Shown: positions 1 through 64,000 of the stretch, piece after piece
Layout of the letters: each line of letters begins with the position of its first letter
Numbering within the stretch: position 1 is the stretch's first letter
Source of the DNA: Sphingobacterium thalpophilum
GTDB taxonomy: Bacteria; Bacteroidota; Bacteroidia; Sphingobacteriales; Sphingobacteriaceae
DNA length: 64,000 nt
Direction: 5' to 3'
Assembly: GCA_945868825.1 (NCBI GenBank)
Contig: CAMBMM010000001.1
Location: 62,001-126,000, forward strand
Made by a program: the position numbers and the translations under genes
Notes under the pieces: generated by a model
Database searches by the model: none
Told to the model about the DNA's origin: nothing
The model's input: only the letters and a program-made list of their open reading frames with translations

Positions 1-2
1 CG

Positions 3-491
3 TATGGGCAATATACCCTTACCAAATCGAGCACCGATTCGGTTGATAAAGTCAACTTTAAAATGCTCGATGGTTCTTGGAATTTAAAAAAATCGAATGC
101 GAACAAAGCAATATTGCGTTTAAATCCCAATCCTATTTGGAGTATTAGGTTAGATATGGGAGCGGGTAAAGCTGATTTTGATTTATCGGCTTATAAATTA
201 GCTGATTTAACCATTGAAGGCGGAGCAGCCGCTTTTGAGGTAAAACTAGGACAGCCCTTAACGCTTACTACAGTTAGCGTAGATACAGGCGTAGCTGATG
301 TTAAGGTGTCTATTCCTGAAAATGCAGCTTGTCAAATTGAGTATGAAGGTGGTTTAACCAGTAAATCGTTCGAAGGATTTGATAAAAAAAGAGATGGTTT
401 GTATGAAAGTGCTAACTATGCCACAGCAGCTACCAAAATTCATATTAAACTAAACGGCGGTTTGTCGTCATTTAAAGTAAAACGCTATTAG
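3..491 (+). CDS. 5'-truncated toastrack-domain (LiaF C-terminal-like) protein
   Basis: The reading frame is open from the first base of the window to a TAG at 489-491, so the gene starts upstream and only about 162 C-terminal residues are visible. The visible part is a repeating beta-strand domain with a GAGKADFDLS stretch followed by alternating short strands (IEGGAAAFEVKLG, VDTGVADVKVSIP). This is the pattern of the toastrack/DUF2154-like C-terminal domain of LiaF-type envelope-stress proteins. No membrane segment lies in the visible part; in this family they sit at the N-terminus, which is outside the window. The next gene, an RDD membrane protein, begins 1 nt after the stop, so the two are probably co-transcribed and may share an envelope role (inference). 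Family assignment rests on strand pattern only. Confidence 0.6.
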   Translation, partial: YGQYTLTKSSTDSVDKVNFKMLDGSWNLKKSNANKAILRLNPNPIWSIRLDMGAGKADFDLSAYKLADLTIEGGAAAFEVKLGQPLTLTTVSVDTGVADVKVSIPENAACQIEYEGGLTSKSFEGFDKKRDGLYESANYATAATKIHIKLNGGLSSFKVKRY

Positions 492-492
492 T

Positions 493-1098
493 GTGCCTAC
501 ATTTTGGGTGGTTGAAAAAGGGAAACCCGCTGGTCCATTTTCACTCGATGAATTAAAAAATCGGTCAATAAAGCCCGAAACCTTTGTAAAGTCGGATACG
601 ATGGACGATTACAAAGAAGCGCACGAAATTCCTGCAATACGAGGCCTCTTGGGTTTTAAAGCTACCCTCGTACAGCCACAATATTTTGCTTCGCTTGATG
701 TTCGCCTATTGGCCATGGCTATTGATTATTTGCTGGTTTTTGGCATCTATAGCGTAGTGGCTTTAGTCTTACTATCTTTTGCAAATCAGCAGCTGGTTAA
801 AATTGCCATTGCCCTCTCGGGTATAGTAATTATTCCAATTGCACGTTCTGTTTATGCTGTTTTTATGGAGAGTTCAAAAAAACAAGCTACGCTTGGTAAA
901 CAATTATTGGGTATAAAAGTATGCGATGAAGAAGGTCGCAGCATTAGCTTAGGCCGGTCGCTTTTGCGCAACCTAGGCAAATGGCTAAGTACGCTCACCT
1001 TTGGTTTGGGCTATTTATTTGGTTTTTTCGACCGCAAACAACAATGTTTGCACGATAAATTAGCGGGCACCTTGGTGGTAAAAGAACGCTTACTTTAG
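493..1098 (+). CDS. GYF_2 + RDD-family membrane protein
   Basis: A 201-aa protein with a GTG start 1 nt after the previous stop. Residues 1-50 resemble the GYF_2/DUF4339 domain (FWVVEKGKPAGPFSLDEL), a short domain often fused to membrane proteins. Residues 63-200 look like an RDD domain: an Arg and an Asp in the first hydrophobic helix (about 71-95), a second helix at about 103-122, the typical TLGKQLLGIKV loop, a third hydrophobic stretch at about 161-178, and a CLHDKLAGT ending. RDD proteins are poorly characterised; some act in ion transport. The partner upstream is a toastrack protein. A class-level call is secure; the function is unknown. Confidence 0.75.
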   Translation: MPTFWVVEKGKPAGPFSLDELKNRSIKPETFVKSDTMDDYKEAHEIPAIRGLLGFKATLVQPQYFASLDVRLLAMAIDYLLVFGIYSVVALVLLSFANQQLVKIAIALSGIVIIPIARSVYAVFMESSKKQATLGKQLLGIKVCDEEGRSISLGRSLLRNLGKWLSTLTFGLGYLFGFFDRKQQCLHDKLAGTLVVKERLL

Positions 1099-1122
1099 GC
1101 TACATTGCATCGAACATTTTCT

Positions 1123-1130
1123 TATTTTTG
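1123..1130 (+). promoter_or_regulatory. -7 promoter box of ispG
   Basis: TATTTTTG matches the Bacteroidota sigma-ABfr -7 consensus TAnnTTTG exactly and ends 18 nt before the ispG ATG. No convincing -33 TTTG is seen at the right distance. Confidence 0.6.
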
Positions 1131-1148
1131 TTTTCATAACACACGTGC

Positions 1149-3110
1149 ATGAAGTCTACTAACTCCCCTGAACTAGCAGGAATATACTGTCCATCGCTCC
1201 TGCAATACAAGCGTTTTCTTACTAGAGAAGTGCATGTAGGAGATGTGGCTATGGGAGCTAACAATCCTATTCGTATACAAAGTATGACCACTACCGACAC
1301 CATGGACACCCAAGGAACGGTAGAACAATCTATTCGAATGATTGAGGCCGGTTGCGAATTGGTACGTATTACCGCACCTAGCATAAAAGAGGCTCAAAAT
1401 TTAGCCGAAATAAAAAAAGAATTGAGTAAAAAAGGGTATAAAACCCCTTTAGTGGCCGATATTCATTTTACCCCCAATGCCGCCGAGTTGGCTGCCCGTT
1501 TGGTAGAAAAAGTGCGCATTAATCCGGGTAATTATGCCGATAAAAAACGCTTTGAAACTATTGATTATACGCCCCAAGCTTACCAAGACGAATTAGAACG
1601 CATTTATAAAAAATTTGCGCCCCTAGTAGCTATTTGTAAAGAATATGGTACCGCCATGCGTATTGGCACCAACCACGGGTCTTTATCAGACCGTATTATG
1701 AGCCAATTTGGCGATACGCCACAAGGGATGGTAGAATCGGCAATGGAATTTATGCGCATTTGCGAAGATTTGAACTACCATAATTTGGTAATTTCTATGA
1801 AATCTAGCAATCCGCAAGTGATGGTGCAGGCTTACCGCTTATTGGTAAAAACCATGGTAGCCGAGGGGATGAATTATCCATTGCATTTAGGAGTTACCGA
1901 AGCCGGTGATGGCGAAGATGGCCGAATTAAATCTGCCGTAGGAATTGGTGCCTTATTAGAAGATGGCTTGGGCGATACCATTCGTGTATCGTTAACTGAA
2001 GATCCCGAGCTCGAGATTCCCGTGGCGCAAGATTTAGTAAGGCGCTATGCTCAGCGCAATCAAGTTACCGACCAAAGTTCAGCAATTACATTGCCTGCCG
2101 AATTTTCGCCCTTTAGCTATCAAAAAAGAGTTTCCGAAGAACTAAATACTTTTATTGGAGGGCACCAAGTGCCTCGGGTAATCATCGATTTATCTACAAA
2201 AAATTTAAAAGATCCGGCCGTATTATCTGATGTGGGCTATCTCTATTCGCCTATTTTAGATAAATATAGCATGGGCGAACAATCGGTTGATTTTGTTTAC
2301 CTAGCAGATCAATTACCTTCGTTTACCCTTCCCGGAAATTTAAAGCAGCTGTACCAGTATTCAACGTGGAACAAGTTGGTTAGTAAAGTGAATTGCCATC
2401 CCTTGTATAGTTTGCAAGAATATTTAACTGCGGAAGAAAAGTGCTCGGCACTCAATTTGGTAGAGTTGAGTTTGGCCGATATGCATAGCGATGCGTTTCA
2501 GCAAATTCAGTTAGATAAAACACTCGTTTTTGTGCTTACAAGCACCGCCGAAAATGCCATGCAAGAACAAAGGCAAGCATTTTTTCTGTTAGAACAAATA
2601 GGTGTAAAGGTGCCCGTAATTATCAAAAAAATCTATCCAAATTTAGCTGAAAACGAATTTCAATTGTACGCCGCTACCGATGCCGGAGCACTTTTACTGG
2701 ATGGTTTTGGCGATGGAATTTGGTTACATGCTCCGCAGCTTTCTCCTAAACTACTCCTTAGCACCTCGTTTGGTATTTTACAAGCTACGCGTTGTCGTAT
2801 TTCTAAAACCGAATATATTTCTTGTCCTAGTTGCGGACGTACTTTATTCGATTTGCAAGAAACCACCCAGCTTATCCGTAGCCGAACCGACCATTTAAAA
2901 GGTATTAAAATTGCTATTATGGGGTGTATCGTAAATGGTCCCGGCGAAATGGCCGATGCCGATTACGGCTATGTAGGTACCGGCCCCGGAAAAATTACTT
3001 TATACCGTGGTAAAGAGGTGGTTAAGAAAAATGTAAATACTGAAAATGCCCTCGATGAACTGATAGAGATTATTCGTGAAGACGGTAGTTGGGTGGAGCT
3101 TGCATTATAA
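1149..3110 (+). CDS. ispG: 4-hydroxy-3-methylbut-2-enyl-diphosphate synthase, long three-domain form
   Basis: IspG (GcpE) converts methylerythritol cyclodiphosphate to HMBPP, the penultimate step of the MEP isoprenoid pathway, using a 4Fe-4S cluster. This 653-aa protein is far longer than the roughly 370-aa E. coli enzyme. An N-terminal TIM barrel (about 25-310, with IRIQSMTTTDT and the RIGTNHGSL loop) is separated from the C-terminal Fe-S domain by about 220 extra residues. The cluster ligands are visible as C559 and C562 (CPSCGR), C593 and E600 (MGCIVNGPGE). The extra middle domain is known in Bacteroidota, Chlamydiae and plants. The ATG at 1149 follows a -7 box by a short leader. Isoprenoids made here feed undecaprenyl phosphate, which the MraY/MurG enzymes of the dcw cluster need. 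Confidence 0.96.
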   Translation: MKSTNSPELAGIYCPSLLQYKRFLTREVHVGDVAMGANNPIRIQSMTTTDTMDTQGTVEQSIRMIEAGCELVRITAPSIKEAQNLAEIKKELSKKGYKTPLVADIHFTPNAAELAARLVEKVRINPGNYADKKRFETIDYTPQAYQDELERIYKKFAPLVAICKEYGTAMRIGTNHGSLSDRIMSQFGDTPQGMVESAMEFMRICEDLNYHNLVISMKSSNPQVMVQAYRLLVKTMVAEGMNYPLHLGVTEAGDGEDGRIKSAVGIGALLEDGLGDTIRVSLTEDPELEIPVAQDLVRRYAQRNQVTDQSSAITLPAEFSPFSYQKRVSEELNTFIGGHQVPRVIIDLSTKNLKDPAVLSDVGYLYSPILDKYSMGEQSVDFVYLADQLPSFTLPGNLKQLYQYSTWNKLVSKVNCHPLYSLQEYLTAEEKCSALNLVELSLADMHSDAFQQIQLDKTLVFVLTSTAENAMQEQRQAFFLLEQIGVKVPVIIKKIYPNLAENEFQLYAATDAGALLLDGFGDGIWLHAPQLSPKLLLSTSFGILQATRCRISKTEYISCPSCGRTLFDLQETTQLIRSRTDHLKGIKIAIMGCIVNGPGEMADADYGYVGTGPGKITLYRGKEVVKKNVNTENALDELIEIIREDGSWVELAL

Positions 3111-3120
3111 AATTTTAGTT

Positions 3121-3193
3121 AAAAAGGCCTCATTGCAGTCCTTTTTAGCCAATTTATATCCATTCTAAATACCGTTGGTTTTACAAAGGACTG
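3121..3193. repeat. overlapping inverted repeats between ispG and hemA
   Basis: Two nested dyads fill this gap. AAAAAGG (3121-3127) pairs with CCTTTTT (3140-3146), a weak terminator-like hairpin after ispG. CAGTCCTTT (3136-3144) pairs perfectly with AAAGGACTG (3185-3193) across 40 nt, ending 23 nt before the hemA -7 box. The two structures share bases and are mutually exclusive. The second could be an operator; this is inference. Confidence 0.5.
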
Positions 3194-3216
3194 ACAGTTC
3201 CCCTCCTTCAATTTTC

Positions 3217-3224
3217 TATTTTTG
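3217..3224 (+). promoter_or_regulatory. -7 promoter box of hemA
   Basis: TATTTTTG, an exact TAnnTTTG match 18 nt upstream of the chosen TTG start of hemA at 3243. Its position rules out start codons further upstream, because they would lie inside the promoter. Confidence 0.6.
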
Positions 3225-3242
3225 TTTTGTCAAAAAACAGTC

Positions 3243-4460
3243 TTGAAGAATTTAAAAGTAATAGCCTTTACCCACAAAAAAGTCGATTTAAAAGACTTAG
3301 GGAAATTAGTGATCAGCGATGAGTTGATTGAAAGCTATTTGCTATCACTAAAAAACCAATTGGCCATTTCTGAAATCTTTTACATCAGTACCTGTAATCG
3401 CATTGAATTTGTATTTACTCATGAAGAGGCATTAAGCCCTTCATTTGTCGAAACTTTTCTGTCTACCTTGTCTATTGGGGCAGACATTGCTACATTGGCT
3501 TCACAAGCTGTTGTGTACGAAAGCGTAGAAGCCCTCAATCACTTATTTAGAGTATCCTGTTCCTTAGAAAGCTTGGTGGTAGGCGAAAAAGAAATTTTGG
3601 CCCAATTGCGTCAATCGTATGAAAAATGTAAAGCATTGGGTTTTACAGGCGATTACCTTCGATTAATAATGGATCAGGTGGTTAAAACCGCTAAATCGGT
3701 TTATACCGATACGCAAATTGCGTGTAACCCCATTTCGGTGGTATCTTTAGCTTACCGAGAATTACGAAAAGTAAATACCTTTACCAATGCCCGTGTACTG
3801 TTAGTGGGTGCTGGCGAAACCAATCAATTAATTGCCAAATATCTTCAAAAACATAAATATTCAAACTTTGTAGTATTTAATCGCACTTTATCTAAAGCAC
3901 AGGCTTTAGCTGCCGATTTAAATGGGGAAGCTTTTCCGCTAGAAGATTTATCAACCTATAGCAAAGGGTTTGATATTTTAATTACGTGTACAAGTTCTGT
4001 AGAACCCATTATTACTCCTGAAGTTTATACTAATTTATTGGCTGGAGATACCGATAAAAAACTGGTTTTAGATTTAGCCATACCAAACGATACCCATCCG
4101 GATGTGTTGAAAAACAACTCTATTCATTTCATCGAAGTACATGGCCTGCAAGAAGTTGCCGAGTGGAATAAGCAAGAACGTTACCACGAATTGGTAAATG
4201 CCGAAAAAATTATTGAGCATCACCTCCAAGATTTCAAACAAATTTTAAAACAGCGCCGTGTTGAATTAGCCATGCGCCAAGTGCCAGAGCGGATTAAAGA
4301 AATAAAAGAAACGGCAATGAACTCAGTTTTTGCCGCAGATATACAGAATTTAGATCCCAATTCTCTACTAGTACTCGAAAAAGTAATTGCCTATATGGAG
4401 AAAAAATACATCAGCGTGCCGATGGTAATGGCCAAAGAAATTTTGGTAGATAACTGCTAA
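3243..4460 (+). CDS. hemA: glutamyl-tRNA reductase
   Basis: Reduces glutamyl-tRNA(Glu) to glutamate-1-semialdehyde with NADPH, the first committed step of C5-pathway tetrapyrrole synthesis. The 405-aa protein shows the catalytic Cys51 in STCNRIEF, the VVGEKEILAQLRQ substrate-domain signature, and a Rossmann domain (LLVGAGETNQLIAKYL, about 190-330) followed by a C-terminal dimerisation helix. I chose TTG at 3243 (MKNLKVIAF) because family members start this way and the frame upstream runs into the -7 box at 3217-3224. It leads the haem operon; HemL, which takes its unstable product, is encoded three genes downstream. The inverted repeat at 3136-3193 lies just upstream and may regulate entry into the pathway. 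Confidence 0.95.
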   Translation: MKNLKVIAFTHKKVDLKDLGKLVISDELIESYLLSLKNQLAISEIFYISTCNRIEFVFTHEEALSPSFVETFLSTLSIGADIATLASQAVVYESVEALNHLFRVSCSLESLVVGEKEILAQLRQSYEKCKALGFTGDYLRLIMDQVVKTAKSVYTDTQIACNPISVVSLAYRELRKVNTFTNARVLLVGAGETNQLIAKYLQKHKYSNFVVFNRTLSKAQALAADLNGEAFPLEDLSTYSKGFDILITCTSSVEPIITPEVYTNLLAGDTDKKLVLDLAIPNDTHPDVLKNNSIHFIEVHGLQEVAEWNKQERYHELVNAEKIIEHHLQDFKQILKQRRVELAMRQVPERIKEIKETAMNSVFAADIQNLDPNSLLVLEKVIAYMEKKYISVPMVMAKEILVDNC

Positions 4461-4501
4461 TTTTCACCATTTTAATAACTTAATCCATTCATCCGTTTTT
4501 C

Positions 4502-6103
4502 ATGAAAGCTAACTCCTTAAAATATCCTTTAATTATTGGAACTCGGGGTAGCGATTTAGCGCTTTGGCAAGCTAATTTTGTGAAAAATAGTTTGGCTGAA
4601 ATAGGTATTGCTGCTGAATTAAAAATTATTAAAACCCAAGGCGATACTATTTTAAACTTGCGTTTAGATAAACTAGAAGGAAAAGGTTTTTTTACTAAGG
4701 AGTTAGAAGAAGAACTGCTAAACGGGAACATTGATATCGCGGTACATTCTCATAAAGATTTACCCACCACCCATCCTGCTGGCTTAATCATTGCCGCCGT
4801 TTCCGATCGGGAAGATCCTTCAGAATTACTTCTAATATTGAAAGATTGTGTAGATGTACAGCAAAAGTTATCGGTTAAGTTTGGTGGTACAGTAGGTACC
4901 TCTTCTAACCGCCGAAAGGCACAATTGTTGGCTTTTTGTCCCGATCTAGAGGTGGAAGATTTACGGGGAAATGTGCCTACCCGTATACAAAAACTTCGCG
5001 ATGAAGATTACGATGCCATTATGATTGCCAAAGCAGGGGTCAGCCGTTTGGGTATCGATTTAAGTGAATTTTACGTAGAGGAATTAGATCCTATGGAATT
5101 TATTCCGGCACCTGCACAAGGCGTGTTGGCTATCCAAATACGTGAAAATGATACCGATTTAGCTGAATTATTAAAACCTTTGCATAATGCTTCGGTAGCC
5201 AAAGAAATTGCTGTGGAACGTAAAGTATTGCAACTATTTGAAGGCGGTTGCCACATGCCCCTAGGCTGCTATTGCAGAAAAGAAGGCAATATCTACGAAG
5301 TATGGACTTCTAAAGCTGTAGATGGCGATGATTTTCCAGATAGATTGTTTTTATCGGCAAGCAGCACCAAAGGCCTAGCCGAGGAAATTGTAGCTAAATT
5401 TAATCCGGATCGAAAATTTCCGAGCAATGTGTTTATTAGCAGAATGCTGCCCGAAACCAGCTACTTCCGCAAAGCCTTAGAAAAATATCAAATCCAATTA
5501 GACGACCGCTCTTTAATTAAAATTTTTCCAATTATTAATAAACTCGATCCCTTTATTTTAAAACGAGTAAATTGGGTCTTTTTTAGCAGTAAAAATGCCA
5601 TTGAATGTTTCTTTTCATTATCTCCTCAATTGCCTAAAAAAGTAAAATATGGCGTAATTGGCCGTGCCTCCGAAGAAATGTTACGACGCTACGACATTGT
5701 GCCCGATTTTAATGGCGAAGAAGATGGCATTGATACCCAAGATATTGCCAAAGATTTTTCCAAATTGGCCAACGGCAGCACCGTACTTTTCCCAGGAGCA
5801 AAAGATTCGTTGCGCACTATACAGCAAGCGCTAAACAAAGCAACTAAAATTATTGATTTACCGGTTTACGAAACCGAAATGGATGAAAATTGCGATCCAT
5901 CTGCTGCCGAAGTTTTGGTATTTACCAGCCCCTCAAACGTAGATGCCTACTTTACCAATAACCTACTTGAGCCAGGTCAGCAAGTTATTTGCATTGGCAA
6001 ATCAACTGGCAAAAAGTTCGATCAAATGAATGTAAACTATACCTTACCCTACTCTCCAGACGAAATTGGTTTGGCAGAAGCGGTGTTTGGTTTAACTTAT
6101 TAA
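4502..6103 (+). CDS. hemC-hemD: fused porphobilinogen deaminase / uroporphyrinogen-III synthase
   Basis: One 533-aa frame holds two consecutive enzymes. Residues 1 to about 300 are HemC, which joins four porphobilinogens into hydroxymethylbilane: GTRGSDLALWQ at the N-terminus, HSHKDLPTTHP, GTSSNRRKAQL, and the dipyrromethane-cofactor cysteine C250 in FEGGCHMPLG. Residues about 312-533 are a HemD-like domain that cyclises the product to uroporphyrinogen III: VFISR start, WVFFSSKNAIECF, VLFPGAKDSLRTIQ, VFTSPSNVDAYF. HemD is weakly conserved everywhere, so that half rests on fold pattern and position. No internal stop or shift separates the halves. Fusion would channel the labile linear tetrapyrrole. 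hemB begins 2 nt after the stop. Confidence 0.93.
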   Translation: MKANSLKYPLIIGTRGSDLALWQANFVKNSLAEIGIAAELKIIKTQGDTILNLRLDKLEGKGFFTKELEEELLNGNIDIAVHSHKDLPTTHPAGLIIAAVSDREDPSELLLILKDCVDVQQKLSVKFGGTVGTSSNRRKAQLLAFCPDLEVEDLRGNVPTRIQKLRDEDYDAIMIAKAGVSRLGIDLSEFYVEELDPMEFIPAPAQGVLAIQIRENDTDLAELLKPLHNASVAKEIAVERKVLQLFEGGCHMPLGCYCRKEGNIYEVWTSKAVDGDDFPDRLFLSASSTKGLAEEIVAKFNPDRKFPSNVFISRMLPETSYFRKALEKYQIQLDDRSLIKIFPIINKLDPFILKRVNWVFFSSKNAIECFFSLSPQLPKKVKYGVIGRASEEMLRRYDIVPDFNGEEDGIDTQDIAKDFSKLANGSTVLFPGAKDSLRTIQQALNKATKIIDLPVYETEMDENCDPSAAEVLVFTSPSNVDAYFTNNLLEPGQQVICIGKSTGKKFDQMNVNYTLPYSPDEIGLAEAVFGLTY

Positions 6104-6105
6104 AC

Positions 6106-7074
6106 ATGCTTATACGCCCCAGAAGATTACGTAAAAACCCCATTATACGGGAATTAGTAGCCGAAACACGCTTATCAAAAGACATGTTTGTGTACCCGTA
6201 TTTCGTGGTGCCGGGTAAGGGTGTAAAACATCCCATCGATGCTATGCCGGGTATTTTTCATTTCTCTGTAGACATGTTGGTGAAAGATGTAGCCGAGGGT
6301 TTAAAATTTGGGTTAAACAAGGTACTATTATTTGGCGTTGGAGAGAATAAATGTGAAGATGCCAGCTCTGCCTACCACCACGATTCATTGGTGGCCCAAG
6401 CCGTTCGTGAATTAAAAAAAGCTTTTGGCGAAGATATTTACGTGATTACCGACGTGTGTACCTGTGCCTATACTACACATGGGCATTGCGGTATTTTGCA
6501 CAACGATTATGTACAAAACGATGAAACCGTAGCCATTTTGGCTAAAATGGCCTTGGCGCATGCACAAGCTGGCGCTGATATGGTTGCCCCATCAGATATG
6601 ATGGACGGCCGAGTGTGTGCCATTCGCGATTTGTTGGATGAACACCAATTCGTAAACACCGCCATCATGAGCTATAGCATCAAATTTGCATCGGCCTATT
6701 ATGGTCCTTTCCGCGAAGCAGCCGATTCGGCGCCAAGCAAAGGCGATCGTAAAGCTTATCAAATGGATTTTCGCAACCCCAATGAAATGATGCGGGAAGC
6801 ATTTTTAGACGAAGATGAAGGTGCCGATATTTTAATGGTAAAACCAGCTTTGGCTTATTTAGATGTGATTCAAAACTTAAGTCAACAAACGCAATTGCCG
6901 GTGGCTTGCTACAACGTTTCGGGCGAATATAGCATGGTAAAAGCAGCCGCACAAGCAGGTTGGATTGATGCTCAAAAGGTGATTATGGAAAACATGTTTG
7001 CCTTTAGCCGTGCCGGTGCAAACATCATCATTACCTATCACGCCCGAGAAATCTTAGAAAATAACTGGTTATAA
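6106..7074 (+). CDS. hemB: delta-aminolevulinic acid dehydratase (porphobilinogen synthase)
   Basis: Condenses two 5-aminolevulinate molecules to porphobilinogen. The 322-aa protein starts at ATG 6106 (MLIRPRRLRKNP, the usual N-terminus); the frame stays open upstream but only inside hemCD. Zinc-site cysteines C118, C120 and C128 are present (DVCTCAYTTHGHCG), so this is a Zn-dependent form. The two Schiff-base lysine regions are visible in SIKFASAYYGPF and MVKPALAYLD. It sits 2 nt after hemCD and 25 nt before hemL, so co-transcription is nearly certain. The biochemical order (HemA, HemL, HemB, HemCD, HemE) is not the gene order. Confidence 0.96.
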   Translation: MLIRPRRLRKNPIIRELVAETRLSKDMFVYPYFVVPGKGVKHPIDAMPGIFHFSVDMLVKDVAEGLKFGLNKVLLFGVGENKCEDASSAYHHDSLVAQAVRELKKAFGEDIYVITDVCTCAYTTHGHCGILHNDYVQNDETVAILAKMALAHAQAGADMVAPSDMMDGRVCAIRDLLDEHQFVNTAIMSYSIKFASAYYGPFREAADSAPSKGDRKAYQMDFRNPNEMMREAFLDEDEGADILMVKPALAYLDVIQNLSQQTQLPVACYNVSGEYSMVKAAAQAGWIDAQKVIMENMFAFSRAGANIIITYHAREILENNWL

Positions 7075-7099
7075 GCCCCGTTATATTAAAAAACAAATT

Positions 7100-8473
7100 A
7101 TGGCCAATTTTTTATCCAAGTTATTCTCAAAAAAGGAAGAAGTAAGCATACCTATTTTTCACGCCGATAAACCGGATATAAGCCGAGATCGGTCCGCTGA
7201 ATTATTCGAAAAAGCTAAAAATTATTTTCCGGGTGGCGTAAATAGCCCAGTAAGAGCATTTAAATCGGTTTACGGTACGCCACTTTTTATTGAGAAAGGC
7301 GACGGGTGTCGTTTATGGGACGCCGATGGAAATGAATTTATTGATTTTTGTTGTTCTTGGGGTCCGCTTATTTTAGGACATAACCATCCAGCCGTTCGCG
7401 AAAAAGTAACTGAAGTGATGCAAAAAGGCATGAGCTTTGGTGCGCCAACTGCACTAGAAAACGAATTGGCCGAATTAATTCTAAGTCATAATAAATATTT
7501 GGAAAAAATTCGTTTCGTAAGTTCAGGTACCGAAGCCGTAATGTCGGCCATTCGTTTGGCTAGAGGGTACACTAAACGAGATAAAATTTTAAAGTTTGAA
7601 GGCTGTTACCACGGCCACGTAGATAGTTTATTGGTAAAAGCGGGTTCGGGTTTGGTTACTTTTGGCGAAACTTCATCGGCCGGTATCCCAAAATCTTTTG
7701 CCGACGAAACCATTGTGGTTCCATTAAACGACCAAAAAGCAGTTAAAGAAGCCTTTAAACGATTTAAAAATCAACTAGCAGCTATTATTATTGAAGGCGT
7801 TCCGGCAAATAATGGCCTTTTAATTCAGGATAAAGCCTTTGTACATTTCTTAAGAGATATTTGCACCAAAAACAAAAGCTTATTAATTTTTGATGAGGTA
7901 ATAACAGGCTTTCGCATAGGTTTTGAGGGCGCTGCTGGGTATTATGAGGTGCAGCCCGATATTATAACCTATGGTAAAATAGTTGGGGGAGGGTTACCGG
8001 TAGGAGTTTATGGTGCTTCGGCGGCCATAATGAGTCATATTTCACCCGAGGGTGCGGTCTACCAAGCTGGGACCCTTTCGGGTAATCCGGTGGCTATGGC
8101 GGCGGGTATTGCCCAATTATCTGAATTGGCAAAGCCAGGCTTTTATAAAGATTTAAACGCCAAAACCCAAGAGTTTGTAGAATCTATTCAACGTTATGCC
8201 GATACGCATAACTTTGCTTTTAAAGTGTTTACTATTGGTTCTATTTTCTGGTTTGCCTTTACTAAAAAAGACATTAAAACAGCGGAGGCTATTGATCCGG
8301 CTAGCATGGATGAATTTAAAATCATGCACCGCGAATTGTTAAATCGTGGTATTTACATGGGTCCATCGGGTTACGAAGTGGGCTTTGTTTCGGCGGCACA
8401 TACCAAAATTGATTTAGAGAAGGCAAAAAGGGCTATCTTTGAAAGTTTAGACATTGTTTTTAGAAAGAAATAA
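7100..8473 (+). CDS. hemL: glutamate-1-semialdehyde 2,1-aminomutase
   Basis: PLP enzyme that converts glutamate-1-semialdehyde to 5-aminolevulinate. The 457-aa protein carries the class III aminotransferase pattern: PGGVNSPVRAF near the N-terminus, FVSSGTEAVMSAIRLAR, KFEGCYHGHVDSLL, LIFDEVITGFR, and the PLP lysine K293 in TYGKIVGGGLP. It has about 25 more residues at the N-terminus than typical HemL (MANFLSKLFSKKEE). This is either a real basic extension or an over-called start, but ATG 7100 is the only sensible start after hemB. The histidine kinase gene follows after 2 nt. Confidence 0.95.
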   Translation: MANFLSKLFSKKEEVSIPIFHADKPDISRDRSAELFEKAKNYFPGGVNSPVRAFKSVYGTPLFIEKGDGCRLWDADGNEFIDFCCSWGPLILGHNHPAVREKVTEVMQKGMSFGAPTALENELAELILSHNKYLEKIRFVSSGTEAVMSAIRLARGYTKRDKILKFEGCYHGHVDSLLVKAGSGLVTFGETSSAGIPKSFADETIVVPLNDQKAVKEAFKRFKNQLAAIIIEGVPANNGLLIQDKAFVHFLRDICTKNKSLLIFDEVITGFRIGFEGAAGYYEVQPDIITYGKIVGGGLPVGVYGASAAIMSHISPEGAVYQAGTLSGNPVAMAAGIAQLSELAKPGFYKDLNAKTQEFVESIQRYADTHNFAFKVFTIGSIFWFAFTKKDIKTAEAIDPASMDEFKIMHRELLNRGIYMGPSGYEVGFVSAAHTKIDLEKAKRAIFESLDIVFRKK

Positions 8474-8475
8474 GC

Positions 8476-9354
8476 ATGCGCAAAGCAATCTTACTATTTT
8501 ATGTAGTTACATTTTACGTATTCGCCCAAATGGCTTGGTGGGGCTATTTATTAATAAAAGCTGAGCCCGATCGTAAATTGATGGTACTGGGTGAGGGAGC
8601 TGTTTTTTTATTTTTAGTGTGTATTGGTATTATACAAATTCACAAAACGCTTAGCCGCCAAGAGAAGTTGGCGCATCAACAAAAAAACTTTTTACTATCG
8701 GTTACACACGAGTTAAAATCGCCTTTGGCTTCTATAAAACTTTCGTTACAAACCATTTTAAAAAGAGTGTTAACTGCCGAACAACAGCAAGCACTCTTGG
8801 GAAATTCTTTAAAAGATATTGAACGATTAGACGATTTAGTAGAGAATATGCTCTTGGCTACGAAGATTGAAAATAGTTCGTATAGTTTTCCGAAAGATAA
8901 ATTTAACCTATCAGAATTAGTAGAAAAAGTGGTAGAACGCTTACAAGTGCATGCTTGCAATTCACAAACTATTAAGTGTAGTGTTAGCCCCAATTTGTAT
9001 TTAATTGGCGATGCATTTGCTATGAATTCGGTGCTGATTAATTTGATTGAAAATGCCGTAAAATATTCACCTGCTTGTGCCGAAGTGCTGGTAAGTTTAG
9101 AAAGCACTAACGGGCAAATGTGCATGCGGGTAGCCGACGAGGGTTCGGGCATACCCGATGTGGAAAAAAACCGTATTTTCGAAAAATTTTACCGTATTGG
9201 TAGCGAAGATACGCGTCAAACAAAAGGCACCGGCTTGGGTTTATATATTGTAAAAAAAGTATTAGAAACACATCAAGCAAGTATACAGGTAGTAGATAAC
9301 ACCCCAACAGGCAGCATATTTGAAATCACCTTTAATCAACAACATGATACCTAA
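8476..9354 (+). CDS. intramembrane-type sensor histidine kinase embedded in the haem operon
   Basis: A 292-aa kinase with two membrane helices (about 4-27 and 37-54) joined by a loop of roughly ten residues, so it has no periplasmic sensor domain and no HAMP or PAS domain. The HisKA box has the phospho-acceptor H78 (VTHELKSPLASIK). The HATPase_c domain shows the N box (NLIENAVKYSP), G1 (DEGSGIP) and G2 (GTGLGLYIVKK). The short sensor region suggests it senses the membrane itself or a partner membrane protein, as in intramembrane-sensing kinases (inference). The response regulator gene overlaps its 3' end by 11 nt, and hemL lies 2 nt upstream. The signal is unknown; haem or its precursors, or redox state, are reasonable guesses from context only. 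Confidence 0.9.
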   Translation: MRKAILLFYVVTFYVFAQMAWWGYLLIKAEPDRKLMVLGEGAVFLFLVCIGIIQIHKTLSRQEKLAHQQKNFLLSVTHELKSPLASIKLSLQTILKRVLTAEQQQALLGNSLKDIERLDDLVENMLLATKIENSSYSFPKDKFNLSELVEKVVERLQVHACNSQTIKCSVSPNLYLIGDAFAMNSVLINLIENAVKYSPACAEVLVSLESTNGQMCMRVADEGSGIPDVEKNRIFEKFYRIGSEDTRQTKGTGLGLYIVKKVLETHQASIQVVDNTPTGSIFEITFNQQHDT

Positions 9355-10045
9355 ACAACGTATTTTATTAGTAGAAGACGAGCTTCATTTACTCGATGCC
9401 ATTAAGCTAAACCTCGAGTTAGAGGGCTATAAAGTAAGTACGGCTACAGATGGGAAAAAGGCGCTAAAAATTTTCAAAGAAGAGCGCTTCAACCTAATTA
9501 TTTTAGATGTGATGTTGCCAGAGATAGATGGCTTTCAGGTGGCCGAAACTATCCGTTTAGAAAACTCGGAAGTACCTATTATGTTTTTAACGGCTAAAAA
9601 TACGAGCGAAGATCGGGTGGCTGGCCTTAAAAAAGGAGCTGACGATTATTTAACCAAACCCTTTAACTTAGAAGAGCTGATTTTACGGGTAGGAATTTTG
9701 GTAAAACGCAGCCTTAAGGGTGATGATTTAAAAGAATTGCAATCGTACCGCATTGGTGATAAAACAATTTATTTCAATTCATTTGAGCTGAAGCAAGACG
9801 ATGGAACCATGGTGGCACTTACCAAAAAAGAAACCATGTTGCTTAAATTGCTTATCGAACGTAAAAACGAAGCCGTTTCTAGAGAACAAATCTTAGAAAC
9901 CGTATGGAATTACGATGTATATCCATCAACCCGAACTATCGATAATTTTATTCTTACGTTTCGTAAATATTTTGAACCCGATCAGAAAAACCCAACCTAT
10001 TTCCATTCTATTAGAGGGGTAGGCTATAAATTTATGGATAGCTAA
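9344..10045 (+). CDS. OmpR/PhoB-family response regulator
   Basis: A 233-aa regulator: receiver domain at about 4-120 with acidic pair VEDE, phospho-acceptor D55 (LIILDVMLPEIDGF) and the conserved Lys in TKPFNLEEL; winged-helix DNA-binding domain at about 138-232, ending in the family-typical SIRGVGYKF. ATG 9344 is chosen because MIPKQRILLVEDE is a normal start; the 11-nt overlap with the kinase gene implies translational coupling. Its targets are not visible here, but co-transcription with hem genes makes autoregulation of the haem operon possible (inference). Confidence 0.93.
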   Translation: MIPKQRILLVEDELHLLDAIKLNLELEGYKVSTATDGKKALKIFKEERFNLIILDVMLPEIDGFQVAETIRLENSEVPIMFLTAKNTSEDRVAGLKKGADDYLTKPFNLEELILRVGILVKRSLKGDDLKELQSYRIGDKTIYFNSFELKQDDGTMVALTKKETMLLKLLIERKNEAVSREQILETVWNYDVYPSTRTIDNFILTFRKYFEPDQKNPTYFHSIRGVGYKFMDS

Positions 10046-10563
10046 TGTTTACTCGTAAAGTTCGCCTAGTTGTTATTCTAATGGGGCTGTTGCTTTTAGC
10101 CTGGACCTTAAATGAAAAAGTGTATCCCATTGCCGTTATTCTCGGTTTAGGCATATTTTTATTGATTTGGGGTTATTTTACCGAAGGCACTGTAGTAATG
10201 GCCGCTAAAGAATTTCATTTAAAAAATTACGATAGAGCCGAAGAATTGCTACAAGAAGTACCCGATCCGGAGCGCTTAAACAAACACCGCAGAGGGTTTT
10301 ATGAATTTATTTATGGCAATATTGAATTGCACCGCCAAAATTACCAAGAAGCTGAGCGCCACTTTCAATTGGCTACTCGTTACCCCTTACGTAACACTAG
10401 CGACAAAGCCTTGGTTTGGACTCATTTGGCCAATATAAGTCTTCGTAAAAAAGAATTTGAACGTGCCCAAGTGTACGTAGAAAAAGCTAAATCACTCAAA
10501 ATTACCTCGAGAGTAAAATTGATTATTGAAAAAATAGAACAAGAAATCCCCAAAAAATCGTGA
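10045..10563 (+). CDS. two-helix membrane protein with TPR-like repeats
   Basis: A 172-aa protein with two membrane helices at the N-terminus (about 6-22 and 28-45), then helical-hairpin repeats resembling tetratricopeptide repeats (AAKEFHLKNYDRAEELL, GNIELHRQNYQEAERHFQLA, ANISLRKKEFERAQVYVEKA). Its ATG overlaps the regulator stop by 1 nt (TAATG) and its own stop overlaps the hemE start, so it is locked into the operon. TPRs mediate protein contacts, so it could assemble pathway enzymes at the membrane or act as the partner of the sensor-poor kinase (inference). I do not recognise a named family. HemY of proteobacteria is also a two-helix TPR protein in a hem operon, but sequence similarity cannot be claimed by eye. 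Confidence 0.75.
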   Translation: MFTRKVRLVVILMGLLLLAWTLNEKVYPIAVILGLGIFLLIWGYFTEGTVVMAAKEFHLKNYDRAEELLQEVPDPERLNKHRRGFYEFIYGNIELHRQNYQEAERHFQLATRYPLRNTSDKALVWTHLANISLRKKEFERAQVYVEKAKSLKITSRVKLIIEKIEQEIPKKS

Positions 10564-11600
10564 GTATACCAAACCAATTAGATTCGTTATTTATAAAAGC
10601 TGCATTTTCTCAAAAAACCGAACGCCCACCCGTTTGGATGATGCGTCAGGCAGGTCGTTTTATGCCCGAGTATTGGGAAATTAAAAACAAATATTCGTTT
10701 TTAGAGATGTGCAAAACCCCCGAAATTGCCGCCGATGTAACCATGTTGCCAGTAGATTTATTGGGTATTGATGCCGCCATTTTATTTTCCGATATTTTGG
10801 TGACCGGCGAAGCAATGGGAGGCGATTTAAGTTTTACCCAGGGCATTGGTCCTAAATTTGCAAATCCGGTTCGTACTGCTGCCGATGTAGATGCGCTAGA
10901 AACCGAAGTTGGCGATCGTTTGCAGTATGTAGCCGATGCCATTAAAGTGGTACAGCAACGTTTAAACGGCAGCATTCCACTCATTGGATTTGCAGGCGCA
11001 CCCTTTACGGTTATGAGTTATTTGGTAGAAGGTGGTTCTTCTAAAGATTTTAAATTAACCAAGCTGATGCTCCACAATCATCCGGAATTGGCGCATAAAC
11101 TATTGGCAAAAATTGCCAAAGTAACTACCGATTATTTGAACCTACAAATAGCGGCTGGTGTTAATGCCGTTCAAATTTTCGATAGCTGGGCACAAGCACT
11201 TTCTTGGGACGATTACCGCGAATTTTCGCATCAATACATTCAGCAAATTATTGCAGGCCTACACCGAAAAGACATTCCTGTAATTTCTTTTTGTAAAGGT
11301 AGCTCGGTGTTTGCACCACTGATGGCCGAAGCAAAACCCGATGTAGTATCCATAGATTGGAATGTTGATTTAAAAGACATCAAACATCGCTTGCCTGCCG
11401 GTATTGCCGTACAAGGTAATTTAGATCCACATATTTTATATGCAGATAAATCGGTTATTAAAGATCGCATTCATCGTTTATTTGAGCGTATGCGTGGCGA
11501 AGATGGATTTATTTTCAACTTAGGCCATGGGGTTATGCCCGATATTCCGTTCGATAACGTGAAATACGCCGTAGAACTAATTAAAGAATTTAGATACTAA
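10560..11600 (+). CDS. hemE: uroporphyrinogen decarboxylase
   Basis: Removes four acetate carboxyls from uroporphyrinogen III to give coproporphyrinogen III. The 346-aa protein carries the diagnostic MMRQAGRFMPEY motif near the N-terminus, PVDLLGIDAAILFSDILV, IGFAGAPFTVMSYLVEGGSS and the C-terminal NLGHGVMPDIP. The GTG start at 10560 overlaps the TGA of the TPR gene. hemJ begins directly after its stop. No coproporphyrinogen oxidase (HemF/HemN) or ferrochelatase gene lies in the window. Confidence 0.96.
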   Translation: MSIPNQLDSLFIKAAFSQKTERPPVWMMRQAGRFMPEYWEIKNKYSFLEMCKTPEIAADVTMLPVDLLGIDAAILFSDILVTGEAMGGDLSFTQGIGPKFANPVRTAADVDALETEVGDRLQYVADAIKVVQQRLNGSIPLIGFAGAPFTVMSYLVEGGSSKDFKLTKLMLHNHPELAHKLLAKIAKVTTDYLNLQIAAGVNAVQIFDSWAQALSWDDYREFSHQYIQQIIAGLHRKDIPVISFCKGSSVFAPLMAEAKPDVVSIDWNVDLKDIKHRLPAGIAVQGNLDPHILYADKSVIKDRIHRLFERMRGEDGFIFNLGHGVMPDIPFDNVKYAVELIKEFRY

Positions 11601-12134
11601 ATGACGTACCTCTATTTTAAAGCCATACACATTATTTTTGTGGTTAGCTGGATGGCTGGCTTGTTTTATACTGTGCGTTTATTTATTTACCATACAGAGG
11701 CCAACGAACTTCCAGAAACCGAGCGTAACATTTTGCAAAAACAATACGGCATCATGGAATCGAGGTTATGGAACATCATTACCACACCAGCCATGGTGCT
11801 CTCTGTGTTGGCAGGTCTGGGTATGCTTTACATCAATCCAGCTTTAGTACAAGAAGGGTGGATGCAATTGAAACTAGGATTTGTAGTGGCCTTATTGGCA
11901 TATCATTTTATTTGCCAACGCATGATAGCGCAATTTAAAGAGGGCATTTTCAACTGGTCATCCACTCAATTGCGTTTATGGAACGAAGTAGCTACTATAC
12001 TCTTAGTAGCGATTGTGTTTGCCGTTATTCTCAGAACAGCACTCGATTTGGCCTATGGCCTCATCGGATTGGTAGTATTGGGCGGGAGTATTATGGTCGC
12101 GGTAAAACTTTATAAAAAATATCGTACGAAATAA
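11601..12134 (+). CDS. hemJ: HemJ-type protoporphyrinogen IX oxidase
   Basis: A 177-aa membrane protein with four to five hydrophobic helices and the family N-terminus (FKAIHIIFVVSWMAGLFY) with conserved H10 and K91 (LKLGFV). HemJ oxidises protoporphyrinogen IX to protoporphyrin IX and is believed to bind haem b through a conserved histidine. Its position directly after hemE, with no gap, supports the assignment over a generic CopD-like copper protein. It completes the oxidation step that a HemG or HemY enzyme performs in other bacteria. The operon appears to end here; the following ABC gene has its own promoter. Confidence 0.88.
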   Translation: MTYLYFKAIHIIFVVSWMAGLFYTVRLFIYHTEANELPETERNILQKQYGIMESRLWNIITTPAMVLSVLAGLGMLYINPALVQEGWMQLKLGFVVALLAYHFICQRMIAQFKEGIFNWSSTQLRLWNEVATILLVAIVFAVILRTALDLAYGLIGLVVLGGSIMVAVKLYKKYRTK

Positions 12135-12156
12135 GCAAGGCATACGCAACCTTTTA

Positions 12157-12185
12157 TTTGTTTGGCGTGGGTTTTTTTATCTTTG
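12157..12185 (+). promoter_or_regulatory. promoter with -7 box adjoining the ABC ATPase start codon
   Basis: TTTG (12157-12160), a 17-nt spacer and TATCTTTG (12178-12185). The ATG at 12189 lies 3 nt after the -7 box, so the predicted transcript is leaderless or nearly so. Confidence 0.6.
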
Positions 12186-12188
12186 GCC

Positions 12189-13187
12189 ATGCCCAATACG
12201 CTTATTCAGCTTAATCAAGTTTCTAAATCCTATCCAAACAACCCTAATGGTGGGGTTGGGCAAATCAATTTGCGTATTCAGCAGGGAGAGTTTGTGGCTA
12301 TTTTAGGAGAAAGTGGAAGTGGCAAAACTACTTTGCTAAAACTCATTTATGGCTTATTGAGCCCAACTGAAGGAGAGGTGTTGTTTCAAAAAAAAAAAAT
12401 TTTAGGCCCCGAGGAAAAACTTATTCCGGGTCACGAGCATATGAAAATGATTGCTCAAAACTTCGACCTAAACACCTATGCCAAGGTGTATGATAATATA
12501 GCCTCCATGCTTTCTAATGCCGACTTAGAAGCTAAAAAACTGAATACCTTGGCTATGATGCAAGTCTTGCGCATCGACCATTTGGCCGAACGCCGTGCCG
12601 TAGACTTAAGTGGGGGAGAGCAGCAACGAGTGGCCATAGCTCGGGCCCTAATTACCAAGCCTCAGGTGTTATTGCTCGACGAACCTTTTAGTCAGGTTGA
12701 TGTGCTGATGCGCAAACAATTGCGTGCCGATTTAAAACAACTTTCTAAAGAGCTAGGCATTACTATGATTTTAGTTTCTCACGATCCGCTTGATGGACTT
12801 TCTTTGGCTGATACCTTGCTGGTATTGAAACAAGGCGAATTACTTCAAGTAGGAACCCCCAATGAATTAATTGATAAGCCGGCAAATGCCTATGTGGCTA
12901 AACTATTGGGCGGTGCAAATGTGCTTCAGGCTCAAAACGCCAATCACATTTTAGGATTACAACTAGCAAGCAATCAAGTGTTGGTTAGTTATCCGCATGA
13001 ACTTGCTATTGTTGATGAGGGTATCCAAGCACAGATTTTAGAAGTTCGTTATCAACTGCATGTAATGGAATTAGAGATTAAAGTAGCAGATTCGATACTG
13101 ACTATTTGGGCACCATTAGGAAATTATGCCGTAGGGGCATCAATTCATATTGCTTTCCAAACCTATCGGATTACTTCGGCTGAGTAA
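12189..13187 (+). CDS. ABC transporter ATP-binding protein with TOBE-like C-terminus, no permease nearby
   Basis: A 332-aa ATPase: Walker A GESGSGKTT at about residues 41-49, signature LSGGEQQRVAIARAL, Walker B VLLLDEPF, H-loop VSHD, then about 95 C-terminal residues of beta pattern like the TOBE domain of CysA/PotA/FbpC-type importers. ATG 12189 (MPNTLIQLNQVSKSY) is chosen since the upstream frame overlaps the -7 box. No permease or binding protein is encoded in the window, so the substrate is unknown and partner genes must lie elsewhere. Its 3' end overlaps the convergent glycosyltransferase gene by 25 bp, with no terminator between them. Confidence 0.88.
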   Translation: MPNTLIQLNQVSKSYPNNPNGGVGQINLRIQQGEFVAILGESGSGKTTLLKLIYGLLSPTEGEVLFQKKKILGPEEKLIPGHEHMKMIAQNFDLNTYAKVYDNIASMLSNADLEAKKLNTLAMMQVLRIDHLAERRAVDLSGGEQQRVAIARALITKPQVLLLDEPFSQVDVLMRKQLRADLKQLSKELGITMILVSHDPLDGLSLADTLLVLKQGELLQVGTPNELIDKPANAYVAKLLGGANVLQAQNANHILGLQLASNQVLVSYPHELAIVDEGIQAQILEVRYQLHVMELEIKVADSILTIWAPLGNYAVGASIHIAFQTYRITSAE

Positions 13188-14713
13188 GGCTTTCCTTTAA
13201 AATGAATTAAGCGATAGACATAGGTTTTTTTACACGCTTTGTTGTTTCTGCGAATGGTAATGGTATGGCTTAAATAAATCTGCTCAAATAAAGCGCCATA
13301 GGTTATTTTAGGGTCTGAATGCTGATCTGATAATACAATAGTGTACGCATTTTCACCAATTTTTAGTGGTTTTCTATGGGTATTTAACCATTCATACTGA
13401 TGAATTTTATCAATAGGGCCTAGTGCAATCAAGTCTAAATGCAGAGGCATTGCCACATAATAATCTAAGTGTGCGGCAGGAAACCAATTGTTGCTAATAA
13501 TATGCGCTGCTTTAAATTTCGTTTTTGCATCAGTGTTACTAATTTCAGAAAATTGGGATCGCAGTTGTTCCCAACCAAACATATCTAGTGTGAAATCCCC
13601 TTTACCAAGGGTGCCTTCGTTTTTTTCACCCAAGGTTCCCGGATAGTTATTGATTACACCAATGCCTACAAAAATAATGGTGATTAAAAGTATGCCTGCT
13701 CCTAGTATAACTTTAGGTATTTTTAGCGTTACATGTCTATATTTTTGAGAAAAATAAACCGCCGTTAGCAATATAATTCCGCTATAAGCCGGGCCAGTCC
13801 AATGTGGTAATACCTCTTTAAACACTGAAATTAGTGTGGCTAAAATAAGTAGTGGTAAACTACACCACAAGAGCAATTTAGTTTGTGCTGGTTGAATGTC
13901 TAATTTTGATTGTATGGCGTGGTAACTAGCTTTTATAAAAGCCGGAAACAGGATGGGGCTTGTATAAATAAGTTGGCCTAACATAAATCGGCCAAAGGAT
14001 AGTAGTGAAAAAACTCCACTTGCTACATCAACACGTTTGCTATGAAAGGTGTAGGTAATAAAGTGGTGGTCGATATTCCATTGAATTACTGGCCAGAAAA
14101 AAAGGAGAGAAATACAGCCAGAAATATAAAGCATAGGTTGTTTAAACCAATTTCGTGCATAAAAAAGCAGATAACCGAACAATCCGAACCATAAGAAAGC
14201 AGTATGAATTTTACACAACATGCCTATGCCTGCAAAAAACCCGAAAAAAAGTAAATTTCGTTTGTTGTAAGCGTTAATTTGGTCTGTTTTGTTAAAGCGA
14301 AGTAAGCTGTATAAACAAGCCAACCAACAAACCATTTGCGGAGAATCGGGTAATATAAATGTGCCTGCAATAATGCTACCGTAAATGGTAAAGTTGTATA
14401 TAAGTGCGGCTAAAAAACCCGTTTGCTCGTCTTTTAGTTGTTTGCCGCATACATATATCAGCCAAGTGGCGATGGCGCTACACACTATAGCTCCTAATCT
14501 GATAAAGAATACTTCGTCGATCTGTAAATTAAATGTGCTTAGTCGTATGAGCCAACCTACCATGGGCGGGTGATCAAAGTAATTCCACTGCATGCTTTGT
14601 GCATACATGCGGTAATATACCTCATCATTACCAAGCCCAATGCTGTATGCCAAAAGCATGCGCAATAAGGTTGCTAGTGCGATTAAAACAAAAATTCGAT
14701 TCCTGAAACTCAA
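13163..14713 (-). CDS. ArnT/PMT-like GT39-family membrane glycosyltransferase
   Basis: A 516-aa protein with about ten hydrophobic helices and the GT-C signature in the first loop (IGLGNDEVYYRMYAQ with an acidic DE pair, then YFDHPPMVGW), as in ArnT and protein-mannosyltransferase families that use polyprenyl-phosphate sugars. A soluble C-terminal part of about 150 residues follows. It is the last gene of a tight minus-strand set: PAP2 phosphatase, GtrA, then this gene with 3-4 nt spacing. The likely role is transfer of a sugar from a lipid carrier to lipid A, a glycan or a protein at the outer face of the inner membrane. The acceptor and sugar cannot be told. Confidence 0.85.
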   Translation of the reverse strand: MSFRNRIFVLIALATLLRMLLAYSIGLGNDEVYYRMYAQSMQWNYFDHPPMVGWLIRLSTFNLQIDEVFFIRLGAIVCSAIATWLIYVCGKQLKDEQTGFLAALIYNFTIYGSIIAGTFILPDSPQMVCWLACLYSLLRFNKTDQINAYNKRNLLFFGFFAGIGMLCKIHTAFLWFGLFGYLLFYARNWFKQPMLYISGCISLLFFWPVIQWNIDHHFITYTFHSKRVDVASGVFSLLSFGRFMLGQLIYTSPILFPAFIKASYHAIQSKLDIQPAQTKLLLWCSLPLLILATLISVFKEVLPHWTGPAYSGIILLTAVYFSQKYRHVTLKIPKVILGAGILLITIIFVGIGVINNYPGTLGEKNEGTLGKGDFTLDMFGWEQLRSQFSEISNTDAKTKFKAAHIISNNWFPAAHLDYYVAMPLHLDLIALGPIDKIHQYEWLNTHRKPLKIGENAYTIVLSDQHSDPKITYGALFEQIYLSHTITIRRNNKACKKTYVYRLIHFKGKPYSAEVIR

Positions 14714-14716
14714 GAT

Positions 14717-15100
14717 TTACTTAAACGTGTAAAGGTAATTTGCCGAAAAATTCCAGAAAAAAACTAAACCAATAACTGCCAGCTTTACCAAGTAAAAATT
14801 CCCTTTGATTTTTTTTAATAAAATAAATAATAGCAAGGAATTTATACCCAGCCCTACGATTGAAATTACGAGAAATTTTACAAATTGTTCGGTAGCAATG
14901 GGATTTTGGTTGTCAAATGTCCAGTATTTATTTAGGATAAAATTATTAACCACTGCTATGCTGAAACCGCAGGAATTGGCCACAAATTTATTAATTTTTA
15001 TTTTTTCTTTTAATAGCCAAGTGGTTCCAAAGTCTAAGCCCATTCCAGTAATTCCTACGAGTGCAAATTTGATGAGTTGGCTAGAAAAAAAGTAGGTCAT
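14717..15100 (-). CDS. GtrA-family membrane protein
   Basis: A 127-aa protein with four hydrophobic helices and the GtrA pattern: an early KFALVGITGMGLDFGTTWLL segment, NKFVANSCGFSIAVVNNFILNKYWTF in the middle (conserved Asn-rich N-x-x-N-x-x-W) and a closing NYLYTF. GtrA-like proteins are thought to flip or retain polyprenyl-phosphate-linked sugars. Its start overlaps the PAP2 stop by 4 nt and the GT39 gene begins 3 nt after its stop, so the three are translationally linked. This fits a flippase feeding the adjacent transferase. Confidence 0.9.
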   Translation of the reverse strand: MTYFFSSQLIKFALVGITGMGLDFGTTWLLKEKIKINKFVANSCGFSIAVVNNFILNKYWTFDNQNPIATEQFVKFLVISIVGLGINSLLLFILLKKIKGNFYLVKLAVIGLVFFWNFSANYLYTFK

Positions 15101-15780
15101 AAGCTTGTTTGGGTAGGTTTTTCTCGAGAGGCTTTGGTATTTTTACTCCATTTTTTAACACCCTTCAGCGTTCGTTCAGCTAGGTCAATTGCAACAATAC
15201 CAGATAAACAGCCAATTATGGCTCCAACTAAAACATCTAACAGAAAATGTTGGCCTAAATATATGCGTGAATATCCAACTAAAGTTGCCACAGCAAGAAT
15301 TTGTATTTGCCATTTCCGACTTTTCATCACAATCATAATTACCGTAGCAATTGCAAATGCAGTAGTCGTGTGGCCCGATGGAAAACTATGTTGTGTTGCT
15401 ATTTTAATCCCAGTAATAAATTGAGTATACTCTCCATTGGCGAAATATAATTTTGGCCGAGGTGCATCTACCATTCTTTTTAATATCTGAGCAATTAATC
15501 CTGAAATTATAAAGGCGTAAAACAAACTTAACGCATATATTTTTTTTCTGTAAAAAACTATAGCCAAAACACAAAATACTAAGGCAATTATTCCATCCCC
15601 TAAATTAGTGAAGAGTATAAAAAAGTAATCTAAAACAGGGTGATGGAAACTATTCAATAAAAAGAATGAATTTGATTTCCCACATATGCATAATACTGCA
15701 AAGCCTAGAACCAATAGTAGGGCAGTTCCATAGAAAAACCAATTGGCGTGTTTAATTTTAGAAATAAAATCAATTTTCAT
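15097..15780 (-). CDS. PAP2-superfamily membrane phosphatase
   Basis: A 227-aa protein with about six membrane helices and the three acid-phosphatase motifs: K-x6-RP (KRMVDAPRP), PSGH (HSFPSGHTT) and SR-x5-H-x3-D (SRIYLGQHFLLD). Enzymes of this type dephosphorylate undecaprenyl diphosphate, phosphatidylglycerol phosphate or lipid A. As first gene of the PAP2-GtrA-GT39 set it may recycle the polyprenyl carrier or trim lipid A. It is separated from upstream atpC by a terminator. I see no clean TAnnTTTG box in front of it. Confidence 0.9.
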   Translation of the reverse strand: MKIDFISKIKHANWFFYGTALLLVLGFAVLCICGKSNSFFLLNSFHHPVLDYFFILFTNLGDGIIALVFCVLAIVFYRKKIYALSLFYAFIISGLIAQILKRMVDAPRPKLYFANGEYTQFITGIKIATQHSFPSGHTTTAFAIATVIMIVMKSRKWQIQILAVATLVGYSRIYLGQHFLLDVLVGAIIGCLSGIVAIDLAERTLKGVKKWSKNTKASREKPTQTSL

Positions 15781-15846
15781 TCACCTACAATGTATACATC
15801 TTATGTAAACTGAAAATTAAGAGAAGGTTAAAAAAATGTCAATAAC

Positions 15847-15882
15847 AAAAAAAGCATCCCCCGGTTTGGAGAATGCTTTTTT
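15847..15882 (-). terminator. intrinsic terminator after atpC
   Basis: Read on the minus strand, GGAGAATGCTTTTTT on the plus strand pairs with AAAAAAGCATCCCCC, with two internal mismatches and a T-run on both sides. It lies 15 nt beyond the atpC stop. Confidence 0.75.
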
Positions 15883-15896
15883 ATCTTTTTTTGGTT

Positions 15897-16141
15897 TTAC
15901 TCCGCTAAGCCTTCGGCTAACACCACTACTTTATTTTCTTTTACTTCTACCATACCACCTTTAATAGCAAAGGTTTGTGTTTCTTGGCCAGTACGCACCG
16001 TTACTTTGCCATCTTCTAAAGTAGATATTATGGGAGCATGGTCTTTTAATACTTCAAACGAGCCTAAAGTTCCCGGTACAGTTACCGAAGCGGCTTCGCC
16101 TTGAAATATCAATTGATCGGGTGTATAGATTTCTACGATCA

Positions 16142-16142
<1 letters not shown>
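15897..16142 (-). CDS. atpC: F1 ATP synthase epsilon subunit, short form
   Basis: The epsilon subunit links the rotor stalk to the c-ring and inhibits ATP hydrolysis. This 81-aa protein comprises only the N-terminal beta-sandwich (VEIYTPDQLIFQGEAASVTVPG, GSFEVLKDHAPIIS); the C-terminal two-helix hairpin of the roughly 130-aa E. coli protein is missing. Short epsilon subunits are common in Bacteroidota, so this looks natural rather than truncated. Its ATG overlaps the atpD stop by 1 nt. Lack of the hairpin predicts little epsilon-based inhibition (inference). Confidence 0.94.
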
Positions 16143-17680
<1,538 letters not shown>

Positions 17681-17719
17681 TTAATAAGCATTTCTAATTT
17701 TGAATGCTTTTTCGGTCTG

Positions 17720-17727
17720 CAAAAATA
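17720..17727 (-). promoter_or_regulatory. -7 promoter box of atpDC
   Basis: On the minus strand TATTTTTG, an exact TAnnTTTG match, about 72 nt upstream of the atpD ATG. Confidence 0.55.
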
Positions 17728-17797
17728 CATTTTATAGCCGAAAAGAAAAACAGCTACACAAAGATTTTTTATAATCAGTCAACTATTAAAATTCTAC

Positions 17798-17805
17798 TAC
17801 TTTTG
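17798..17805 (+). promoter_or_regulatory. -7 box 4 nt upstream of the SDR start codon
   Basis: TACTTTTG matches TAnnTTTG; the ATG at 17810 is only 4 nt downstream, predicting a leaderless transcript. No TTTG was found at the -33 distance. Confidence 0.5.
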
Positions 17806-17809
17806 AGGG

Positions 17810-18712
17810 ATGAAAAGAGTGCTAGTAACCGGTAGCAATGGCTTGTTGGGGCAAAAACTTATTGATTTGGCTTTGGCCCAATCCGATATTAGTTTAGTGG
17901 CAACTTCTAGTGGCTCCAATAGGCACCCCATAAAAGTTGGATATGCCTATCAAGAACTTGATGTATGCGATACCGATGCGCTACGTGCAGCAATTGTAAA
18001 ACACCACCCAAAAGCAATTATTCATACAGCAGCCATGACCAATGTAGATGCCTGCGAATCTAACCAAGAAGCCTGTGAAAAGTTAAATGTTACAGCCGTA
18101 GCATCTTTAGCAACATTATGCCAAGAATTTAATATTCAACTCGTACACCTATCAACCGATTTTATTTTTGATGGCGCCGATGGCCCTTATACCGAAGACG
18201 ATATTCCGAACCCCTTGAGTTTTTACGGCCAAAGCAAGTGGAAAGCAGAGCGGGCTATTGTAGCTGCTGGTTGTAATTACGCCATTTTGCGCACCATAAT
18301 TGTATATGGAGTAGCCGCAGAAATGAGCCGATCTAATATTGTGCTTTGGGCAAAAAATGCGCTCGAAAATGGAGAAACCATTTCGGTAGTAAACGATCAG
18401 TGGCGCATGCCAACCCTGGCAGAAGATTTAGCGGCAGCCTGTTTGGCCGCCGTACAAAAAGAAGCACATGGCATATTTCATGTATCGGGTAAAAACTTCA
18501 TGAACATGGTAGAATTGGTACAACAAGTGGCCGATTTCTGGCATTTAGACGCCTCTTTAATTATACCCATTACTTCCGCATCGCTCAATCAGGCTGCAAA
18601 ACGTCCGCCCAAAACCGGCTTTGTATTAGCTAAAGCCATTTCCCAACTCGGGTATCAACCACATTCTTTTGTAGAAGGTTTAGCGCTAGTAGATGCGCAA
18701 CTAAAGGCTTAA
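17810..18712 (+). CDS. SDR oxidoreductase, RmlD (dTDP-4-dehydrorhamnose reductase)-like
   Basis: A 300-aa extended short-chain dehydrogenase: NAD(P)-binding VTGSNGLLGQKL at the N-terminus, HTAAMTNVDACE, catalytic Ser/Thr in HLSTDFIFDG, and the YGQSKWKAE active site (Tyr-x3-Lys). The order and the STDFIFDG/YG-S-K-x3-E signatures match the RmlD superfamily. No other dTDP-rhamnose genes are nearby, so the substrate may differ; Bacteroidota often carry such lone RmlD-like SDRs. It may form a unit with the peroxiredoxin gene 33 nt downstream. Confidence 0.82.
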   Translation: MKRVLVTGSNGLLGQKLIDLALAQSDISLVATSSGSNRHPIKVGYAYQELDVCDTDALRAAIVKHHPKAIIHTAAMTNVDACESNQEACEKLNVTAVASLATLCQEFNIQLVHLSTDFIFDGADGPYTEDDIPNPLSFYGQSKWKAERAIVAAGCNYAILRTIIVYGVAAEMSRSNIVLWAKNALENGETISVVNDQWRMPTLAEDLAAACLAAVQKEAHGIFHVSGKNFMNMVELVQQVADFWHLDASLIIPITSASLNQAAKRPPKTGFVLAKAISQLGYQPHSFVEGLALVDAQLKA

Positions 18713-18745
18713 ACACCTATATTTGATCCTCAAATTAAAAACATT

Positions 18746-19210
18746 ATGGCAGTAGCAATTGGCCAAAAGGCCCCAGATTTCACCCTTTTTTCAAGCGATT
18801 TAAAAGAAGTTAGCTTGAGCGATTATGCAGGTAAAAAAGTAGTGATACATTTCTTTCCTATGGCGTTTACCGGCGTATGTACCACGCAGTTGTGCACCAT
18901 GAGAGATAGTTTTGGCTATTACGAAGGCTTAGGTGCCGAAGTACTTGGCATCTCTGTAGATTCGCCATTTACCTTGGCTAAGTTTAAAGAAGATAACACG
19001 TACCAATTTCCGTTACTTTCTGATTTTAATAAAGAAGTTTCTCAAGCATACGGTGCGTATTACGATGAATTTGTATTCAATTTGAAAGGCGTTTCTAGAC
19101 GAGCTGCATTTGTAGTAGATGAAAATCAACAACTCATATATGCCGAAGTCTTAGAATCAGCTGGCGATTTGCCCGATTTTGATGCTATACGAACAATCGT
19201 TAAGCAATAA
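18746..19210 (+). CDS. peroxiredoxin (AhpC/TSA family)
   Basis: A 154-aa thiol peroxidase that reduces peroxides. The peroxidatic cysteine is C45 in PMAFTGVCTTQLC with a second cysteine at C50; the preceding Pro-x3-Thr and the later Arg environment (RRAAFVV) fit the family. The spacing of C45 and C50 suggests an atypical BCP- or AhpE-like mechanism rather than a typical 2-Cys enzyme with a C-terminal resolving cysteine. The start ATG 18746 is preceded by an A-rich leader. The product is probably cytosolic, as no signal peptide is present. Confidence 0.9.
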   Translation: MAVAIGQKAPDFTLFSSDLKEVSLSDYAGKKVVIHFFPMAFTGVCTTQLCTMRDSFGYYEGLGAEVLGISVDSPFTLAKFKEDNTYQFPLLSDFNKEVSQAYGAYYDEFVFNLKGVSRRAAFVVDENQQLIYAEVLESAGDLPDFDAIRTIVKQ

Positions 19211-19222
19211 TTACCTAAACAC

Positions 19223-19253
19223 TTTGGTATTTTGATCGGATATGCTATTTTTG
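19223..19253 (+). promoter_or_regulatory. consensus promoter of tRNA-Arg
   Basis: TTTG (19223-19226), exactly 19 nt spacer, TATTTTTG (19246-19253). This is a full match to the Bacteroidota TTTG-N19-TAnnTTTG consensus and starts 47 nt before the mature tRNA. It serves as the internal standard for other promoter calls in this window. Confidence 0.8.
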
Positions 19254-19269
19254 CAATCCGATTCGGAAT

Positions 19270-19343
19270 GGACCTGTAGCTTAATTGGATAGAGCACCTG
19301 ACTACGGATCAGGAGGTTAGGGGTTCGACTCCCTTCAGGTCCA
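19270..19343 (+). tRNA. tRNA-Arg(ACG)
   Basis: A complete cloverleaf: acceptor GGACCTG pairs with CAGGTCC, D-arm GCTT/GAGC, anticodon stem CCTGA/TCAGG around loop CTACGGA (anticodon ACG, reads CGN arginine codons after A34 deamination), T-arm with TTCGACT loop, discriminator A at 19343. CCA is not encoded. The 74-nt gene is followed within 6 nt by a strong terminator hairpin. Confidence 0.95.
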
Positions 19344-19348
19344 CTACC

Positions 19349-19391
19349 AAAAGCCTTTTCGCCCAACAACCGAAAAGGCTTTTAATTTTTT
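19349..19391 (+). terminator. strong terminator after tRNA-Arg
   Basis: A perfect 13-bp stem, AAAAGCCTTTTCG (19349-19361) with CGAAAAGGCTTTT (19371-19383), a 9-nt loop and a following T-run. The adk start lies only about 20 nt beyond it. Confidence 0.85.
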
Positions 19392-19404
19392 GCACTGTAT
19401 GCCC

Positions 19405-19977
19405 ATGCTTAATCTCGTACTATTTGGCCCTCCTGGCGCTGGTAAAGGAACTCAATCTCAAAATTTAATTGATAACTATCAATTAATACACCTTTCTACA
19501 GGCGATTTATTGCGTAGTGAAATTACGCAGGGTACCACTCTGGGTATGGAAGCCAAAAAGCTAATGGATCAAGGTATTTTAGTTCCAGATGAGGTGGTTA
19601 TTGGTATGATTAGTAATAAGTTAGATAGTAATAAAGATGCCAAAGGGTTTATTTTCGATGGTTTTCCTCGTACGGTAGCCCAAGCAGAAGCCTTAGATGC
19701 TTTGTTAGCTAGCAAACAATCAGTTATTACTGGAATGATTGCCTTAGAAGTATCCGACGATGAATTAGAGCGTCGTTTGTTATTAAGAGGAAAAGAATCG
19801 GGTCGTCCGGATGATGCCAATCCCGAAGTAATTCGCAAACGCATTGTGGAGTACAATACTAAAACTGCTCCGGTAGCTAATTTTTATAAAACACAAAACA
19901 AATTTTATAGCATTCCTGGTGTGGGTCAAATCGATGATATTTTCGCTTCGCTTCGCCAGGTAATAGATACACTATAA
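19405..19977 (+). CDS. adk: adenylate kinase, short-LID type
   Basis: Interconverts ATP + AMP and 2 ADP. The 190-aa protein starts MLNLVLFGPPGAGKGTQ (P-loop) and has the AMP-site HLSTGDLLR, FIFDGFPRTVAQAEAL, and a short LID segment (LRGKESGRPDDANPEVIRKR) without the zinc cysteines of long-LID enzymes. ATG 19405 is preferred over ATG 19399 and TTG 19390 because family members start at the equivalent residue. The gene follows the tRNA terminator so closely that its promoter is unclear. A further hairpin lies between adk and obg. Confidence 0.95.
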   Translation: MLNLVLFGPPGAGKGTQSQNLIDNYQLIHLSTGDLLRSEITQGTTLGMEAKKLMDQGILVPDEVVIGMISNKLDSNKDAKGFIFDGFPRTVAQAEALDALLASKQSVITGMIALEVSDDELERRLLLRGKESGRPDDANPEVIRKRIVEYNTKTAPVANFYKTQNKFYSIPGVGQIDDIFASLRQVIDTL

Positions 19978-19995
19978 ACTCATAAAAAATAATAG

Positions 19996-20034
19996 AAGCG
20001 GATGGTAGGATAGACTGCTTATCCGCTTTTTTTG
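19996..20034 (+). terminator. terminator or attenuator between adk and obg
   Basis: AAGCGGAT (19996-20003) pairs with ATCCGCTT (20021-20028) and is followed by a run of seven T. The obg ATG is 19 nt past the T-run and no -7 box was found between, so partial read-through into obg is likely. Confidence 0.7.
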
Positions 20035-20052
20035 TAAAAAAAAAATAAAAAA

Positions 20053-21048
20053 ATGTCGCAAGGTTCTAATTTCGTTGACTATGTAAAAATCTGTTGCCGT
20101 TCCGGAAAAGGAGGGGCAGGATCTGCGCATTTACACCGCGACATCAATACCTCTAAAGGTGGTCCCGATGGCGGCGATGGCGCCCGTGGTGGTCACATTG
20201 TATTAAAAGGCAATGCCCAGCTTTGGACCTTACTTCACTTAAAATACAGAAAACACGTAATTGCTGGCGATGGTGGAAATGGAGAGCCAGCTTTGCGCAC
20301 CGGTAAAACCGGTAGAGACGATGTTTTGGAAGTACCCTTGGGAACCGTAGCCAAAAATGCCGAAACTGGAGAAGTATTATTTGAAATAACCGAAGATGGT
20401 GAAACTCAAATTTTAACTCACGGTGGTCGTGGAGGGTTAGGTAACTGGCATTTCAAGTCGGCCACGCAACAAACCCCACGTTTTGCTCAACCCGGCGAAC
20501 CGGGTAAAGAGGAGTGGATGATTTTGGAGTTAAAAGTATTGGCCGATGTAGGTTTGGTAGGTTTCCCAAATGCCGGAAAATCAACACTACTTTCGGTAGT
20601 TTCAGCTGCTAAGCCCGAAATTGCAGATTATGCCTTTACCACCTTGGTGCCAAACTTAGGTATCGTATCCTATCGCGATAGCAAATCGTTTATTATGGCC
20701 GATATCCCCGGAATTATTGAGGGAGCATCGAAAGGTAAGGGCCTTGGATTTAGATTCTTGCGCCACATTGAGCGGAATGCCGTATTGTTATTTATGGTGC
20801 CGGCCGATACTAGCATAAGCATTGCAGAGGAATACCAAATTTTGCTCAACGAGTTAGAGGCCTATAATCCAGAGTTGATGCATAAGCCAAGGGTGCTAGC
20901 CATTACTAAGAGCGATTTGTTGGATGAGGAATTGACCCAAGAAATGGCCAAAGATTTACCTAAAATGCCACATATCTTTATTTCATCGGTAGCTCAAAAA
21001 GGCATTACCGAATTGAAAGATTTGTTGTGGAAAGCCATCAATTCCTAG
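20053..21048 (+). CDS. obg: Obg-family GTPase
   Basis: An essential ribosome-associated GTPase (ObgE/CgtA). The 331-aa protein has the glycine-rich Obg fold at 1-160 ([41 protein letters not shown]) and a GTPase domain with G1 GFPNAGKST, switch region ([11 protein letters not shown]), G3 [10 protein letters not shown] and G4 TKSDLL. It lacks the C-terminal OCT domain seen in Bacillus and has little tail beyond the G domain. A gap gene follows after 24 nt. Confidence 0.96.
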
Positions 21049-21072
21049 CAAAATCACCTACATTTACTTCGT

Positions 21073-22071
21073 ATGAGAATAGCCATTAACGGTTTTGGAA
21101 GAATTGGACGCACCTTTTTGCGTATAGCCCTGCAACAGCCAAGTTTGCAGGTAGTGGCTATAAACGATTTGGCCGATCCGGAAACATTAGCGCATTTATT
21201 TAAATACGATTCGGTACACGGCGTTTTTGCCGGTGATGTAGAAGTGCAGGATAATTACTTGCTCATAAATAAACAAAAAATACAAATTTTCTCCAAAAAA
21301 AATCCCGAAAATTTAGCTTGGAAAGATTTAGCTATTGATTTGGTCATTGAATCTACCGGGCAGTTTACCACGCAAAAATTAGCCAATGCACACCTTTTAG
21401 CTGGCGCAAAACAAGTGCTTATTTCAGCGCCTTCGGCAGATAAAAGCATACCCACTGTGGTGTTGGGCGTAAATGAAAAACAAATAGAGTTAAGTGCCCC
21501 CATACTATCCAATGCTTCGTGTACCACCAATAATGTGGCATCCTTAATAAAGGTTCTCGACGAGCATTGGGGCATTATAGATGGCTATATTACCACAGTC
21601 CACTCCATGACTAGCGATCAGAATTTACACGATGCGCCTCATAAAGATTTGCGAAGAGCCAGAGCAGCCTCTGCCTCCATTATCCCAACCACCACTGGTG
21701 CTGCCAAAGCCATTACTAACATTTTCCCACATTTAGAGGGTAAATTGGGTGGTGCAGGTATTCGAGTGCCGGTATTAAATGGTTCTTTAACCGATTTTAC
21801 CTGCACCTTAAAGAAGCCGGTTACGGTTGCCGAAATAAATGAAGCTTTCAAAAAAGCATCAAAAAATGAATTAAAAGGCATTTTAGCCTATACTGAAGAT
21901 CCTATTGTATCGGTAGATATTTTAGATAATCCACATTCTTGTATTTTCGATGCCCAGCTTACATCCGTAGTAGGGGGCTTGGTGAAAGTGGTAGGTTGGT
22001 ACGACAATGAGGTTGGTTATTCGAATAGATTGGTAGAATTGGCCCTAAAATTAGCTCAATTAAGGAGCTAA
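21073..22071 (+). CDS. gap: type I glyceraldehyde-3-phosphate dehydrogenase, first paralogue
   Basis: Converts glyceraldehyde-3-phosphate to 1,3-bisphosphoglycerate. The 332-aa protein has [13 protein letters not shown], the NAD-selecting Asp in AINDLAD, catalytic C150 in SNASCTTN and a substrate loop HSMTSDQNLHDAPHKDLRRARA, the Gram-positive/plastid type of loop. The second paralogue at 53390-54388 has the other loop type. pgk lies two genes downstream, so this copy sits with the next glycolytic enzyme. An AAGGAG sequence at its 3' end serves the GNAT gene. Confidence 0.93.
   Translation: MRIAINGFGRIGRTFLRIALQQPSLQVVAINDLADPETLAHLFKYDSVHGVFAGDVEVQDNYLLINKQKIQIFSKKNPENLAWKDLAIDLVIESTGQFTTQKLANAHLLAGAKQVLISAPSADKSIPTVVLGVNEKQIELSAPILSNASCTTNNVASLIKVLDEHWGIIDGYITTVHSMTSDQNLHDAPHKDLRRARAASASIIPTTTGAAKAITNIFPHLEGKLGGAGIRVPVLNGSLTDFTCTLKKPVTVAEINEAFKKASKNELKGILAYTEDPIVSVDILDNPHSCIFDAQLTSVVGGLVKVVGWYDNEVGYSNRLVELALKLAQLRS
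22062..22067 (+). promoter_or_regulatory. Shine-Dalgarno of the GNAT gene
   Basis: AAGGAG, 8 nt before ATG 22076 and inside the last codons of gap. SD motifs are rare in this window, so this one supports translational coupling and the start choice. Confidence 0.6.
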
Positions 22072-22075
22072 CTCT

Positions 22076-22519
22076 ATGATTCGTTTTATTCAACCAGAAG
22101 ATGTATTGCCTCTGCGGGCCGCCGTATTAAGAAACGGCCAAAGACTCCCACAAGATTGTGAATTTGCTGGTGATAAAGATTCCGAATCATTCCATGTAGG
22201 AGTTGAGCAAGATGGGCAGGTAGTTTGCGTGGCTAGTTTTTTGCCGCAAGCCCGTGAAGGATATCAAGGCAAGGGCTATCAATTAAGAGGTATGGCTACT
22301 TATCCTGAGCATCAAAGTAAAGGGTTAGGATCGCAATTGGTTGGCTTTGCTCTAGCGCATTTACAACAAAATGCCGTAGATTATGTTTGGTGCAATGCCC
22401 GCGAAGCTGCCTTTCCGTTTTATCAAAACCTGGGCTTCAACTTTATTTCCGAAACCTTCGATATTCAGGGTATTGGCCCACATAAAGCCATGTATTTGCC
22501 CTTAAAATCAATAAAATAA
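22076..22519 (+). CDS. GNAT-family N-acetyltransferase
   Basis: A 147-aa acetyl-CoA-dependent transferase. The acetyl-CoA binding motif A is QLRGMATYPEHQSKGLGSQLV (beta4, then the Q/R-x2-G-x-G/A loop as QSKGLG), and motif B is AFPFYQNLGF. The substrate is unknown. The ATG has a good SD 8 nt upstream and lies 4 nt after the gap stop; pgk follows after 27 nt, so it is enclosed by two glycolytic genes. That position might be incidental. Confidence 0.88.
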   Translation: MIRFIQPEDVLPLRAAVLRNGQRLPQDCEFAGDKDSESFHVGVEQDGQVVCVASFLPQAREGYQGKGYQLRGMATYPEHQSKGLGSQLVGFALAHLQQNAVDYVWCNAREAAFPFYQNLGFNFISETFDIQGIGPHKAMYLPLKSIK

Positions 22520-22546
22520 CTAATTTAGCGCCTTAATAAAATATAC

Positions 22547-23737
22547 ATGAAAACAGTAGATTCGTTTAATTTTTCAGGAAAAAAAGTGCTCATTCGAGTA
22601 GATTTTAATGTACCTCTTGATGAAAAATTTAATGTAACTGATGATAATCGCATTCAAGGTGCCTTGCCTACCATTACTAAAATTTTAAACGACGGCGGTT
22701 CTTTAATTTTAATGTCGCATTTAGGCAGACCCAAAGATGGTCCCACCGAAAAATATTCATTAAAACATATCCTAACCTATTTATCTAAGGTGTTAAATCG
22801 TCCGGTAGCATTTGCCGACGATTGCATTGGCGCTTCTGCAGCAGAACAAGCAGCAAAACTACAGCCAGGGCAAGTATTGCTTTTAGAAAATCTTCGTTTT
22901 CATAAAGAAGAAGAAAAAGGAGAGTTAGCTTTTGCTGAGAAATTAGCTGCTTTAGGCGATGTGTATGTGAACGATGCTTTTGGTACCGCCCACCGAGCAC
23001 ATGCTTCTACGTCCATTATTGCACAATTTTTTCCGCAAGCAAAATATTTCGGCTACCTCATGGCTGCTGAATTAGAAAATGCAGAAAAGGTGCTCAATCA
23101 TCCAGCACGTCCGTTTACGGCCATTATGGGTGGTGCAAAAGTATCTGATAAAATTTTATTAATAGAGCAGCTATTGAATAAAGTAGATCACCTTATTATT
23201 GGAGGTGGTATGGCCTATACTTTTGTGAAAGCACAAGGTGGCCAAATTGGTACCTCTATTTGTGAAGACGATAAATTGGATTTAGCCAATTCGCTCTTGA
23301 AAAAAGCAGTAGAAAAAGGAGTGAAAATCCATTTGCCCGTAGATACTTTAGTCGCTGATGCCTTTTCAAATGAAGCCGCTACTCAAGTATGTGAAACTGC
23401 CGCAATTCCTACAGATTGGATGGGCTTAGATATTGGTCCGAAAACGGCCGAGCATTTTGCGGTAGTAATTAAGCAATCAAAAACCTTGCTTTGGAACGGC
23501 CCAATGGGTGTTTTTGAATTCGAATCGTTTGAGAAAGGAACGAAAGCTGTTGCCCTAGCGGTGGTAGAAGCTACCAAAGCAGGTGCTTTTTCTTTAATTG
23601 GCGGTGGCGATTCTGCAGCAGCCGTTTCTAAATTTAAGTTAACCGAAGAGGTAAGCTACGTTTCTACGGGTGGCGGTGCTCTTTTAGAATATATGGAAGG
23701 CAAAGAATTGCCGGGTGTAAAGGCAATTAATAGCTAG
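22547..23737 (+). CDS. pgk: phosphoglycerate kinase
   Basis: Transfers phosphate from 1,3-bisphosphoglycerate to ADP. The 396-aa protein shows the N-terminal [33 protein letters not shown], the HRAHAS segment, [10 protein letters not shown] and the C-terminal nucleotide site GGGDSAAAV. It is full length. The preceding gap gene makes its substrate. A strong terminator ends the unit before the dcw cluster. Confidence 0.97.
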
Positions 23738-23762
23738 CCCTAGAAAATAATCCCACTTCATT

Positions 23763-23797
23763 AAAACCCGCTCTGGCATTCCCAGAGCGGGTTTTTT
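23763..23797 (+). terminator. strong terminator after pgk
   Basis: A perfect 14-bp stem AAAACCCGCTCTGG / CCAGAGCGGGTTTT with loop CATTC and a T-run. It isolates the dcw cluster from upstream transcription. Confidence 0.9.
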
Positions 23798-23822
23798 TGT
23801 ACCCAATTGGGAAAAATAAAAT

Positions 23823-23862
23823 GTGGAAAACTTTTTTGTGGGAGATTGTGGTAAAAAGTGGA
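23823..23862 (+). promoter_or_regulatory. MraZ operator: 10-bp-phased GTGGN repeats
   Basis: GTGGA at 23823, GTGGG at 23838, GTGGT at 23848 and GTGGA at 23858. The last three are spaced exactly 10 bp apart (GTGGN-N5) and the first 15 bp earlier. MraZ of E. coli binds TGGGN-N5 triplets in its own promoter. A near -7 box TATTTTTA follows at 23872-23879, so bound MraZ would cover the promoter and repress it. Confidence 0.8.
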
Positions 23863-23906
23863 GAAATTCTATATTTTTACTCTTGCTAAAAACCACAAAA
23901 ACCTAC

Positions 23907-24374
23907 ATGGCTCATTTTTTAGGAGAATTCGATTGTAAACTGGACGCCAAAGGCAGGCTCATGATTCCGGCTGGCTTGAAAAAGCAGTTGCCCGAAGCAG
24001 AGCGTGAAGGTTTGGTGATTAACCGTGGTTTTGAAAAACACTTGGTAGTGTATACTCGAAAAGAGTGGGAAGTGATTGTAGATGAGTTAGCCAAGTTAAA
24101 TCCGTACGAAAAGAAAACTCGTGAATTCATTCGCTACTTTACCCGGGGTGCTTCAGAGCTTGGCTTAGATGCCGCCAATAGAGTGTTATTGCCAAAATCG
24201 TTATTAGAATACGGAGGTATTATCGGAGAGGTAGTGCTTTCTTGTCAGTTTAATAAAATTGAAATCTGGGCGAAAGATGCCTACGATTCTCAGTTAGATA
24301 ACGAACCGGAAAACTTTGCTAACCTAGCCGAGGAAGTAATGGGCAATGCCGGAAGGAGGGCTACAAATGACTGA
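23907..24374 (+). CDS. mraZ: MraZ transcriptional regulator of the division/cell-wall cluster
   Basis: A 155-aa protein with two AbrB-like SpoVT domains: GEFDCKLDAKGRLMIPAGL near the N-terminus and ASELGLDAANRVLLPKSL at about 84-101, each carrying the D-x3-R DNA-binding motif. ATG 23907 (MAHFLGEFDCK) is the family start; the frame is open upstream but that part is the operator. MraZ forms a ring and represses its own operon through phased GTGG repeats, which are present just upstream. It overlaps rsmH by 8 nt. Confidence 0.96.
   Translation: MAHFLGEFDCKLDAKGRLMIPAGLKKQLPEAEREGLVINRGFEKHLVVYTRKEWEVIVDELAKLNPYEKKTREFIRYFTRGASELGLDAANRVLLPKSLLEYGGIIGEVVLSCQFNKIEIWAKDAYDSQLDNEPENFANLAEEVMGNAGRRATND
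24353..24359 (+). promoter_or_regulatory. Shine-Dalgarno of rsmH
   Basis: AAGGAGG, 7 nt before ATG 24367 and inside mraZ. It decides the rsmH start over an in-frame ATG at 24346 that lies upstream of it. Confidence 0.7.
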
Positions 24375-25269
24375 TTACCATGTTCCGGTAATGTTACAAG
24401 AATGCCTTGAAGGTTTGGCTATTCAACCTGATGGAATTTATGTGGATGTGACATTTGGTGGTGGCGGTCATTCGAAAGCAATTCTAAATCAATTAGGCCC
24501 AAAAGGGAAATTAGTAGCTTTCGACCAAGACGAAGCAGCTCAACAAAATATTCCCTCCGACGAACGCTTTGAGTTTGTCGATCAAAATTTTCGCTATTTA
24601 AAAAACAACTGTCGGCTTCATGGAGCACTCCCTGCTGACGGCATTCTAGCCGATTTAGGTGTGTCTTCTCATCAATTTGATGAAGCAGACAGAGGATTCT
24701 CCATTCGCTTCGATGCAGATTTGGATATGCGTATGGACCGTTCGACTACCTTAACGGCTAAAGTGGTATTAAATACCTATTCAGAAGAAGATTTGCATCG
24801 CATTTTTGGCATGTATGGTGAATTGCACAATGCTAAAACGCTGGCTAAAACCATTGTCACCGCTCGTTTAAATTCATCTATTGTTACCGTAAGTGAGTTA
24901 AAAGAGGCCATTTCCAAACTCACGCCACGAGGTAAAGAAAATAAATATCTGGCTCAAGTATTTCAGGCCTTGCGCATTGAAGTAAATCAAGAGCTTGAAG
25001 CACTACAAGAATTTCTGGAACAATCGGTAGAGGTTTTAAAATCGGGTGGTCGCTTGGTGGTCATGTCTTACCATTCCTTAGAAGATCGCTTGGTAAAGAA
25101 TTTCATGGCCAAAGGAAAATTTAGAGGCGAAGTAGAAAAGGATTTTTTTGGCAATGAGCTAAAGCCTTTTGATGTGCTTACCCGTAAAGCGGTGGTAGCA
25201 AGTACTGCTGAAATTGACCAAAATAGCAGAGCTAGAAGCGCAAAATTGCGTATCGCTGTAAAAAGATAA
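24367..25269 (+). CDS. rsmH: 16S rRNA (cytosine-1402-N4)-methyltransferase
   Basis: RsmH (MraW) methylates C1402 of 16S rRNA in the P-site decoding region. The 300-aa protein begins MTDYHVPVMLQECLEGL and has the SAM-binding DVTFGGGGHSKAIL, DLGVSSHQFDEADRGFS, the RGKENKYLAQVFQALRIEVN segment and C-terminal SYHSLEDRLVK. It is the normal second gene of dcw clusters. It overlaps mraZ by 8 nt and has one of the few real Shine-Dalgarno sequences of the window. Confidence 0.97.
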   Translation: MTDYHVPVMLQECLEGLAIQPDGIYVDVTFGGGGHSKAILNQLGPKGKLVAFDQDEAAQQNIPSDERFEFVDQNFRYLKNNCRLHGALPADGILADLGVSSHQFDEADRGFSIRFDADLDMRMDRSTTLTAKVVLNTYSEEDLHRIFGMYGELHNAKTLAKTIVTARLNSSIVTVSELKEAISKLTPRGKENKYLAQVFQALRIEVNQELEALQEFLEQSVEVLKSGGRLVVMSYHSLEDRLVKNFMAKGKFRGEVEKDFFGNELKPFDVLTRKAVVASTAEIDQNSRARSAKLRIAVKR

Positions 25270-25272
25270 GCT

Positions 25273-25686
25273 ATGGGGAATCACTTTAAAAACGAACCGC
25301 TAGAAGAGCAAGAGTTATTTGAAACTCCAGAGGAAATATTACCTCCAGAGCCAAAACCACAAGCCCCAAAGGGTTTTTTGGCCACTTTGTTTACAGAGGG
25401 GGTGGTTTCTAAAGAAGCTGTAACAGGCTTGTTGCCTTTTATTTTATTCATGGCTTTTTTGGGTATGGCTTATATAGGCAACCGTCATTATGCAGAAAAT
25501 AACATCCGTCATATTGGCGAATTGGGTAAAGAAGTGAAATTATTAAGTGCCGAGTATAAGGTGCTAAAAGCAGAATTGATGCTTAAAAGTACCAAATCAG
25601 AGATAGCAAAATTGGTAGATACTTTGGGCATTGTTGAGCCAGTAGAACCACCAAGAAAGATTGTAGTTAAAGCCGCAGATGAGTAG
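25273..25686 (+). CDS. ftsL: FtsL-like division protein
   Basis: A 137-aa single-pass protein: an acidic, proline-rich cytoplasmic N-terminus (1-35), one membrane helix at about 51-68, then a periplasmic helix with heptad character (IRHIGELGKEVKLLSAEYKVLKAELM) likely to form a coiled coil. Topology and position between rsmH and ftsI match FtsL, which with FtsB/FtsQ activates FtsWI. Sequence conservation is low, so the name rests on context. It overlaps ftsI by 8 nt. Confidence 0.82.
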   Translation: MGNHFKNEPLEEQELFETPEEILPPEPKPQAPKGFLATLFTEGVVSKEAVTGLLPFILFMAFLGMAYIGNRHYAENNIRHIGELGKEVKLLSAEYKVLKAELMLKSTKSEIAKLVDTLGIVEPVEPPRKIVVKAADE

Positions 25687-27751
25687 CATTAGAACCGACA
25701 TATTAATACGAGTATATTTTGCATTTGGGCTTATTGTGCTTTTTGCGGCTGCGGTACTATTCCAGCTATTTAAAGTACAAGTAGTACAAGGAGCTCACTG
25801 GCGTAAAGAAGCAAAAAAATCGGCTACTCAATTTAAGCCAGTAGAAGCCGTACGTGGTAATATTTATGGTGTAGATGGCAGTTTGTTAGCTACATCCGTT
25901 CCCGAGTACGATATCCGTATTGATTTATGGGCAAGGGGTATAGAAGATGAGAATGTGTTTGATGAAAAAGTAGATTCTCTGGCAGCTAGCTTATCGGCCT
26001 TTTTTAAAGATAAAACCCCTTCGGAATATAGCCGTTTTTTGAGAGAAGGGCGTAAAAACAAAGAGCGTTATAAATTGATTTGTAAGAACGTTTCGCATGC
26101 CGATATGTTACAAATTAAAAAATTTCCCATGTTAAACATGAAAAATAATGGAGGGGGGTGGATTCCTGAACAAAAAAATCATCGTATTAAGCCCTTTAAA
26201 GATTTAGCTGCCCGTACCATTGGTTATAAAAACGACAATGTGCAGCCAGTTGGCTTAGAAGGAGCTTATGGTAAATACATCAATGGCGAATCGGGTAGAC
26301 GTTTAATGTATCAAATCGCGGGTGGCTTTTGGGTGCCGGTAAATAATTCCAACGAAATTGAAACCAAAGATGGCGCTGATATTATTTCAACAATAGATAT
26401 AGGTATACAAGATGTGGCACAAAGAGCCTTGCTAAAACAATTGAAAAAGAGCGATGCCGACCACGGTTGTGTGATTTTGATGGAAGTAAATACGGGTGAA
26501 ATTAGGGCTATTGCCAATTACACTAAAGCTAAAGACGGCACCTATCAGGAATTATTTAATTATGCTATTCGCGAAAGCTTAGACCCGGGTTCTACCTTCA
26601 AATTGGCATCCTATATGGCCTTATTAGAAGATAAAAAGGTAGATACCAATACGGTGGTAAATACGCCAAATGGCGGTTTTACCGTATTTAACCATACCAT
26701 TAAAGAGTCGCATGGATCGCTGGGTAGTATTACTGTAAAGAAAGCCTTTGAAGTGTCATCAAACGTGGCGGTTTCTATGTTGGTATATAATAATTACGCT
26801 AAAAATCCTCGTCAGTTTACCGATTACCTATATAAGTTTGGTTTAAACAAACCACTTGGTTTACAAATTCCTGGAGAGGGCTTGCCTGTAATTAAAAACC
26901 CGAGTAATAAATCGTGGAGTGGAATGAGTGTAGCTCAAATGGCCTATGGCTATGAGATGAATATTACACCATTACAAATGCTTTCATTCTACAATTCGGT
27001 AGCCAATAATGGTAAAGCTATTGCCCCGCTTTTTGTAAGAGAAATTAGGCGGTTGGGTGCTCCGATAGAAACATTTACTGCCCGTGTAATTAATGAGCAG
27101 ATATGTAGCAAAGAAACAATAGGTAAGCTTAAAAAAATGTTGGAGGGTGTGGTAGAAGTTGGAACTGGTAGGGATGTGATTAAAAATCCATACTATAAAG
27201 TTGCAGGTAAAACTGGAACTGCACAAGTAGCCGATGGTTCTCAAGGATATAAAGGTAAAAGGGCTTATCAGGCTTCTTTTTGCGGTTATTTTCCTGCAAA
27301 CAAACCCAAATATTCGATGATTGTGGTAATAAATAATCCCAAGGGTGCTTATTACGCAGCCGTAGTAGCTGGTCCTGTATTTAGAGAAGTAGCCGATATG
27401 GTTTATGCGAACGATTTTCAAATGTTTAAACCCGTAGCGCAACAAAAATTTGCTGGCTCGGTAGCTCCATCGGTAAAAGCTGGTGATAGCGAAACCACCC
27501 GTTATTTGACCCAAAAATTTGGAGCCGCTAATAGCCCTGAACCTAGTACTAAAGCTGCTGATAGCGGAACCACCTATCGTGAAGGAGTAGTGCCCAATGT
27601 ACAGGGTATGGGTTTAAGAGATGCTATGTTTTTAGTAGGGAATGCCGGTTTAAGGGTTGTGCCAAAAGGAACCGGAAAAGTTATCCGACAGTCAACAGCG
27701 CCTGGTGTAAAATTAGCCAAAGGCTCTGCCATTGTATTAGAATTAAACTAA
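25679..27751 (+). CDS. ftsI: septal peptidoglycan transpeptidase (PBP3/FtsI) with C-terminal PASTA domain
   Basis: A class B penicillin-binding protein that cross-links septal peptidoglycan. The 690-aa protein has one membrane helix at about 11-33, a pedestal domain, and the transpeptidase motifs S305-x-x-K (GSTFK), S360-S-N362 and K511-TG (GKTGTAQ). The last 60 residues (VPNVQGMGLRDAMFLVGNAG onwards) form one PASTA domain, usual in Gram-positive PBPs and also found in Bacteroidota. murE starts immediately after its stop. It works with FtsW, encoded five genes later. Confidence 0.95.
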   Translation: MSSIRTDILIRVYFAFGLIVLFAAAVLFQLFKVQVVQGAHWRKEAKKSATQFKPVEAVRGNIYGVDGSLLATSVPEYDIRIDLWARGIEDENVFDEKVDSLAASLSAFFKDKTPSEYSRFLREGRKNKERYKLICKNVSHADMLQIKKFPMLNMKNNGGGWIPEQKNHRIKPFKDLAARTIGYKNDNVQPVGLEGAYGKYINGESGRRLMYQIAGGFWVPVNNSNEIETKDGADIISTIDIGIQDVAQRALLKQLKKSDADHGCVILMEVNTGEIRAIANYTKAKDGTYQELFNYAIRESLDPGSTFKLASYMALLEDKKVDTNTVVNTPNGGFTVFNHTIKESHGSLGSITVKKAFEVSSNVAVSMLVYNNYAKNPRQFTDYLYKFGLNKPLGLQIPGEGLPVIKNPSNKSWSGMSVAQMAYGYEMNITPLQMLSFYNSVANNGKAIAPLFVREIRRLGAPIETFTARVINEQICSKETIGKLKKMLEGVVEVGTGRDVIKNPYYKVAGKTGTAQVADGSQGYKGKRAYQASFCGYFPANKPKYSMIVVINNPKGAYYAAVVAGPVFREVADMVYANDFQMFKPVAQQKFAGSVAPSVKAGDSETTRYLTQKFGAANSPEPSTKAADSGTTYREGVVPNVQGMGLRDAMFLVGNAGLRVVPKGTGKVIRQSTAPGVKLAKGSAIVLELN

Positions 27752-29212
27752 ATGAAAAAGTTAAGAGATCTTATTTATGGCGTATCCCTTCAACAGGTGG
27801 TTGGTTCAACCAATGTAGGGATTTCGGCTATTGCTTTTGACTCTCGTTTGGTAACACCAGGCACCTTGTTTATTGCTGTAAAAGGTATACAAACCGACGG
27901 GCACGACTACATAGATAAAGCTATTGCCTTGGGCGCAACAGCTATTCTTTGCGAAAACTTGCCAACTGCATTATCAGCGGGTGTACATTATGTAAAAGTA
28001 GATCAATCGGCCAAAGCTTTGGGTACTGTTTCGGCCAATTTTTACGATAATCCATCTAGCAAATTAAAATTAGTGGGTATTACCGGAACTAATGGCAAAA
28101 CCACTACGGCCACTTTATTATTTCAATTATTTAGAGAGTTAGGCTATAAGGTGGGTTTACTATCAACGGTACAAAATCAAATTAATCAGGAAATAATATC
28201 CGCTACTCATACCACCCCAGACCCCATAGCTTTAAATCAATTATTGCGTAAAATGGTTATCGCCGGCTGCGATTATTGCTTTATGGAAGTGAGTTCACAT
28301 GCTGTAGCGCAATACCGTATTGAAGGTTTAGACTTTTCCGGAGGGGTATTTAGCAATTTAACGCACGATCATTTAGATTTCCACAAAACCTTCGACAGCT
28401 ATTTAAAAGCGAAGAAAACCTTTTTTGATGGCCTACATAAAACAGCTTTTGCCTTAACCAATTTAGATGATAAAAATGGCTTGGTTATGTTACAAAATAC
28501 CAAGGCACATTGCAAAACATATAGTTTAAAACACTTAGCAGACTATCGTGCTAAAATTATGGAGAACCAATTCAACGGCTTGTTACTCCATATAGACGAA
28601 GAAGAAGTATGGTTTAAACTTGTTGGAAGCTTTAATGCCTATAACCTATTAGCCGTATATGCCACAGCGATGTTGCTCGATCAGGATAAATTAAAAGTAC
28701 TCACCATGTTAAGCCGCTTACAAGGCGCCGAAGGCAGATTCGACTATGTAATTGCTCCCAATGGAGTGGTTGGTATTGTAGATTATGCCCACACCCCAGA
28801 TGCGGTACTCAATGTTTTAACTACCATTCGTGATATCCGTAAGGGCACTGAACAGGTAATTACCATAATTGGTTGCGGTGGCGATAGGGATAAAACAAAA
28901 CGCCCCATAATGGCTCAAGTAGCCTGCGATGGTAGCGATAAAGTAATTCTTACTTCCGATAATCCTCGTTCCGAAAACCCCGAAGAAATTATTCGCGAAA
29001 TGGAAGCAGGCGTATCGCCAAGTAACAAACGTAAAACCTTATCTATTATCGATCGTAGAGAAGCCATTAAAACGGCCTGCCATTTGGCAAAACCCGGCGA
29101 TATTATTTTGTTGGCCGGCAAAGGGCACGAAAAATATCAAGATATACAAGGGGTAAATCACCCTTTTGATGATAAAGAAATTTTAACCGATAACCTTAAG
29201 CTCCAGGACTAA
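27752..29212 (+). CDS. murE: UDP-MurNAc-tripeptide synthetase (meso-DAP-adding)
   Basis: Adds the third stem amino acid to UDP-MurNAc-Ala-Glu. The 486-aa Mur ligase has ATP-binding [14 protein letters not shown], the central [13 protein letters not shown] segment, and the specificity motif DNPR at 403-406, which marks meso-diaminopimelate addition rather than lysine. This agrees with dapA in the same window. It abuts ftsI without a gap and overlaps the mraY start by 1 nt. murF and ddl, the next pathway steps, are absent from this cluster. Confidence 0.97.
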
Positions 29213-30453
29213 TGTTGTACTACTTATTCACTTGGTTAGATAAACTATACGATATTCCAGGAGCAGGCTTGTTCCAGTTTATTTCCTTCCGTACCGGCAT
29301 GGCGGTTATTTTTTCCTTACTAATTACCACGGTGTATGGCCGCAGATTAATTGATATGTTACGCAACAAGCAAGTAGGCGAAACTGTTCGAAATTTAGGT
29401 TTAGAAGGGCAAATTGAGAAGCAAGGCACTCCAACCATGGGCGGTATAATTATTCTACTAGGCATTTTAGTGCCTACCCTCTTGTTTGCCAAAATTGATA
29501 ATATATACGTCTTATTAATGCTTACCACTACCGTTTGGATGGGCGCCATTGGTTTTGTAGATGATTATATTAAAGTATTTAAGAAAGATAAAGAAGGCCT
29601 AGCAGGTAGATTTAAAATTATGGGCCAAGTGGGTTTAGCCCTCATTATTGGCTGGACTATGTATTTCCACCCCGATATTGTAGTTCGGGAACAAGTAGCA
29701 AAACCACAGGTGCAAACCGCTGGTATTTCTAACCATCAAGTAGATGGAAAAACGGTTTATACCCGCGATGTAAAATCGACTTTAACCAATGTGCCTTTCT
29801 ATAAAAATAATGAGTTCGACTATGCTAAAGTGCTCAAATTTATGGGAGATGGCTATCAGCGCTATGCGCTAATTGTATTTTTATTGGTAGTAATTGTAAT
29901 TGTAACCGCCGTATCTAACGGAGCTAATATAACAGATGGTATAGATGGATTAGCAACAGGAACCTCAGCTATTGTTGGCATAACTTTAGCCATTTTGGCC
30001 TATGTATCGGGTAATACCATTATTGCCAATTACCTAAACATTATGTACATACCCAACTCGGCCGAGTTGGTGGTATTTGCTGGAGCCTTTGTGGGTGCTT
30101 GTGTAGGATTTTTATGGTACAATTCGTACCCGGCTCAAGTATTTATGGGCGATACCGGCAGTTTGGCCATAGGCGGAGTTATAGCAGCCTTTGCCATTAT
30201 GATTCGTAAAGAATTATTAATACCAATGCTTTGTGGGGTGTTTTTGGTTGAAAATCTATCTGTAATCATTCAAGTAAGCTGGTTTAAATACACCAAGCGT
30301 AAATATGGCGAAGGTCGGAGAGTATTCCTAATGTCGCCTTTACACCACCATTACCAGAAAAAAGGCTACCACGAAGCTAAAATTGTAACCCGATTCTGGA
30401 TTATGGGTATCCTATTAGCCATTTTAACCATCGTAACCCTAAAACTACGCTAA
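29212..30453 (+). CDS. mraY: phospho-MurNAc-pentapeptide transferase, long form
   Basis: Makes lipid I from UDP-MurNAc-pentapeptide and undecaprenyl phosphate. The 413-aa membrane protein has about ten helices and the signature sites [25 protein letters not shown] (Asp pair), [27 protein letters not shown] and [11 protein letters not shown]. Residues about 157-215 are an additional hydrophilic insert compared with the roughly 360-aa E. coli enzyme, typical of Bacteroidota. It overlaps murE and murD by 1 nt each. Confidence 0.96.
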
Positions 30454-31805
30454 TGAGCCAAAAGCCTTATATCGCAATTTTGGGAGCTGGCGAAAGCGGC
30501 GTGGGAGCGGCATGTCTGGCTAAAAAGCAAGGCTATGAGGTATTTGTTTCAGATTTTGGCACTATTGCACCGGCCTACAAGCAAGAACTAACAGCTTTGG
30601 CTATTGCTTTTGAGGAGAATCAGCATAGCGAAGAAAAAATACTAGCGGCTAGCGAAGTTATTAAAAGCCCAGGTATACCAGATAAGGCACCCATCATTTT
30701 AAAATTAGCCGAAAAGCAAATTCCTATTCTTTCTGAAATAGAGTTTGCTGCCCGATATACCACAGCAAAATTAATTGCCATTACAGGTTCTAATGGTAAA
30801 TCAACTACTACCATGCTTACCTACCACATTCTAAAAAATGCGGGTGTTAATGTAGGCTTGGGGGGAAATATTGGGCAAAGCTTTGCCCGCCAAGTGGCCA
30901 ACCAAGAGGTAGACTACTATGTATTGGAGATAAGCAGTTTTATGCTCGATAATATGTATGATTTTAAAGCTGATATCGCCGTATTGCTAAACATTACCCC
31001 CGATCATTTAGATCGATACGAATACAAGATGGAGAATTACGTGAATTCGAAATTCCGAATCATCCAAAACCAAAGCGAGGCTGATGTATTCGTGTATTGT
31101 GCAGACGATCCAGAAACATTGAGAGGCTTAGACCGCATGCAACCTCGAGCAAAAACCTATCCTTTCTCTTTAGAAAAGGTTCAAGATCCAGGTGCGTACC
31201 TCCAAGAGGATCGCATCAAAATAAATTTAAAACAAGCCAAACAGACACCCTTTGATATGTTAATGACCGACCTAGCCCTTCAAGGTAAACACAATTTGTA
31301 CAATTCAATGGCTTCGGGCATTGTGGCTAAAGTATTGGATTTGCGCAACGAAACTATCCGTGAAAGCATGGGTAATTTTACCAATATGGAGCATCGGTTA
31401 GAGCATGTTGCTCGTATCTCGGGTATTAATTTTATAAACGATTCTAAAGCAACCAATGTGAACTCTACGTGGTATGCCTTAGAGAGTATGCCTACCGATG
31501 TGGTGCTTATTTTGGGTGGCGTTGATAAGGGCAATGATTACCATATGTTGAAAGATTTGGTAAAAGCCAAAGTAAAAGCTATTGTGTGCTTAGGAAAAGA
31601 TAACAGCCGTATTCACGATGCCTTTGAAGATGATGTAGAAGTAATTGTAAATACATTTTCGGCAAGTGAAGCTGCTCAAGTGGCCTACCATTTAGCCAAA
31701 AAGGGAGATACCGTTTTGCTTTCTCCAGCATGTGCCAGCTTCGATTTGTTTAAAAATTACGAAGATAGAGGCAACCAGTTTAAGAAAGCGGTTAAAGATT
31801 TATAG
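30453..31805 (+). CDS. murD: UDP-MurNAc-L-alanine--D-glutamate ligase
   Basis: Adds D-glutamate to UDP-MurNAc-L-Ala in the cytoplasm. The 450-aa Mur ligase has an N-terminal Rossmann-like domain (ILGAGESGVGAACLAK), ATP loop ITGSNGKSTTTML, GGNIGQSF, NITPDHLDRY and the C-terminal NDSKATNVNSTWYAL and LSPACASFDLFKNYEDRG. Length and motifs are full. Start ATG overlaps the mraY stop by 1 nt; ftsW follows after 18 nt. Confidence 0.97.
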   Translation: MSQKPYIAILGAGESGVGAACLAKKQGYEVFVSDFGTIAPAYKQELTALAIAFEENQHSEEKILAASEVIKSPGIPDKAPIILKLAEKQIPILSEIEFAARYTTAKLIAITGSNGKSTTTMLTYHILKNAGVNVGLGGNIGQSFARQVANQEVDYYVLEISSFMLDNMYDFKADIAVLLNITPDHLDRYEYKMENYVNSKFRIIQNQSEADVFVYCADDPETLRGLDRMQPRAKTYPFSLEKVQDPGAYLQEDRIKINLKQAKQTPFDMLMTDLALQGKHNLYNSMASGIVAKVLDLRNETIRESMGNFTNMEHRLEHVARISGINFINDSKATNVNSTWYALESMPTDVVLILGGVDKGNDYHMLKDLVKAKVKAIVCLGKDNSRIHDAFEDDVEVIVNTFSASEAAQVAYHLAKKGDTVLLSPACASFDLFKNYEDRGNQFKKAVKDL

Positions 31806-31823
31806 TCATTAGTAGTTGAGAAT

Positions 31824-32978
31824 ATGATGGAGCAGATATTCAGCAAAGTAAAAGGCGACAGATGGATTTGGATTATTGTATTAATCCTCTCTATGTGGTC
31901 GGTATTGGCGGTATATTCAGCAACCGGAACCATTGCTTATAAAAAAGGCGTAGGTACTGAGGCCTATCTTTTTAAACACTTTGTATTTATTGTGGTAGGT
32001 ATTGCTTTAATGTATTTCTCTCATTTATTAGACTATAAATATTATGCCGGCATATCTAAATTATTAATGGTAATAACCATTCCACTGCTTTTGTATACCC
32101 TTCTTTTCGGAGCCAATGTAAACGATGCCAGTCGTTGGGTAACCATCCCTATAATTAACCAAACTTTTCAAACTTCCGATTTGGCAAAATTGGCACTTAT
32201 TACCTTTTTAGCTCGAACGCTTACCCGTAAGCAAGAAAATATAAAAGATGTAAAAAAGGCTTTTGTCCCTATTATGGGTTCGGTTTGTATCGTGTTTCTC
32301 TTAATTGCTTTAGCTAATTTATCTACTGCCTTAATGCTCTTTGGAGTAAGTATTTTATTGTTGATTATTGGCCGAATTAGCATTAAACAAATCTCTATTG
32401 TGTCTTTGGCCGGTATTGTGTTGTTAGCCGCAGTCATGTTTTTAGGCCCTCGTAGACAAACCTATTATTCACGTATACAAACCTATTTACATCCCGAAAA
32501 GGTAAAAAAAGACAAATCCTTTCAGGCAGATCAAGCAAAAATTGCCATAGCAACTGGAGGCTTATTCGGTAAAGGGCCAGGAAACAGTATTCAGCGTAAT
32601 GTATTGCCACACCCCTATTCTGATTTTGTCTTTGCCTTAATTATTGAAGAATACGGTGCCGTTGGAGGAGTTTTATTGGTATTAATCTATCTCGTTTTTT
32701 TATATCGATGCGTGTTGATTGTCACCCATAGTCCCAAGGCTTTTGGAGCTTTGCTAGCGGCAGGGCTTAGTTTCAGTTTAACCATACAAGCCTTTTCGAA
32801 TATGGCCGTAGCGGTGGGCTTGGGGCCAGTAACTGGGGTACCCTTGCCATTAGTAAGCATGGGGGGTACCTCCATTCTATTTACAAGTGTGGCTTTCGGT
32901 ATCATTTTAAGCGTAAGTCGCGATGTTGAAGAGCATAAATTAAAAGAGAAACAAAAAGTAGTAGTTGGTCAAGTATAA
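31824..32978 (+). CDS. ftsW: septal peptidoglycan glycosyltransferase (SEDS family)
   Basis: A SEDS polymerase that joins lipid II into glycan strands at the septum with FtsI. The 384-aa protein has about ten membrane helices, a conserved WVTIP loop, the FQADQAKIAIATGGLFGKGPG segment and the C-terminal GPVTGVPLPLVSMGGTS motif. Position between murD and murG in the dcw cluster favours FtsW over RodA. Two adjacent ATGs (31824, 31827) are possible starts. murG follows 1 nt after the stop. Confidence 0.95.
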   Translation: MMEQIFSKVKGDRWIWIIVLILSMWSVLAVYSATGTIAYKKGVGTEAYLFKHFVFIVVGIALMYFSHLLDYKYYAGISKLLMVITIPLLLYTLLFGANVNDASRWVTIPIINQTFQTSDLAKLALITFLARTLTRKQENIKDVKKAFVPIMGSVCIVFLLIALANLSTALMLFGVSILLLIIGRISIKQISIVSLAGIVLLAAVMFLGPRRQTYYSRIQTYLHPEKVKKDKSFQADQAKIAIATGGLFGKGPGNSIQRNVLPHPYSDFVFALIIEEYGAVGGVLLVLIYLVFLYRCVLIVTHSPKAFGALLAAGLSFSLTIQAFSNMAVAVGLGPVTGVPLPLVSMGGTSILFTSVAFGIILSVSRDVEEHKLKEKQKVVVGQV

Positions 32979-32979
32979 T

Positions 32980-34101
32980 ATGAGCAAGCGAATTATCATA
33001 AGTGGTGGCGGTACCGGAGGACATATCTTTCCGGCTTTAGCTATTGCACAAGCTTTGCAAAAGATTGACGCAAAGATTGAGATATTGTTTGTGGGAGCAC
33101 TTGGCCGAATGGAAATGGAAAAGATTCCAGCCGCTGGGTATAAAATTATTGGATTAGATATTGCAGGGATTCAGCGTATGGAGCTTTGGAAAAACATTAC
33201 CCTACCATTTAAATTGCTAAAGAGCGTGTGGCAGGCCCGTAACATTATTAAAGCCTTTAAACCCGATGCTGCAGTAGGTGTGGGTGGTTATGCTTCTGGC
33301 CCTTTATTGCTAGCAGCTAGAGGCATGGGAGTTCCCTACTTTATTCAGGAGCAAAATTCCTATGCCGGACTTACCAATAAATGGTTAGGTAAGCAAGCTC
33401 AAAAAATATGTGTAGCTTTTGATGGAATGGAAGCCTATTTCCCTGCCGAAAAAATACTAGTAACGGGCAACCCGGTTCGTAAAGAATCGGTAGCTATTGA
33501 AGGCAAAAAAACTGAAGCAGCATTTTTTTTTGGTTTAGACAGTACTAAAAAAACCATTTTACTTACCGGTGGAAGTTTAGGCGCTAGAACCTTAAACCAA
33601 GCGTTTTTAGCATCAGTAGATGACTTAGTAGCATCAGACGTGCAAGTAATTTGGCAAACAGGTAAGGCGTATTTTAGTACCATTACCTCAAGCTTAGGAG
33701 CTAAATGCCCACCGCAAATAAAGGTATTGGAGTTTTTAAACCGCATGGATTTGGCCTACGCCTTAGCTGATGTGATTGTTGCGAGAGCCGGAGCAGGAAC
33801 CATTGCTGAATTGTGTTTGGTGAAAAAGCCGGTCATATTAGTTCCATCGCCAAACGTTGCAGAAGATCATCAAACCAAAAATGCACAAGCATTGGTAAAA
33901 CACCATGCTGCACTCATGCTGAGCGATGCTCAGGCAGCAACAGAACTTATTCCCACCGTATTATCTTTAATAAACGATTCACATCAATGCACCTTATTAT
34001 CAGAAAATATTGGTCGTTTAGGCAAGCGAAATGCCGACGAGGTAATTGCCAAAGAAGTGCTGGTATTGGCTGTACATAGAAAGGAGGCCAATGATGTTTA
34101 A
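32980..34101 (+). CDS. murG: lipid II synthase (UDP-GlcNAc transferase)
   Basis: Adds GlcNAc to lipid I to give lipid II at the inner face of the membrane. The 373-aa GT28 protein has the N-terminal ISGGGTGGHIFPALAIAQ, VGVGGYASGPLLLAA, NSYAGLTNKWLG, TGGSLGARTLNQ and the sugar-nucleotide site RAGAGTIAELCLVKKPVILVP. ATG 32980 is chosen; an in-frame TTG at 32965 would lie within ftsW. Its end contains the Shine-Dalgarno for murC. Confidence 0.97.
   Translation: MSKRIIISGGGTGGHIFPALAIAQALQKIDAKIEILFVGALGRMEMEKIPAAGYKIIGLDIAGIQRMELWKNITLPFKLLKSVWQARNIIKAFKPDAAVGVGGYASGPLLLAARGMGVPYFIQEQNSYAGLTNKWLGKQAQKICVAFDGMEAYFPAEKILVTGNPVRKESVAIEGKKTEAAFFFGLDSTKKTILLTGGSLGARTLNQAFLASVDDLVASDVQVIWQTGKAYFSTITSSLGAKCPPQIKVLEFLNRMDLAYALADVIVARAGAGTIAELCLVKKPVILVPSPNVAEDHQTKNAQALVKHHAALMLSDAQAATELIPTVLSLINDSHQCTLLSENIGRLGKRNADEVIAKEVLVLAVHRKEANDV
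34081..34087 (+). promoter_or_regulatory. Shine-Dalgarno of murC
   Basis: AAGGAGG, 6 nt before ATG 34094 (3 nt before an adjacent ATG 34091), inside murG. It rules out an earlier in-frame start at 34046. Confidence 0.7.
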
Positions 34102-35446
34102 TTCAATAAAACGAGTATACTTTATTGGTATTGGCGGAATTGGCATGAGTGGCTTGGCTCGGTATTTCCACCAGCGGGGTTGTTTGGTATGTGGTTACGA
34201 TCGTACAGAAACCGATCTTACACATAGCTTACTAGCCGAAGGTATTAACATCATTTTTACCGATGATGAAAATTTAGTACCCATAAGTTTTCAAGAGCCC
34301 GATGAAGAAACGCTCATAATTTATACCCCAGCTATACCTACCGAGTCGTCTATTTTGAATTTCTTTAAGAACCAAGGTTTTGAGCTTAAAAAACGTGCCG
34401 AGGTACTAGGGATAATTAGTGAAGGGATGTTTTGTGTAGCTATTGCCGGTACTCACGGAAAAACAACTACCTCCAGCATGCTAGCGCATATACTTACCGC
34501 CTCAGGTAAAGCATGTTCGGCCTTTTTAGGCGGTATAGCAAGTAATTATAATAGCAATGTATTGTTTGGCACAAGCAATATTTTAGTAGTTGAAGCCGAT
34601 GAATACGATCGATCGTTTTTAACCCTGCATCCAAACATTGCGGTAATTACTTCTATGGATGCCGATCATTTAGATATTTTTGGAGATTCGGAAAACTTAA
34701 CAGAATCTTTCCAATTATTTGCTTCTCAGGTAAATCCTCAGGGAAAACTAATTACCAAATCGGGTTTAGCCGTAGTGGGCAATTACACCTATTCATCTAG
34801 CCAATCGGCTCAAATTGAAGCTCAACATGTACGCATCAGCCAAGGTCAATTCGTGTTCGATTTCGTTTCGCCCGAGCTCAATATTTCTAACATTACGCTT
34901 GGCTTACCTGGATTACATAATGTAGAAAACGCACTAGCGGCTATTCAAGTAGCTCTATTGTTAGACTGTACTCCAGAACAAATAAAAGGGGCTTTGGCAA
35001 CTTTTAAAGGGGTTAAACGCCGATTTGAGCTAGTGGTTAAAAACGATAAACACGTATATATAGACGATTATGCCCACCATCCGGAAGAATTAAAAGCCTG
35101 CATTACGGCCGTTAAAAGTTTATACCCAGATAAAAAGCTGATTACTATTTTTCAGCCACATTTATTTAGCCGTACCCGCGATTTTGCCGATGGTTTTGCA
35201 CAAGCATTAAGTATGAGCGATGCATTGTGGATGTTGGATATTTATCCGGCCAGAGAATTGCCGATTGAAGGGGTAAACGCTGAACTGATACTTCATAAAA
35301 CTACGCTAGCTGAACGCCATCTTTTCACTAAAAATGAAGTATTGGGCCAAGTAAGAGCAAAAATGCCCGAGTTGCTACTAACTGTTGGAGCTGGAGATAT
35401 TGATACTCTTGTTGAACCATTAAAAAATATCTTGAGCCATGATTAA
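34094..35446 (+). CDS. murC: UDP-MurNAc--L-alanine ligase
   Basis: Adds the first stem amino acid, L-alanine, to UDP-MurNAc. The 450-aa ligase has the N-terminal VYFIGIGGIGMSGLARYF, ATP loop GTHGKTTTSSML, EADEYDRSFLTLHP, MDADHLDIFGD and DDYAHHPEEL. The start at 34094 (MFNSIKRVYF) fits the SD sequence; the gene overlaps murG by 8 nt and ftsQ by 8 nt. Together with MurD and MurE here it covers three of the four Mur ligases; MurF is elsewhere. Confidence 0.97.
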   Translation: MFNSIKRVYFIGIGGIGMSGLARYFHQRGCLVCGYDRTETDLTHSLLAEGINIIFTDDENLVPISFQEPDEETLIIYTPAIPTESSILNFFKNQGFELKKRAEVLGIISEGMFCVAIAGTHGKTTTSSMLAHILTASGKACSAFLGGIASNYNSNVLFGTSNILVVEADEYDRSFLTLHPNIAVITSMDADHLDIFGDSENLTESFQLFASQVNPQGKLITKSGLAVVGNYTYSSSQSAQIEAQHVRISQGQFVFDFVSPELNISNITLGLPGLHNVENALAAIQVALLLDCTPEQIKGALATFKGVKRRFELVVKNDKHVYIDDYAHHPEELKACITAVKSLYPDKKLITIFQPHLFSRTRDFADGFAQALSMSDALWMLDIYPARELPIEGVNAELILHKTTLAERHLFTKNEVLGQVRAKMPELLLTVGAGDIDTLVEPLKNILSHD

Positions 35447-36281
35447 GCGCATACCTTGGAAAACTATTTTGACAGGATTTACTTGGACTATTTGCCTAGT
35501 AGCTTTGGTGGTATTAATGAGTTTTATTGAGCACAAAAAACAGGAAATAACCTGTGTAGGATTAAAAGTGTTTATACCCGGCGAACAAAGTTTTGTAACC
35601 CGCAAAGAAGTAGAACGAATTATTTCGGGAGTAAATGGAGACATAAAAGGCAAAGCATTAAATACCATTAATAGTCAGGCTCTGGAAGATGCCTTAAAAT
35701 CAAATCCGTTTATAAAGCAAGCTAAAGTGTATGCCGATATGAATGGGGTAGTTTGGGTGCGCATTGAACAAAGGGAACCCCTCTTGCGGATTTTTAACTT
35801 AAAAAACCAAGATTACTACGTAGATAAAAATGGGTACAAAATACCAGTAAGCCCCAATTTTACAGCCCAAGTAGTGGTAGCTACGGGTAATATTGGTGAA
35901 GATTTAGAAGCACGTGTAGCTATGTTAAAAACCCCGATAGGCAAAGAATTATTTAAAGTGGCTCAGTACTTGGCAAAAGATACACTCTGGAATAAACAGA
36001 TAGAGCAAATCTATGTAAATGCCGATTTAGATATTCAGTTGGTACCCCGTGTGGGCGATCAGCAAATTATTATTGGCACGGCCGACTCACTAGAAACAAA
36101 ATTGAACAAATTGCTCGTTTTTTATAAACAAGCCATGCCTAAGTTAGGATGGAATACCTATAAAACCATCAATTTAAAATATAGTAAACAAATTATTTGT
36201 ACCAAGAGTGGATTGTCAGCCAGTATCCAACACTTGACTACCGATACCTTAAAAATAGATTCAGCTACAGTAAAAAACTAA
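35439..36281 (+). CDS. ftsQ: cell division protein FtsQ (POTRA type)
   Basis: A 280-aa bitopic protein with a membrane helix at about 11-29, then a POTRA-like domain (FVTRKEVERIISG and the ALEDALKSNPFIKQAKVYADMNG pattern) and a beta domain (REPLLRIFNLKNQDYYVDKNG). FtsQ bridges FtsA/FtsZ assembly and the FtsWI synthase. Low overall conservation is normal; position between murC and ftsA settles the name. It overlaps murC by 8 nt. Confidence 0.92.
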   Translation: MIKRIPWKTILTGFTWTICLVALVVLMSFIEHKKQEITCVGLKVFIPGEQSFVTRKEVERIISGVNGDIKGKALNTINSQALEDALKSNPFIKQAKVYADMNGVVWVRIEQREPLLRIFNLKNQDYYVDKNGYKIPVSPNFTAQVVVATGNIGEDLEARVAMLKTPIGKELFKVAQYLAKDTLWNKQIEQIYVNADLDIQLVPRVGDQQIIIGTADSLETKLNKLLVFYKQAMPKLGWNTYKTINLKYSKQIICTKSGLSASIQHLTTDTLKIDSATVKN

Positions 36282-36296
36282 TAAATTAGAACAATC

Positions 36297-37661
36297 ATGG
36301 AAAATAATGCTACAACTGCCAAAAATTCACCAATAGTCGTAGGCCTCGATATTGGTACCACTAAAATTTGCGCCATCGTTGGTCGTCGCAGCGAATTTGG
36401 TAAAATTGAAGTGCTAGGAATTGGTAAAGCCGATTCATCTGGAGTAACCCGAGGAGTGGTTTCGAACATTCAGAAAACCGTACAAGGTATTGTTGCCGCA
36501 ATCGAAGACGCTAGCAGCCAATCTAAAGTAGAAATTATGGTGGTTAATGTAGGTATCGCCGGTCAACACATTAAGAGCTTGCAACATCGCGGAATCTTAA
36601 CCCGAAAAGACTTAACTAGTGAAATCCAAAAATCAGATATCGATAAATTGGCGTCGGATATGTACAAATTGGTGATGCCTCCAGGGGAAGAAATTATCCA
36701 TGTATTGCCGCAAGAATTTACGGTAGATAATGAACCAGGAATTAAAGACCCTATTGGGATGGCTGGCGTACGTTTAGAAGCTAATTTTCACATCATTTCA
36801 GGTCATGTAAGTGCGGTAAAAAATATTCTAAAATGCGTTGAGAATGCCAGTTTAGAAGTTGATAGCTTGGTATTAGAACCACTAGCTTCGGCCGAAGCTG
36901 TATTAAGTGAAGAGGAAAAAGAAGCGGGTGTAGTATTGGTAGATATAGGCGGCGGAACAACAGATATTGCTATTTTCCATGAGGGCATTATCCGTCACAC
37001 AGCCGTTATTCCGTTTGGCGGCAATAGCGTAACCGAAGATATTAGAGAAGGCTGCTCGGTAATGCGCAATCAAGCTGAATTATTAAAAACACGTTTTGGT
37101 TCTGCTCTGGCTGAAGAGAACAAAGACAATGAAATTATTTGCGTACCCGGTTTAAAAGGTCGCGAACCAAAAGAAATTTCTGCCAAAAACTTGGCTTATG
37201 TTATTCAGGCTCGTATGGAAGAAATTATTGAGCATGTGTACTACGAAATCAAATCATCTGGCTACGAGAAAAAACTCATTGCTGGCATAATTATTACCGG
37301 CGGTGGATCACAGTTGAAACACCTGCCCCAATTGGTAGAATATGTAACCGGTTTAGATTGTCGTGTAGGCTATCCAAATGAGCATTTGGCTAAAAACGAG
37401 GTATTGCCCAAAGCCACATACGATTTGTTAAAAAGCCCTATGTATGCAACCAGTATAGGTTTATTGATAGATGGCGTTCAATCTGCTGATGAAACATTAG
37501 AAGTGAAAACAATAACTTCTGCACAGACCAAGGTCGTTGTGGACTCTAAAGAACAGAAATCTGATGGTAACTTATTTGAACAGCTTTTCAGAAAAACGAA
37601 GAAATTTATTGAGGATGAAGTGGGTGAGGATACCATCGAAGATAAAGATTACTTGAAATAA
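36297..37661 (+). CDS. ftsA: cell division actin homologue FtsA
   Basis: Tethers FtsZ to the membrane. The 454-aa actin-like ATPase has phosphate-1 VVGLDIGTTKICAIVG, connect and phosphate-2 VVLVDIGGGTTDIAIF, the adenosine-site GIIITGGGSQLKHL and SHVSAVKN of the 1C region. The C-terminus (about 415-454: LFEQLFRKTKKFIEDEVG) is the amphipathic membrane-targeting helix with an acidic tail. It is separated from ftsZ by 124 nt that carry three DnaA-box-like sites. Confidence 0.96.
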   Translation: MENNATTAKNSPIVVGLDIGTTKICAIVGRRSEFGKIEVLGIGKADSSGVTRGVVSNIQKTVQGIVAAIEDASSQSKVEIMVVNVGIAGQHIKSLQHRGILTRKDLTSEIQKSDIDKLASDMYKLVMPPGEEIIHVLPQEFTVDNEPGIKDPIGMAGVRLEANFHIISGHVSAVKNILKCVENASLEVDSLVLEPLASAEAVLSEEEKEAGVVLVDIGGGTTDIAIFHEGIIRHTAVIPFGGNSVTEDIREGCSVMRNQAELLKTRFGSALAEENKDNEIICVPGLKGREPKEISAKNLAYVIQARMEEIIEHVYYEIKSSGYEKKLIAGIIITGGGSQLKHLPQLVEYVTGLDCRVGYPNEHLAKNEVLPKATYDLLKSPMYATSIGLLIDGVQSADETLEVKTITSAQTKVVVDSKEQKSDGNLFEQLFRKTKKFIEDEVGEDTIEDKDYLK

Positions 37662-37709
37662 TTATCCACACGAACGGCATTTTTCCACAAAAAAGGAAAA
37701 TGTGGAAAA
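37662..37709. promoter_or_regulatory. three DnaA-box-like sites upstream of ftsZ
   Basis: TTATCCACA (37662-37670) is the perfect DnaA box. TTTTCCACA (37681-37689) and its inverse TGTGGAAAA (37701-37709) also fit TTWTNCACA. The starts are 19-20 bp apart, close to two helical turns. The last two form a 9-bp dyad with an 11-nt loop. The sites end 76 nt before the ftsZ ATG. MraZ-type GTGG binding is an alternative reading. Confidence 0.65.
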
Positions 37710-37785
37710 CGTGCTGGCAAAATTGAGTAGTATTACCATACGAAAACTTTGTTATCGTATACAAAAAAGAATTAAAACAGATAAT

Positions 37786-39417
37786 ATGCAGTTTGAAATG
37801 TTAAAAGAAAAATCATCTATTATTAAGGTGATTGGTGTAGGCGGCGGCGGCGGTAATGCCGTAAATCATATGTACCGTCAAGGCATTACTGGAGTAGATT
37901 TCATTATTTGTAATACCGATGCGCAAGCATTAGAACTAAGCCCTATCCCGAATAAAGTACAATTAGGCGCTAGCTTAACTGAAGGAATGGGGGCAGGCTC
38001 AATTCCCGAAGTGGGTAAAAATTCGGCTATAGAAAATATAGACGATATTAAAGAAATGTTGGGTGCCAATACCAAAATGTTATTTATTACCGCCGGAATG
38101 GGTGGTGGTACCGGAACAGGGGCAAGCCCAATTATAGCAAAGGCAGCAAAAGAATTAGATATTTTGGTGGTAGGTATAGTAACCACCCCCTTCTCATTCG
38201 AAGGAAAGCGTCGTAAAATGCAAGCCGAAGATGGTTTGGAAGAAATGAAAAAATACGTGGATTCATTCCTCGTAATTTCTAACGATCGTTTGCGTGAAAT
38301 CTTTGGAAACCTAACCTTAGGCTCAGCATTTGGCCAAGCCGATGATATTTTAACCACGGCCGCTAAGGGCATTGCCGAGATTATTACCATACCAGGCTAT
38401 ATAAACGTCGACTTTAAAGATGTGCGTACCGTAATGAAAGATAGTGGTGTTGCCATTATGGGTAGTTATGCCGCCGAAGGCGACAATAGGGCTTTGAAAG
38501 CAGTAGAAGGCGCCTTAAATTCTCCTTTGTTAGAAGATAATGAAATTGAAGGTGCACGTTATATACTCTTAAACATTAGTTCAGGTGATAAAGAAGTAAC
38601 CATGGACGAAGTAACGGTGATTACCGATTATATTCAACAAGAGGCTGGGTTATCTGCCGATCTTATTTGGGGTAATTGTACCGACGAAAGCTTAGGCGAT
38701 AAATTAGCCGTTACCATTATTGCTACGGGTTTCCAAACCATGGAAGAGCGTCAACAATCTCGAAGTCAAGCCATTAATTTTGCTCCCGATTTTGCAGTAG
38801 AAAACGCACCGTTGGTAAAACCAGTAGAACATATAAATACCTTTTTTGCAGCACCAGAACAACCTGCTGCCGAGGAAGTAGTAGAAGAGCAAGAATTGAC
38901 TTCTAGTGTACTCGACCTTTTTGCAGGAGTATCTTCTATTCCTGCCGTAGAAAATGAAGGCTTACAGCAAGAAAAAGTAGAAGAGCTGGTAATGTACCAA
39001 GTAACGCAAGAGCCTATTGTGGAAGAAACTGCACCCTCTACTGCTTTCGAATTTGAACTCAAACTAGAAGAAGCTGAATTGCCATTTGAAGACTATAGCT
39101 CGGCTGCTGAACCAGAAGCAGCAGAACCCGTGATGGAGGTCCACGAAGATGCAATCAAGACCGATGATTCGATAGATGAACAATTGCGTAAATCAAAAGA
39201 ACGCATTATGCGCTTAAAAGATTTAAGCATGAAATTACGTAGTTCAAATGGTTTGCAAGAACTAGAAAATGAGCCAGCTTACAAGCGAAAGCAACTTTCA
39301 TTAGACGATATACCTCATTCATCAGAATCTCAGGTATCTAGATTTACCCTATCAAGCGAAGAAGGAATTACAGAAATAAGACCAAACAATTCGTTCTTAC
39401 ACGATAACGTTGACTAA
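37786..39417 (+). CDS. ftsZ: cell division tubulin homologue FtsZ
   Basis: The GTPase that forms the division ring. The 543-aa protein starts MQFEMLKEKSSIIKVIGVGGGGGNAVNHM; the frame is open from GTG 37702, but that would place the start inside the upstream dyad. The tubulin signature GMGGGTGTGASP and the T7 loop FADVRT-like NVDFKDVRTVM are present. After the globular core (about 330 residues) comes an acidic, Glu-rich linker of roughly 170 residues and a conserved C-terminal peptide region (RFTLSSEEG, IRPNNSFLHDNVD) that would bind FtsA. The long linker is usual for Bacteroidota. Confidence 0.97.
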   Translation: MQFEMLKEKSSIIKVIGVGGGGGNAVNHMYRQGITGVDFIICNTDAQALELSPIPNKVQLGASLTEGMGAGSIPEVGKNSAIENIDDIKEMLGANTKMLFITAGMGGGTGTGASPIIAKAAKELDILVVGIVTTPFSFEGKRRKMQAEDGLEEMKKYVDSFLVISNDRLREIFGNLTLGSAFGQADDILTTAAKGIAEIITIPGYINVDFKDVRTVMKDSGVAIMGSYAAEGDNRALKAVEGALNSPLLEDNEIEGARYILLNISSGDKEVTMDEVTVITDYIQQEAGLSADLIWGNCTDESLGDKLAVTIIATGFQTMEERQQSRSQAINFAPDFAVENAPLVKPVEHINTFFAAPEQPAAEEVVEEQELTSSVLDLFAGVSSIPAVENEGLQQEKVEELVMYQVTQEPIVEETAPSTAFEFELKLEEAELPFEDYSSAAEPEAAEPVMEVHEDAIKTDDSIDEQLRKSKERIMRLKDLSMKLRSSNGLQELENEPAYKRKQLSLDDIPHSSESQVSRFTLSSEEGITEIRPNNSFLHDNVD

Positions 39418-39424
39418 ATAAGCA

Positions 39425-39470
39425 AGCTTTGCTCCTTTTTAGAAGCTCTTTTTTTACCTAAGCCGTTAGG
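39425..39470 (+). other. weak hairpins after ftsZ
   Basis: A short AGCTT/AAGCT dyad (from 39425) is followed by a T-run, and CCTAA-GCCG-TTAGG (39457-39470) follows. Either might act as a weak terminator for the dcw cluster; neither is strong. Confidence 0.35.
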
Positions 39471-39486
39471 CTATATGCAGAATAAA

Positions 39487-39517
39487 TTGCGATTTAGATG
39501 CTTAAATCGTACATTTG
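39487..39517 (+). promoter_or_regulatory. promoter of the alpha-oxoamine synthase gene
   Basis: TTG (39487-39489), 20-nt spacer, TACATTTG (39510-39517), close to consensus. The predicted transcript begins about 25 nt before the TTG start codon at 39547. Confidence 0.65.
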
Positions 39518-39546
39518 TACTAATTTTCAAATCAAAATAGGATACA

Positions 39547-40788
39547 TTGGATATTTTTCAAAAAATCTCGAAAAACATGGGCCCACTAGGGCAACACCAA
39601 AAAATGGCTCATGGATATTTCGCTTTCCCAAAATTAGAGGGTGAAATTGCACCACACATGAAATTTAGAGGCAAAGAACATTTAGTTTGGAGCCTTAACA
39701 ATTATCTCGGATTAGCCAACCATCCGGAAGTACGCAAGGCCGATGCCGATGCAGCTGCCGAATTTGGTATGGCTTACCCAATGGGGGCCCGCATGATGTC
39801 GGGTAACTCCAACAACCACGAGGCTTTAGAACAACAATTGGCCAAATTTGTAGGTAAAGAAGACGCTTTCTTGTTAAACTATGGATATCAAGGAATTATG
39901 TCGGCTATTGATGCTTTGGTGGATAGAAACGATGTAATTGTATACGATGCAGAATCGCATGCTTGTATTATTGACGGATTGCGCATGCATTTAGGCAAAC
40001 GTTTTGTATATCAGCATAACAATATTGATAGCTGCCGCAAACAACTAGAACGAGCCACTAAATTAGTAGAACAAAGCGGCGGAGGTATTTTAGTTATTAC
40101 CGAAGGCGTTTTCGGTATGTCTGGAGCACAAGGTAAATTAAAAGAGGTTGTTGATCTTAAAAAAGACTTTAATTTTCGTTTATTAGTTGACGATGCACAC
40201 GGCTTTGGTACAATGGGTAAAACCGGTGCCGGAACACACGAAGAGCAAGATTGTATCGAGGGTGTAGATGTGTACTTCGCAACCTTTGCAAAATCAATGG
40301 CGGGTATTGGCGCTTTTGTAGCCTCTACCGAAGAAATTACCAATTACCTGCGTTATAATATGCGTTCACAAACCTTTGCAAAGGCCTTGCCTATGCCCAT
40401 GGTAGTGGGTTTGCTTAAGCGTTTAGAATTGCTAAAAACTAAACCCGAGCTAAGAGAAAAATTATGGACCATTGCTACTACCCTACAAAAAGGATTAAAA
40501 GAGCGTGGTTTTGATATTGGTGCCACCAATACCATGGTTACTCCCGTGTTTTTAAAAGGCGAACTTTCAGAAGCAACAGGCATTACCATGGACTTGCGTG
40601 AAAATTTCGGTATTTTCTGTTCTATTGTAATGTACCCAGTAATTCCAAAAGGATTAATCGAATTACGCATCATACCAACAGCGATGCATACACTAGAAGA
40701 TGTGAACAGAACCCTCGACGCTTTTAGCATTGTAGGAGAACGCCTAAAAAATGGTGCTTATGGAGAACAAAAAGCAGTAACAGCGTAA
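39547..40788 (+). CDS. alpha-oxoamine synthase family PLP enzyme (KBL/AONS/SPT type)
   Basis: A 413-aa fold-type I PLP enzyme of the family that condenses an amino acid with an acyl-CoA. Visible sites: SLNNYLGLANHP, NYGYQGIMSAIDALVDRNDV, the AESHACIIDG segment, PLP-ring residues in VDDAHGFGTMG and the Schiff-base lysine K249 (ATFAKSMAG). Residues 79-87 read MGARMMSGN where KBL, AONS and serine palmitoyltransferase usually have a Gly-Ser-Gly-Gly-type loop, so the substrate is uncertain. Sphingolipid synthesis is attractive in Bacteroidota but not proven. The TTG start (MDIFQKISKNMGPLG) is preferred since the promoter is well placed; ATG 39577 is the alternative. Confidence 0.85.
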   Translation: MDIFQKISKNMGPLGQHQKMAHGYFAFPKLEGEIAPHMKFRGKEHLVWSLNNYLGLANHPEVRKADADAAAEFGMAYPMGARMMSGNSNNHEALEQQLAKFVGKEDAFLLNYGYQGIMSAIDALVDRNDVIVYDAESHACIIDGLRMHLGKRFVYQHNNIDSCRKQLERATKLVEQSGGGILVITEGVFGMSGAQGKLKEVVDLKKDFNFRLLVDDAHGFGTMGKTGAGTHEEQDCIEGVDVYFATFAKSMAGIGAFVASTEEITNYLRYNMRSQTFAKALPMPMVVGLLKRLELLKTKPELREKLWTIATTLQKGLKERGFDIGATNTMVTPVFLKGELSEATGITMDLRENFGIFCSIVMYPVIPKGLIELRIIPTAMHTLEDVNRTLDAFSIVGERLKNGAYGEQKAVTA

Positions 40789-40806
40789 AAAAAAGAAAAA
40801 AATGAC

Positions 40807-40842
40807 AAAGCCCTCCGATAGCCATTGGAGGGCTTTTTTTTT
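40807..40842 (+). terminator. terminator after the alpha-oxoamine synthase gene
   Basis: AAAGCCCTCC (40807-40816) pairs with GGAGGGCTTT (40827-40836), followed by a long T-run. Confidence 0.85.
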
Positions 40843-40905
40843 GATTCAATATTCAATCAAGTAATTGATAAACAGTTACTTAACTACGTAAATTTTTCTT
40901 TTTTT

Positions 40906-40932
40906 GTGGAGGGGTATTTAAAATGTGGAAAA
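40906..40932 (+). promoter_or_regulatory. GTGGA pair with TGTGGAAAA upstream of the histone-like gene
   Basis: GTGGA at 40906 and 40925, 19 bp apart; the second lies in TGTGGAAAA (40924-40932), the same 9-mer found before mraZ and ftsZ and an inverse TTWTNCACA DnaA-box match. The remaining sequence to the gene is AT-rich with no exact -7 box. Confidence 0.45.
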
Positions 40933-41053
40933 AAACGTTCGAAAACAGCGATTTTATTTGTTTAATCTATTTTTTTTCCGAGAAAAAGAATCTACATTAG
41001 CTATACGTTATTACACAGTAACCTTATTAAACAAACTTTAAAGTAACAAAACA

Positions 41054-41230
41054 ATGAAAAAATTCAACGAATTCAAAGCATTAGTAACAGCCTTAGAAGG
41101 TGATGCAGACAAATTTTACAACAAAGGTAACAGCGCAGCTGGTACTCGTGTACGTAAAGGAATGCAAGATTTGAAAAACTTAGCACAAGCTATCCGTTTA
41201 GAAGTACAAGCTACTAAAAACAAAGCTTAA
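41054..41230 (+). CDS. histone H1-like small DNA-binding protein
   Basis: A 58-aa basic protein (MKKFNEFKALVTALEGD, then KFYNKGNSAAGTRVRKGMQ, ending LEVQATKNKA), rich in Lys and Arg with no membrane segment. It matches the small histone H1/Hc1-like proteins widespread in Bacteroidota, thought to bind DNA in the nucleoid. Start ATG 41054 follows an A-rich leader (AAAACA), the normal strong-translation signal in this phylum; a perfect terminator ends the gene 20 nt after the stop. It stands alone as a monocistronic unit with a long 5' region of about 200 nt. Confidence 0.85.
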   Translation: MKKFNEFKALVTALEGDADKFYNKGNSAAGTRVRKGMQDLKNLAQAIRLEVQATKNKA

Positions 41231-41249
41231 TTTTAAGTTTCTAAAACAC

Positions 41250-41280
41250 AAAAAAGCCCCCGAATTTCGGGGGCTTTTTT
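41250..41280. terminator. bidirectional terminator between histone-like gene and dapA
   Basis: AAAAAAGCCCCCGAA and TTCGGGGGCTTTTTT form a near-palindromic hairpin with A/T runs on both sides, serving the converging genes on both strands. Confidence 0.9.
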
Positions 41281-41298
41281 GTTTATAATGCTATTAGG

Positions 41299-42177
41299 TT
41301 AAGTTAATTGAGGTAATTCCTTGTTTATTTCCTCTTGAGTTTTAGCACTTACTGGTACCAATGGCAAGCGAAGCGTATCGCCACATACGCCCAATGTTTT
41401 TAAGGCTGCTTTTACTCCGGCCGGATTACCTTCCACAAAACATAAATTCGTAAAATCAATCAATTTATAGTGTAAAGGCTGTGCCTCGGTAAACTTACCA
41501 GCCAGGCATAAACGTACCATGCTCGAAAATATCTTAGGTACCGCATTGCCGATTACCGAAATTACACCAACGGCTCCCAAAGCAATCATGGGTAACGTAA
41601 TAGGGTCATCGCCAGAAATTAATAAAAAGCTTTCCGGTTTCTCTTTTGCTAGTTTATTAAACTGATCGAAATTGCCAGAGGCTTCTTTCACCGCTACAAT
41701 ATTCTTAAAATCATTGGCTAAACGCAATACCGTATCGGCACTCACCATGCTACCCGTTCTGCCCGGTACATTGTACAAAATAATAGGTAGCGGAGAAGCC
41801 GCCGAAATGGCTTTATAATGCTGATAAATACCCTCTTGAGTGGGTTTGTTGTAGTAAGGGCTTACCGATAAAATGGCATCAAAACCTTCGCTATCGAAAT
41901 GTTTAAAGCTATTTACAACCTCTTGCGTATTATTCCCACCAATGCCGGCTACTAAACCTACCCGGCCATTCACGGTTTCTTTGGTAAACTTCCAAATAGC
42001 GTTTTTCTCTTCTTGGTTTAGGGTTGCCGTTTCGCCGGTAGTACCTAAAGAAACCAGATATTCTACGCCACCCGAAATGGTGTGGTTAATTAAGTTTTTT
42101 AAACCATCGAAATCCACCGATCCGTCGGTATTAAATGGAGTAACCAAGGCAACGCCTGTACCGTGTAGTTTATTCAT
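41299..42177 (-). CDS. dapA: 4-hydroxy-tetrahydrodipicolinate synthase
   Basis: Condenses pyruvate with aspartate semialdehyde, the first step toward meso-DAP and lysine. The 292-aa protein starts MNKLHGTGVALVTPF; a longer frame exists but the -7 box at 42197-42204 lies inside it. Y135 (ILYNVPGRTG) and the Schiff-base lysine K164 (VAVKEASGNF) are present, as is GTTGETATL. Its product supports the DAP-adding MurE encoded in the same window. Nothing indicates co-transcription with ligA, whose stop lies 52 nt upstream. Confidence 0.96.
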   Translation of the reverse strand: MNKLHGTGVALVTPFNTDGSVDFDGLKNLINHTISGGVEYLVSLGTTGETATLNQEEKNAIWKFTKETVNGRVGLVAGIGGNNTQEVVNSFKHFDSEGFDAILSVSPYYNKPTQEGIYQHYKAISAASPLPIILYNVPGRTGSMVSADTVLRLANDFKNIVAVKEASGNFDQFNKLAKEKPESFLLISGDDPITLPMIALGAVGVISVIGNAVPKIFSSMVRLCLAGKFTEAQPLHYKLIDFTNLCFVEGNPAGVKAALKTLGVCGDTLRLPLVPVSAKTQEEINKELPQLT

Positions 42178-42196
42178 TTTGTTGAGTTTAGCTTCG

Positions 42197-42204
42197 CAAA
42201 AATA
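42197..42204 (-). promoter_or_regulatory. -7 promoter box of dapA
   Basis: Minus-strand TATTTTTG, an exact TAnnTTTG match 19 nt before the dapA ATG. Confidence 0.6.
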
Positions 42205-42229
42205 CACATTTTACGTTTTAATAGGGTTA

Positions 42230-44946
<2,717 letters not shown>

Positions 44947-45013
44947 CTTCTTTATTAAATGTACGCAAAACGCATCATTTTTTGCCAAGGGCAGTGCATT
45001 TAGGCAATTCTAT

Positions 45014-45021
45014 TATCTTTG
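45014..45021 (+). promoter_or_regulatory. -7 promoter box of tyrS
   Basis: TATCTTTG, an exact TAnnTTTG match 22 nt upstream of the tyrS ATG. Confidence 0.6.
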
Positions 45022-45043
45022 TTTTCTTCAACACTTTAAAAAG

Positions 45044-46327
45044 ATGAATTTTATTGACGAATTACGGTGGCGTGGCATGCTCCACGATATAATGCCTGGA
45101 GCAGAAGAGCAATTGAGTAAAGAGCTTACGGCGGGTTATATTGGCTTCGACCCCACGGCCGATTCTTTGCATGTGGGGCATTTAACCCAAATTATGACTT
45201 TGATTCATTTTCAACGTGCCGGCCACAAACCAGTAGTGTTGGTAGGTGGCGCAACGGGCATGGTGGGCGATCCTTCTGGTAAATCTGCTGAGCGTAATTT
45301 GCTTTCAGCAGACATCTTAAATCACAACGTGGCTTGCTTAGAAAGTCAATTAAAAAAATTCTTAGATTTTGATTCTGGGGCCAATAGTGCCGTGATGGTT
45401 AATAACTACGATTGGTTTAAAAACTTCAGCTTTTTAGATTTTATTCGCGATGTGGGTAAACACCTTACCGTGAATTATATGATGGCCAAAGATTCGGTAA
45501 AAAAACGCTTAGAAGGCGATACCGGTATGTCGTTTACCGAGTTTAGCTACCAATTGGTGCAGGGCTACGATTTCTATTATTTATGGAAAGAGCGGAATTG
45601 CTTGGTACAAATGGGTGGCTCCGATCAGTGGGGCAATATGGTAACTGGTACCGAATTAATTCGACGTAAAGCCGGTGGTACAGCTTTTGCCATTACTACG
45701 CAATTAATTAAGAAAGCCGATGGCACTAAATTTGGCAAAACCGAAGAAGGTGCCGTTTGGTTAGATCCGGCTAAAACATCGCCTTTTAAATTTTACCAGT
45801 TTTGGTTAAATACCAGTGATGATGATGCTAAAACTTGGATTCGCATATTTACCTTAAAAACCCAAGCCGAAATTGAAGGTTTGGAAAAAGAGCATAATGA
45901 AGCTCCGCACTTGCGTATTCTGCAAAAAGCCTTGGCCGAAGAAATTACTACCCGTGCACATGGCGAAGCAGCTTTGCAAACGGTTTTAAAAACTACCGAT
46001 TTCTTGTTTGGTAATGGTTCTCTAGACTTTTTAAGAGAACTTTCTAACGAAGCTGTATTGGATGTGTTTGAAGGTATTCCTCAATTTACCATCGCCAAAT
46101 CGGTGTTGGTAGCGGGTGTTTCTTTTAGCGATATCTTAGCAGAGCATACCGCGGTTTTCCCATCAAAAGGGGAGGCTCGTAAAATGATTCAAGGTGGTGG
46201 AGTTGCACTTAATAAAGAAAAAATGGAAGACCCAACGCAGTTAATTACCGTTGACAACTTGGTGAATGATCGGTTTTTGGTGGTGCAAAAAGGAAAGAAA
46301 AACTACTTTTTAATTCGTGCCGAATAG
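45044..46327 (+). CDS. tyrS: tyrosyl-tRNA synthetase
   Basis: Charges tRNA-Tyr. The 427-aa class I synthetase has the HIGH-equivalent HVGH in GFDPTADSLHVGHL, YQLVQGYDFYYLWK for tyrosine recognition, QMGGSDQWGNM, a KMSKS-equivalent KFGKTEEG and a C-terminal S4-like RNA-binding domain (about 360-427). No T-box or other long leader is present. It converges on the LuxE-like gene with only 2 nt between stops, so no normal terminator fits between them. Confidence 0.97.
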   Translation: MNFIDELRWRGMLHDIMPGAEEQLSKELTAGYIGFDPTADSLHVGHLTQIMTLIHFQRAGHKPVVLVGGATGMVGDPSGKSAERNLLSADILNHNVACLESQLKKFLDFDSGANSAVMVNNYDWFKNFSFLDFIRDVGKHLTVNYMMAKDSVKKRLEGDTGMSFTEFSYQLVQGYDFYYLWKERNCLVQMGGSDQWGNMVTGTELIRRKAGGTAFAITTQLIKKADGTKFGKTEEGAVWLDPAKTSPFKFYQFWLNTSDDDAKTWIRIFTLKTQAEIEGLEKEHNEAPHLRILQKALAEEITTRAHGEAALQTVLKTTDFLFGNGSLDFLRELSNEAVLDVFEGIPQFTIAKSVLVAGVSFSDILAEHTAVFPSKGEARKMIQGGGVALNKEKMEDPTQLITVDNLVNDRFLVVQKGKKNYFLIRAE

Positions 46328-46329
46328 GT

Positions 46330-47310
46330 TTATTGAATCAATAAATTACAACCTCTAATATCGCTGGCATCAAAACGGCCCAATACTTCAAATTGGTTGG
46401 GGCCTGTTAGTTTGCCTAAATCTTGCGTAGCTATAAAGGAACAAGAATGCACGTTGGCTAAATCGATGATGTTGATGCCTCCAGTTTTTCTAGCTTCGAT
46501 TAGTTGAAAAGGATCATTCGTATCGCGAATGCACACCTGCATCCAAGGCGGACAGCTAAAAATTCCTTTTCCTTTAGAATAGGCTTGAGAGAGTAATTCG
46601 GTCATGCCGTATTCGGAATGTATGTTTGCTACGCCAAAACCTGAACATAATTCTTGGTGTAGTTCTTCGCGAATGAGTTCTTTTCGTTTTCCTTTCATGC
46701 CGCCGGTTTCCATCACAATAAGTTCGGGGAAATTGATGGAAAATTGTTCTACAAAATCGAGTAGGGCATAGGTAACCCCTAATAAAATAGTGGGCTTACC
46801 TAATTTTTTTAGGGTTTCTAATGTTTCAAAAAGTTCTTTTTGGTTGTGGAGATAATAGCCACTGCCTGCTTGCGCTTGTTGTAGTAAATCATCAATCATA
46901 TAAATTAATGAAGAGCCTTCCCGTTCGGCATATGATGGGAGTAGGGCTAGTAAAGTGAATTGCGAAATATCGCCATAAAAAAGGTTAAAAGCGGTGCGGT
47001 AGCTTTCTTGATATACACTAACATCGTGCACCAAATGTTTGCTGGTTTGCATTCCCGTAGTGCCCGAACTGGTAAATAGTTGTTCCACCTTTCCCGGAAC
47101 CCTTACTTCATGTTGTTTGAAAAATGCAATGGGTAAAAACGGAATTTGTGCTACCCGATCAACCTTAGTAGGGGCTATGCCTAAATGTTCAATAAAGCTT
47201 TTGTAAATAGGGTTGTAAGTGGCCTGATACTGAAAAACCTCTAAAGCCTTCTGTTCAAAGCTGTAGAGGTTTTTGATTGTAAAAATATCTTTAGTTAGGC
47301 TGTTGTTCAC
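46330..47310 (-). CDS. orphan LuxE-like acyl-protein synthetase / ANL-family protein
   Basis: A 326-aa protein resembling the LuxE acyl-protein synthetase family, which adenylates a fatty acid and transfers it to a cysteine. The AMP-binding loop LFTSSGTTGMQTSKH and the downstream HSEYGMTELLSQAYS match the adenylate-forming superfamily. No luxA, luxB, luxC or luxD homologue is nearby, so this is not a luminescence operon; Bacteroidota carry such lone genes near polysaccharide loci. GTG 47310 is preferred because a -7 box (47315-47322) overlaps any earlier start, leaving 4 nt before the codon. Confidence 0.75.
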   Translation of the reverse strand: MNNSLTKDIFTIKNLYSFEQKALEVFQYQATYNPIYKSFIEHLGIAPTKVDRVAQIPFLPIAFFKQHEVRVPGKVEQLFTSSGTTGMQTSKHLVHDVSVYQESYRTAFNLFYGDISQFTLLALLPSYAEREGSSLIYMIDDLLQQAQAGSGYYLHNQKELFETLETLKKLGKPTILLGVTYALLDFVEQFSINFPELIVMETGGMKGKRKELIREELHQELCSGFGVANIHSEYGMTELLSQAYSKGKGIFSCPPWMQVCIRDTNDPFQLIEARKTGGINIIDLANVHSCSFIATQDLGKLTGPNQFEVLGRFDASDIRGCNLLIQ

Positions 47311-47314
47311 AGCA

Positions 47315-47322
47315 CAAAGATA
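47315..47322 (-). promoter_or_regulatory. -7 box of the LuxE-like gene, 4 nt from its start
   Basis: Minus-strand TATCTTTG, exact match; GTG at 47310-47308 begins 4 nt later, predicting a leaderless transcript and deciding the start. Confidence 0.5.
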
Positions 47323-47334
47323 CAATTTGAGGAC

Positions 47335-47691
47335 TTATCGTCTTCTTTTTCCGAAGGCTTCTTTAAAATAAGCCCCTGCCAAGGCCGATACGCCGGCAAC
47401 CAAGCCACCAAGAGTAGCAGTTAGTAGTACCAGCAGCAACCAAGGCATGCCTTTTTCAGAAGAGGTAAGTACTTGGCCTACACGGTTAGCCAATAAATTT
47501 TCGTTGGGCAGGGTATGTAGTAAAGCCATGCATGCCCACAGAATAAAAATGGCACTAAAGCCGTTTCCGAAAGATTTTCTGGGCTTATTGCCCATCCAAG
47601 CGGCTAGGATAAATGCAATCGGAGCAATAACCCACCAGGGTAAGAAAAATTGAGCAATTAAGCTGAGTAATAATATGAGGATAAATAACAT
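47335..47691 (-). CDS. hypothetical membrane protein
   Basis: A 118-aa hydrophobic protein with about four membrane helices (1-20, 22-36, 44-62, 82-108) and a basic C-terminus (FKEAFGKRRR). A GLVAGVSALAGAYF segment sits in the last helix. I do not recognise a family. It lies 17 nt downstream of the penicillin-acylase-family gene on the same strand, so the pair may be co-transcribed. Confidence 0.7.
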   Translation of the reverse strand: MLFILILLLSLIAQFFLPWWVIAPIAFILAAWMGNKPRKSFGNGFSAIFILWACMALLHTLPNENLLANRVGQVLTSSEKGMPWLLLVLLTATLGGLVAGVSALAGAYFKEAFGKRRR

Positions 47692-47708
47692 GTTTTCTCT
47701 TTTTTAGA

Positions 47709-50150
47709 TTATTTTTTTGTGAATTTCCACGTAGCTATAATGCGATCGGAGGCTTGTTTAGTATGGCGTAGGTAAACCAATTCGTTCAGCTTGCCATCGG
47801 CCCAGGTATCTACCATATCGTCGTAGTAAAAACTACCTGGGTTGCCCGATTCGCCGCCGGGATAAACGCCATAGGCTTTTAAATCTTTACCCAAGGCTAC
47901 AATCATTCTCCACGAAGGACCATTGCTTTCGCTGGTAGCATTTACCGAGGTTTTAGAGCCGCCGGTAAATAAAGTTTTAGAACCAAATGCAGCAATTTTT
48001 GCCAAATGCGGTACGTGGGTATGTTTTACTGTTCCCCATTGCCATTGCGTGCCTTGAGGGCCATATGCTTTTGTTAAGCTGTCTACGGCGAATTTAAAGG
48101 CAGCGGTAACCAACTCATTTTTGGTTTCTTTTTGTGGCGTGTTTACCTTATCAAACCACTTTGAATCAGATTCGTTTAGTAGTAATTCTACCATTCTATC
48201 TCTCGATGGGTAGCGCATTATGTTTTGCTGATCGCCAAATTCATCGGCCCAAATTTCTTTAGCTAGTTGTTTTTGCCAAATCTCGAAGATACTGGCACCC
48301 ACTTCGGTAGCATCGTAAAACTTATTCCATGTACTTACAACTGCAAATGCTTTTTTCTCTGCAGCACTCAGTGTTTGGGCGTTTACACCAGCACTAAGGT
48401 TGACCAATACATTTTCGGCAAAAACGCTGTAATTATCGTTTTGCAAAGCACGCAAACTGTCTGCGGTAGCTTTAGTCATTACGGTTAAGCGTTTGTTAAT
48501 GCGGTGTGCACGTTCATAACCCGAAAATTCCCAATGCAAATAATACGGATAGCTAGGATCGGCCGAAAATTGGTTGGCCGAACTCACAAAACCCCGTGGC
48601 GGATTTTTAACCGTTGGATTTTGCTCTGCCGGAATACGTCCATGCCATTCATCGTTCGGGTTATTTCCATCTAATAAGAACTTACCCTGACCTTTCCATT
48701 TTAGTGGAAAATAGCCGTTGGGAGTAATAGCAATATCGTTATCCATACTAGCAAAAACAAAATTTTGAGCCGGAGCAGTATAATAGGTTAATGCTTTACG
48801 GTAATCGTCATAATTGCTTGCCTTGTTTAACATGTAAAAGGTTTTTACATCGTTAGAGCCATAGTGGGCAATCCAACGTAAAGCGTAACCGGCCGGAATG
48901 TTATCTGCCTTGCTAAATTTCTCAGGTTTTTGATTTTCGAGGTAAACCACCGGACCGTGATGTGTATAGTATACCGTATCGCTCAAAGTTTCATCGCCTC
49001 TCACCTTAATGGTTTCTATCCGAGCGGTGGTGGCTTTCCATTGGTTGTTGTATTTGTATTCTTTATGGCTTTGGTCTTTAAAGCTAATTTTATACCAATC
49101 CAACACATCGGAACCTACATTGGTTACACCCCAAGCTACTTTGCTGTTAAAACCAATGATTACGCCTGGTGCACCCGGAATGGATACGCCATATACGTTC
49201 ATATCTTTAGTTACCAATTGCACTTGGTACCAAATGGAAGGCAAGGTGAGGTCTAAATGCGGATCGTTTTCTAACATGGGTAGGCCGGTACTGGTTTTTG
49301 AACCCGATACCGCCCAGTTATTGCTTCCAATAACTTCATCTTTTTCTTTGGTTTTTATGCCAGCGGTAGCAGTAGGTTCTGTGGTGGTGGTAGCCGAAGG
49401 AACCGGCACTTTTTTAAAGTTCCAAGCGGTCCCATTCGGTATAATCGGATCTTCTCGTAAGGGATAATCAGGAAAAAGGTCTTTAACTATATCTGGGCCA
49501 TATTTTTCTAAAATATTAGTCATGTAAAATTCATTGGAACTGCTGGCCAAGGTAGCCGACATTAATTTTAAGAGATAAGCCGAGTTAATGGGTGTCCATT
49601 CTTCGGGTGCATAATCCAATAATTTAAATTCAATCGGATAATCGCCAGGTTTCAACGAATGGATGTAGGCATTCACTCCCTCGGCATAGGCATTCATCAA
49701 TTCGGCTACTTCTGGGTCTTGCATCATGGTCTTCACCATATTTTCGGCACCAAAGCCCATGCCCATTCTACGCTGAAAACGGTCTATTTCTATAGCTTTT
49801 GGTCCAATTACTTCGGCCAAACGGCCCGAAGCAAAACGGGTTTGAAAATCCATTTGCCACAAACGGTCTTTAGCCGTTAAATAGCCTTGGGTAAAGTATA
49901 CATCGTGGTTGTTTTCTGCAAAAATATGCGGTATACGTTGATCGTCGAATTGTACGGTAACTTCTCCCTTAAGTCCGGCTAAAGAGAGAGCGTTTTCGGT
50001 CGCTGTATTTTTTGATTCGGCATTTTTCCAGAATCCTTGAAAAGGATCGAGGAATTTACCTAAGGGAGGTACAGCTCCCCATTTGTGGTTTAAACTCCAA
50101 GTAAGTGCCAAGGCAAGTACCGCAGTAAACAGAAATTTCAACATTTTCAT
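47709..50150 (-). CDS. penicillin-acylase-family Ntn-hydrolase
   Basis: An 813-aa protein of the S45 family, which cleaves amide bonds of penicillins, acyl-homoserine lactones or related compounds after self-cutting. An N-terminal signal anchor (about 3-20) is followed by the alpha chain with IPHIFAENNHDVYFTQGYLTAKDRLWQMD, a Thr/Pro-rich spacer, then the nucleophile S276 in EVIGSNNWAVSGSKT, which becomes the N-terminus of the beta chain (GSNNW is the family motif). ENDPHLDLTLPS and PGVIIGFNSKVAWG follow. Periplasmic location is likely. The natural substrate is unknown. Confidence 0.9.
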   Translation of the reverse strand: MKMLKFLFTAVLALALTWSLNHKWGAVPPLGKFLDPFQGFWKNAESKNTATENALSLAGLKGEVTVQFDDQRIPHIFAENNHDVYFTQGYLTAKDRLWQMDFQTRFASGRLAEVIGPKAIEIDRFQRRMGMGFGAENMVKTMMQDPEVAELMNAYAEGVNAYIHSLKPGDYPIEFKLLDYAPEEWTPINSAYLLKLMSATLASSSNEFYMTNILEKYGPDIVKDLFPDYPLREDPIIPNGTAWNFKKVPVPSATTTTEPTATAGIKTKEKDEVIGSNNWAVSGSKTSTGLPMLENDPHLDLTLPSIWYQVQLVTKDMNVYGVSIPGAPGVIIGFNSKVAWGVTNVGSDVLDWYKISFKDQSHKEYKYNNQWKATTARIETIKVRGDETLSDTVYYTHHGPVVYLENQKPEKFSKADNIPAGYALRWIAHYGSNDVKTFYMLNKASNYDDYRKALTYYTAPAQNFVFASMDNDIAITPNGYFPLKWKGQGKFLLDGNNPNDEWHGRIPAEQNPTVKNPPRGFVSSANQFSADPSYPYYLHWEFSGYERAHRINKRLTVMTKATADSLRALQNDNYSVFAENVLVNLSAGVNAQTLSAAEKKAFAVVSTWNKFYDATEVGASIFEIWQKQLAKEIWADEFGDQQNIMRYPSRDRMVELLLNESDSKWFDKVNTPQKETKNELVTAAFKFAVDSLTKAYGPQGTQWQWGTVKHTHVPHLAKIAAFGSKTLFTGGSKTSVNATSESNGPSWRMIVALGKDLKAYGVYPGGESGNPGSFYYDDMVDTWADGKLNELVYLRHTKQASDRIIATWKFTKK

Positions 50151-50343
50151 ACGTATTGGCTAGTTTTTTGTGAATTGGTTTTTAACTATTTAAATGTAAG
50201 TATTTTTTAAACAAACAAGGCCTAGTGTGAGGTTTTAAGTGCTTTAGGGCTATTTTTAATGAAAATAGATGATGGGGAGTACCTATTTCATTTGCGAATT
50301 AAGCGTAAAAAATATTTGTTATGTATGAAATTAGTATTAAGTT

Positions 50344-50351
50344 TATATTTG
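50344..50351 (+). promoter_or_regulatory. -7 promoter box of the TonB-dependent receptor
   Basis: TATATTTG, an exact TAnnTTTG match, 43 nt upstream of the ATG. Upstream TTTG (50315-50318) is 25 nt away, longer than the usual spacer. The leader holds a short TTTGATTT/AAATCAAA dyad (50348-50368). Confidence 0.5.
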
Positions 50352-50394
50352 ATTTATAAAAATCAAACCAAATTATAACTTAAAAATTATCACT

Positions 50395-53268
50395 ATGCGT
50401 AAAATTTTTACCCAATTTGCAGGTGCATTCATTATGCTCCTGTTATCGGTTTCTACCTTAATGGCGCAAAGCGTTACCATTAGCGGTACTGTTACCGACA
50501 AAACAAGCAAAGAAACCCTACCGGGAGTTTCTGTTACCGTAAAAGGTAAAACTATTGGTGCTTCTACTAATGGTTCCGGTAAATTCAGTTTTACTACTAC
50601 ACAAAACACTCCGTTTACCGTAGTAGTTTCTTATTTAGGCTACAAATCTGTAGAAGCTACTGTTAGTAGTGCTACTAGTAGCTTAAGCATCGAATTAGAG
50701 GCGCAAGCTATTCTTGGTCAAGAAGTAGTTGTGGCTGCTTCTCGTACACCAGAAAAAATCTTGGAATCGCCAGTGTCTATTGAGCGTGTAAGTGCTGCTG
50801 CTATTAAAGAAAGCGGAAACAACTCGTTTTACGATGCTTTGGCTAACCTTAAAGGTGTAGAGAGTAGCTCTCAGTCTTTAACCTTCCGTTCTATCAATAC
50901 CCGTGGTTTCAACTCAAACGGTAACGTTCGTGTAAATCAAATTACCGACGGTATGGATACACAAGCTCCAGGCTTGAACTTCTCGGTAGGTAACATTATT
51001 GGTTTATCAGAATTAGATGTAGAAAGCGTGGAATTATTGCCAGGTGCTTCTTCTGCCTTATATGGTTCTGGTGGTACCAATGGTACGATGTTAATGAACT
51101 CAAAAAATCCGTTTATGTATCCAGGTTTAAGCGTACAGTTAAAAACTGGTGGTAACCACATTAACGATCCGAGTAGAGCTTCTGCAGCTTTGCACGATTA
51201 CTCTTTCCGTTATGCGGTTAAAACTAATAACAACCGTTTTGCTTTTAAAACCAGTACTTCTTACCTTTCTGGACAAGATTGGGGAGCTAACGACGACAGA
51301 AACTTTGATAGAAATGCACAATTGGCAAAAGCGGGTACTCGTGCAACCGATGAAGGATATGATGGTGTGAATACCTATGGTGATGAAACCCTTATTCCTT
51401 CATTGAAGTCAATCGCAGCAAATTATTATACCCCAGTTAATCAATTCGTGGCTGGATTTACTGCAGCATACGGTGTTGCTCCAACTCCGGCACAAACTAT
51501 TGCTTGGATTGGTACTATTCCAGGATTAGCTGCTTTAGGTGCTACTAATGTTTACGGTATATATGCTGCTCAAAACTTATATCCTACGAATAACATTACT
51601 CGTACAGGTTATGCTGAAAGAGATTTAGTAGATTACAATACCAGATCGGTTAAAAGCTTAAACTCTATTCATTATAAATTAAACAGTACAGTAGAGGCAA
51701 GTTTATCTGCAAATTTGGGTTCAGGTACTACGGTATATACCGGTTCTGAGCGTTATTCTATTAAAAACTTTGGATTATCTCAGTATAAAGCAGAGATTAA
51801 AGGTAACGACTTCTATTTAAGAGCCTATACCACTCGTGAAAACTCGGGTGATTCTTACAATGCAACTGCATTGGGTTCTTACTTGAATGAGTACTACAGT
51901 CCATCGCAAACTAGTTGGGTTCCTACTTATTTGGGTGCATTTACCAACAAAATATTACCAGTTGCTGCCGGTGGTGGTGGTTTAACTGTTGATGGAGCTA
52001 ATGCCTTTGCACGTGCCGCTGCTGATGCCAACAGATACCAACCAGGTAGCCCAATGTTCAATTACGTAAAAGACATTCTTACCTCTAGAACCATTGGTTC
52101 TGTAGGTGGTGGTGCTAAATTTGCCGATAAAACATACGTAAACCAATACGAAGGTATGTACAACTTTACCAATGCGCTTAAAGGTGCAGTAGAATTACAA
52201 ATTGGTGGTATGTACAGACAATATACCTTAAAATCTAACGGTACTATTTTCAATGATTTAGCACAAAAATTAAACATTGAAGAATATGGTGGTTTTATTC
52301 AATTGGGTAAAAAATTCTTGGATGATAAATTGAAAATTACTGCGGCTACGCGTTACGATAAGAGCCAAAACTTTGAAGGTCAATTTACGCCACGTGTCAC
52401 TGGTGTGTACACCGTTGCACCTAATAACAACATTCGTGTATCGTATCAAACTGGTTTCCGTATTCCAACTACTCAAAACCAATACATCAGCTTAAATACT
52501 GGTTCTACTACCTTAGTAGGTGGTATTGCTAGTACATTAGATTCTTATGGTTTACGCAGTGGTTTAGGACAAGGCTATACACGTAATAGTGTTGTAGCTG
52601 GTGCTCCAGTTAAATACAACTTTAGCTCTGCCTTAAGACCTGAAAAATCACAATCTGTTGAATTGGGTTATAAAGGTTTAATTCTACCTAACTTATTGGT
52701 GGATGTATATGGTTACAGCACGCAGTATAAAGATTTTATTTCAAGTTTAGCTTTGTTAAGAGCTGAAACTGCTGGTGTTGCTACCGGTGCTATCCCAACT
52801 ACATCAAGTAGATCATTTGGTACCGTTGTAAACAACCCAGATAAAGTAAAAGCATACGGTTTTGGTATCGGTGCCGATTACTTATACAATGATTTCAAAT
52901 TCAGTGCCAACTTCTCTAGCGATAGATTGCAAGAAAGCACTTCTGTATTGCAGACTGAATTCAACACACCTGAGTACCGTTACAATGTTGGAGTTTCTAA
53001 CGCCAACTTGTACAAAAATATAGGTGCTAGTGTATCGTACAGATATCAAGGTGCCTACAAATGGCAGTCGGTATTTATTGCTGGTGATGTAGACGCTTTT
53101 GGTACTATGGATGCGCAGGTAAACTTCCGTTTCCCAGCTCAGAAATTAACCATGAAATTTGGTGGATCTAACATCTTAAACAAATACTACAGAACTAACT
53201 ATGGTAACCCAATGGTTGGTGCAGTGTATTATGTATCCTTCACTTTCGATCAGTTGATGAGAAAATAA
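50395..53268 (+). CDS. TonB-dependent outer-membrane receptor with N-terminal CarboxypepD_reg-like domain
   Basis: A 957-aa receptor: signal peptide 1-24 (MRKIFTQFAGAFIMLLLSVS, cut after MAQ), a carboxypeptidase-regulatory-like beta-sandwich at 26-105 (ISGTVTDKTSKETLPGVSVTVKG), a plug domain at about 110-230 (ASRTPEKILESPVSIERV, INTRGFNSNGN, VELLPGASSALYGSGG) and a 22-strand barrel ending in aromatic-rich YYVSFTFDQLMRK. No SusD gene is adjacent and the plug lacks the SusC signature, so it is a stand-alone receptor. The ligand (siderophore, vitamin, peptide or glycan) cannot be told. Confidence 0.93.
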   Translation: MRKIFTQFAGAFIMLLLSVSTLMAQSVTISGTVTDKTSKETLPGVSVTVKGKTIGASTNGSGKFSFTTTQNTPFTVVVSYLGYKSVEATVSSATSSLSIELEAQAILGQEVVVAASRTPEKILESPVSIERVSAAAIKESGNNSFYDALANLKGVESSSQSLTFRSINTRGFNSNGNVRVNQITDGMDTQAPGLNFSVGNIIGLSELDVESVELLPGASSALYGSGGTNGTMLMNSKNPFMYPGLSVQLKTGGNHINDPSRASAALHDYSFRYAVKTNNNRFAFKTSTSYLSGQDWGANDDRNFDRNAQLAKAGTRATDEGYDGVNTYGDETLIPSLKSIAANYYTPVNQFVAGFTAAYGVAPTPAQTIAWIGTIPGLAALGATNVYGIYAAQNLYPTNNITRTGYAERDLVDYNTRSVKSLNSIHYKLNSTVEASLSANLGSGTTVYTGSERYSIKNFGLSQYKAEIKGNDFYLRAYTTRENSGDSYNATALGSYLNEYYSPSQTSWVPTYLGAFTNKILPVAAGGGGLTVDGANAFARAAADANRYQPGSPMFNYVKDILTSRTIGSVGGGAKFADKTYVNQYEGMYNFTNALKGAVELQIGGMYRQYTLKSNGTIFNDLAQKLNIEEYGGFIQLGKKFLDDKLKITAATRYDKSQNFEGQFTPRVTGVYTVAPNNNIRVSYQTGFRIPTTQNQYISLNTGSTTLVGGIASTLDSYGLRSGLGQGYTRNSVVAGAPVKYNFSSALRPEKSQSVELGYKGLILPNLLVDVYGYSTQYKDFISSLALLRAETAGVATGAIPTTSSRSFGTVVNNPDKVKAYGFGIGADYLYNDFKFSANFSSDRLQESTSVLQTEFNTPEYRYNVGVSNANLYKNIGASVSYRYQGAYKWQSVFIAGDVDAFGTMDAQVNFRFPAQKLTMKFGGSNILNKYYRTNYGNPMVGAVYYVSFTFDQLMRK

Positions 53269-53286
53269 TAAGACCCCGGTCTTATT
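53267..53286 (+). terminator. hairpin overlapping the receptor stop
   Basis: AATAAGACC-CC-GGTCTTATT, overlapping the stop codon at 53266-53268; a second stronger hairpin follows at 53288. Its 2-nt apparent loop must open in practice. Confidence 0.45.
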
Positions 53287-53287
53287 T

Positions 53288-53320
53288 AAAAAGCCCCGAG
53301 AATTTCTCGGGGCTTTTTTT
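53288..53320 (+). terminator. main terminator after the TonB-dependent receptor
   Basis: AAAAAGCCCCGAGAA pairs with TTCTCGGGGCTTTTT over a minimal loop and is followed by a T-run. Confidence 0.88.
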
Positions 53321-53341
53321 GTATCTAATTTTTTTAGGTAC

Positions 53342-53374
53342 AAAAAAACCCCTGCCGCAAGGCAGAGGTTTTTA
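53342..53374 (-). terminator. terminator after the second gap gene
   Basis: On the minus strand the stem GGCAGAGGTTTTT / AAAAACCCCTGCC surrounds a GCAA-type tetraloop with one mismatch. It lies 16 nt after the gap stop and could also stop plus-strand read-through. Confidence 0.8.
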
Positions 53375-53389
53375 AAAGGCTAATGCTAA

Positions 53390-54400
<1,011 letters not shown>

Positions 54401-54443
54401 TTATATGGTGATTGTATTCGTTGATAGTCAAAATTAAGAGCTA

Positions 54444-54451
54444 CAAAGTTA
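54444..54451 (-). promoter_or_regulatory. -7 promoter box of the second gap gene
   Basis: Minus-strand TAACTTTG, exact TAnnTTTG match, about 56 nt before the ATG. Confidence 0.55.
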
Positions 54452-54454
54452 TTA

Positions 54455-54482
54455 ATTTTACCCATTTTTTTTGGTGTAAAAT
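54455..54482. promoter_or_regulatory. inverted repeat between gap and the Nudix regulator (candidate operator)
   Basis: ATTTTAC (54455-54461) and GTAAAAT (54476-54482) are perfect inverse copies separated by 14 nt. The repeat spans the stretch just upstream of the gap -7 box, where a bound protein would block transcription. Confidence 0.45.
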
Positions 54483-54559
54483 ATACCTAGTAAATTATCA
54501 ACATTCTTTTTCTTGCTGCACGAATAAATCTATCTTTATACAAAAACAGACCACCTATT

Positions 54560-55249
54560 TTGGAAGCCTTATTGCCTACATTTGAGTCCATTTTCTCTAT
54601 CGATTGTGTCATTTTTGGCTTTGATCGTGGTGAGTTGAAAGTTTTGCTTATTGAGCGAAACGAAGAACCTTTTAAAGACAGCTTTGCCTTGCCTGGTTAT
54701 TTGGCAGCACAAGATGAAAGTATTGATGCTGCCGCTCAGCGTATTTTATATGAATTAACCGGTTTGCGTGATATTTTTATGGAGCAGTTTCATACTTTTG
54801 GCGAAGTGAACCGCCACCCGCAGGGAAGAGTGATTACCGTTGCTTATTTTGCCATGCTCCGCATAAATGGTAAAAAAGAATTAAAGCCCATAAGTAGTTT
54901 TGCAAAAAAAGCATTTTGGCATCCGGTAAACAAATTGCCCCAATTGGCATTTGACCACAGCACTATTTTTGAACGGGCCCTGCTTAAAATAAAACGAAAG
55001 ATTACCTATCAGCCCATTGCTTTTGAGTTGTTGCCCGAAAAATTTACGCTCACTCAGCTACAAACTTTGTACGAAGCCGTGTTAAACAAGAAATTGGATA
55101 AGCGGAATTTCAGAAAAAAAATGCTCAATTACGGCATACTAAAAGAGCTTGGTGAAAAACAAAAAGGCGTATCGTTTAGAGCCGCTAATTTATACAAGTT
55201 TGATAAGCGTACATACGCCAAATTATTTAAAAACGAATTGTCGTTTTAA
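54560..55249 (+). CDS. Nudix-domain transcriptional regulator (NrtR/AraR-like)
   Basis: A 229-aa protein with a Nudix fold at about 10-150 and a winged-helix-like C-terminus (about 160-229: KFTLTQLQTLYEAVLNKKLDKRNFRKKMLNYGILKELG). The Nudix box is degenerate: where hydrolases have RE-x2-EE it reads RILYEL, so catalysis is unlikely and ligand sensing is favoured. Such proteins regulate NAD or sugar metabolism genes in many bacteria. A TTG start at 54560 is the first possible; a near -7 box TATCTTTA lies at 54531-54538. It is divergent from gap, with a dyad between. Confidence 0.85.
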   Translation: MEALLPTFESIFSIDCVIFGFDRGELKVLLIERNEEPFKDSFALPGYLAAQDESIDAAAQRILYELTGLRDIFMEQFHTFGEVNRHPQGRVITVAYFAMLRINGKKELKPISSFAKKAFWHPVNKLPQLAFDHSTIFERALLKIKRKITYQPIAFELLPEKFTLTQLQTLYEAVLNKKLDKRNFRKKMLNYGILKELGEKQKGVSFRAANLYKFDKRTYAKLFKNELSF

Positions 55250-55270
55250 CCTAAATCTAGTTCAGCTACA

Positions 55271-58200
55271 ATGCCCGATTTCTCCCATCTTCACGTTCAT
55301 ACCCAATTTTCTTTGCTCGATGGGGCGGCAGACATTACCCGTTTATTTAAAAAAGCAGAAGCTGATGGCATGAAAGCCATGGCCATTACCGATCATGGAA
55401 ACATGTTTGGTGTGTTTAAATTTGTAGCCGAGGCCAAAAAATTTGGTATTAAACCCATTGTAGGTTGCGAATTTTATGTAGTAGCCGACCGGCATAAAAA
55501 GGTATTTACCAAAGAAAATCGTGACCAGCGCTTCCATCAACTCCTACTAGCTAAAAATACAAAAGGCTACCAAAACTTGGTAAAACTATCTTCTTTGGGG
55601 TATATGGAAGGTTTGTATAGCAAATGGCCTCGTATTGATAAGGAACTTATATTGCAATACCACGAAGGACTTATTGCCACCACCTGTTGTTTGGGGGCCT
55701 CGGTTCCTCAAGCTATTTTAAAAGATGGCGAAGAAGCTGCCGAAAAGGAATTTAAATGGTGGTTAGATTTGTTTGGCGAAGATTATTATATCGAGCTACA
55801 GCGACACGATATTCCGGAGCAAGAGAAAGTAAATGAGGTGTTGCTTCGCTTTGCTAAAAAGCACCAAGTAAAAGTTATTTGCTCTAACGATTCGCATTAC
55901 GTAGATCAACAAGATTCGAATGCCCACGATATTTTATTGTGTGTAAATACCGGCGATGTGCAGAGTACGCCCATTGCCACCGATGAGGAAGGTGGACGGG
56001 GTTATCGCTTTGGTTTTCCGAACGACCAATTCTATTTTAAAAGTCAGGCTGAAATGGCCACCGTGTTTCACGATTTGCCCGAAGCTCTCGATTATACCAA
56101 CGAAATTGTGTCTAAAGTAGACACGCTAGATTTGAAACGTGATATCATGCTTCCGAATTTTCCAATTCCGGATGCCTTTAAGCTACATGCCGACGATACC
56201 TTAAACCAATGGGAATATTTACGAGATATTACCCTAAAAGGGGCACATAAACGCTATGTAGATCTCAGCCCCGAAGTACAAGAACGTATTGATTTTGAGC
56301 TGAATACGATCAAAATTATGGGCTTTGCTGGCTACTTTCTTATCGTTTCCGATTTCATACAAGCTGGTAGAGATATTGGCGTATTTGTTGGTCCGGGCCG
56401 TGGTTCGGCAGCAGGTTCGGTGGTGGCTTATTGTATTGGCATCACCAATATCGATCCCATTAAATACAATTTACTTTTTGAGCGTTTCTTAAATCCCGAT
56501 CGTAAATCAATGCCCGATATTGATACGGATTTTGACGACACCGGTCGCCAAAAAGTGATTGATTATGTGGTAGATAAATACGGCAAAAACCAAGTAGCTC
56601 AAATTATTACTTATGGCTCTATGGCTGCTAAATCGAGCATTAAAGATGTAGCTCGGGTTTTAGATTTGCCCTTATCAGAATCCAATGCTTTAGCCAAATT
56701 AGTACCCGACAGACCGGGTACCAACTTGGTGCAAATGATGACGGCCCCTTTAAATGTGTTGAGCAAAGAACTCAACCCCGATGATTTAGAAAACGTAAAA
56801 AAACTCCGTAAAATAGCCGAAGACGTAAAAAGCATTCAAGGCCGAGTATTGAAAGAAGCCCTTATTTTAGAAGGGTCGGTGCGCAACGTGGGTATTCACG
56901 CTGCCGGCATTATCATCGCTCCAGAAGATTTAACCAATATTATTCCCGTAGCCACTTCCAAAGAATCAGACTTGTTGGTTACCCAATACGATGGCCGGGT
57001 AATTGAAGATGCAGGAGTTATTAAAATGGACTTTTTGGGCTTAAAAACCCTCACCATTATTAAAGATGCCTTGCGTTTAATTAAACAAAACCACGGCGTG
57101 GTTATTGATATCGATACCATTTCCTTAGAAGATACCAAAACCTTTGAGCTCTACCAACGTGGCGACACGAATGGGACTTTTCAGTTTGAGAGCGACGGTA
57201 TGCAAATGTATTTACGGGAATTAAAACCCGATAAATTCGAAGACTTAATTGCCATGAACGCCCTGTATCGTCCGGGACCGATGGCCTACATTCCGCAATT
57301 TATTACCCGTAAACATGGCCGCGAAGTGGTGCTGTACGATTTAGCGGATATGCAGGAACACCTGGAAGAAACCTACGGCATTACGGTATATCAAGAGCAG
57401 GTGATGCTTTTATCGCAAAAGTTGGCCAATTTTAGTAAAGGCGATGCCGATGTATTGCGTAAAGCAATGGGTAAAAAAGATTTGGGTGTACTCAATAAAA
57501 TGAAAGCCCAGTTTGTGGAGGGTTGCCTTGCCAATGGCCACGATGCCAAAATATGCGAAAAAATATGGGTCGATTGGGAAGCCTTTGCACAGTATGCTTT
57601 CAATAAATCGCACTCTACCTGTTACGCTTTTGTGGCCTACCAAACCACCTATTTAAAAGCCAATTATCCGGCCGAATATATGGCCGCGGTTTTAAATAAT
57701 CAAGGTAATATTGATAAAATAGCCTTTTTTATGGACGAATGTCGTAAAATGGGCATTCCAGTATTGGGGCCAGATATCAACGAATCGGAATTGAACTTTA
57801 CCGTAAATAAAAAAGGAGAAATTCGTTTCGGCATGTCGGGGATAAAGGGAGTGGGCGAAAAAGCTGTAGAAACTTTGGTAGAAGAACGCCTAAATAAGGG
57901 TGCTTTTAGCAGTATTTACGATTTTGCCCGTAGAGTTAACCCCAGAACTGTGAATAAAAAAGTATGGGAAAATTTGGTGTACAGCGGGGCTTTCGATGCT
58001 TTTGAAAACAATAGAGCTAAGTTTTTTGTTAAAACCGATGGGCTAAATACCGCCATAGATCGCTTAACCAAATACACCAACGATTTCCAAAATCAGCAAA
58101 GCTCTACACAAAATTCGCTATTTGGAGGCACCGCCGATGCCCATATTGCCGAACCTACCTTACCCGAATGTGAGGAGTGGGGTTTGTTGGAAAAATTGAA

Positions 58201-58891
58201 ATACGAAAAAGAGGTCATCGGTATTTATTTAACCGGTCATCCTTTAGATAATTACCGTTTCGAAATAAACAATTTTTGTAGCCACCAAGCGAAGCATTTG
58301 GCATTAATAAACCGAGTAAAATCGGGCGAAGGCTTGGATGAAGACCTGATGGAATTTTCTAAATTAAAAGGCAGAGAATTAATTGTAGGTGGCTTGGTTT
58401 CCAAATCTACACACCGCATGTCTAAAACGGGCAAACCTTTCGGCTCTTTTATTTTTGAAGATTACCAAGAATCGGTAGAAATGGTGCTTTTTGGCGACGA
58501 TTATGTGAAATTGAAACAGTTTATGGAAGATGGTTACTTTTTACAACTCAGGGGAGTGGTAGCCGAACGTTTCCGCCAATCGGGTAACTGGGAATTTAAA
58601 ATAAACAGCATTTCACTGCTTTCTGAATTACGCGATAAATTAGCCAAAGTGCTTACCGTGCAGGTGCCTTTAAGTGAGCTTTCGCCAACACTAACTGCTC
58701 AATTGAACACTTTAATACAGGAGAATGCGGCGGAGCACCCCAATCGGAAATGTGCTTTGCGCTTTAAGTTAGTAGATGCAGAGGAGGGTACGAGTTTAGA
58801 AATGCCTGCTAAAAACATTAAAATTAATCCTACGGATGAGTTGCTTTGGCAGTTACAAGGCATTCAGGGCCTGAGTATTAAGTTAAATTAG
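55271..58891 (+). CDS. dnaE: DNA polymerase III alpha subunit
   Basis: The replicative polymerase catalytic subunit. The 1206-aa protein has an N-terminal PHP domain with HLHVHTQFSLLDG, AITDHGNMFG and SNDSHYVD, polymerase palm with catalytic D416 and D418 (PDIDTDFDD) and D587 (KMDFLGLKTL), the GPGRGSAAGS finger motif, a helix-hairpin-helix and C-terminal OB fold (about 1010-1090). The PHP metal residues (H-x-H, DHGN) are intact, unlike in E. coli, so this enzyme might proofread by itself (inference from Mycobacterium and Thermus). It starts 21 nt after the Nudix regulator. Confidence 0.97.
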   Translation: MPDFSHLHVHTQFSLLDGAADITRLFKKAEADGMKAMAITDHGNMFGVFKFVAEAKKFGIKPIVGCEFYVVADRHKKVFTKENRDQRFHQLLLAKNTKGYQNLVKLSSLGYMEGLYSKWPRIDKELILQYHEGLIATTCCLGASVPQAILKDGEEAAEKEFKWWLDLFGEDYYIELQRHDIPEQEKVNEVLLRFAKKHQVKVICSNDSHYVDQQDSNAHDILLCVNTGDVQSTPIATDEEGGRGYRFGFPNDQFYFKSQAEMATVFHDLPEALDYTNEIVSKVDTLDLKRDIMLPNFPIPDAFKLHADDTLNQWEYLRDITLKGAHKRYVDLSPEVQERIDFELNTIKIMGFAGYFLIVSDFIQAGRDIGVFVGPGRGSAAGSVVAYCIGITNIDPIKYNLLFERFLNPDRKSMPDIDTDFDDTGRQKVIDYVVDKYGKNQVAQIITYGSMAAKSSIKDVARVLDLPLSESNALAKLVPDRPGTNLVQMMTAPLNVLSKELNPDDLENVKKLRKIAEDVKSIQGRVLKEALILEGSVRNVGIHAAGIIIAPEDLTNIIPVATSKESDLLVTQYDGRVIEDAGVIKMDFLGLKTLTIIKDALRLIKQNHGVVIDIDTISLEDTKTFELYQRGDTNGTFQFESDGMQMYLRELKPDKFEDLIAMNALYRPGPMAYIPQFITRKHGREVVLYDLADMQEHLEETYGITVYQEQVMLLSQKLANFSKGDADVLRKAMGKKDLGVLNKMKAQFVEGCLANGHDAKICEKIWVDWEAFAQYAFNKSHSTCYAFVAYQTTYLKANYPAEYMAAVLNNQGNIDKIAFFMDECRKMGIPVLGPDINESELNFTVNKKGEIRFGMSGIKGVGEKAVETLVEERLNKGAFSSIYDFARRVNPRTVNKKVWENLVYSGAFDAFENNRAKFFVKTDGLNTAIDRLTKYTNDFQNQQSSTQNSLFGGTADAHIAEPTLPECEEWGLLEKLKYEKEVIGIYLTGHPLDNYRFEINNFCSHQAKHLALINRVKSGEGLDEDLMEFSKLKGRELIVGGLVSKSTHRMSKTGKPFGSFIFEDYQESVEMVLFGDDYVKLKQFMEDGYFLQLRGVVAERFRQSGNWEFKINSISLLSELRDKLAKVLTVQVPLSELSPTLTAQLNTLIQENAAEHPNRKCALRFKLVDAEEGTSLEMPAKNIKINPTDELLWQLQGIQGLSIKLN

Positions 58892-58935
58892 TGTCACAAA
58901 GGTGGCCGATAATTTTTCTAAGCCGAGCAATGGCG

Positions 58936-58943
58936 TATATTTG
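58936..58943 (+). promoter_or_regulatory. -7 promoter box of trxA
   Basis: TATATTTG, exact TAnnTTTG match, 25 nt before the trxA ATG. Confidence 0.55.
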
Positions 58944-58968
58944 GGTATTCATTTAAAAAGATAAAAAC

Positions 58969-59286
58969 ATGGCACTAGTAATTACAGATGCAAACTTCGA
59001 TGAAGTTGTATTGAAATCAGATAAACCCGTATTGGTAGATTTTTGGGCAGAATGGTGTGGCCCTTGCCGCATGGTAGGCCCAGTGGTAGAAGAACTTGCC
59101 AAAGAATTTGAAGGTAAAGCTGTAGTAGGAAAAGTAGATGTAGATAGCAACCCTGAAATCTCTATGAAATTTGGTATTCGTAATATTCCGGCTTTATTAT
59201 TTTTTAAGGGTGGCGAAATTGTAGACAAACAAATTGGTGCGGTTCCTAAATCGGTATTGGCGCAAAAATTAAACGCCCAGTTATAG
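58969..59286 (+). CDS. trxA: thioredoxin
   Basis: A 105-aa cytosolic thioredoxin with the redox pair C30 and C33 in WAEWCGPCRM, the cis-proline loop NIPALLFF and the standard length. It donates electrons to ribonucleotide reductase, peroxiredoxins and others. It has its own promoter and terminator, so it is transcribed alone. The peroxiredoxin at 18746 is a plausible client. Confidence 0.97.
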   Translation: MALVITDANFDEVVLKSDKPVLVDFWAEWCGPCRMVGPVVEELAKEFEGKAVVGKVDVDSNPEISMKFGIRNIPALLFFKGGEIVDKQIGAVPKSVLAQKLNAQL

Positions 59287-59305
59287 TAAAACTTTAATTC
59301 ATTTT

Positions 59306-59345
59306 AAAAAAAGCCCTCCCGAGATTCGGGAGGGCTTTTTTTATT
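59306..59345 (+). terminator. terminator after trxA
   Basis: AAAAAAGCCCTCCCGA pairs with TCGGGAGGGCTTTTTT, loop GAT, and is followed by a T-run. Confidence 0.9.
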
Positions 59346-59369
59346 TTAATTTATTTTAATTTATTAATT
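59341..59369 (+). repeat. AT-rich tandem decamer upstream of the beta-barrel gene
   Basis: TTATTTTAAT occurs twice in tandem (59341-59350, 59351-59360), followed by a partial third copy TTATTAATT. It lies about 50 nt before the next start codon and may act as an UP-like element or bendable DNA. Confidence 0.4.
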
Positions 59370-59416
59370 AAATGTTGCAACTTTAAATAAACAAACACAC
59401 ACAAAAAAACAAAATC

Positions 59417-59998
59417 ATGAAAAAATTTTTACTAGTAGCCCTTTTGGGATTGTTTACCTCTGCTGCTGTAGCACAAACTAAAGGACAGAGTATTGTTGGA
59501 CCTGGATTTTCTACTTATAAGTATTCGGATTCAAGCAATGATTACAAGTATACGACGACTAATTTCTCCTTAAATTATGGTCTTTTTGTAAAAGATAATG
59601 CCCGTTTAGGGTTAGATTTAGGATTTACTAAATATGATTATTCATATAATGCTCCTTATAAGGAAAGCACCACTACCACCAATTTAGGTTTAAACTATAA
59701 AAAGTTTTATCCAATTGTCGATAAATTTTATTGGACATTATCTGAGGCTGCGTCTTATGGGTGGGGAGATAAAGAGGTTAATAACAATGGAACCATTACT
59801 TCTGGCAAGGTTGAAACCATGAACACAAATGTTGTTGCAGGTTTATCCTATTTTTTATCTAAACGTTTTATGATAGAAGCCGATGGTATTGGATTGTATT
59901 TATCTTCTAGCAAGACGAAAATGCCAACTAGTGTTTTGAAGAATTCATCTTTCAGATATGATAACTATTTAAATCTAAAACTAAACTTTATTTTCTAA
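59417..59998 (+). CDS. outer-membrane beta-barrel protein
   Basis: A 193-aa protein with a signal peptide 1-19 (MKKFLLVALLGLFTSAAVA, cut before QTKGQ). The rest is alternating Tyr/Gly/Ser-rich strands (TTNFSLNYGLFVKDNARLGLDLGF, TTTNLGLNYKKFYPIV) ending in a terminal Phe (LNLKLNFIF), the outer-membrane insertion signal. It resembles small OmpW/porin-family-like barrels with about eight strands. No partner is adjacent and the function is unknown. Start ATG follows an A-rich leader. Confidence 0.8.
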   Translation: MKKFLLVALLGLFTSAAVAQTKGQSIVGPGFSTYKYSDSSNDYKYTTTNFSLNYGLFVKDNARLGLDLGFTKYDYSYNAPYKESTTTTNLGLNYKKFYPIVDKFYWTLSEAASYGWGDKEVNNNGTITSGKVETMNTNVVAGLSYFLSKRFMIEADGIGLYLSSSKTKMPTSVLKNSSFRYDNYLNLKLNFIF

Positions 59999-60012
59999 GG
60001 TTGAAATCAACT

Positions 60013-60056
60013 AGGCATAAAAAAGCCCCGCCAATTGGCGGGGCTTTTTTATGCCT
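60013..60056. terminator. 44-bp perfect palindrome, bidirectional terminator
   Basis: Centred on AATT, with arms AGGCATAAAAAAGCCCCGCC and its exact inverse complement. It lies between the converging beta-barrel and aminotransferase genes and includes the last codons and stop (60049-60051) of the latter. A GC-rich core next to T-runs in both directions explains dual function. Confidence 0.9.
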
Positions 60057-61233
60057 TATCCAGTGCTTCCAGCAGGAGGGCGCAAGCTTCTTCAATTTCT
60101 TCATCGCCAATACTAAGTGGGGGAGCAATGCGCAAGGCCGTGTTGCAATGTAAAAACCAATCGATAATGAGGCCATGTTCTTGGCAGTAGCTGGCTACCT
60201 TGTGTACCAACTCAAAATCGCCTACCTCTATGCAAAGCATGAGCCCTTTTCCCCGTATTTCTTTAATGTTGGGGTGAACTAAAAGTTTTCTAAAAAGTGC
60301 TTCTTTGGCTGCCACACCGGCTATTAGGTTTTCTTCTAAAAGTGCAGTTAAGCTAGCCAAGCCGGCTGCACAACTTACGGGGTGCCCACCAAAGGTAGTA
60401 ATATGCCCTAAAATGGGGTTTTCTTTTAATACATCCATCACCGCTTTACCTGCTACAAAGGCGCCAATTGGCATACCGCCTCCCAGGCTTTTGGCTAGTA
60501 ATACTACATCGGGTACAATGCCAAAATGCTCAAAAGCAAAGAGCTTGCCTGTACGCCCAAAGCCGGCCTGAATTTCATCTAAAATGAGTAAGGTGCCGGT
60601 TTCTGTGCAACGCTTTCGAAGTGCTTGCATATAGGCTTTATCGGGCACTCTAATGCCTGCTTCGCCTTGTATGCTTTCTATAATAACCGCGGCTGTTTTA
60701 GAGCTAATATGCGCTAATTGTTCGTGCTGATTTACGTGTATGAAGCGAATATCGGGCAATAGCGGACGATAGGATTGTTTGTATTCTTCGTTGCCCATTA
60801 CGCTTAGCGCACCGTGGGTGCTACCGTGGTAGGAGCCATTAAAAGCAATAATTTCAGACCGATTGGTGAAACGCTTGACTAATTTTAGGGCCCCTTCGGT
60901 AGCTTCTGCACCCGAATTAACAAAATAAACCGAGTTAAGCGACGAAGGCAATACGGAAACCAACTTTTGTGCAAATTGTACTTGCGGTGCTTGTATATAT
61001 TCGCCGTATACAGTGAGGTGTAAATAGCTGTCCACCTGCTTTTTTATGGCCTCTACCACTTTCGGGTGCCGATGGCCCAAATTGCTCACCGCAAAACCCG
61101 ATACAAAATCAAGGTATCGTTTTCCATCGGGGCTGTATAGATATAAACCTTCTGCCCGTTCAATTTCTAATAGCTTTGGGCTAGTAGAAGTTTGTGCAGT
61201 GTTTAATAAAAAAAGCTGTTTGGTGCTAAGCAT
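60049..61233 (-). CDS. class III PLP aminotransferase (ornithine/acetylornithine-type)
   Basis: A 394-aa class III aminotransferase: YLDFVSGFAVSNLGHRHP, FVNSGAEATEGALKLVKR, NGSYHGSTHGAL, the PLP Asp in LLILDEIQAGFGRTGKLFAFEH and the Schiff-base Lys in LLAKSLGGGMPIGAF. The sequence is close to acetylornithine/ornithine/4-aminobutyrate enzymes; no arginine biosynthesis gene is nearby, so the substrate is open. ATG 61233 is chosen because the -7 box 61237-61244 lies directly upstream. The tail of the gene reaches into the palindromic terminator. Confidence 0.88.
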   Translation of the reverse strand: MLSTKQLFLLNTAQTSTSPKLLEIERAEGLYLYSPDGKRYLDFVSGFAVSNLGHRHPKVVEAIKKQVDSYLHLTVYGEYIQAPQVQFAQKLVSVLPSSLNSVYFVNSGAEATEGALKLVKRFTNRSEIIAFNGSYHGSTHGALSVMGNEEYKQSYRPLLPDIRFIHVNQHEQLAHISSKTAAVIIESIQGEAGIRVPDKAYMQALRKRCTETGTLLILDEIQAGFGRTGKLFAFEHFGIVPDVVLLAKSLGGGMPIGAFVAGKAVMDVLKENPILGHITTFGGHPVSCAAGLASLTALLEENLIAGVAAKEALFRKLLVHPNIKEIRGKGLMLCIEVGDFELVHKVASYCQEHGLIIDWFLHCNTALRIAPPLSIGDEEIEEACALLLEALDKA

Positions 61234-61236
61234 ATG

Positions 61237-61244
61237 CAAACATA
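61237..61244 (-). promoter_or_regulatory. -7 box of the aminotransferase gene, 3 nt from its ATG
   Basis: Minus-strand TATGTTTG, an exact TAnnTTTG match, followed by CAT then ATG. The preceding terminator's T-run abuts it. Confidence 0.5.
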
Positions 61245-61245
61245 C

Positions 61246-61275
61246 AAAAAAGGCCTCCAGATTTCTCTGAAGGCC
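61246..61275 (-). terminator. terminator after the Spy-like gene, adjoining the next promoter
   Basis: On the minus strand GGCCTTCAGA pairs with TCTGGAGGCC around a GAAA tetraloop (one G-T pair) and is followed by TTTTTT. The T-run ends 1 nt from the next gene's -7 box. Confidence 0.85.
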
Positions 61276-61300
61276 CTCGAAACAAATTATTAACCACAAC

Positions 61301-61813
61301 TTATTGTTTTCGTTCTCTGAGTTCTCTAATCAACTCATTTTTAAAATCCCGTTCTGCTTGAAACAATTTTACTATTTTTTCGGGTGACAAAACCTTGGCA
61401 AATTCACGGGTATAGCGTTTTTTTAGCTCAAGCACTTTGCTTTCCATATCTAATTGCCTATCAATTTGATCATTCGCAGATAACTGATTTTGTTTTTGCA
61501 GATCGCCTTTACGTAGTTGCATTAAAGCTTGTAGCTCATTTTGAAACTGGTTATACACCGGCCAAAATTTTTCTGCTTCACGGCTACTTAAGTCTATACG
61601 TTGTGTTAAAAAGGCAATTTTTGCAGTTTCTAAACGATCCATACGTTCCTCTTGATTCCTTGGTGCTGGCGGGCGGTTGCCTCCAAAATCTCTGGATTGG
61701 GGCGGAGAGCCACCTGGACGATTGGGGCGTGGGTTTATTTGCGCTTGAGCCGCACCAAAACCTAGGGCAACAAAGCATAAAACGAGTATGTGCTTTAAAA
61801 ATAGATTTTTCAT
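61301..61813 (-). CDS. Spy/CpxP-like periplasmic protein
   Basis: A 170-aa exported protein: signal peptide 1-24 (ALGFGAAQAQ cleavage region), then a Pro/Arg/Gly-rich linker (25-53) and a long, mainly helical domain with LETAKIAFLTQRIDLSSREAEKFWPVYNQF and LSPEKIVKLFQAERDFKNEL. The helical pattern with an LS-x-E repeat resembles Spy/CpxP-like periplasmic chaperones and heavy-metal sensors. It is the third gene of the sigma/membrane-protein/Spy set and would fit an envelope-stress effector or sensor. Confidence 0.75.
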   Translation of the reverse strand: MKNLFLKHILVLCFVALGFGAAQAQINPRPNRPGGSPPQSRDFGGNRPPAPRNQEERMDRLETAKIAFLTQRIDLSSREAEKFWPVYNQFQNELQALMQLRKGDLQKQNQLSANDQIDRQLDMESKVLELKKRYTREFAKVLSPEKIVKLFQAERDFKNELIRELRERKQ

Positions 61814-62226
61814 AATATTTGATTCACGTAATTTTCTAATTCTTGGGTACTGATATTTTTTTCTTCTAAATGTAGTGTTTCGGTGTTTACTAGCATCAAT
61901 TCGGTGTCCGATTCATCTATATTTGTTTGCAAATAGCTAACTATTTCTTGATCCGTAATGGCATCGAAATTAGGCGTTTCTGCCGATTCTTGATTTAAAT
62001 ACACAAAGGTGCCCGCTACCAAGGTAATGCAAGCAGCTGCTGCATAGCGCATCCAAAGCTGAATAACTTTAGGTTTAGCTATTGGTGCTTGTGTAGTACG
62101 AGCTAAAATAGCAGATTGCAAGTCTTTAAAGTAGCCATTTGGAACCGTGTATGGATTTGTTTTTTCCATGCCAGCCAAATGAGGTGCTTCGCTTCCCAAA
62201 TCTTCTATGTCTTTTTTGCGTGTCAT
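61810..62226 (-). CDS. putative anti-sigma-like single-pass membrane protein
   Basis: A 138-aa protein with an N-terminal cytoplasmic part containing the NPYTVPNGYFKDLQSAIL motif (a GYF-x2-L element often found in proteins encoded beside Bacteroidota ECF sigma genes), one membrane helix at about 60-77, and an acidic periplasmic tail. It lies between the ECF sigma gene (32 nt upstream) and the Spy-like gene (4-nt ATGA overlap). Gene order makes an anti-sigma or sigma-modulating role plausible, but no ZAS zinc motif (H-x3-C-x2-C) is visible, so it is not a classical anti-sigma factor. Confidence 0.6.
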   Translation of the reverse strand: MTRKKDIEDLGSEAPHLAGMEKTNPYTVPNGYFKDLQSAILARTTQAPIAKPKVIQLWMRYAAAACITLVAGTFVYLNQESAETPNFDAITDQEIVSYLQTNIDESDTELMLVNTETLHLEEKNISTQELENYVNQIL

Positions 62227-62257
62227 TGTGTTTTAGATGTGATTGCCTACTAAAGGT

Positions 62258-62806
62258 TTAATCGTGTTGTACTAATTGTTGTTCTATCTTTTTTACGGCA
62301 AGGTGAAAGGAGGCCTTTAATGCGCCTACGCTGGTTCCCAATACCGAAGAAATTTCTTCGTATTTCATCTCTTCAAAATATTTCATCTGAAAAATTAGTT
62401 TTTGCTTTTCAGGTAAGGTTTCAATAGCCCTATATAATTTCTGTTGAATTTGATCTCCACTAAAACCATCCGACGTGCCAAAACTGTCAGCCGTGTTTTC
62501 CGTTAACTCATCAAAAGAGGTGGTGTTTTGTCGTTTCTTTTTTTGAAGAAATTGCAGGCATTCGTTGCTGGCAATGCGGTACATCCAGCTATACAGTTGG
62601 GCATCTTGGCGGAACCGGTCGAGGTTGTTCCAAACTTTTATAAAAATTTCTTGCACCAAATCGTCGGCATCGTCGTGGCTTACCACCATGCGTCGTACAT
62701 GCCAATAAATTTTTTGCTGATATTTTTCTACCAGGTGTGCAAAGGCAGCATTGCGGGTTTTTTCCCCAGCAAACTGTTCTAATATTTCAGCATCTGATAG
62801 TGGCAT
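62258..62806 (-). CDS. ECF-type RNA polymerase sigma factor
   Basis: A 182-aa sigma-70-family factor with region 2 (FAHLVEKYQQKIYWHVRRMV, DADDLVQEIFIKVWNNLDRF, YSWMYRIASNECLQFL) and region 4 (LPEKQKLIFQMKYFEEMKYEEISSVLGTSVGALKASFHLAVKKI), joined by a short linker and lacking regions 1 and 3. It heads the three-gene unit with the membrane protein and Spy-like gene and would respond to an envelope signal (inference). No exact -7 box is visible in front. Confidence 0.92.
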   Translation of the reverse strand: MPLSDAEILEQFAGEKTRNAAFAHLVEKYQQKIYWHVRRMVVSHDDADDLVQEIFIKVWNNLDRFRQDAQLYSWMYRIASNECLQFLQKKKRQNTTSFDELTENTADSFGTSDGFSGDQIQQKLYRAIETLPEKQKLIFQMKYFEEMKYEEISSVLGTSVGALKASFHLAVKKIEQQLVQHD

Positions 62807-62844
62807 TCTTGGTATGTTAGCCCAATTCAGTAACTACTGAATTT

Positions 62845-63807
62845 TTATTTGGCGGTTTTTCTAGCTAGTACTTTTTGCACGGCAGCTACAATGGCTTCGG
62901 TACTTAAACCGTATTTCTCCATCAATTGGTCGGGTGTGCCACTTTCGCCAAAACTATCGTTTACTGCAACATACTCTTGAGGGCTAGGTAGGTTTTGTGC
63001 CAATACTTGCGCAATACTATCTCCTAATCCTCCTAAACGATTGTGTTCTTCGGCCGAAACTACACATCCGGTTTTTGCTACCGATTGTAGGATGGCTTGC
63101 GCATCTAAAGGTTTAATGGTATGGATATTAATAATTTCTGCATCAATACCCATTTCGGCTAATTTTTCGCCGGCTTCAATGGCTTTCCAAACCAAGTGTC
63201 CGGTGGCAAATATGCTCACATCTTTTCCTTCGTTCACCATCCAGGCTTTGCCAATTTCAAATTTCTGGTCGGCATCTGTAAAAACAGGTACGCTAGGGCG
63301 ACCGAAACGTAGGTACACAGGGCCTTCGTGTTTTGCAATGGCAATGGTAGCAGCTTTGGTTTGATTATAATCGCAAGGGTTAATAACGGTCATGCCCGGA
63401 AGCATTTTCATTAAGCCAATATCTTCTAAAATTTGGTGCGTGGCGCCATCTTCGCCAAGGGTTAAACCGGCATGAGAGGCACAAATTTTTACGTTCTTAT
63501 CGGAGTAGGCAACCGATTGGCGAATTTGATCGTATACTCGGCCTGTAGAAAAGTTGGCGAAAGTTCCGGTAAAGGGGATTTTGCCTCCAATGGTTAGCCC
63601 AGCTGCAATCCCAATCATGTTGGCTTCGGCAATGCCCACTTGGAAAAAGCGCTCGGGAAATTCTTTTTGAAAGGCATCCATTTTTAAGGAGCCAGTTAAG
63701 TCGGCACAAAGCGCCACTACGTTTTCGTTATGTTTTCCGGCTTCTACTAAACCAGCACCAAACCCAGAACGGGTATCTTTTTTCTCGGTATATGTATATT
63801 TATTCAT
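62845..63807 (-). CDS. transketolase, C-terminal subunit
   Basis: A 320-aa protein equal to the C-terminal half of transketolase: pyrimidine-binding domain (RSGFGAGLVEAGKHNENVVALCADLTG, FQVGIAEANMIGIAAGL with the catalytic Glu, THQILEDIGLM) and the C-terminal domain (AEEHNRLGGLGDSIAQVL). The N-terminal subunit is the partial gene just upstream, 15 nt away. Split transketolases occur in Bacteroidota and archaea; the two halves form the ThDP enzyme of the pentose phosphate pathway. Confidence 0.94.
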   Translation of the reverse strand: MNKYTYTEKKDTRSGFGAGLVEAGKHNENVVALCADLTGSLKMDAFQKEFPERFFQVGIAEANMIGIAAGLTIGGKIPFTGTFANFSTGRVYDQIRQSVAYSDKNVKICASHAGLTLGEDGATHQILEDIGLMKMLPGMTVINPCDYNQTKAATIAIAKHEGPVYLRFGRPSVPVFTDADQKFEIGKAWMVNEGKDVSIFATGHLVWKAIEAGEKLAEMGIDAEIINIHTIKPLDAQAILQSVAKTGCVVSAEEHNRLGGLGDSIAQVLAQNLPSPQEYVAVNDSFGESGTPDQLMEKYGLSTEAIVAAVQKVLARKTAK

Positions 63808-63822
63808 GAGGTGTGTTGCTGA

Positions 63823-64000
63823 TTAATAGTCGCCTAAAGTTTCTTCTAATTGGCCCAATGCGGCTGCTAATTGCTCGTCGCTTGGTGCAATGCCATGCCA
63901 TTTGTGGGAGTGCATCATAAAATCGACGCCATTGCCCATTTCGGTTTTCATTAAAATAAGTACGGGTTTTCCTTTTCCGGTTTTGCTTTTTGCTTCGGCA
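63823..64000 (-). CDS. transketolase, N-terminal subunit (3' part, cut by window edge)
   Basis: The minus-strand frame is open from the window edge to a TAA at 63823-63825 and encodes 59 visible C-terminal residues. The stretch GKPVLILMKTEMGNGVDFMM followed by HKWHGIAPSDEQLAAALGQL and GDY-stop matches the C-terminus of the thiamine-diphosphate-binding N-terminal transketolase subunit. Its partner gene follows 15 nt later. The start lies outside the window. Confidence 0.9.
   Translation of the reverse strand, partial: AEAKSKTGKGKPVLILMKTEMGNGVDFMMHSHKWHGIAPSDEQLAAALGQLEETLGDY

Follow-up and report, generated by a model that had tools for sequence, protein, structure and literature searches.

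In Caulobacter crescentus, DnaA activates ftsZ and other cell-cycle genes, acting on ftsZ through a promoter with two DnaA boxes (PMC3193534, PMC8203912), and DnaA-ADP is perhaps the form that activates ftsZ best (PMC3193534). In the dcw cluster of E. coli, ftsZ is preceded by three DnaA boxes (within ftsQA), which a review describes as irrelevant to ftsZ transcription (PMC8203912, citing Smith et al. 1996). For E. coli, a tie of ftsZ transcription to replication through DnaA was proposed and later rejected; for Caulobacter, such a tie is accepted. At the nrdAB promoter of E. coli, DnaA activates when it is scarce or in the ADP form, and DnaA-ATP represses when it is abundant (PMC8203912). MraZ is a regulator of the dcw cluster (PMC8475190, citing Eraso et al. 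2014). In the literature searched, no account of division genes under DnaA control in Bacteroidota was found.

The window, the whole stretch of 64,000 nucleotides that was analyzed, comes from a Sphingobacterium genome of 1.66 Mb in 4 contigs and includes a dcw cluster that spans mraZ (23907) to ftsZ (37786-39417). A first-pass annotation had placed three DnaA-box-like sites in a long gap between ftsA and ftsZ; the gap is confirmed, with 124 nt between the end of ftsA at 37661 and the start of ftsZ at 37786, and the three sites are where they were reported, all of them fitting TTWTNCACA. The gap and the genes on either side of it contain the following features.

36297 to 37661, + strand: ftsA (Pfam FtsA 1.8e-47, SHS2_FTSA 1.8e-28)
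37662 to 37670, + strand: box 1, TTATCCACA (TTWTCMACA across the family)
37681 to 37689, + strand: box 2, TTTTCCACA, 10 nt past box 1 (9-10 nt in the family)
37701 to 37709, - strand: box 3, TTTTCCACA, 11 nt past box 2 (10-11 nt in most family members)
37714 to 37723, - strand: position of the family's box 4, TGTGnAAAA in many relatives and degenerate (gctggcaaaa) in the window's genus, from alignment and box tallies
37728 to 37736, + strand: TAGTATTAC, conserved as TAnTATTAC, probable -7 promoter element of ftsZ
37786 to 39417, + strand: ftsZ (Pfam Tubulin 2.5e-44, FtsZ_C 4.7e-22), start assigned by homology

The start codon of ftsZ is the ATG at 37786; the GTG at 37702 given in the list of open reading frames, which falls inside box 3, is rejected because the proteins of relatives begin with MQFEM or MKFEM. 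The first-pass annotation saw three boxes; relatives add a fourth, lost in the window's genus, together with a weak box and the promoter-like TAnTATTAC.

The motif is not enriched overall: TTWTNCACA was found 12 times in the window versus 9.0 +/- 3.0 times in shuffles, and TTWTCCACA 58 times in the genome versus 55 for the reversed control. The density of boxes in the genome predicts some 5e-5 triples within 48 bp for the genome as a whole, and the ftsZ triple is the genome's only TTWTCCACA triple so tight. Nowhere else in the genome do such sites cluster as densely as these three, and this clustering alone is unusual.

The region upstream of ftsZ was compared in 36 Sphingobacteriaceae genomes, picked by kinship regardless of boxes, and in 14 genomes from other families. 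The family genomes contain 93 boxes versus a mean of 2.0 and a maximum of 8 in 200 dinucleotide shuffles, with two or more boxes in 29 of the 36 and three or more in 21 of the 36 genomes of this unselected sample, and no boxes were found upstream of ftsZ in the 14 genomes from other families. The family layout in the ftsA-ftsZ gap is TTWTCMACA–N9–TTTTCCACA–(weak box)–TGTGGAAAAC–N3–TGTGnAAAA–N5–TAnTATTAC: box 1 (TTWTCMACA) is followed after 9-10 nt by box 2 (TTTTCMACA), a weak AACA-type box, the inverted box 3 (TGTGGAWAAC) and a box 4 present in most genera (often TGTGnAAAA), beyond which comes TAATATTAC or TATTATTAC. The spacers are mostly fixed (9-10, 10-11 and 4 nt) and the box letters are those of the DnaA box, although some of the sampled genomes vary at the N of TGTGN in box 4. 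Most copies of boxes 2 and 3 in relatives fit TTWTNCACA, and boxes 1 and 4 are often TTTTCAACA, with A at position 6. The window's genus has kept boxes 1-3, its box 4 having decayed, and the three sites of the window are what this genus retains of a longer Sphingobacteriaceae element. Two genera (g5 and g7; L029, L031, L033, L035) have kept only boxes 1-2, and the retention of this upstream pair alone in some lineages suggests that it is the core. Another genus (g3; L013, L015) has lost all boxes and kept ftsZ, mraZ and the TAnTATTAC element, and among the upstream ftsZ regions compared the array is absent also from L030, L032, L034, L036 and L037; the array, having been lost in some lineages, is therefore not essential. 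Direct box pairs number 37 in 60 relatives versus 2 in the reversed control, and most box pairs in the family, direct or inverted, sit at ftsZ. The first-pass annotation had staked its DnaA idea on conservation in neighboring species, absence of which would count against it; the array is kept family-wide and, judging from this pattern, is evidently under strong purifying selection across Sphingobacteriaceae.

When 84,980 genomes were scanned for boxes 1-3 in a 28-letter form, at least 119 stretches matched, 80 of which are listed. Among the matches listed, 76 of the 80 belong to Sphingobacteriaceae/Sphingobacteriales (Pedobacter, Sphingobacterium, Olivibacter, Parapedobacter, Daejeonella, Arcticibacter, Desertivirga and MAGs), and all 76 of these Bacteroidota arrays are located between ftsA and ftsZ; within Bacteroidota, the arrays among the matches listed are ftsZ-specific. 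The N-terminal motif of FtsZ is encoded 98-235 nt downstream in 74 of the 76 listed arrays, the sequences of the other two stopping just past ftsA, and the position, orientation and distance to TAnTATTAC and ftsZ are fixed in 68 of the 74 genomes among the matches listed. The other four of the 80 matches listed are cyanobacterial. The three-box arrays of these cyanobacteria (L341, L362, L379 and L386, in Nodosilinea and a related cyanobacterium) lie near a putative priA gene, and a further box is found about 1.1 kb away, at a second gene.

Boxes of the ftsZ type are also found before genes of replication and deoxynucleotide supply. They precede dnaB in 24 of 25 family genomes, with 39 boxes versus about 2 expected (an estimate from the window's box density). 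Four DnaA-like boxes are located in the rlmB-dnaB gap (L097 735-833, G000:C1:550134-550232), which is possibly a DnaA-controlled dnaB promoter or an origin-like region. The class II ribonucleotide reductase gene (nrdJ) is preceded in 17 of 19 genomes by a strict inverted TTTTCCACA pair, 67-69 nt apart, directly upstream of a TTG-N20-TAAATTTG promoter (L098, G000:C2:344967-345053; L208-L223). This resembles the DnaA boxes at the ribonucleotide reductase promoter of E. coli nrdAB, but the Sphingobacteriaceae enzyme is of class II and its inverted pair is rigidly spaced. Several genomes also have one box some 120 nt ahead of the DnaA match.

DnaA is the best candidate binder because the sequence of the sites is that of the DnaA box, including the perfect TTATCCACA, because dnaB and the ribonucleotide reductase gene have such boxes too, and because the recognition helix of DnaA is conserved, reading GGRDHSTV in all 10 genomes checked (L082-L091) and GGRDHTTV in B. 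subtilis. It is speculation that this Thr-to-Ser change relaxes box position 6, permitting A. Features expected of a DnaA-controlled promoter that are present include a DnaA-box cluster beyond chance, boxes kept in place relative to the promoter-like element and ftsZ, and a conserved recognition helix. The reading of the array as a set of DnaA sites appears well supported by comparison, and there is a good probability that DnaA is its binder as predicted. The first-pass annotation had named either DnaA or MraZ; the former proposal is strengthened by family-wide conservation and by the same motif at replication genes, and the latter is not supported.

The known -7 element of Bacteroidota is TAnnTTTG, which is fitted by the TAAATTTG of the nrdJ promoter and to which TAnTATTAC may be likened. 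With TAnTATTAC taken as the -7 element, boxes 1-2 would lie some 50-76 nt before the start and boxes 3-4 some 17-38 nt before it. The ftsA-ftsZ gap would contain the ftsZ promoter and, in front of it, an operator made of DnaA boxes and specific to the family. DnaA would occupy the strong boxes 1-3 and, in relatives, also box 4 and the weak box; bound to boxes 1-2, upstream of the promoter core, it would help RNA polymerase, and full assembly of DnaA-ATP on boxes 3-4, which overlap the core, would block the promoter. Such a promoter would sense both the amount and the nucleotide state of DnaA, working in the manner of E. coli nrdAB, with ftsZ held down or tuned at high DnaA-ATP and released after initiation. 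Transcription of ftsZ would in this way be coupled to DnaA-ATP and so to initiation, as the first-pass annotation had suggested. It is likely that DnaA regulates ftsZ through the array; that the promoter is a switch between activation and repression is a more tentative proposal, and somewhat doubtful.

The array probably marks an ftsZ promoter under DnaA control that is specific to this lineage and can be compared with that of C. crescentus. Both have DnaA boxes in the promoter of ftsZ, but the predicted Sphingobacteriaceae operator comprises up to four boxes and a weak one, at fixed spacing and in both orientations, and belongs to an unrelated phylum. E. coli is like the window in having three boxes upstream of ftsZ within the dcw cluster; its boxes lie inside genes, whereas those of Sphingobacteriaceae lie in a gap and are conserved in the family. 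The warning given by E. coli would apply to the Sphingobacteriaceae array too. The family array suggests that Sphingobacteriaceae tie synthesis of the division machine to DNA replication, and the motif shared with mraZ, dnaB and nrdJ predicts a small regulon joining dNTP supply, helicase and division. The evidence is almost evenly balanced, falling slightly short, for the broader proposal that DnaA of Sphingobacteriaceae is a cell-cycle transcription regulator with a relaxed code (TTWTCMACA) that acts directly on the two dcw promoters (those of mraZ and ftsZ), on the replicative helicase gene and on the class II ribonucleotide reductase gene, forming a Caulobacter-like circuit that would have evolved independently in Bacteroidota. 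With boxes kept across the family and natural losses in some genera, the question is directly testable in culturable Pedobacter and Sphingobacterium.

Control of ftsZ, mraZ, nrdJ and dnaB might instead lie with another transcription factor, so far undescribed in Sphingobacteriaceae, whose site (TTTTCMACA) resembles the DnaA box. Such a factor would suit the common A at position 6, which is off the TTWTNCACA consensus (TTTTCAACA), and the confinement of the array to one bacteroidotan family (among the genomes sampled and the matches listed) when DnaA is universal; it would also suit the failure of the regions searched to show an oriC cluster with this motif. A GC-skew switch at ftsZ was seen in none of three genomes (G000, G011 and G020, coarsely sampled), and the ftsZ gap is ruled out as oriC for lack of this switch. 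The rlmB-dnaB gap was suspected as oriC from the skew of the window's own genome, but a skew switch at dnaB is absent from G011. A search of 880-1400 kb of G011 by contiguous GC skew and by box density revealed no tight cluster, direct TTATCMACA pairs had no common locus, and oriC was not located by skew, box pairs or box density in the genomes examined, so the DnaA box code of the family lacks an independent anchor. However, the perfect TTATCCACA is present both in the array and before dnaB, the targets are replication and dNTP genes, and the recognition helix of DnaA is conserved, all of which make a factor other than DnaA unlikely.

DnaA sinks of the datA type exist in E. coli. The density of the boxes would agree with a site of this kind, for DnaA titration or chromosome maintenance and merely located before ftsZ (datA is named in PMC4585315), but this is very improbable with position, orientation and distance to TAnTATTAC and ftsZ fixed in those 68 of 74 listed genomes, and with no GC-skew switch at ftsZ in three genomes, hence no oriC there.

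The other candidate from the first-pass annotation, MraZ, has an operator of its own upstream in the same cluster.

23822 to 23830, - strand: single ftsZ-type box before mraZ, TGTGGAAAA
23838 to 23861, + strand: MraZ operator, GTGG-N6-GTGG-N6-GTGG
23907 to 24374, + strand: mraZ (Pfam MraZ 2.3e-27)

The ATG at 23907 fits the mraZ start of relatives, the GTG at 23823 in the list of open reading frames being too early. A GTGG triple with 10-bp spacing precedes mraZ in 28 of 28 family genomes, GTGG being invariant in 84 of 84 repeats and the flanks variable, and in 27 of 28 relatives the first GTGG is preceded, at a distance of 14-16 nt, by a separate TGTKGAWAAC box of the ftsZ type; these two motifs, each with its own spacing, suggest that two proteins are involved. 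Binding of MraZ to the ftsZ array, with repression of ftsZ from within the dcw cluster, would draw on the TGTGG or near form contained in all ftsZ boxes, the MraZ sites here being GTGG repeats, and the array shares with the MraZ boxes of dcw clusters both a GTGG-type core and a dcw location. The MraZ boxes, however, are a 10-bp direct triple before mraZ, a distinct motif with another spacing at another site, whereas in the ftsZ boxes the AWAA flank hardly varies and GTTG is tolerated; these boxes are separated by spacers of about 9-11 and 4 nt, stand in both orientations and do not form three or more direct GTGG repeats 10 bp apart; moreover, the genus that lost the array still has mraZ. MraZ is rejected as the binder on motif and spacing, its involvement being highly improbable. 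One genome with the boxes and no mraZ seen (G018) was considered as a natural mraZ knockout and rejected: its ftsZ contig (22.9 kb, with ftsZ at 13.1 kb) ends short of the expected mraZ, which is present in 24 of 25 other genomes of its genus.

That the inverted boxes 2 and 3 form an RNA hairpin (a terminator or attenuator) between ftsA and ftsZ is scarcely credible even though the gap RNA of the window's genome folds better than shuffles (z = -3.1), and it is rejected because compensation is missing (9 of 23 relatives have differences between boxes 2 and 3 without it). In addition, a hairpin leaves boxes 1 and 4 unexplained, no T-run follows, the same boxes stand upstream of the nrdJ promoter, and the gap matches no Rfam family.

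Box pairs were also observed elsewhere. An inverted pair is located upstream of a rhodopsin gene (L096 941-1501, G000:C1:about 486.4 kb; Pfam Bac_rhodopsin 1.1e-31) that probably encodes a proteorhodopsin. Two genomes of one genus, both without the ftsZ array (L109, L110), have a closely spaced inverted pair, TTTTCCACA-N6-TGTTGAAAA, between two divergently oriented genes. Three genomes of the window's genus (L260, L259, L261; G000:C1:360651-360697) have kept TTATCCACA and TTATCAACA, 29 nt apart, between a putative type III glutamine synthetase gene and purL.
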